Shown here piece after piece: positions 1 to 22,785 of a DNA stretch of 22,785 nucleotides. The stretch covers positions 1-22,785 of IMG/VR virus record IMGVR_UViG_3300032083_000541. One strand, written 5' to 3'. The position numbers were made by a program, and so were the translations under genes. A model generated the notes under the pieces. The model had not been told where the DNA came from. It searched no databases and saw only the letters and a list, made by a program, of their open reading frames with translations. Origin of the DNA: a virus. How positions within the stretch are numbered: position 1 is the first letter of the stretch; each line of letters opens with the position of its first letter.

Positions 1-138
1 GGACAGTTTACCTCAGTTAAACCTAATGAGTATCATAGATTCTTTACAAAGGAAGAACCCGTTGAAGCTTTAGAGGTATATTATTTAAATGGGATTAGCG
101 AAGACATTGTTCGCAAGACGGTAGGAGGAATAGAATAG
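1..138 (+). CDS. C-terminal fragment of a cupin-fold-like protein (partial, 5' end outside window)
   Basis: An open frame runs from the first base to a TAG at 136-138 and encodes 45 residues, so only the C-terminus is present. The stretch KPNEYHRFF followed by ALEVYY resembles the last strands of small cupins, where a Pro/His segment precedes a hydrophobic LEVYY strand. The following acidic tail, which includes SEDIVRKTVGG, recalls sugar-isomerase and sialic-acid-related cupins. The stop shares one base with the GTG of the terminase gene (TAGTG), so the two are probably co-transcribed and translationally coupled. The sugar-enzyme assignment is an inference from a short fragment; the open frame itself is clear. 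Confidence 0.5.
   Translation, partial: GQFTSVKPNEYHRFFTKEEPVEALEVYYLNGISEDIVRKTVGGIE
123..128 (+). promoter_or_regulatory. Shine-Dalgarno AGGAGG for the terminase small subunit
   Basis: A perfect AGGAGG lies nine bases before the GTG at 138. It supports that non-ATG start over any later codon. Confidence 0.75.
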
Positions 139-545
139 TGCTGACAGAGAAGCAGGAGAAATTTGCACAGGCATATGTACTAAACAACAATGCTACGGAT
201 GCAGCTAAGAGTGCAGGTTATTCTAATAGGTCAGCATATAATCAAGGATACCGTCTTCTACAGAATGATCTTATTGTAGAAAGAATTGAAGAGCTATCCA
301 GAGAACTCAAGACCAGTGTGGATGTTGTAGCAGAGATTGAAGATCAATATACCTTTGCTAAAACAAATGGACACACTAACAGCGCCATCAAAGCACTAGA
401 ACTTCTGTCTAGAGTTAGAGGTAACAAAGTAGAAGATGGAAAGAATATAAGTAAGGAAGAGTTAATTAATCTTATTGTCTCTGCTTTGGAGGTTCTTGGC
501 AAAGAACAGGTCGATGAGATGGTAAAGCGTTGTAAATTTGACTGA
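138..545 (+). CDS. terS: Phage terminase small subunit (Terminase_2-like)
   Basis: This 135-residue protein opens with LTEKQEKFAQAY, then NATDAAKSAGYS and a GYRLLQN segment. That is the hallmark N-terminal helix-turn-helix of the Terminase_2 small-subunit family, which recognises phage DNA and recruits the large subunit for packaging. Residues 1-58 form the DNA-binding part; the acidic, helical C-terminal part (about 60-135) would serve oligomerisation and large-subunit contact. The start is GTG, supported by a strong Shine-Dalgarno and a one-base overlap with the upstream stop. It is on the opposite strand from all structural genes in the window, and no large subunit follows it: transcription runs into the end of the minus-strand operon. 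Family assignment is confident; the separation from terL is unusual. Confidence 0.85.
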   Translation: MLTEKQEKFAQAYVLNNNATDAAKSAGYSNRSAYNQGYRLLQNDLIVERIEELSRELKTSVDVVAEIEDQYTFAKTNGHTNSAIKALELLSRVRGNKVEDGKNISKEELINLIVSALEVLGKEQVDEMVKRCKFD

Positions 546-550
546 TCACA

Positions 551-586
551 GAAAAATAACTCCCTACGTTGACCACTGAGTAGGGG
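551..586 (-). terminator. Candidate terminator for the minus-strand structural operon
   Basis: CCCTAC at 562-567 can pair with GTAGGG at 580-585 around a 12-base loop. Read on the minus strand, the stem is followed by a short spacer and five U residues (complement of 552-556). It lies beyond the last structural gene, where an operon terminator is expected. The stem is short and the loop large, so this is tentative. Confidence 0.35.
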
Positions 587-636
587 TAAAGACAGCCTCG
601 GCTACCTACCCACCAGAACAATCCCTAAATCTACCA

Positions 637-657
637 GTAAGGCTTATACGAGCTTAC
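637..657 (+). terminator. Candidate hairpin after the terminase gene
   Basis: GTAA (637-640) and GCT (642-644) pair with AGC (651-653) and TTAC (654-657), with one bulged G and a TATACG loop. TTTT follows at 663-666 on the plus strand. It could terminate plus-strand transcription before it enters the convergent operon. The U-run is short and offset from the stem. Confidence 0.25.
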
Positions 658-674
658 AGAGCATTTTGCTATTA

Positions 675-1418
675 TTAAGACTCATTCTTAATGTAGACAA
701 TAGAAAAGTTTGCAGAAATAAGGTTGTTTGCTCCAGAAGATTCTGCTCTTACTTCTATGTCTGTTTTTTCAGGCACTGAAATTGGATAACGTATAACAAA
801 ATCTGCAACACCACCAGAACTAAGTGTCTGTTTCATCATAGCTCGAAATACTCCACCCTGTGTACGCTGAACCAACTGAGCAGTTATATATTGATTGGCA
901 TTAGTCGTACCAGTAGCAACGTTGACATGATCTAAAAATCCTGTGTATCCAGCAGGAACAGTCCACACGGCCATCAGGGTCTGATTCTCATTAAGGGTAA
1001 TGCGAGCATATGTCGTTGCGCCATTGGTGATGTTTAGATTGCCAGTAGGTGCTTGCGATCCGCTAACATAAGCACGAAAGACCCGAAGAAATGTCTGTGT
1101 TGTAGTGGCTGTACCAGCCCCAGCAAGAGTTACTTCTTGATTAACTTCGTTGTAATCTTCATCTAAACCAAAGACTATCACCTTTACACCATTATCGTTT
1201 GCTGGTGTACCTGCGTCTGTTGTTACAGTCATAGCAACTGCAGAACTAGGATAGGCGTAAATACCTCCTACATCCCATACAGTTTCTTCCGTACTGTTTA
1301 CGTCTGGATTAAAGCCAAATTTGAAAACCGTTTTATGGTTTTCTATTTGATTCCGTACCACCTGTAATTCAAATGGTTCATGTTTTCCTAATTTTGTAAC
1401 TGATGGGTATGGGTGCAT
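675..1418 (-). CDS. Beta-rich phage structural protein (probable virion/tail protein)
   Basis: The 247-residue product starts MHPYPSVTKLGKHEPFELQV and contains KFGFNPDV and TEETVWDVGGIYAYP near residues 33-57. It then runs through alternating Thr/Val/Ala-rich segments typical of beta-sandwich virion proteins. I recognise this pattern from structural proteins of uncharacterised function in marine short-tailed phages. It has no signal peptide or membrane segment. It is the last gene of the minus-strand operon, 36 bases after the coiled-coil gene, and AAGGAAAT lies before its ATG. A tail appendage or capsid-decoration role is plausible, but the sequence does not settle it. Confidence 0.6.
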   Translation of the reverse strand: MHPYPSVTKLGKHEPFELQVVRNQIENHKTVFKFGFNPDVNSTEETVWDVGGIYAYPSSAVAMTVTTDAGTPANDNGVKVIVFGLDEDYNEVNQEVTLAGAGTATTTQTFLRVFRAYVSGSQAPTGNLNITNGATTYARITLNENQTLMAVWTVPAGYTGFLDHVNVATGTTNANQYITAQLVQRTQGGVFRAMMKQTLSSGGVADFVIRYPISVPEKTDIEVRAESSGANNLISANFSIVYIKNES

Positions 1419-1454
1419 GATATTTCCTTATATTAACCTTGTTACATTTTTATT

Positions 1455-1796
1455 TTAAGTTTCTATTTTAGGATGTCTTCCGTTGTGCATCTTATGTAGA
1501 GTGGTAATCTCTGCTTCTGCTTTTTTTATTCTTTCAGAAATTGAACCCCTCCATCTATTCTGTTCCTCTAAATTACTAGGACTTAATATATTAGATAGAA
1601 CGGTTATCTGTTGACGTAAAACAGAAACTGAGTTTTCTGCTGCATCTAATTCTCTATTCAACTCATCAAGATATTTTGTTTGTTCGTCTTGTCGTTGTTT
1701 AAGAGTTGCCACCTGAGATCGAACCAACCCCCATGCACCAGCTAATGAAGCAATGACCGCCCCAATCTGAACTATCATTCTTACATCTAGTTCCAT
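1455..1796 (-). CDS. Small membrane-anchored coiled-coil protein
   Basis: The 113-residue protein has one hydrophobic segment at about residues 7-25 (from MIVQIGAVIASLAGAWG). A long charged amphipathic stretch with heptad-like spacing follows to about residue 70, then a basic C-terminus. This is an N-terminal membrane anchor plus coiled coil. A ribosome-binding site (AGGA, about eight bases upstream) supports the ATG. The gene begins three bases after the 1348-residue gene ends. The architecture fits an inner-membrane spanin subunit or a holin-associated protein, but no lysis partner is visible next to it. It could equally be a minor virion protein that contacts the membrane during DNA ejection. 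Confidence 0.55.
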   Translation of the reverse strand: MELDVRMIVQIGAVIASLAGAWGLVRSQVATLKQRQDEQTKYLDELNRELDAAENSVSVLRQQITVLSNILSPSNLEEQNRWRGSISERIKKAEAEITTLHKMHNGRHPKIET

Positions 1797-1799
1797 TAA

Positions 1800-4700
1800 C
1801 TAATCCTTTACTTCTACCAAAGGCTTTTGAATATATTCTGAAAATATATCTATTAGTCCTTGTTGTAATTTACTAGATACTTCAGGTTTTACTTGCCTAT
1901 CTTCTAAAGCTTTAAATATACTCATATCTCCAATTAAATTATCAGGTATGAATACTCCTTTTTGGACATTCTTTGCCGTATCTGCAACCAATGGTAAGAT
2001 TAATTTGTCATTAGGATTATACCAAAACTGATCTGTAGCTGCTTCTAAAACTCCCCTCACATCTAGTGTTTTTTTATTTTTTAAATCAATTTCAGTCTTA
2101 CCTTTAGGTATTTCATAATATGAAACATTTTTAAATTCATTAAGTCTTTGTGTAAATTTCTGCATACCTCTGTATTTACGTTCTTGTAAATCTTTGTAAC
2201 TCTTTAAAAGATTATCTACATCTTCATTAGTTATTTCTCTTCTTGGAAGTTTTCTTACTTCAGCTAAAAAATTATCTTTTGTTTTAGCTATAGCTTTTAA
2301 TCTACTGGACATATCATATCCCATAGATTTTTGAACATCTAAAGTTACTGGACGTATACCTGTCTTAACATAAAACTCCAAGTCTTTAGAACTTAGAGGA
2401 AAGCCAGAAGCTCTTTGCCCTTGTCCTTCTCCTAAGAGTTCTTCTGAACTTACCGACTCAACATACTGTCTAACAGCTTTTATAGTTCCCGGTTCTAAAA
2501 ATTTTCCAATCTCTGTTAATGCTGTTAAAACTTTATCTTTGGTTGTAGCACCTACCGCCTCATCATAAATTGGTTTACCTGTTTTTAAATTGGTCCCGCT
2601 TACAACATTAACTAATGCCTCTGTTAAAAACTTAGGAGACACATATGAACCAATAAGTCCCTTTGTTGCATTACCTATAGCATCGTCTATTTCAGAATCA
2701 GTAACAAATCCATTTTGTCCTAACTTAGCTTGAAGTAAACGAAGAGGTGCTTTAAGCAAATCAAAGGTATCAGCAGATGTAGAGCCGATATATCTAGATG
2801 TTATTCGAGGGTCTTTCTGATTGTTATCTTTAACAAATGGTTGAAGATAAAATTGCTTTGAACCTTTTGTCCATTCTGGAGATACAGCATTAACAAACTT
2901 TTTATTAGCTTCTGTTATTTGATAAGCATCTTCATTTTGATTTGCAACCATATCCCAACCACCAGCAACAACTCCAGCACCTGCAAATCTTCTTGCTCCA
3001 TGTGCAATCAATGCAGGATTTTTTGTTTTTGTTCCCTCGGCTATATCTCTCATACTAGTCTTTAAAATATTTTTAGTATTTCTTATTACCTCACTAGGAA
3101 ATAATACATAGTTACCAATTAAGGGAGTCTTAGCTAATTCTCTAGCTATTGGAGCAGCATCACCGTATGTAGGCATAGTTTCTCTTACATATCTAGCGGC
3201 TCTTTCATCTAGATCGTTATCATATATTTTTTTAGCTTCTTTACGATTAACATTACGATCTCTCATAATATTATTTATTGATGGTCCTTCTTTAAATATC
3301 TTCTTTAAAGCTGATCTCTCACTTTCAAAAGCAACTAATTTTAAGTATGCATCAGGTTGACCATACAAAGAACCTATCTTACTCATTGCTTTTTGATAAG
3401 TTCTACCAACTATGCCAGTGGCATTCTGCATTTGAGCAGCACCAGCTTTTATCAATTCTCCCGTAACATCCTGCTCAATAACTCCAAGCGATCTTAGCTT
3501 TGCTAATTTTTCAACAGCTTTAGGATTTTTTAAAGTAAGCTGGTTTCCTAAAGTTCCTATTTCTTTTACTGCTGCTTTATAAGCAACAGGATTTAGAAAA
3601 TGACCATTAGCAATAAGACTTTGAGTACCACCAATAAGATTTAATGCATATGCAGGTAGATCAAGTAAAGTTTCTTTTGCCTGTGCTAATGATGCAGCAT
3701 TAACCCAGATGCTTCTAAGTTTACCAGAGCTATTAAACACCTCAAGACCTTGATTAATAGCCCTACCCATATCAGGACTTGTATAAATATCTTTTAATAT
3801 TTTTCGTGAGTCACCGCCAAATTTTCCAATTGCATCTTTGGCAACTTGCTCTAAACCAAATTCAATATTTGGAGCAGCACTTGTTTGAAAGGTAGTTTTT
3901 ACTGAAGGTAACATAGGAAAAAAACCACTCAAGTCTACGTTCTCACCTATATTTTCTTTAGCAAATTTTTCTACATCTTTTAAATATTTTAATTCTGCTA
4001 TTAATTTATTTTGTTGTATTAAGCTAGTAGCAAGATTCTGCTTACCAGATTTAATTTCACCTAGTAAATCCAATATAGGTTTATCTAAACCTTTTTTTCT
4101 TTTCAAAACTCTTAAAGTTGCAGGACGATACCCTTGTTGTGCAGTGCCATTAAATATTTTATCTATTAGAGGTCTATCTTCTTTAGACAATCTATTAACC
4201 ATAGTAGTAATAACACTATCAACATCATTAGCATCAACACCTTGATTTCTAAGATATGCTCTGGCGTTCTCTACTTTTGTGATAAAAAGAGGATTAGAAG
4301 ATTTATTTTGAAGTGCATCTTTAATCTCAGCATAATACTTAGGATTGTTAGCAGATTCAAAAGTTCTAGATAAATAGAAACCGTTTTGATCTCTATTCAC
4401 TCCAATTCTTGCCTTACCTGTTAATCCTAATTGAGTATTAATTAATTCTTCATTACCTTTAATTTGTTTTTTAATATCGTCTACCTGAACTAACACAGAT
4501 TCAGGAACACCCCTAGCCATATAAGGTTGTCTATTTTTAGCACCTGTATTTATATATTCATTTAGAATATCTTCATCAACATCATTATCTTTAATTGATC
4601 TTTCTAAATCTTTTATTTGTTTTTTAATTTCAATTTCATAACCTGCTGCTGCTCTAGTTCTTTTTCTTGCGGCATCCGCTAAAGGTTGCGGAAGATTAGC

Positions 4701-5846
4701 ATCAGATCGTAATAGTCTTCCTGCAGCAGTGTTTAACCTAGCAATGTTTTGTTTAGTAAATAGTTTTTTACCAGTAAATCCCACACCTTTTAAAATTCCA
4801 AATAAAGCTGAACCAACAGCAGTATCTGCTATCGCACCAAAATATTTAAGAAGTTCATTTTTTCTAGTAGGATCGTTTGGATTTACTCTAAACTTTTTTA
4901 TTGCCTCAACTGCAGACTCAGGTAAAAGACCAAAATCTATATCAGGATCAGTTGCAAGTGTAATGAGTGCTGCTTGCTCATCTTTACTAAAATCTGTGGT
5001 TTGTACAAAACCTTGAGTACCACCTGCACTAGCACCAGCTAATTCTGCTGTTCTTTTTATTTTATCAGAAAATTCTCTTCCTCTTTTCTTTGCTATATAG
5101 TCTAATCCATCTTTAAAAAGTTTTTTACCTAAACCAGTTATAGTAGATAACACTACTAACTCTCTAATTAATTGCTCTTCATCATTTAAATTAGGTTCTA
5201 ATACTTCATTAATTTTTTTTGTTACTTCACCAATAGGAGATTCTTTTATTGCTTTAGCTGCATCAGGTGATACAAATGTTGTTAGAGATTTGACTATTTC
5301 AACAGGTGTTGATGCTACATCTTTAGCCGCTCCAGCTAACATTTTAGATGCTCGAAACCGTCCATAAGAACTAAACAATTTACTATATTCTGCTATCTCA
5401 AAGGGAGTAGCAGTTTTATTTTTAACTTTTTCTTCTAATTTTCTAAATCTGTCACCTATAGTCTTTCCCGCAAATCCGAAAACCTTATCTTTTCCAGTAT
5501 CAACAGGAGGTTCTGTAGTAACGGCAGGAGGTTCTGCAGGAACAGCAGAAGGTTCTGTAGTAACAGCAGGAGTCTCTACAGAAATAGGAGGAGTCTTTAC
5601 AGGAACAGGAGGAGCTTCTGCAGGAACAGCAGAAGGTTCTGCAGAAAGTGGTGGCGTTGAAGAAGGAGTTTCTGTCTCTTTTTCTTTAGGTTTCAGAAGA
5701 TTAGAAGGAACCTCTTTCCACTCTTCTCCATTATATAGATACACCTGTCCTGTGTCAGGGTTTACTGCTTTTTTAGTTGGAATATACTTATTACCTTCCA
5801 ACCTATGGCCTACCCCACTATCTGGATTATAGGTTATTTCAGACAT
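1800..5846 (-). CDS. Very large virion protein, candidate internal/ejection protein
   Basis: At 1348 residues this is the longest gene in the window. Residues 1-50 contain two NPD(T/S)G turns and a YNGEEW segment. Residues 65-117 are a degenerate Pro/Thr/Val/Glu-rich repeat that probably forms a flexible linker. The remaining 1200 residues are mostly helical and Lys-rich, with stretches such as RYVRETMPTYGDAAP near the middle. I cannot assign a named family or see a catalytic motif. Size, helicity and position at the end of the structural operon resemble the large internal-core or DNA-ejection proteins of short-tailed phages, such as T7 gp16 by position only. The ATG has AGGA eight bases upstream. 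Structural role: fairly likely; ejection role: inference. Confidence 0.5.
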   Translation of the reverse strand: MSEITYNPDSGVGHRLEGNKYIPTKKAVNPDTGQVYLYNGEEWKEVPSNLLKPKEKETETPSSTPPLSAEPSAVPAEAPPVPVKTPPISVETPAVTTEPSAVPAEPPAVTTEPPVDTGKDKVFGFAGKTIGDRFRKLEEKVKNKTATPFEIAEYSKLFSSYGRFRASKMLAGAAKDVASTPVEIVKSLTTFVSPDAAKAIKESPIGEVTKKINEVLEPNLNDEEQLIRELVVLSTITGLGKKLFKDGLDYIAKKRGREFSDKIKRTAELAGASAGGTQGFVQTTDFSKDEQAALITLATDPDIDFGLLPESAVEAIKKFRVNPNDPTRKNELLKYFGAIADTAVGSALFGILKGVGFTGKKLFTKQNIARLNTAAGRLLRSDANLPQPLADAARKRTRAAAGYEIEIKKQIKDLERSIKDNDVDEDILNEYINTGAKNRQPYMARGVPESVLVQVDDIKKQIKGNEELINTQLGLTGKARIGVNRDQNGFYLSRTFESANNPKYYAEIKDALQNKSSNPLFITKVENARAYLRNQGVDANDVDSVITTMVNRLSKEDRPLIDKIFNGTAQQGYRPATLRVLKRKKGLDKPILDLLGEIKSGKQNLATSLIQQNKLIAELKYLKDVEKFAKENIGENVDLSGFFPMLPSVKTTFQTSAAPNIEFGLEQVAKDAIGKFGGDSRKILKDIYTSPDMGRAINQGLEVFNSSGKLRSIWVNAASLAQAKETLLDLPAYALNLIGGTQSLIANGHFLNPVAYKAAVKEIGTLGNQLTLKNPKAVEKLAKLRSLGVIEQDVTGELIKAGAAQMQNATGIVGRTYQKAMSKIGSLYGQPDAYLKLVAFESERSALKKIFKEGPSINNIMRDRNVNRKEAKKIYDNDLDERAARYVRETMPTYGDAAPIARELAKTPLIGNYVLFPSEVIRNTKNILKTSMRDIAEGTKTKNPALIAHGARRFAGAGVVAGGWDMVANQNEDAYQITEANKKFVNAVSPEWTKGSKQFYLQPFVKDNNQKDPRITSRYIGSTSADTFDLLKAPLRLLQAKLGQNGFVTDSEIDDAIGNATKGLIGSYVSPKFLTEALVNVVSGTNLKTGKPIYDEAVGATTKDKVLTALTEIGKFLEPGTIKAVRQYVESVSSEELLGEGQGQRASGFPLSSKDLEFYVKTGIRPVTLDVQKSMGYDMSSRLKAIAKTKDNFLAEVRKLPRREITNEDVDNLLKSYKDLQERKYRGMQKFTQRLNEFKNVSYYEIPKGKTEIDLKNKKTLDVRGVLEAATDQFWYNPNDKLILPLVADTAKNVQKGVFIPDNLIGDMSIFKALEDRQVKPEVSSKLQQGLIDIFSEYIQKPLVEVKD
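5496..5654 (-). repeat. Pro/Val/Glu-rich degenerate repeat coding segment
   Basis: Residues 65-117 of the 1348-residue protein repeat units of the type EPSAVPAE, EPPAVTTE and TPPISVE about every 8-10 residues. The DNA shows matching runs of GGAGGTTCTG and GGAACAGCAG on the plus strand. It is a low-complexity linker, not a mobile repeat. Confidence 0.7.
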
Positions 5847-5859
5847 TTAATATTCCTAT

Positions 5860-8178
5860 TTATGGGCCAACGGTAACAGAACCGGGTGGTGGTGGAGGTG
5901 TCCCTTTTGCCGAGGAACCTACAGTCTTTTTCCCTGTTAAATATTCCTCATACAATTGTTGTATCTTTTCTCTATCCCTTAATATAGAAGGAGTTCTTAG
6001 TACTTGACCACCAAACTTAACAGAAAGACTAGCACCGTCCTCTCCAACTTCTCTAGCCAGTTTACCCATCATTGACCTAACAAGTGTCATGTTCTCTTCT
6101 ACAGCTTGTACTTCCGCTTTTTCACCGAAAGTGCCTCTAAATTTACCTTGATTAATTTGTGATACTGTAGATGTAGTACCATCAGTGTTTGTTATTTCTT
6201 GAGTTTGCATAAAGGGAGCAGTATTAATAAGAATGTTAGCTTGTTTCAAAGCCTCTCTTTCTCTATGATCTTTACTTTTTGATATTCGATCAGCTTTCTT
6301 AGCAGCAGCTTTGGCTTGATTATATGTTTTATCTGCTCGAATTTTTCCTATCTCAAGAGAGGCCTGACTCACCTTATCAGCAACCTCACCAAATGTTTTT
6401 GCTAATTTTCCTTTATCATCAAGCGTTCCCATTTGATTAGTTATTTTAGCAATTTCTGCTTGTCTTACAGCGTCAGCTTGAGCCTGTGTTAAATTAGCCA
6501 CTCCAGCCATATTTGCTAGCTTCTTATCTTCAATGCCTTGTAAATCTTTTCTTCGTTCTCTTAACAGTTTTCTTTCATCTTTATAACTATCTTTTAAATC
6601 CCCCAATGCTTTGGATTCTAAAAATCCAGATGCTATTGCTTGAAGGGGATTCTTACCCGCAGGATTTGCTGATAATATACCTAGACCTGCTTTAGCAAGG
6701 GCAAGATATTTATCTCTTTCGATATCACCTTCTTCTTTAGCATATGCTTCTTCTACATCAGTTTTTCGTTTGGCAAAATCAATACCTTTTAGTGCTGTTA
6801 AATAATCTTTACTCTCTTGCGTCTGTGTCGGCACTAGCAAAGGATTTTGCTGCTGTCTTAGTCTTTCTTTTTCCTGAAATGCTTCTCTCATTCTTTCTAC
6901 TTGCAAATTTTGTGCTCTTCCATATTGATCTAAAAACTGTGGACCCGGATCAATAACAGGAATAGAGGGTACTTGATATTGTTGAGCATTACCAAAAATA
7001 CCCGGACCACCAATGCGTCCGGGGATGTCAGCATACTTTCCAATCTTACCACCACCAGCAAGACCCACTAGTCCACCTTCTTTCTTAAAAGCACCAAACG
7101 CACCAGCCGTACCAAGAGCAGCTAATCCAAGTCCACCAACTTGTTGTAAGGCAGACGGTGTTGCTGCAGTTCCTGTTGTTCTCTGAACAGTACTAGCTGG
7201 AATAGGAGCAGAGTATCCCCTAATAATAGATTGATAGTCTTGCAGAGTTCTTTCAGGAAATGTTCTGGCAACTTCATATTCTTGTTGAGCAATATCCAAG
7301 GCTTGCTGACCTACATCTCTTCTAGTTGCTCCAACAGTTTCTAATGCAGTTATCTCTCTAAGAGTTTGTGCTGGCACTGCACTAGCTAAAGAAGCAAATT
7401 GTTGACCAGCACTTCTTTCTCTATTTCTCTGTTGTGCAAGTCTGTTCTGTGCATCTTCAAATGCAGCCGCCAATCCTCTAGCTTGAATATCTCCAAGTTT
7501 TTGCTGAAGATTTCTATTTGCTTCTGATTCTAAAATAGCCTGACGAGAGCCACCAAATGCTCCAGCATCTACACCTCTTTTAGCTAATCGTTGTCTTTCA
7601 ACATCAGCCGTTCTTTCTGCTTCTCTTGTTTGAATGTCTATTACATTTTGTATATAAGGATTCATAAACTGACCAACAGATGCTGCATTAGGAGCAAATG
7701 CACTTGAAGCAGTTAATGCCTCTGCCGTTCTAAAGTATGGTTGACTCGCTCCCTGTAGATCTTGTACTCCCGCAAAAGCTTGTTCCTGCTCTGGAGAAAA
7801 TTTAGCAATACGAGGACCAGAAAAGGGAACATATCCTTCCTCTTCTCTTCTTTCTTGAAGAGCTTGTGCTTTTTCTAGAACATCAGTAACATATGGTTTT
7901 AATTCTTCAGGAATAGTTTCTTTGGTAACGGTTGACTGCGAGGGAGCAGGTGCAGGAGAACCACCACCCGATCCACCACCAAACTGAATCAAACCTGTGT
8001 GAGGATTAATTGTTCCTGAACCGCCCATGTCCCGAAGAACTTGCATCTCTTCGACATTAACATGGGCTAACTCAGTATCTCCATCAATACCCTTACCAGC
8101 AAGATCAACATACAAACAATTGTATAGCTCAATCTTTTCTGGAGTAGATAATTTAGAAACAATATTTTTTACAGACAT
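5860..8178 (-). CDS. Large helical virion protein with INPxTGL and GGLVGL motifs
   Basis: I place the start at the ATG at 8178 (772 residues), one base after the GNAT stop. A longer frame to 8223 would overlap the GNAT gene and is less likely. Near the N-terminus lie DTELAHV, then GTINPHTGL; a (GGS)-rich and Pro/Ala linker follows. Next is a long Gln/Arg/Glu-rich helical region including EEGYVPFSGPRIAKFSPEQ and FPERTLQDYQ. A GGLVGLAGGG turn sits near residue 370, and the C-terminal half is Lys-rich helix ending in TPPPPPGSVTVGP. I recognise the motif set from marine phage structural proteins but know no assigned function. It has no transmembrane segment. A virion core, tail or ejection protein is the best inference. 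Confidence 0.55.
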   Translation of the reverse strand: MSVKNIVSKLSTPEKIELYNCLYVDLAGKGIDGDTELAHVNVEEMQVLRDMGGSGTINPHTGLIQFGGGSGGGSPAPAPSQSTVTKETIPEELKPYVTDVLEKAQALQERREEEGYVPFSGPRIAKFSPEQEQAFAGVQDLQGASQPYFRTAEALTASSAFAPNAASVGQFMNPYIQNVIDIQTREAERTADVERQRLAKRGVDAGAFGGSRQAILESEANRNLQQKLGDIQARGLAAAFEDAQNRLAQQRNRERSAGQQFASLASAVPAQTLREITALETVGATRRDVGQQALDIAQQEYEVARTFPERTLQDYQSIIRGYSAPIPASTVQRTTGTAATPSALQQVGGLGLAALGTAGAFGAFKKEGGLVGLAGGGKIGKYADIPGRIGGPGIFGNAQQYQVPSIPVIDPGPQFLDQYGRAQNLQVERMREAFQEKERLRQQQNPLLVPTQTQESKDYLTALKGIDFAKRKTDVEEAYAKEEGDIERDKYLALAKAGLGILSANPAGKNPLQAIASGFLESKALGDLKDSYKDERKLLRERRKDLQGIEDKKLANMAGVANLTQAQADAVRQAEIAKITNQMGTLDDKGKLAKTFGEVADKVSQASLEIGKIRADKTYNQAKAAAKKADRISKSKDHREREALKQANILINTAPFMQTQEITNTDGTTSTVSQINQGKFRGTFGEKAEVQAVEENMTLVRSMMGKLAREVGEDGASLSVKFGGQVLRTPSILRDREKIQQLYEEYLTGKKTVGSSAKGTPPPPPGSVTVGP

Positions 8179-8179
8179 T

Positions 8180-8608
8180 CTATAGTTCCCTTGTAATAAC
8201 TGTTGTATATTTTTTAAAATCATACTTAGGTGTAAACTTTAACCAACCATCCCTAGCATATCCTTCAAGTTTTTTTACACCTAGTTCTCTTGCAAATTTA
8301 ATAATTGGAGAATCTTCACTCATTCCATAATCAAACCATTTGTGAATTGTATGTGGTTTTGTACCTATGTAAGGCATAGCCAAAACTTTATACTGTGGAT
8401 AAATAATAAGTTGTGTTATACAAATACCTAAAATTCCATCCTCTTCCTCTGCACCAACCCACAATTGTAAATAGTCTGATAGTAGTTCTTGATAGATGTC
8501 ATTTAAACTTCTTTCACCTTGTGTTCTCTTTAATGGTTTTTTTATAAACTCAACAACATAAGGCCAAGTGGCTTCAAGGCAATTAGGTTCTATTTTAATT
8601 AACTTCAA
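8180..8608 (-). CDS. GNAT-like acetyltransferase-fold protein in the structural operon
   Basis: The 142-residue protein has the GNAT strand order: LWVGAEEEDGILGICITQ forms the central beta hairpin, KVLAMPYIG the next strand, and a helix with FARELGVKKLEGYAR precedes the last strands. The usual Q/RxxGxG/A acetyl-CoA loop is not evident, so enzymatic activity is doubtful. GNAT-fold proteins commonly sit beside ejection-protein genes in short-tailed phages, where they may be virion parts. Translation starts at a TTG: TAA is the codon immediately upstream, the next in-frame Met is near residue 79, and AGGG lies seven bases before the TTG. The gene ends one base before the 772-residue gene. Confidence 0.6.
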   Translation of the reverse strand: MKLIKIEPNCLEATWPYVVEFIKKPLKRTQGERSLNDIYQELLSDYLQLWVGAEEEDGILGICITQLIIYPQYKVLAMPYIGTKPHTIHKWFDYGMSEDSPIIKFARELGVKKLEGYARDGWLKFTPKYDFKKYTTVITREL

Positions 8609-8617
8609 TTATTTACC

Positions 8618-9397
8618 CTACTCATCATCACCGTCATCACCACCGTCATCATCTCCACCGCCGTCATCTCCACCACCATCTCCATCATCACCATCACCGC
8701 TATCACCATCAGAAAAATCTTGATTTGAATAATCAAGTGGTTCTCCCGGTTTTGGTGCCTGAATTTCAGCATCTGTGGGACCAGTATCTTCCTCATTCGC
8801 ACTTACAATTGCACCCGGTTGAATAGCTGTAGACAACGCCTGTAGAGATGCTGTATTACCTGAACCAATATTAAAGAAATCAGCTACATAATCTGATCCA
8901 CTGTATGCATCACCTGTATCATATACAGCAGGAGTATAAGAAGGAGAAAATAAACTATTAACTCCTGTTGGTTGAGCAGGTGTTCCACCACCTTTACCTG
9001 ATCTTACAGGTGGAACTGAAGCATTAATAGCATCCGTTGAACTACGTTGAACTAAATTTGGTCTTTGAAATGGCAGAGAGGTAGGCAAAGCTGATGTAGT
9101 AGACATACCGGTAGATAGTTGGGATGGTTGTGCTGGCACACCCATACCTCCCTTACCGCTTGTTGGAGTAGGAGGTAAAGAACTTAAAGGAGTTTGTAAA
9201 GAAGTTTGGGGTGCTGGTCCTTGAGGAGTTCTATTAACAAGACCAATAGGTTGAGGAGGAACTGGAGTAGTTACAGCAGGTGACACCGTAGCTGTAGGTA
9301 TTGCTGTTGGCTGTACCAAACCACTACCCACACCTGTGAAAGAAGTCTGGCCTGTATTTTGCAAATACTGTTGTTGATCACCAGTAAGAACTACCAT
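8618..9397 (-). CDS. Pro/Thr/Ser-rich low-complexity protein with Asp/Gly tail
   Basis: The 259-residue product is almost wholly low complexity: Pro, Thr, Ser, Gly and Val dominate residues 1-170, with two similar SGKGG(M/G) segments each followed by a PAQP. Residues 227-259 are nearly all Asp and Gly. There is no signal peptide, membrane segment or enzyme motif. It begins ten bases after the 776-residue gene, with AGGA eight bases before its ATG, and lies in the same operon. It is probably a disordered virion-associated or assembly protein. Alternatives are a scaffold-like protein or a flexible linker subunit. I do not recognise a family. Confidence 0.5.
   Translation of the reverse strand: MVVLTGDQQQYLQNTGQTSFTGVGSGLVQPTAIPTATVSPAVTTPVPPQPIGLVNRTPQGPAPQTSLQTPLSSLPPTPTSGKGGMGVPAQPSQLSTGMSTTSALPTSLPFQRPNLVQRSSTDAINASVPPVRSGKGGGTPAQPTGVNSLFSPSYTPAVYDTGDAYSGSDYVADFFNIGSGNTASLQALSTAIQPGAIVSANEEDTGPTDAEIQAPKPGEPLDYSNQDFSDGDSGDGDDGDGGGDDGGGDDDGGDDGDDE
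8621..8719 (-). repeat. Asp/Gly-coding triplet repeat tract
   Basis: The coding strand carries GAT/GAC/GGT/GGC triplets in a run of about 33 codons, seen on the plus strand as CACC, CATC and CGTC repeats. It encodes the acidic tail of the 259-residue protein. Such tracts can change length by slippage. Confidence 0.75.
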
Positions 9398-9407
9398 TTA
9401 TTTCATC

Positions 9408-11738
9408 CTATGCTAGAAATGATTCTAAGCCTTGCTTAATAGGCTTTTGTTGTTTTGTTTTTCCTGTAGCTTCTTTTCTTATATTTTTAACAAAGCCATC
9501 TAATTTCTTTGCACCTGCATTAGATGATCCACTACCAATCATAGCTACCGCATCTGCAGGTATAACATATTCATCAGGGCTTAACAATGCCATATCTGGA
9601 TTATTACCCTCTACATCAAATAAAACTTGATCTGATTGCCCATCACCGGGACCAATAACTTTACCCTCAAAGTATGATTGTATCTGCCCACCTTCTGCTC
9701 TTTGAATTTGTTCAGGCATATCACTATAAAATGTTTTAATTGATAGCCGTTTAGTAGGTGTATCTTCTCTCCCTCTTGTGTGGTGTATGTCACTGTACGC
9801 ACCATACATTGCTCCTTTATCACCTTTAGCAATCTTATTTAAATATTTATCACTACCTGTTGCATAATTCATATTACCAAAAAATAAGTCTAATTCTTTA
9901 TTAGGAGTTAAAGATAATACATTTTTTTCCAAATCTTTTGTACTCTTAGTAGAATTATTATCTAAAGTTTTTAACCATTCTGGTATCTTTTGTCCTGCTT
10001 TTTTATATGAAAGTATAGTTCTATTAACTGCAGTTTTTACTGAACCATGCACACCTTTTTTTGCTTTAGGATTAACTTTAGTCAACCACTGAAAGTCTCC
10101 TCTAGCACTACTGTTAGGATTAATTCTATTAACACCACCAGAACTTTCAATCTGTTTTGTCTTTTGTGCAAACTCTAAAAAAGGAGTAGGGTCTTCAACC
10201 CCTAATCTTTTCATCATAGCTTGTAAAGATATAGGAATATTTACACTATCTGTAGAATTTTTTTTTGAGCCTGTGCTGGTGCTGCCACCATTAGACAAGC
10301 CAACAAGACCACCTTGATTAAATCCAAAACTAGCTCCTGTATTAATTGGTTGTGCTCCTTGACCATATGGAGTTGCAATAGCAGCAGGGTCTTGATTTAA
10401 TCCACCCTGTATCATTGCACCTAGTGCTGCCCCTCCTACCGCATTAGAAATAAATTTATCCACCTCCGATGCTGCTTTTCTTTTCTGAAGTATCTCTTCT
10501 TCTTTTCTTTTCTCTTCAGATGCTACAGTATCTTCTTCAACCTGAGTATCAACTTCTTTTGCTTCGGGTGTTCCACCTTCAGCTAATGTAACAGTATCTT
10601 CTTCCTCATATCTAAATGGTGTTAAGGGTGATTGAAGTCCACCCTCTAAAGCAAGTCTAGTATAATCCTCTTGACTTAAATCTCCTTGAGTAAATTCACC
10701 ACCAGTTACTCTTAAATCTCTAGGAGTATATGTGCTTTCTAATGCAGCTAAACCTTCATCTGCATTAGGATCAAATTCTGGAGGAGCCATCAAACCTTCT
10801 ACCGCACCGAATGCTAGGGGAGTATAGGTTGATGGTCTTTGCAATAATGCACCTGCCATTTGAGTAGTTGTTAGTGGTGCCTGACCCGCTTTTTGTAAAG
10901 CTTCTTGAGCAGCTACTGCACCTTTTACACCAAAGTCTCTAACAAATGTTGTTGCTGGAACCTCACCAGCAGCAAATGGGGCTGTAAAAGAAGTTCCTGA
11001 TTGTTTAGCTAATTCTACAGGAACATTAACCAATTGCTGTCCTGCTTGTCCTGCTTGTCCTGCAAACTGTGGCACCTGTGTTGCTACTTGCTGTGCTGCT
11101 TTTGCCCCTTCTGCTGCTGCCTGTGCTGCAGGAAGAACATTAGCAGTAGCACCGGGAGCTTGAGCAGCTACTTGTGAAAACTGTGCAATATCTAATGGTG
11201 TATACTTTAAGTTAGCTAATTGCTCTGCATTAAGACCAAATGCAATTGGTGTACTGTCAGTAATTGCTGAAGTAGCTCCAGATGTAGCTGCCCCTGTAGT
11301 TGCACCTTCTGCTCCAATTGCTGCTAGCTCACCAGCACTTGGACCCATCATACCCGCCATAATACCACTAGTAGCACCAGATACTAAACCACCTATAAGA
11401 GCATCAGTTGGTGATTGACCTGCTGCAAGTCCACCAGCAAATGAACCAAGACCTGCACCAATTCCAGCACCGAAAGCACCACTTCCAATAGCTGTGCCAA
11501 TGCCGGGACCAAGCAATACACTACCAGCAATTGCACCTACGGCTGGCAACAGTGATTTAAAACTAAATGCTTCAGGTAGTCCTGTATCAGGATTAATAGT
11601 TAACTGACCTACACTAGCAAGACCAGCAAGCTCATCTGGTCTAACATGCAAAAGCTCTGTATCCCCATAACGCCCCTTTGCTGCCATCAATCCAGCTATG
11701 CCGCTATAAGGAGCATTTTGATTCGTCATTCCTACCAT
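9408..11738 (-). CDS. Virion protein with embedded transglycosylase-like domain
   Basis: This 776-residue protein has several parts. Residues 24-58 carry DTELLHV and LTINPDTGL, the module shared with the 772-residue protein. Residues 60-150 are Gly/Ala-rich and hydrophobic, with glycine-zipper-like patterns. Residues 373-420 are charged, and GGLVGL lies at 476-481. Residues about 515-660 look like a lytic transglycosylase or lysozyme-like domain: IESSGG (candidate catalytic Glu531) is followed by NPNSSARGDFQW. The C-terminus has GPGDGQSD (696-703) and DEYVIPADAVAMIG, a pattern known from marine phage structural proteins. It may open peptidoglycan during entry while glycine-rich segments insert in a membrane. 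The first ATG is chosen because GGAG lies eight bases upstream. Confidence 0.6.
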   Translation of the reverse strand: MVGMTNQNAPYSGIAGLMAAKGRYGDTELLHVRPDELAGLASVGQLTINPDTGLPEAFSFKSLLPAVGAIAGSVLLGPGIGTAIGSGAFGAGIGAGLGSFAGGLAAGQSPTDALIGGLVSGATSGIMAGMMGPSAGELAAIGAEGATTGAATSGATSAITDSTPIAFGLNAEQLANLKYTPLDIAQFSQVAAQAPGATANVLPAAQAAAEGAKAAQQVATQVPQFAGQAGQAGQQLVNVPVELAKQSGTSFTAPFAAGEVPATTFVRDFGVKGAVAAQEALQKAGQAPLTTTQMAGALLQRPSTYTPLAFGAVEGLMAPPEFDPNADEGLAALESTYTPRDLRVTGGEFTQGDLSQEDYTRLALEGGLQSPLTPFRYEEEDTVTLAEGGTPEAKEVDTQVEEDTVASEEKRKEEEILQKRKAASEVDKFISNAVGGAALGAMIQGGLNQDPAAIATPYGQGAQPINTGASFGFNQGGLVGLSNGGSTSTGSKKNSTDSVNIPISLQAMMKRLGVEDPTPFLEFAQKTKQIESSGGVNRINPNSSARGDFQWLTKVNPKAKKGVHGSVKTAVNRTILSYKKAGQKIPEWLKTLDNNSTKSTKDLEKNVLSLTPNKELDLFFGNMNYATGSDKYLNKIAKGDKGAMYGAYSDIHHTRGREDTPTKRLSIKTFYSDMPEQIQRAEGGQIQSYFEGKVIGPGDGQSDQVLFDVEGNNPDMALLSPDEYVIPADAVAMIGSGSSNAGAKKLDGFVKNIRKEATGKTKQQKPIKQGLESFLA

Positions 11739-11746
11739 CTATAATT

Positions 11747-11750
11747 CTCC
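11747..11750 (-). promoter_or_regulatory. Ribosome-binding site GGAG deciding the 776-residue start
   Basis: GGAG on the minus strand lies eight bases before the ATG at 11738. The next in-frame ATG, nine bases on, has its AGGA only one base away, so the first ATG is preferred. Confidence 0.55.
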
Positions 11751-11766
11751 AAGTTATATTTTATAT

Positions 11767-11795
11767 ATTATACAATAAAAATTAGTTTTATGCAA
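11767..11795 (-). promoter_or_regulatory. Candidate sigma70-type promoter for the virion-core genes
   Basis: On the minus strand, TTGCAT (11795-11790) is followed after exactly 17 bases by a perfect TATAAT (11772-11767). The start point would fall near 11760, just ahead of the 776-residue gene. The -10 box and spacing are ideal; the -35 matches TTGACA at three of six positions. It is the only sizeable non-coding gap among the left-hand structural genes. Confidence 0.5.
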
Positions 11796-11800
11796 AACTA
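11777..11800 (-). terminator. Candidate hairpin terminator or operator after the 90-residue gene
   Basis: TAGTTTT (11783-11789) and AAAACTA (11794-11800) form a seven-pair inverted repeat around ATGC. On the minus strand AUUUUU follows directly. The right arm includes the TAG stop of the 90-residue gene. The stem has a single G-C pair, so termination would be weak. The same palindrome overlaps the -35 box of the candidate promoter and could instead be an operator. Confidence 0.4.
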
Positions 11801-12070
11801 GTGAAAATCAACCCAAGCATTATTTACATAACCTTTAAACTTGCCAGAGCTAGCTGAGTATGCTACATAACCACTTTGAGGTCTACCTATCTCTGTGACA
11901 GTTACAACAGAGTAAATTTTAGTTGAAGGTCTAGCATCTAATTCTATGTCTCTACTCTCTAATAAAAATTTTATTTCTGATGCCCATGTATTAATTGAAT
12001 TATATAGTTGAAGTAATTCTTCATCAGTGATATTATAATTAACACTAAAGTTAGGATATGAAAAAGACAT
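11798..12070 (-). CDS. Small phage structural protein
   Basis: This 90-residue protein has an N-terminal helical part (ITDEELLQLYNSINTWASEI) and a beta-rich C-terminus in which GYVAYSASSGKFKGYVNNAW resembles short turns found in phage tail-fibre proteins. It has no signal peptide and no Cys. Its ATG overlaps the stop of the 628-residue gene by one base (TAATG), so the two are translationally coupled. A minor tail or fibre-attachment component is likely from context and from the C-terminal pattern. No family with a known function was recognised. Confidence 0.5.
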   Translation of the reverse strand: MSFSYPNFSVNYNITDEELLQLYNSINTWASEIKFLLESRDIELDARPSTKIYSVVTVTEIGRPQSGYVAYSASSGKFKGYVNNAWVDFH

Positions 12071-13956
12071 TATCGTTTACCTGCTGGTTGCATAGCTATT
12101 CTAACACTACCCCATTTCCAAGACGTATTAATATCAGACGTTGATACTCTAACATTAGCCTGTCTACCCCTAGCCCTCATATCAATTTTTCTAGTTTGAT
12201 TTGTTATATCGAAAGGACCAACTTCCGTTGTAGAATCTGAAGGAAAATCTTTAACATTTAAAGAAAATTTAATTGTCCCTTGATTGATATCATAGTCAGG
12301 AATAATTCTATCCATAAACATAATATCATCACCATCACCCATATCAAAATCAGCACTTTCAATAAAAGAAGATAGTGCTTGACCATCACCAGAGAAAACA
12401 GAAGTTGGCTCATTAAGCCAAAGGTACTGTGGGTTAGTTGTTGAAACTGTACCGCTTACTGCTCCAGTTGCTACCGTATCAAGGAAAATAGAATCATCAA
12501 TATAGGTAGTATAAAAATTACTTCCGTAGACCCAAGTATTTTCCATATAATTATATATTACATAACCATTAGGTTCATTTGATCCTTCTTTAGGATATAA
12601 CCAAATAACCTCATGAAACTCAGAATTAAGTCCTGCAAATACTTTAGACTTTTGAGTCATATTAAAATCATCATATAAAAATCTTCTAATGGTACAATCT
12701 AATTTTTTAACCGAACCATCAAAGACATAAAAATCAGTATCGCCCATCCAGAATGTTCTACCACCAACATCAATTGCAGCATGTAGACCAATTAAACCAC
12801 AGTTCGTACCGACTTGAGCTAATCTAAAAGTAAACGGAGGACCAACATACTGTAAAGTATATAGAGCATTGTCAGTGTAAATAAGAATAGCATTACGTCC
12901 TCGCACACCTCCTATAATTCTAGTACCATCAATTAACTGTAGCTCACCTGATGTAGAAGAAACTGAAGGAGTCCAGTTAGAAAAACTTTCTTGATCAGAC
13001 CATCTTACTAGTAATGGATTAAATACAGATGTTGCAAACTCTTCCGTACCTAAAGCAATAACATGTCTATCGTTGGGAGAAATAACAATGCTATTTATCT
13101 GCTCTGGAGATGTTGGTACAATACTTGCTCTAACAGGGGTTAAACTAGCCGTAGCATCCCAGTGAATTAACTGTCCCCCCGCTCTAGCTGCTAATAAATC
13201 TTCACCAAAGTTGTCTAAAGACCACTGTGTTCCTAAGAAAACAATATTAGAAGATTCTGCCGGGCTATTCCAAGCTCTTTCTCCTGTTGCAGAAGCACCT
13301 GCATTATATACACCAGCACCATATCCTAATCCTTGAATAGGATTTGACTTACCTGATGCTAATAAAAAGAATGCAACTCCACTACCTTGATTTGTTTCAG
13401 TGCTAGTAGCTATGCTAGTTACACTAATAAAGAAATTATTTAATCCTTGAACACTAACAACCTCAAAGGTTGGACCACCGAAAGAAGAGGCAGAAAAGTC
13501 TAAGCCATCTGTTCCAAATCCATTAATAGATGTATTAGAAAATTCTACAAAGTCACCAACGGCTCGACCATTATTATTAGAACTAACTTCAATTAAAGGT
13601 GATCCAGCAGCAGTATTGAAACTTCCTCCAGTTCCTAAATCTCCAATACTAACAGTGCTGACAATTGGTGTTACATCATAAGGAAAATCACTATATACAA
13701 CGTATAATTTACTTTCAGTGCCAAACCCTAAAAGTTTTTCTGTATTATTATTTGTCCATGCAAGCAAATCTCTTGCTATTCCAATAAAAGAGTTATCAAT
13801 AAATTTTTGATACCCCCTTAAATTTTCAGGTTTACCTTCTCTAAATCTGACCCGATCACCATCAAACCACTTGCCCTCCTCAGAATACTGAGTAGACTCT
13901 CGGTGAAACCCCGGCTTGAAATTTAATTTCTCTAATTTTGAAGTAGTAGATGGCAT
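12070..13956 (-). CDS. Tail hub/nozzle-like protein (P22 gp10 stabilisation-protein-like)
   Basis: The 628-residue protein opens with KPGFHRE, then GKWFDGDRVRFREGKPE. That motif is found at the start of many short-tailed phage tail proteins related to the P22 gp10 stabilisation family. The body has repeated beta-strand segments with Trp and Gly-Asp turns (for example VRWSDQESFSNWTP and MGDTDFYVFDG), consistent with a beta-propeller-like core. Such a protein would plug or extend the tail tube below the portal and adaptor and retain packaged DNA. Its context fits: a fibre gene lies six bases before it and a small structural gene follows. A T7 gp12-like tail tubular protein B is the alternative. 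Confidence 0.6.
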   Translation of the reverse strand: MPSTTSKLEKLNFKPGFHRESTQYSEEGKWFDGDRVRFREGKPENLRGYQKFIDNSFIGIARDLLAWTNNNTEKLLGFGTESKLYVVYSDFPYDVTPIVSTVSIGDLGTGGSFNTAAGSPLIEVSSNNNGRAVGDFVEFSNTSINGFGTDGLDFSASSFGGPTFEVVSVQGLNNFFISVTSIATSTETNQGSGVAFFLLASGKSNPIQGLGYGAGVYNAGASATGERAWNSPAESSNIVFLGTQWSLDNFGEDLLAARAGGQLIHWDATASLTPVRASIVPTSPEQINSIVISPNDRHVIALGTEEFATSVFNPLLVRWSDQESFSNWTPSVSSTSGELQLIDGTRIIGGVRGRNAILIYTDNALYTLQYVGPPFTFRLAQVGTNCGLIGLHAAIDVGGRTFWMGDTDFYVFDGSVKKLDCTIRRFLYDDFNMTQKSKVFAGLNSEFHEVIWLYPKEGSNEPNGYVIYNYMENTWVYGSNFYTTYIDDSIFLDTVATGAVSGTVSTTNPQYLWLNEPTSVFSGDGQALSSFIESADFDMGDGDDIMFMDRIIPDYDINQGTIKFSLNVKDFPSDSTTEVGPFDITNQTRKIDMRARGRQANVRVSTSDINTSWKWGSVRIAMQPAGKR

Positions 13957-13962
13957 ATGTTT

Positions 13963-14940
13963 TTATCCAAATGAAGATACTAAAACCATATCAATTGCAC
14001 TTACACCCCGAACATTGTAAACCAACATATCTACAGCACTAGCTACTGTAGATAAAACAGGAATCTCTGCATCAGGAAAATTGTAACTATCTCCATATGA
14101 TAGTGTCCGACTTCCAGTGTTATCCTGAAATACATAGATATATCCACTCTGTCCCGGCAATGCATTTGATGGATTCTGCAAAGTTCTATTGCCCGTTAAA
14201 GAAACAAAGAAGGTAGTGGCTGTCGATAGATCAAGAGCAATTGATGCTGCTTCTGTTAGAGTAACAGGTGGAACTACAAGTTGACCAGAGAATGTAGCTT
14301 GTGAATTAAATGTTGCACTTCCTGCTACACTAACAATATTTAAAACTGCATTAGAAACAACTGCTGAATCAGCCGCAATAGAGGTTGTATATATACTAGT
14401 GGCTGATACACTTGTAGCAAAGCCCACCGCAGATGCAAAGGTTACAGGTTTATTAAAAGTATTAGTATCTGTAAAAGTATTAGCCGAAGATAGTTTTGCA
14501 AAGCTAGCAGTTGTTTCAGCAGTTAAATAATCAAGACCATAAACAGAAACACTATCACAGAAAAACATTTTTTTGCTGCCGCTTGCAACTGTTGATCCTG
14601 AACCAGAGCCTGACCCACTTTTCAAAGTAATTACTGCTGAATTTTCTCTGGTAGTCTTGTCGTTAATAATATAAGCTTTAGATTTTTCTGGAACAATAAC
14701 ATTTAAGCTAGCAGAAACAGTTCCAGATAATTCTAAAAGGGGACTACGAGATTGATCTGACGTTCCGTCATTAGCTGTTAAGGTTACATCCGCACTAGAA
14801 ACAGTAATGGTAGTGTATGCAGCAATAGCCTCATCTACTAGATCAATAACATTTTGATTTAGAATAGAACCCCAACTGTTAGGATTTTCTCCATCACCTT
14901 GTTTTTCTAATCTAATTCTAGAAGTATAAGTACTGGGCAT
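13963..14940 (-). CDS. Tail fibre protein
   Basis: This 325-residue protein begins MPSTYTSRIRLEKQGDGENP then NSWG, an N-terminal virion-attachment module I know from marine phage fibres. A Ser/Gly linker follows at about residues 108-120. The middle is a repetitive Thr/Ser/Ala/Val shaft (residues about 155-220), and the C-terminal beta domain contains LTGNRTLQNPSNALPGQSGY and TGSRTLSYG. It would bind the tail through residues 1-90 and project the C-terminal part. AGGA nine bases upstream supports the ATG. It lies two bases after the small secreted-protein gene. No Ser-Asp-Lys autoprotease (chaperone) motif was seen. Whether it or the glycine-rich proteins contact the receptor is not known. 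Confidence 0.75.
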   Translation of the reverse strand: MPSTYTSRIRLEKQGDGENPNSWGSILNQNVIDLVDEAIAAYTTITVSSADVTLTANDGTSDQSRSPLLELSGTVSASLNVIVPEKSKAYIINDKTTRENSAVITLKSGSGSGSGSTVASGSKKMFFCDSVSVYGLDYLTAETTASFAKLSSANTFTDTNTFNKPVTFASAVGFATSVSATSIYTTSIAADSAVVSNAVLNIVSVAGSATFNSQATFSGQLVVPPVTLTEAASIALDLSTATTFFVSLTGNRTLQNPSNALPGQSGYIYVFQDNTGSRTLSYGDSYNFPDAEIPVLSTVASAVDMLVYNVRGVSAIDMVLVSSFG

Positions 14941-14942
14941 TC

Positions 14943-15317
14943 TTAAATTCCTTTTCCTTCAACACCTGTTGCTACTATATAACCTTTAAAATAGGTATAA
15001 ACAGGTGACTTAATTTTAAGTATAAGAGTATTTCTATTGTTATAATCTTTGTAACTTCCAATAATATCAGTAATTAAAAATATTTGTGGTGGTCTTATTT
15101 CTAGACAATTAGAATTAATAGTATTTTTATAGACAGTTAAGTTAAGTTTTTCTTGACTTTTAGTATCAGCATAAGCTATATCCATTATAGCTTTTTCTTT
15201 TTTACACATAAAAAGTACAATTACTTTGTCACCAATTTGCCAAGTATTTGCTAGAGCTACACTATAATTAGGCACCAATAAAAATAATAAAATAGCTGCT
15301 AAAATTATTTTTTTCAT
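14943..15317 (-). CDS. Small secreted protein of unknown function
   Basis: I place the start at the ATG at 15317 (124 residues), where the protein begins with a classic signal peptide: MKKI, a hydrophobic core AILLFLLV, then SVALAN as a probable cleavage region. A longer frame to 15350 would bury this signal. The mature part is about 100 residues, beta-rich, with two cysteines (in FMCKKE and NSNCLE) that could pair in the periplasm. It begins one base after the PP-loop gene ends. The family is not recognised. A periplasmic factor such as superinfection exclusion, or a partner of the enzyme next door, is speculation from the cassette context. Confidence 0.6.
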   Translation of the reverse strand: MKKIILAAILLFLLVPNYSVALANTWQIGDKVIVLFMCKKEKAIMDIAYADTKSQEKLNLTVYKNTINSNCLEIRPPQIFLITDIIGSYKDYNNRNTLILKIKSPVYTYFKGYIVATGVEGKGI

Positions 15318-15318
15318 T

Positions 15319-17025
15319 TTAATTAATAAACCTTTGTAGTGAATCTCCATATTTATCTTTTAACAAGTCGGTATTAGTTGAGGTATCTCCAGCATAAATA
15401 ATATTATTATTATTATCTATTGCTATAGTGCTTCCCCATCTAACTCTTAAAGAACCATGTTTTAATTTTTTATCTCTATAATCTGCATCTGAGGTATAAT
15501 CAAAGATGTAATCTTTCGCTGTAAATTTATATGACTCTAAAGTATCTTTAATTTTTTTATCAGGATTTGAAATAGACCATTTTTGAAAATCATCAGTTCT
15601 AAAGAAGGAACGAGAGTTAGCTAAATCATTTTTGTTTTTAACAAGAGACAATGCTCTATAAGTTACCTCGTCCCATTTTAAATTAAAATTCCACCACCAA
15701 AATAAATCTCCAATAGAAGATATAGTATAAGGACATTTAGAATTAAATAATTTTATTTCATCTATGTTGTCAGGATGTTTTTCTTTTAAAAATTCATCTA
15801 CCGTCATAAGAAATAGTTCAGGATGGGACATCAATCCTGATGAGCCAAAAAGTTGATCGCCACATTCACCTGTAACAGATATACCAGTACCTAAATTATT
15901 TTCAATGTGTTTTAGAATGGGAGAGAAAAAAGGTTTATCCATGTAATATTTATCAGGGTCTTTTACTGGTTCTACAACTTTTTCTGTTTGAATTTTCCCA
16001 TCAATATAATTATTCCAAAATAAAGAATACTCTTCAATAGAAGCGTCAGTATAAATAATTTTTAATCTATCGTGCCAATCAGACGGTTTAGATTTTAATA
16101 GACTTACTAATGCTACTGTGCTATCTATTCCGCCACTCCAGTATACTTTTATTTCCTTATCTTCATTCCATAGATTTACACCTGTTTCATCTGCTACTTC
16201 TATAAAGGTTTTTGTAAATCCTGTAGCGTCAGGTATTGGACTACCCTCTAACTTTAAATTACTAGATAAAGTATTTGTTCGATCAATAGCATTCCAAAGA
16301 CAATGAATATCTTTTCCTATAGCATCTAAAGTTGTTTTTTTATATTCACCCGATCCAACTCTTAAAAAATCTGGACGAGCAAAAATTAATTTATCACCTA
16401 GTGCATCTGTTGATACATCAACCGATGTCTGAGTTTCAAAATTAAATATATCAACAAATTTATCTAAAACTTTTATACTACAATCAATATCTAATGGACC
16501 GAAAACACTTCTAATTCGTCCAACACCTACAGCAGTATGTAAAAGAATTGCACACTCTACACATTCTTCTTCAGGTATAGGATTAATAAATTCATCTTGA
16601 TTATTTAAAATATCTACACAAGTTTGAGGATCAGTAGCATCTAAAATTTCTTGACGTCTAGTTTGATATAATTCCTCAATAAATAATCTAGATGCATTAT
16701 TCTTAAATTGTTGTAATGCATTGTCAACTTTTTCTTCTTTAGTATTTCCTATAACTGTAGTTGCTTGGTCTTCAGTTATTTCTGATCTAAGGAATTGTTC
16801 AACTTGTGTAATGTTTTCAGGTTCTGGAAAATACCAATCTCTGTTTTTTACATATTGATTATCAAATCTTTCAAGTACAACTTTTTTAACAGTTAGTAAA
16901 TCTTTCCACTGCTCTTCAAAATCTGTCTTATCTGCATTAAGAACCATAACCTTTAGATCAATATCAGAAGGTGATTTATCACTTCCCGGTATTGGATTAT
17001 CTATTCTTTTTAATACTAAACTCAT
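15319..17025 (-). CDS. PP-loop / asparagine-synthase-like ATP-dependent enzyme
   Basis: This 568-residue protein carries the PP-loop SGGIDSTVAL at residues 297-306 and GECGDQLFG at 386-394, matching the GExxDxxFG signature of the asparagine-synthase C-terminal domain. Such enzymes adenylate a carboxylate or other oxygen and transfer nitrogen or sulfur. The protein lacks a Cys at position 2, so the usual N-terminal glutaminase is absent. Instead, residues 1-290 form an unrecognised region containing EEECVECA. The C-terminal 150 residues are Trp/Asp-rich. Ammonia or another nucleophile would need another source. Related PP-loop proteins amidate surface sugars (WbpG type), but the substrate here is unknown. 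Its ATG overlaps the upstream microprotein's TGA (ATGA). The fold is well supported; the reaction is not. Confidence 0.75.
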   Translation of the reverse strand: MSLVLKRIDNPIPGSDKSPSDIDLKVMVLNADKTDFEEQWKDLLTVKKVVLERFDNQYVKNRDWYFPEPENITQVEQFLRSEITEDQATTVIGNTKEEKVDNALQQFKNNASRLFIEELYQTRRQEILDATDPQTCVDILNNQDEFINPIPEEECVECAILLHTAVGVGRIRSVFGPLDIDCSIKVLDKFVDIFNFETQTSVDVSTDALGDKLIFARPDFLRVGSGEYKKTTLDAIGKDIHCLWNAIDRTNTLSSNLKLEGSPIPDATGFTKTFIEVADETGVNLWNEDKEIKVYWSGGIDSTVALVSLLKSKPSDWHDRLKIIYTDASIEEYSLFWNNYIDGKIQTEKVVEPVKDPDKYYMDKPFFSPILKHIENNLGTGISVTGECGDQLFGSSGLMSHPELFLMTVDEFLKEKHPDNIDEIKLFNSKCPYTISSIGDLFWWWNFNLKWDEVTYRALSLVKNKNDLANSRSFFRTDDFQKWSISNPDKKIKDTLESYKFTAKDYIFDYTSDADYRDKKLKHGSLRVRWGSTIAIDNNNNIIYAGDTSTNTDLLKDKYGDSLQRFIN

Positions 17026-17141
17026 TCTATAAAACTCTTTTCCGATTGATGAAGCTGCACCATTACTCTAACTTGTTCTTGAGAATACGCAAAACAACCA
17101 TAAAAAACAAAACACAAACCAAAAAACTTTAGTGTATACAT
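17022..17141 (-). CDS. 39-residue microprotein with signal peptide
   Basis: A short frame in the 126-base gap between the cupin and PP-loop genes starts at ATG 17141 and stops at TGA 17022-17024. It encodes MYTLKFFGLCFVFYGCFAYS followed by a polar tail QEQVRVMVQLHQSEKSFIE. The first 20 residues look like a signal peptide, with an AYS|Q cleavage fit; FYGC is a weak lipobox alternative. The TGA overlaps the PP-loop ATG (ATGA), which is typical of real coupled genes. No clear Shine-Dalgarno precedes it. The mature peptide would be about 19 residues; function unknown. Confidence 0.5.
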   Translation of the reverse strand: MYTLKFFGLCFVFYGCFAYSQEQVRVMVQLHQSEKSFIE

Positions 17142-17151
17142 AATATATTTT

Positions 17152-17736
17152 TTAGACAACATGTGTTCCCAACATCATAGGATGGTTAAATTCTTCATTA
17201 GTACTAGACCATATATGCATAGGAACAACAATCAAGTCTTCATCGTCTGTTTCAAAGTGATGTGGCTCCATAGCATTTAAAATTAAAGTTTTGCCTTCAA
17301 CTAATTTATGTCTCTCTACATTAGAACCTACACCTGAAACTGCTGTACCTCTCCCCGATAAAACATATACCACTCTATCTGTTGAATGAATGTGATGTTT
17401 TTGTTCTGAGCATCCAGCAGGTATCTTTAATAATTGCATACAAGGATCACCAGATCGAATAGGAGGTAGGATATTATTTGTACTGCACCCATTAATATAA
17501 GGTAAATAAGCATTTAAATTAATTTGAGCAGTTCTATTTGGTGGTGTGTACCCATATATAGTAATAATAACTTCACCAAAACATGTACCCCAATTCTTAA
17601 CCGATACACTTTCTTTATTAATAATCCATGCTGAACTATTTTTAGGTACTTTATATTGGTTCCCTGTGTTATCTACTTGGTAATAGTATAAACTATTTTG
17701 AGGTGCAATGTAAGTGCGGTTGTTTAAAAATAACAT
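17152..17736 (-). CDS. Cupin-domain protein
   Basis: In this 194-residue protein the C-terminal half is a cupin. Motif 1 is IPAGCSEQKHHIHSTD then YVLSGRG (residues 105-130), with metal-ligand candidates His115 and His117. Motif 2 contains EGKTLILNAMEPHHFE (residues 147-162), with His159 or His160. The Glu normally found in motif 1 is absent; Asp120 may replace it. Residues 1-90 are beta-rich and could be a degenerate second cupin. Such proteins are isomerases, epimerases, dioxygenases or small-ligand binders. The gene abuts the stop of the glycine-rich gene with no spacer and is followed ten bases later by the microprotein. A joint pathway with the PP-loop enzyme is inferred from position only. 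Confidence 0.7.
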   Translation of the reverse strand: MLFLNNRTYIAPQNSLYYYQVDNTGNQYKVPKNSSAWIINKESVSVKNWGTCFGEVIITIYGYTPPNRTAQINLNAYLPYINGCSTNNILPPIRSGDPCMQLLKIPAGCSEQKHHIHSTDRVVYVLSGRGTAVSGVGSNVERHKLVEGKTLILNAMEPHHFETDDEDLIVVPMHIWSSTNEEFNHPMMLGTHVV

Positions 17737-18495
17737 CTACGATGTAGCTCCATAAATATTCCCGTTATTTGTTATGTTTACCGATGCACCTGAATTTAAT
17801 CTAACTGCTTTTCCTGCATCACCTCCCGATCCACCTGATCCAATAACTCTACAGTTTACATTACCTGCAGGACCACTTCCTGCTGCACCCCCTGTACCTA
17901 CGTTACCCCAAGTTCCTCCTGGTCCTCCAGTAGAAGCTTCTCCCGATGATCCACTTGTATTAGTATTGGTAGGAGGAACATCAAAGCTTGCGCCCTTACC
18001 TCCACTACCTCCGTCTAGATTAGTACAATCACTACAAGTACTAGATTCATCATCATAGCGATCACAGGTTCGGTATCCTCCTCCCCCGCCGCCACCGCCG
18101 CCGCCACCGGCAATGTTTGCGCCTGAAGCATTAGTAATAGATGCGGTAATATTTTCTAAACTAATAGCATCTCCACCATTTTCACCTGCACCACCGTTAC
18201 TGCCACTACCACCACCAGCACCACCACCGTCTCCACCTCTACCAATAATGTTACCATTATTAATTAAAATAAAATTACTTCCTGCAACAAGATGAGCAGT
18301 AAATGCTGGTACATTAGTAACTTGGCTAAAAACATTTACACCACTATTAATAACAACCGTAGCGTCAATAGGGTCTACACCGTTCCAACCAAAACTACCT
18401 TGTAAAACATTAGACAGATTATAGTTCTCTGTATCTGAAGTGATAGTTAATGTTTCACCTTTAGGTCTTCTGCTTCCAAAAAATAAAATAGACAT
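17737..18495 (-). CDS. Glycine-rich tail adhesin-like protein, copy 2
   Basis: The 252-residue protein has a beta-rich N-terminal domain (residues 1-80), including SGVNVFSQV and VAGSNFILINNGNI. A glycine-rich region follows (84-235) with a run of eleven Gly at 130-140, and it ends in NITNNGNIYGATS. Gly-rich blocks alternate with polar inserts; one (141-160) contains three Cys. Polyglycine-II sandwiches with variable loops are the receptor-binding design of T-even gp38-type adhesins such as that of phage S16, which is the best analogy. It aligns throughout with the next gene upstream. The start is the ATG one base after that gene's stop region. Adhesin role: inference from composition and position between fibre genes. 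Confidence 0.6.
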   Translation of the reverse strand: MSILFFGSRRPKGETLTITSDTENYNLSNVLQGSFGWNGVDPIDATVVINSGVNVFSQVTNVPAFTAHLVAGSNFILINNGNIIGRGGDGGGAGGGSGSNGGAGENGGDAISLENITASITNASGANIAGGGGGGGGGGGYRTCDRYDDESSTCSDCTNLDGGSGGKGASFDVPPTNTNTSGSSGEASTGGPGGTWGNVGTGGAAGSGPAGNVNCRVIGSGGSGGDAGKAVRLNSGASVNITNNGNIYGATS

Positions 18496-18496
18496 T

Positions 18497-19273
18497 TTAA
18501 CTTGTAGCCCCGTACACGTTTCCAGAATTATTTAAGGTATTAGACGCACCTGACCCTACAGAAATTGCTTTACCTGCAACACCACCACTACCGGGAGTTC
18601 CAGCCGATTTGCATTCGTTAGGTGGGTTTGCCGAAGCACCACCTCCACTTGCTCCAGCATTTCCCCAAGTTCCTCCAGTACCTCCAGTCCCACCGTCGCC
18701 ACCGGAGTTGCTTTGCCCCGCACTGCCAGCAGTTGCATTATTAGTAGCGGGATTATCGGTGCTTGCTCCTGCACCACCTGCACCTCCACTGAATGAAACT
18801 TGTCCACTACACCCCAATTCTGGATCAGAACTTCCTCCACCTGTACCGCCAGCACCTCCACCGCCACCACCACCGGCACCGGCAATGTTAGCTCCCGAAG
18901 CATTGTTAATAACACAAGTTAGATTTGTAAGATCAATAGCGTTTCCACCAGCCCCACCTGCTCCACCATTAGGACCGCCAGCACTACCTCCAGCACCACC
19001 TCTTCCTGCTATAGTTCCGCTATTGTTAATTGTTAAATTAGAACCTGCAACAAGGTCGGCTGTAATAGCTGCAGTTCCTATTGTAGTTGCTCTAACATTT
19101 ATGCCTGAATTAATATTCAGAGTAACATCAATAGCACTTGTGCCATCCCAACTATAATTATTTACAAGATCATTTCTTAAATTATAATCAGCAGTATTAG
19201 CAGAAATTGTGATGATAGTTCCAGTATCAAATATTGTAATACCACCCTGAACTATAGGTGCTGGAAAGGTCAT
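18497..19273 (-). CDS. Glycine-rich tail adhesin-like protein, copy 1
   Basis: This is a 258-residue paralogue of the following gene. Shared landmarks in order are an INSG(I/V)NV strand, DLVAGSNL, GRGG, NASGANIAG before polyglycine, GGTWGN, and the terminal GN(V/I)YGATS. The Gly-rich part spans about residues 89-235, and inserts between Gly blocks differ from the paralogue in length and sequence. There are three Cys (120, 155, 221). The gene lies one base after the repeat-bearing tail fibre. It could form the distal tip of that fibre, with its inserts contacting the host surface. No enzyme motif is present. Local G+C is visibly higher than in the flanking genes, an effect of Gly codons. Confidence 0.6.
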   Translation of the reverse strand: MTFPAPIVQGGITIFDTGTIITISANTADYNLRNDLVNNYSWDGTSAIDVTLNINSGINVRATTIGTAAITADLVAGSNLTINNSGTIAGRGGAGGSAGGPNGGAGGAGGNAIDLTNLTCVINNASGANIAGAGGGGGGGAGGTGGGSSDPELGCSGQVSFSGGAGGAGASTDNPATNNATAGSAGQSNSGGDGGTGGTGGTWGNAGASGGGASANPPNECKSAGTPGSGGVAGKAISVGSGASNTLNNSGNVYGATS

Positions 19274-19274
19274 G

Positions 19275-21074
19275 TTACTGTAGCGCCTTTACAGTCAGCA
19301 TAGAGAATGTAGTTGTACCGTCATTCACTCTTGTAATATAAAAGAAAAACTCATCTCCATCCGTAGTAGAAATTGTATCTCCGTCTACTTTAGTATAACC
19401 AGAAGTAGTTACTGTTCCTGCACTAGCATTATTCTTATATAAAATTACCATCGTACAATTCTTACTAGGAACACCTAATGTATGTGCGCCACCATTAATT
19501 GTATATTGGAAATTTCCATTATCAACATCAGGTGTGTAAGTACCAGTAGTCTGTGTACCTGCATTATAAGCAGCAGCACTAAATCCAGCAGTTAATTCAT
19601 CTGCCGTATCAGCCTTTAATATATCAGGATCATAAGCCTCAACGTCACTTCCAATTGCCACTCCAAGATTTGTTCTAGCAGTTCCAGCATTATTCAAATC
19701 TGAAAGATTATTTGCAATGGCTAATCTGGTTCCAATGCTTGTGGCTAGAGTTGCGGATAGTGCTACCGCATAATCACTAACGGAAGTTATTCGAGTATTA
19801 GCAGTTCCTATACTAGTTGCCATTGTTGCAGACAACGCTACCGCAAAGTCACTAACAGATGTTATGCGAGTATTGGCTGTAGCTATACTTGTTGCAAGAG
19901 CAGCAGATACTGTAGCTAGTTCTGCACTTGTAGCAAAGTTACTACCATCTCCAAGAATAGCATTAATAGAAGTTATAGCCGCATTAGAATTACCAATGCT
20001 GGTAGCTAGCGTAGCTGAAAGAGCAACCGCATAATCACTGACAGAAGTTATTCGAGTGTTAGCAGTTCCTATGCTAGCGGCTAGTGTAGCTGAAAGAGCA
20101 ACTGCATAATCACTAACAGATGTTATACGGGTGTTAGCAGTTCCTATGCTGGTTGCCATTGTTGCAGACAATGCTACCGCAAAGTCACTAACAGATGTTA
20201 TCCTTGTGTTAGCTGTAGCAATGCTGGTAGCCAAAGCTGAAGATACTGCTGCTAGTTCAGCACTTGTAGCAAAGTTACTACCGTCTCCTATAATAGAATT
20301 AATACTTGTTATAGAATCTAGATTAGTTTTTGTAAGTGCCGAAACTGCTGCAACTTCTGTAACATTGGCGGCAGATACACCTGCCATTAAGAGTTCGTCA
20401 GCATCAATATTAGTTGCACTTAAAGTTCCAAAGACTGCAGAACCTGTAGCAACGAAAGCAGTACTAACTGAAACTGTACCAAAGTTTTGGTCTGCAGAAA
20501 CAAGTATTGTACCACTTACAGGAATATTACTTGATACTGCACCATCAACTGTAATTTTAATACCAGTACCTGCTTCAATAAACTTAACAGTACCACCTTC
20601 AGCAGAAGGAACATTGACAAGACCTGAACCATCACCTACAAAGAATGCTGCACTAACAGTGCCATTAAATGTAGCGGCAGATGCAGAAACTTTAGCAACA
20701 TTAATTGTTGTGTCAGCTAAACTTACAGCAATAGTAGGATTGCCTTCAGTACCATCTCCATTACCTATTGTTATGCCTGTACCTGCAGTAAGTGTCCTGC
20801 CGTATACATTTCCACTGCTTACTGCAACAAGACCTGTAATACCTGTTAGATCGGTAATTGCATTAATAGCTGATGCATTGGTTGTAATTGCAACACCGTT
20901 AAGTTTAAATGTTCCATTAATATCTACAGCACTTTTACTTAGTTTTAAAGCAGAGTTTTCTCCTGATCCATCCTGAACAGTTTGTTCAGTTGATGTTAGA
21001 CCCGTATTATTTGATCCAACCTGCAGGAGTTGTTTATATGTATTTGCAATTAAGTTTCCAGTAAGTTTACTCAT
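19275..21074 (-). CDS. Tail fibre with nested 25-residue repeats
   Basis: I choose the ATG at 21074 (599 residues), whose A is shared with the upstream TAA (TAATG); a start at 21089 would overlap the previous gene by 16 bases. Residues 1-230 hold Thr/Val/Gly-rich beta segments with TAGTGI and FVGDGSGL, typical of fibre shafts. Residues 257-449 contain 25-residue units built on NTRITSVSDYAVALSATLAT, with hydrophobic spacing suited to a trimeric coiled coil. NLSDLNNAGTARTNLGV follows, a motif common in phage tail fibres. The last 100 residues, from TTGTYTPDVDNGNF, form a beta domain. It directly precedes the glycine-rich genes, so it probably carries them or competes with them for receptor contact. 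Confidence 0.75.
   Translation of the reverse strand: MSKLTGNLIANTYKQLLQVGSNNTGLTSTEQTVQDGSGENSALKLSKSAVDINGTFKLNGVAITTNASAINAITDLTGITGLVAVSSGNVYGRTLTAGTGITIGNGDGTEGNPTIAVSLADTTINVAKVSASAATFNGTVSAAFFVGDGSGLVNVPSAEGGTVKFIEAGTGIKITVDGAVSSNIPVSGTILVSADQNFGTVSVSTAFVATGSAVFGTLSATNIDADELLMAGVSAANVTEVAAVSALTKTNLDSITSINSIIGDGSNFATSAELAAVSSALATSIATANTRITSVSDFAVALSATMATSIGTANTRITSVSDYAVALSATLAASIGTANTRITSVSDYAVALSATLATSIGNSNAAITSINAILGDGSNFATSAELATVSAALATSIATANTRITSVSDFAVALSATMATSIGTANTRITSVSDYAVALSATLATSIGTRLAIANNLSDLNNAGTARTNLGVAIGSDVEAYDPDILKADTADELTAGFSAAAYNAGTQTTGTYTPDVDNGNFQYTINGGAHTLGVPSKNCTMVILYKNNASAGTVTTSGYTKVDGDTISTTDGDEFFFYITRVNDGTTTFSMLTVKALQ
19728..20306 (-). repeat. Nested tandem repeats in the tail-fibre gene (75-bp and 336-bp units)
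   Basis: Five full or partial 75-bp units encode NTRITSVSD(F/Y)AVALSAT. They are arranged inside two copies of a 336-bp (112-residue) unit that starts at SIN(S/A)I(I/L)GDGSNFATSAEL. The first copy has three 25-residue units before the next GDGSNF block, the second has two. Confidence 0.85.
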
Positions 21075-21352
21075 TAAACCATATTCCATTCAGTTGTTTC
21101 GTTTTCCCACTCAGTCGTAGCTAGTTGCCAAGCAACATTTCTATCATTATTAAGAGGAGGTCTAGGATTACGAAGGGTTTCGTCATCTCTTGTAGCAGGA
21201 GTTCTATTTTGTGGATGATTTTTTAAATCAAAGTTTCCCTCAAAATCTTCAGGGCAAACCAGCATTCCGTAGCTATTCATACGCAATACTCTTAAAGGAT
21301 ATGCAAATCCACAAGTATCACAAAGTCCTTTAGCATTTTTATTTGTTGCCAT
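21074..21352 (-). CDS. Small Cys-containing (zinc-ribbon-like) phage protein
   Basis: The 92-residue protein has CDTCG (Cys11, Cys14), then a 20-residue stretch YPLRVLRMNSYG, then VCPEDFEG (Cys33) and NHPQN (His46). A zinc site of type CxxC...C...H is possible; the second half lacks the usual second Cys, so the site may be incomplete. Proteins of this pattern, with CxxCGFxYPL and HPQ, are common in marine phage structural operons between the adaptor and fibre genes; their role is not known to me. The C-terminus is Arg/Asn/Trp-rich. The stop overlaps the fibre start by one base. A small tail-assembly or structural protein is likely. Confidence 0.55.
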   Translation of the reverse strand: MATNKNAKGLCDTCGFAYPLRVLRMNSYGMLVCPEDFEGNFDLKNHPQNRTPATRDDETLRNPRPPLNNDRNVAWQLATTEWENETTEWNMV

Positions 21353-21366
21353 AATACTACTCTATA

Positions 21367-22041
21367 TTAAATATAGCCGAGTCTTGGTCTAATATACATG
21401 CTAGCTCGTTCTTTATCTTCAGTGTTAGCTCTTGCTAATAGCTCTTCATAATTTTGTTTTAGCATTGTAATTCTACCTTCAGGAACCCCTGCTCTTTTCA
21501 TAGACATGTAATATGCCAGACCAGCAGTTAGACAAGGTAGAAATCTTTTAGAAATATCAGCATTCTGAAGTGCTGATTTATTTATATCTTGAAGTTCACT
21601 AATTTTTTCTACTTTTAATTTGTCTGTAGAATTTTCTGGAATAGGCCAAAGAAATATTGTAGGATTGTCTCTATTTCTTTTAACAGTATATTGAGTAGGT
21701 CTACCTGTCTGTCCTTTACGAGGGACTTGTAAATATTCTTCATAAGAAATACGATCTAACGGTAGATCAGTATTATCTCTATTTAAAATAACTTGCAAGG
21801 TATCAATAGTTGAATCACTAAGAGGATATGAAGTAGTACTTGTAGAAAGAGATATAACAGATGCTTCTGTTGTCCATAATAAAATTTCTCTATTCTGCCA
21901 ATCTTTTAACATTAGATTTAAAGAACGACGAGCGGAGGCTGGCTCATGACCTAGAGTTTGTTCTCCTCCGATCATTTCCATTGCTTCTTGAATAACTTCG
22001 TCTATATCCAAATTAAATGTAAATGTTCCACTGGTCGCCAT
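21367..22041 (-). CDS. Head-tail adaptor / P22 gp4-like tail accessory factor
   Basis: This 224-residue protein begins TFNLDIDEVIQEAMEMIGGE, then ARRSLNLMLKDWQN and LLWT. This helical N-terminal pattern belongs to the P22 gp4-like tail accessory family in short-tailed phages. It continues with a YPL strand, an EEYLQVPRKGQTGRPTQY segment, LWPIPE, and a C-terminal helix with the LAYYMSMKRAG core. Gp4-type proteins bind beneath the portal ring, extend the channel and allow tail hub assembly. Its position before the tail fibres and the hub candidate at 12.07-13.96 kb agrees. No lysozyme domain (which P22 gp4 itself has) is seen. Family: fairly sure; ring position: by analogy. Confidence 0.65.
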   Translation of the reverse strand: MATSGTFTFNLDIDEVIQEAMEMIGGEQTLGHEPASARRSLNLMLKDWQNREILLWTTEASVISLSTSTTSYPLSDSTIDTLQVILNRDNTDLPLDRISYEEYLQVPRKGQTGRPTQYTVKRNRDNPTIFLWPIPENSTDKLKVEKISELQDINKSALQNADISKRFLPCLTAGLAYYMSMKRAGVPEGRITMLKQNYEELLARANTEDKERASMYIRPRLGYI

Positions 22042-22046
22042 TTAAT

Positions 22047-22148
22047 TTATCCTTTTTTGCGTTTATAAGATGTAACTTTCTTTTTACGCTTTTTCTTTTG
22101 AGGAGGTTTGGTAATCTGTTGTGGTATGTTTGATCTACCAATAGCCAT
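22047..22148 (-). CDS. 33-residue lysine-rich microprotein
   Basis: A small frame from ATG 22148 to TAA 22047-22049 encodes MAIGRSNIPQQITKPPQ followed by a KKKRKKK-type basic tail. Its ATG overlaps the stop of the next gene upstream (TAATG), and it ends five bases before the adaptor ATG, so it fits tightly in the operon. I have seen similar MAIGRS-plus-Lys microproteins in marine phage structural operons. It may neutralise DNA or assist capsid or adaptor assembly; that is inference. Confidence 0.6.
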   Translation of the reverse strand: MAIGRSNIPQQITKPPQKKKRKKKVTSYKRKKG

Positions 22149-22429
22149 TACTTTTTCTTTTTACTAGATGCCATTGCATATCTTTGACGAACAACACCAC
22201 CCTTAGACATATACTTAGTTTTTTTCATCTTTCTTCCTTTATATGTATCTTTTGCCATTTTGTCACCTGCTTTATTTTTAGCTGTAGTAGATAAATCTTT
22301 AAAGTGCATTACCTTCTTGGATGTTTTAGTATGTGTCTTTCCACTATGTATTGACCCATCTGGCATTTTATGAACTTCACCATAATAGGGTGTACCATCT
22401 TTAGTAAAATGTGCCATGCCTTTAGCCAT
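22148..22429 (-). CDS. Small basic phage protein (HFTKDGTPYYG family)
   Basis: The 93-residue protein contains HFTKDGTPYYGEVHKMPDGS and HSGKTHTKTSKKVMHF, with repeated Asp-Gly and His-Lys turns, then a Lys-rich tail with GGVVRQR and a terminal KKKK. I recognise the N-terminal pattern from small basic proteins of marine phage structural operons. The ATG at 22429 abuts the stop of the preceding gene; Met5 is an alternative start. No membrane segment or enzyme motif is seen. It probably binds DNA or virion RNA/protein surfaces. Confidence 0.6.
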   Translation of the reverse strand: MAKGMAHFTKDGTPYYGEVHKMPDGSIHSGKTHTKTSKKVMHFKDLSTTAKNKAGDKMAKDTYKGRKMKKTKYMSKGGVVRQRYAMASSKKKK

Positions 22430-22729
22430 CTAACACTTCCATCTTTTTCTAGCTTGTCTAAGTCTTGAGTTAGGATTCTTAGCAGCTTTAGGAAACTTCT
22501 TCATTTGTCCTGCTGATCTAGCACAATAACTTTTACGTCTTGCTGCTCTTTTACCAGTAGGTTTAGATTCTGTTACAGCAGTTTGAAGTTTACTACCGGG
22601 ATTTTGCCTACGATATTTAGCTACTCCCTTTTTAGTCATACCGGCACCAGCTTTGGTAGGACGTTTATGACCACCACCGATGGTCATTCCTTTCATGCCT
22701 GTACCTTTACGTTTTCTTTTTACTGCCAT
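22430..22729 (-). CDS. DUF6321-like small basic protein
   Basis: The 99-residue protein contains GAGMTKKGVAKYRRQNPGSK, then LQTAV, KRAARRKSYCARSAGQMKKF and a C-terminal RLRQARKRWKC. I recognise this as a DUF6321-like pattern that occurs in many marine phages. It is highly basic (Lys/Arg throughout) with two Cys, at 69 and 99. The MAVKRKRKG start is supported by its fit directly after the preceding partial gene (eight bases). A DNA-binding or DNA-condensing virion protein is possible; function is unknown. Confidence 0.7.
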   Translation of the reverse strand: MAVKRKRKGTGMKGMTIGGGHKRPTKAGAGMTKKGVAKYRRQNPGSKLQTAVTESKPTGKRAARRKSYCARSAGQMKKFPKAAKNPNSRLRQARKRWKC

Positions 22730-22737
22730 AATATAAC

Positions 22738-22785
22738 CTATTTACCTTTCATAGCTTTACCAAAACCTCTTTGAGCTACTCCACA
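22738..22785 (-). CDS. C-terminal fragment of a small Gly/Lys-rich protein (partial)
   Basis: The frame enters at the right edge and ends at TAG 22738-22740, giving the last 15 residues CGVAQRGFGKAMKGK. The RGFGK-type ending is common in small basic proteins of marine phage structural operons. Only the tail is visible, so the full identity is unknown. It continues the minus-strand operon beyond the window. Confidence 0.55.
   Translation of the reverse strand, partial: CGVAQRGFGKAMKGK

Follow-up and report, generated by a model that had tools for sequence, protein, structure and literature searches.

A cupin and a PP-loop protein (PPL) encoded beside two adhesin genes in the window, the whole 22,785-nucleotide stretch of DNA analysed, which comes from a marine virus infecting bacteria, form a recurrent phage enzyme pair. 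Tentatively, and with a confidence that stays somewhat below even, we propose that the pair is a two-enzyme modification unit, which in the window's lineage would be dedicated to the neighbouring gp38-like receptor-binding adhesin. The genes belong to a compact cluster on the minus strand that comprises two gp38-like adhesins, the cupin, a membrane microprotein, the PPL, a secreted protein and a tail fibre, and the features discussed below are as follows.

19275..21089, minus strand: putative tail fibre upstream (604 aa), assigned by synteny (5' of the adhesin in relatives)
18497..19273, minus strand: gp38-like glycine-rich adhesin A (258 aa), Pfam GP38 32.3 bits, C-terminus GATS
18809..18826, minus strand: DPELGC loop, adhesin A residues 150-155, candidate modification site (conserved motif, clade-limited)
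17737..18495, minus strand: gp38-like glycine-rich adhesin B (252 aa), Pfam GP38 30.8 bits, C-terminus GATS
18034..18054, minus strand: DDESSTC loop, adhesin B residues 148-154, candidate modification site (conserved motif)
17152..17736, minus strand: cupin (194 aa), Pfam Cupin_2
17022..17162, minus strand: membrane microprotein (46 aa), hydrophobic span and QVRVMVQL tail (counterparts in relatives, hydropathy)
15319..17025, minus strand: long PPL (568 aa; alignments, AlphaFold, VIA-align)
16120..16137, minus strand: PP-loop motif SGGIDS, PPL residues 297-302 (alignment)
15844..15870, minus strand: second AsnB-type motif GECGDQLFG, PPL residues 386-394 (alignment)
14943..15317, minus strand: fast-evolving, probably secreted protein (124 aa) with two conserved Cys (alignment of relatives)
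13963..14940, minus strand: tail-fibre-like protein downstream (325 aa; PHROG matches, conserved neighbour)

Within this cluster, the gaps measure 0 bases (adhesin to cupin), 1 base (PPL to secreted protein) and 2 bases (secreted protein to fibre), and the remaining junctions overlap by 11 bases (cupin and microprotein) or 4 bases (ATGA; microprotein and PPL), in line with the tightly packed genes that the initial annotation had described between adhesins and tail fibre. The 325-aa protein matches phrog_31104 and phrog_4757, both of unknown function, and weakly phrog_9017 (tail fibre), and the 604-aa protein gave no match better than E 0.1 in Pfam and PHROG. Because many contigs, a number of them near-identical, show the same succession of genes, the arrangement is more than chance, and a single random insertion is ruled out. 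Relatives were drawn from 80 of 155, 80 of 84 (adhesin scan) and 80 of 108 related loci; as many contigs are near-identical, counts refer to unique protein sequences or 90% clusters, as stated.

The long PPL consists of a mostly helical N-terminal domain (residues ~1-214) followed by an AsnB-type synthetase domain (~215-568). SGGIDS and GE.GDQ.FG are invariant in an alignment of 10 long PPLs, and both are retained down to 41-42% identity. AsnB carries an N-terminal Ntn glutaminase with Cys as the second residue, as well as a second motif of the GE..D[EQ].FG type; the Cys at position 2 is absent from all 10 aligned long PPLs. The AlphaFold model (pLDDT 91.1) aligns with AsnB-type enzymes at Z 12-14.5 in VIA-align, led by ASNS (Z 14.5, rmsd 3.5, 214 aligned) and AsnB (Z 14.1). 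By this prediction, the PPL contains an asparagine-/beta-lactam-synthetase-type domain and no glutaminase, which refines the asparagine-synthase-type call made earlier from the two motifs. For the window PPL, Pfam, NCBIfam and PHROGs return weak, sub-threshold matches at most, Pfam Asn_synthase does not match at E up to 1, and PDB sequence searches with the PPL or its N-domain gave nothing useful.

Other PP-loop enzymes modify nucleic acid or nucleotides, and the pair could likewise act on tRNA or phage DNA, a reading to which we assign a low probability. It draws on a weak PHROG resemblance of the PPL to QueC, on the pairing of the most distant cupins with an SGGKDS protein, with ParB-like flanks in several cases (by eye), and on the location of the L022 PPLs near replication-type genes and of several T4-like PPLs beside an SNase-like gene (by eye). 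However, the predicted fold is closer to AsnB-type enzymes than to LarE, NADS, GMPS and MesJ/TilS structures, for which Z does not exceed 9.4, and no such genes adjoin the window's cassette.

For the N-domain of the long PPLs, VIA-align lists no clear relative (a helical row, 8euy_b, scores Z 9.4), a result that does not argue for a new fold. Two candidate identities were rejected, as no profile match was obtained either to tail-assembly chaperone sequences, including the N-part of the PPL in locus L049, or to the gene of ~190-250 aa found 5' of some short PPLs. The 534-aa PPL of L049, a tail-like locus lacking a recognised adhesin, includes a fused domain of the tail-assembly-chaperone kind (Phage_tail_APC, E 1.1e-12); given the missing profile match, this fusion represents a different N-part.

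The window cupin passes the Pfam Cupin_2 cut-off of 27.2 (31.1 bits, E 2e-7), which upholds the assignment made from its motifs, and H115, H117, R121, H159, H174 and H185 are invariant in 9 aligned cupins, so that a 3-His metal site is likely on sequence grounds. This cupin is a partner of PP-loop enzymes: a PPL lies within 1.5 kb of 47/57 window-type cupins, and 17 distant cupins adjoin another PP-loop protein, with SGGKDS, located by string search only. Cupin and PPL are apart in the large records L205 and L206, which are identical over the compared stretches and are thus counted as one case. The pair also occurs in loci without an adhesin and in many genomic places and orientations; in T4-like phages, the PPL, in part with the cupin, sits between neck and terminase genes (labelled by eye). 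Searches of cultured phages by tblastn with the PPL, cupin and adhesin found none, although the low-complexity filter may hide the Gly-rich adhesin; a short PPL query alone retrieved one record, and the cupin of a T4-like locus none.

The long PPLs (540 aa or more) are tied to one adhesin family. All 26 unique ones among the matches listed lie 3' of a GAT[S/T]-ending gp38-like adhesin, separated from it only by the cupin, the microprotein or, in L029, a second PPL. Conversely, among the matches listed, every one of the 36 close adhesins whose downstream sequence extends for 2.5 kb or more is followed by a PPL within 3 kb; the profile that defines this PPL-linked clade was seeded from PPL loci, and the scan that fetched the adhesins was made without the PPL. 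Counted as 90% clusters, 13/15 long PPLs have a Gly-rich ORF within 3 kb upstream, versus 7/46 short PPLs with 3 kb of upstream sequence, indicating that the N-terminal domain tracks the adhesin. The other 39 of these 46 short-PPL clusters, without such an ORF, speak against adhesin modification, as do the T4-like placement of PPLs and the existence of a gp38-like adhesin locus without a PPL (L142). With the cupin–PPL partnership and the long-PPL/adhesin linkage, the genes are seen neither to avoid each other nor to occur solely as unrelated single insertions, the patterns that the initial annotation had named as fatal to its proposal. Hitch-hiking in a mosaic locus could nevertheless produce such a linkage, since in L034 the cupin is 87% identical to that of the window and the PPL only 54%.

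This same adjacency (26/26 among the matches listed) and the chaperone fusion in L049 would also be expected if the PPL were a non-catalytic virion part or a dedicated adhesin chaperone with a retained PP-loop fold. We consider this improbable, as both catalytic-type motifs are kept across the divergence given above and a pure chaperone would hardly need a cupin partner.

A more serious alternative, doubtful as it appears to us, has PPL and cupin acting on the infected cell, where they would synthesise or alter either a small molecule or an envelope glycan. This could serve auxiliary metabolism, receptor masking or superinfection exclusion, and the tail locus would be no more than a landing site for such genes. 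Some short PPLs adjoin TctC, TctA, TRAP DctM and SSF transport genes (TctC of L093 by eye) and also occur as tandem copies; such transporter neighbours fit small-molecule chemistry better than adhesin modification. The scatter of the pair over genomic places and orientations, the oxygenases in the same locus of three cultured relatives (see below), and the microprotein and secreted protein, which may point to the envelope, agree with it. Against this, the long PPL is strictly linked to one adhesin family across otherwise different phages, and a PPL is fused to a tail chaperone domain in L049. Of the two roles first suggested, both putative, linkage alone leads us to prefer modification of the adhesin to amidation of host sugar.

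Both adhesins exceed the Pfam GP38 (PF05268) cut-off of 25. In the PPL-linked clade, the pattern [DN].E.{1,4}C is present in 38/40 adhesins and the strict form D.E.{1,3}C in 34/40, versus 0/28 for either in distant gp38-like proteins, which were hand-picked and include four beside short PPLs. The loop is absent from the short-PPL-adjacent adhesins of L178, L095, L199 and L093, an observation that counts against adhesin modification, and it may be a mere mark of clade ancestry. The GAT[S/T] ending is rejected as an exclusive PPL tag, as the L142 protein, without a PPL in its locus, ends in GATS; further gp38-like proteins have kindred C-termini (GAIS, GALN). In favour of adhesin modification, L199 combines a Gly-rich adhesin-like gene (Pfam GP38 26.5 bits) with a diverged PPL, a cupin and two 2OG-Fe(II) oxygenases, and diverged PPLs lie 3' of such genes in L093, L095 and the cultured Pseudomonas phage Cygsa01 (by custom profile or composition only; the L095 and Cygsa01 proteins have no Pfam GP38 match). 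Downstream of some further gp38-like genes lie radical SAM genes (L162, L170) or another PP-loop gene (L148).

The two small proteins appear to differ in kind. A signal peptide had been ascribed to both; by eye and hydropathy, the secreted protein probably has one, whereas the microprotein, with a 19-residue Kyte-Doolittle maximum of 1.6, looks more like a membrane peptide with one span. Among 19 loci inspected, its counterpart beside the PPL is intact in 12, shortened in 1 and missing in 6. For a possible RiPP-type system, in which adjacent enzymes would act on a short precursor peptide, the observations are this place beside the PPL in 12 of 19 loci and the membrane-like character of the peptide. 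The listed 135-aa secreted-protein ORF (14943-15350) overlaps the PPL, and relatives support the internal ATG at 15317 as its start, giving 124 aa. In relatives, this protein either has diverged or is missing, and its dN/dS exceeds 1 in the 2 pairs measured, for which the longer, PPL-overlapping ORF was used. PPL, cupin and microprotein are under purifying selection (dN/dS 0.12-0.28 versus L032 and L014), in a comparison of three pairs of which the close pair, L002, has few changes. A single pathway for all four genes, as first supposed, is therefore unsupported, the secreted protein being inconstant and fast-evolving and cupin–PPL pairs existing in adhesin-free loci; PPL and cupin do belong together. 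The gene of the secreted protein probably stands apart and is directed at the receptor or the envelope. A superinfection-exclusion lipoprotein or periplasmic protein would be secreted, be encoded next to the receptor-binding gene and block the receptor; of these traits, a family that looks secreted and the position are seen here.

For adhesin modification, we infer the following course. The PPL would use ATP to adenylate a carboxylate, either an adhesin side chain or C-terminus or a small acid for attachment, and would couple it to an amine in the manner of AsnB and beta-lactam synthetase, but lacking a built-in glutaminase. The 3-His cupin may act on that target or substrate too, by oxidising or rearranging it in a metal-dependent reaction. 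The N-domain of the long PPL, possibly aided by the microprotein, could deliver the enzyme to the adhesin ahead of tail assembly. A more specific version, unlikely though worth stating, is that this ammonia- or amine-dependent ligase and a cupin oxygenase furnish the Gly-rich adhesin with a cross-link or cap, for instance at an acidic residue beside the invariant Cys, and that radical SAM, ATP-grasp, 2OG-oxygenase or other PP-loop enzymes do likewise for gp38-like adhesins elsewhere. If so, the adhesin would gain chemistry that the 20 amino acids do not provide. The host range of phages is usually inferred from the sequence of the adhesin; should adhesins be completed by a dedicated set of enzymes, sequence-based host prediction and recombinant adhesin production would leave out some of the binding chemistry. 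Whatever its target, the cupin–PP-loop pair is a recurrent phage enzyme partnership, of which the PPL, in the window, is matched at most weakly and below threshold in Pfam, NCBIfam and PHROGs.

Among known systems, AsnB, beta-lactam synthetase, carbapenam synthetase and TsnB9 share the predicted synthetase-domain fold, SGGxDS and a motif of the GE..D[EQ].FG type with the window PPL, which differs from AsnB-type enzymes in lacking the N-terminal glutaminase; its N-domain of ~215 aa is instead mostly helical and has no recognised relative. The closest solved sequence to the window cupin is acireductone dioxygenase (E 0.0026), whose ligand set is HxHxxxE(...)H; like it and other metal cupins, the window cupin has HxH and a later His, but in window-type cupins the Glu-ligand position is Arg (9/9 aligned) and two extra His are invariant. 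Gp38, a phage adhesin that binds the receptor from the tip of the tail fibre, is the Pfam family common to both adhesins, from which the PPL-linked clade is set apart by two invariant Cys with the D/N-x-E..C loop and by enzyme genes directly 3'. Metabolic enzymes had not been expected here, an assumption that is not supported: three cultured relatives have 2OG-Fe(II) oxygenases annotated in this tail locus (a fourth, CRP-901, has none annotated), so enzymes are not unusual at this place. In HTVC023P-type pelagiphages, such oxygenases lie between homologues of the window's adaptor-like and 628-aa proteins, that is, in the same tail locus as PPL and cupin but from different enzyme families. Colocated 'partner-AMGs' have been described (PMC9599517), in a main text where 'asparagine' and 'cupin' do not occur; the cassette itself was not found in the portions of the literature searched, which led to PMC9599517 and PMC9146016. 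In Pseudomonas phage Cygsa01, a Gly-rich (31%) adhesin-like protein is followed by two members of the PPL family, which reach E 1e-29 and 2e-27 with a profile made before the record of this phage was included, although its PPLs are short and no cupin of the window family was found. Both genes are annotated mnmA, a label that looks wrong, since the first product has no Pfam match and the second only sub-threshold ones to DUF7411 and Asn_synthase. As a cultured PPL carrier, Cygsa01 makes part of the cupin–PP-loop partnership testable.

In the window, an IMG/VR record of 22,785 bases, the tail locus and its neighbour hold the following features, the minus-strand genes being given in reading order:

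minus strand, putative tail fibre of 604 aa, first of the run, before the adhesins
minus strand, two gp38-like glycine-rich adhesins (A and B), then the cupin, a microprotein (a membrane-like peptide of 46 aa), the PP-loop protein with an AsnB-type domain (PPL) and a secreted-like protein of 124 aa
minus strand, tail-fibre-like protein of 325 aa, after the secreted-like protein
minus strand, structural protein of 628 aa (phrog_3287), after the 325-aa protein
21367-22041, adaptor-like protein of 224 aa

Between adhesin A and the 325-aa protein, successive intergenic gaps measure 1, 0, -11, -4, 1 and 2 bases; the start of the secreted-like protein is most likely at 15317 rather than 15350. Among cultured phages, the best relatives of the 224-aa and 628-aa proteins include those of phage DSL-LC04, of the pelagiphages HTVC023P and HTVC027P, and of the Roseobacter phages CRP-901/902; identities are below 60% in every case.

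The predicted structure of PPL (from alignment A3, 53 sequences; pLDDT 91.1, pTM 0.85) was matched by VIA-align over residues 215-527, the other residues being barely tested by that search, to human asparagine synthetase (Z 14.5), TsnB9 (14.2), AsnB (14.1), beta-lactam synthetase (13.9) and carbapenam synthetase (12.3), followed by a tier of LarE and NAD and GMP synthetases at Z 9.4 and below. Plain Foldseek gives the same ranking with weak E-values (best 3e-3), and six phage proteins of a viral structure library, three of them named asparagine synthase, match at E 1e-17 to 3e-12. Although PPL and AsnB have this fold in common, no glutaminase domain is recognisable in PPL, which is therefore not classed as AsnB. 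Profile comparisons and a sequence search recovered no recognised relative of the N-terminal 215 residues, which contain three invariant Cys (C155, C158 and C182).

PPL, the cupin and the adhesin were each used as query in separate scans for related loci (L-numbers). The gene order of the window is kept in many contigs, as seen when its genes are mapped onto the first 36 loci. Among the loci retrieved, a gp38-like protein ending in GAT[S/T] lies upstream of all 26 unique long PPLs (540 aa or more, with the N-terminal domain), separated from them by nothing, the microprotein, the cupin or, in L029, also a second PPL. Conversely, 36 unique adhesins of the PPL-linked clade (profile seeded from PPL loci) are followed by 2.5 kb or more of sequence, and in every one of these cases a PPL lies no further than 3 kb away. 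When glycine-rich ORFs (no shorter than 150 aa, with 20% Gly or more) were sought within 3 kb upstream of PPLs clustered at 90%, they were found in 13/15 long-PPL clusters, the exceptions being L049 and L021, where the adhesin is a contig-end fragment, and in 7/69 clusters of short PPLs (7/46 when limited to those with 3 kb of upstream sequence). The adhesin linkage is strict for long PPLs only.

PPL genes also occur in other arrangements. A second PPL of 373-379 aa lies near the locus start, upstream of the tail locus, in L024, L027 and L032, and between adhesin and cupin in L011:6185-7315. Three to five paralogues per locus are found in L022, L053, L078 and L093; TctC-like solute-binding genes accompany those of L053 (by Pfam) and of L093 (by eye), and TRAP transporter genes those of L078. 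In L066, L067, L099-L102, L215 and L221, some of which are MAG contigs labelled CPR bacteria, the short PPL comes directly after a conserved gene of ~190-250 aa; three scanned copies have no Pfam match, and that of L102 matches one PHROG of unknown function. At L049:6491-7396, a 301-aa gene without a family match, surface-sugar transferase-like by eye, stands between a tail-like gene and a chaperone-PPL fusion. In Pseudomonas phage Cygsa01 (L178:5855-8882), two PPL-family genes behind an adhesin-like protein of 31% Gly are labelled MnmA, an annotation that looks wrong.

Among 74 unique cupin sequences, 57 are of the window type, and for 47 of these a PPL lies no more than 1.5 kb away, before or after the cupin and at times on the opposite strand. 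The other ten include those of L018 and L035, both cut by a contig end (L018 retains the first 237 PPL residues), L074 and L092, with a PPL at 2.5 and 3.5 kb, and L044, a truncated copy of the cupin of L217 on a shared record with two PPLs, the nearer at 3.7 kb. The L205 cupin lies about 20 kb from the single PPL of its 158-kb record; L206 (236-kb record) gives the same picture and, the compared stretches being identical, is counted with it as one case. No PPL was found in the records of the L207, L211 and L224 cupins (28, 20 and 70 kb). By string search, each of the 17 most distant cupins either overlaps an SGGKDS protein or has one no more than 26 bases away. Given that PPLs accompany window-type cupins and SGGKDS proteins the distant ones, the cupin stays with a PP-loop enzyme despite a change of PP-loop family. 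PPL and cupin very probably act together. In L234-L249, distant cupin-family members overlap or directly precede the SGGKDS protein, which is PAPS-reductase-like by eye, and in several loci ParB-like genes (by eye) lie on either side of the pair. The cupin retains H115, H117, H159 and two further invariant His, with Arg at the position of the Glu that is a usual metal ligand of cupins; we infer from these residues that it would use a three-His chemistry.

The microprotein architecture, a hydrophobic span followed by an E..RVRVxMEL-like tail (diverged in L048), is conserved even beside PPLs only about 40% identical. An intact form is present in 12 of the 19 loci inspected, six have none, and that of L029 is an 18-aa form without the span; not being universal, the microprotein is regarded as accessory. 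In L029 (8556-8612) and in L034, where a 3' remnant lies between cupin and PPL, it is as if the end of the gene had been retained for translating PPL. Two Cys are invariant in the secreted-like protein; conservation elsewhere in it is poor, at 21-39% in six relatives and 87% in L002. Its dN/dS, computed on an ORF overlapping the PPL end, is 4.5 in one pair, with few changes, and 1.1 in another, where the cupin and PPL give values of 0.12-0.40. It is regarded as a separate, fast-evolving gene.

As the target of PPL and cupin, the adjacent adhesin is tentatively favoured. In L049, PPL is fused to a Phage_tail_APC domain, and diverged PPLs again lie behind glycine-rich adhesin-like genes in L093, L095, L199 and the cultured Cygsa01; of the L199, L095 and Cygsa01 proteins scanned, only that of L199 passes Pfam GP38, and the other two have no Pfam match. 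Some distant gp38-like genes have a radical SAM gene (Pfam E about 1e-13) on their 3' side, directly in L170:5415-6830 and 2.6 kb off in L162:7556-9001, and one is immediately followed by a PP-loop protein of another kind (FTGGVDSS; L148:4911-5948), truncated at the contig end. A Pfam scan of 51 of the 72 listed neighbours of distant gp38-like genes gave Radical_SAM (2), ATPgrasp_YheCD (2), Phage_tail_APC (2) and fatty acid desaturase (1), with at least 28 of the 51 lacking a family match at E 0.001; enzymes are thus found beside gp38-like adhesins, though not as a rule beyond the PPL-linked clade. PPL-linked adhesins carry two invariant Cys and, adjoining one of them, an acidic loop that is absent in 28 distant gp38-like proteins. 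This loop is a possible modification site, but it may reflect mere ancestry. PPL and cupin might instead act on a metabolite or the envelope, which we consider somewhat less probable. No glycine-rich gene precedes 39 of the 46 short-PPL clusters with 3 kb upstream, and several short PPLs are flanked in T4-like phages by neck-like and terminase-like genes, occur in tandem copies, or adjoin TctC, TctA, DctM and SSF transport genes. Small-molecule chemistry suits these contexts, and for this reason the adhesin target is held no more firmly.

Enzymes in tail loci as such are already known. In the tail locus of HTVC023P, three genes bear the annotation 2OG-Fe(II) oxygenase or oxygenase-like, HTVC027P and DSL-LC04 have one such annotation each at the same locus, and that of CRP-901 has no annotated oxygenase. 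In the library searched, no publication was found that brings together asparagine synthase or synthetase, cupin and phage tail fibre. Colocated partner AMGs have been described in HTVC023P-type phages (PMC9599517); the main text of that paper mentions neither asparagine nor cupin.
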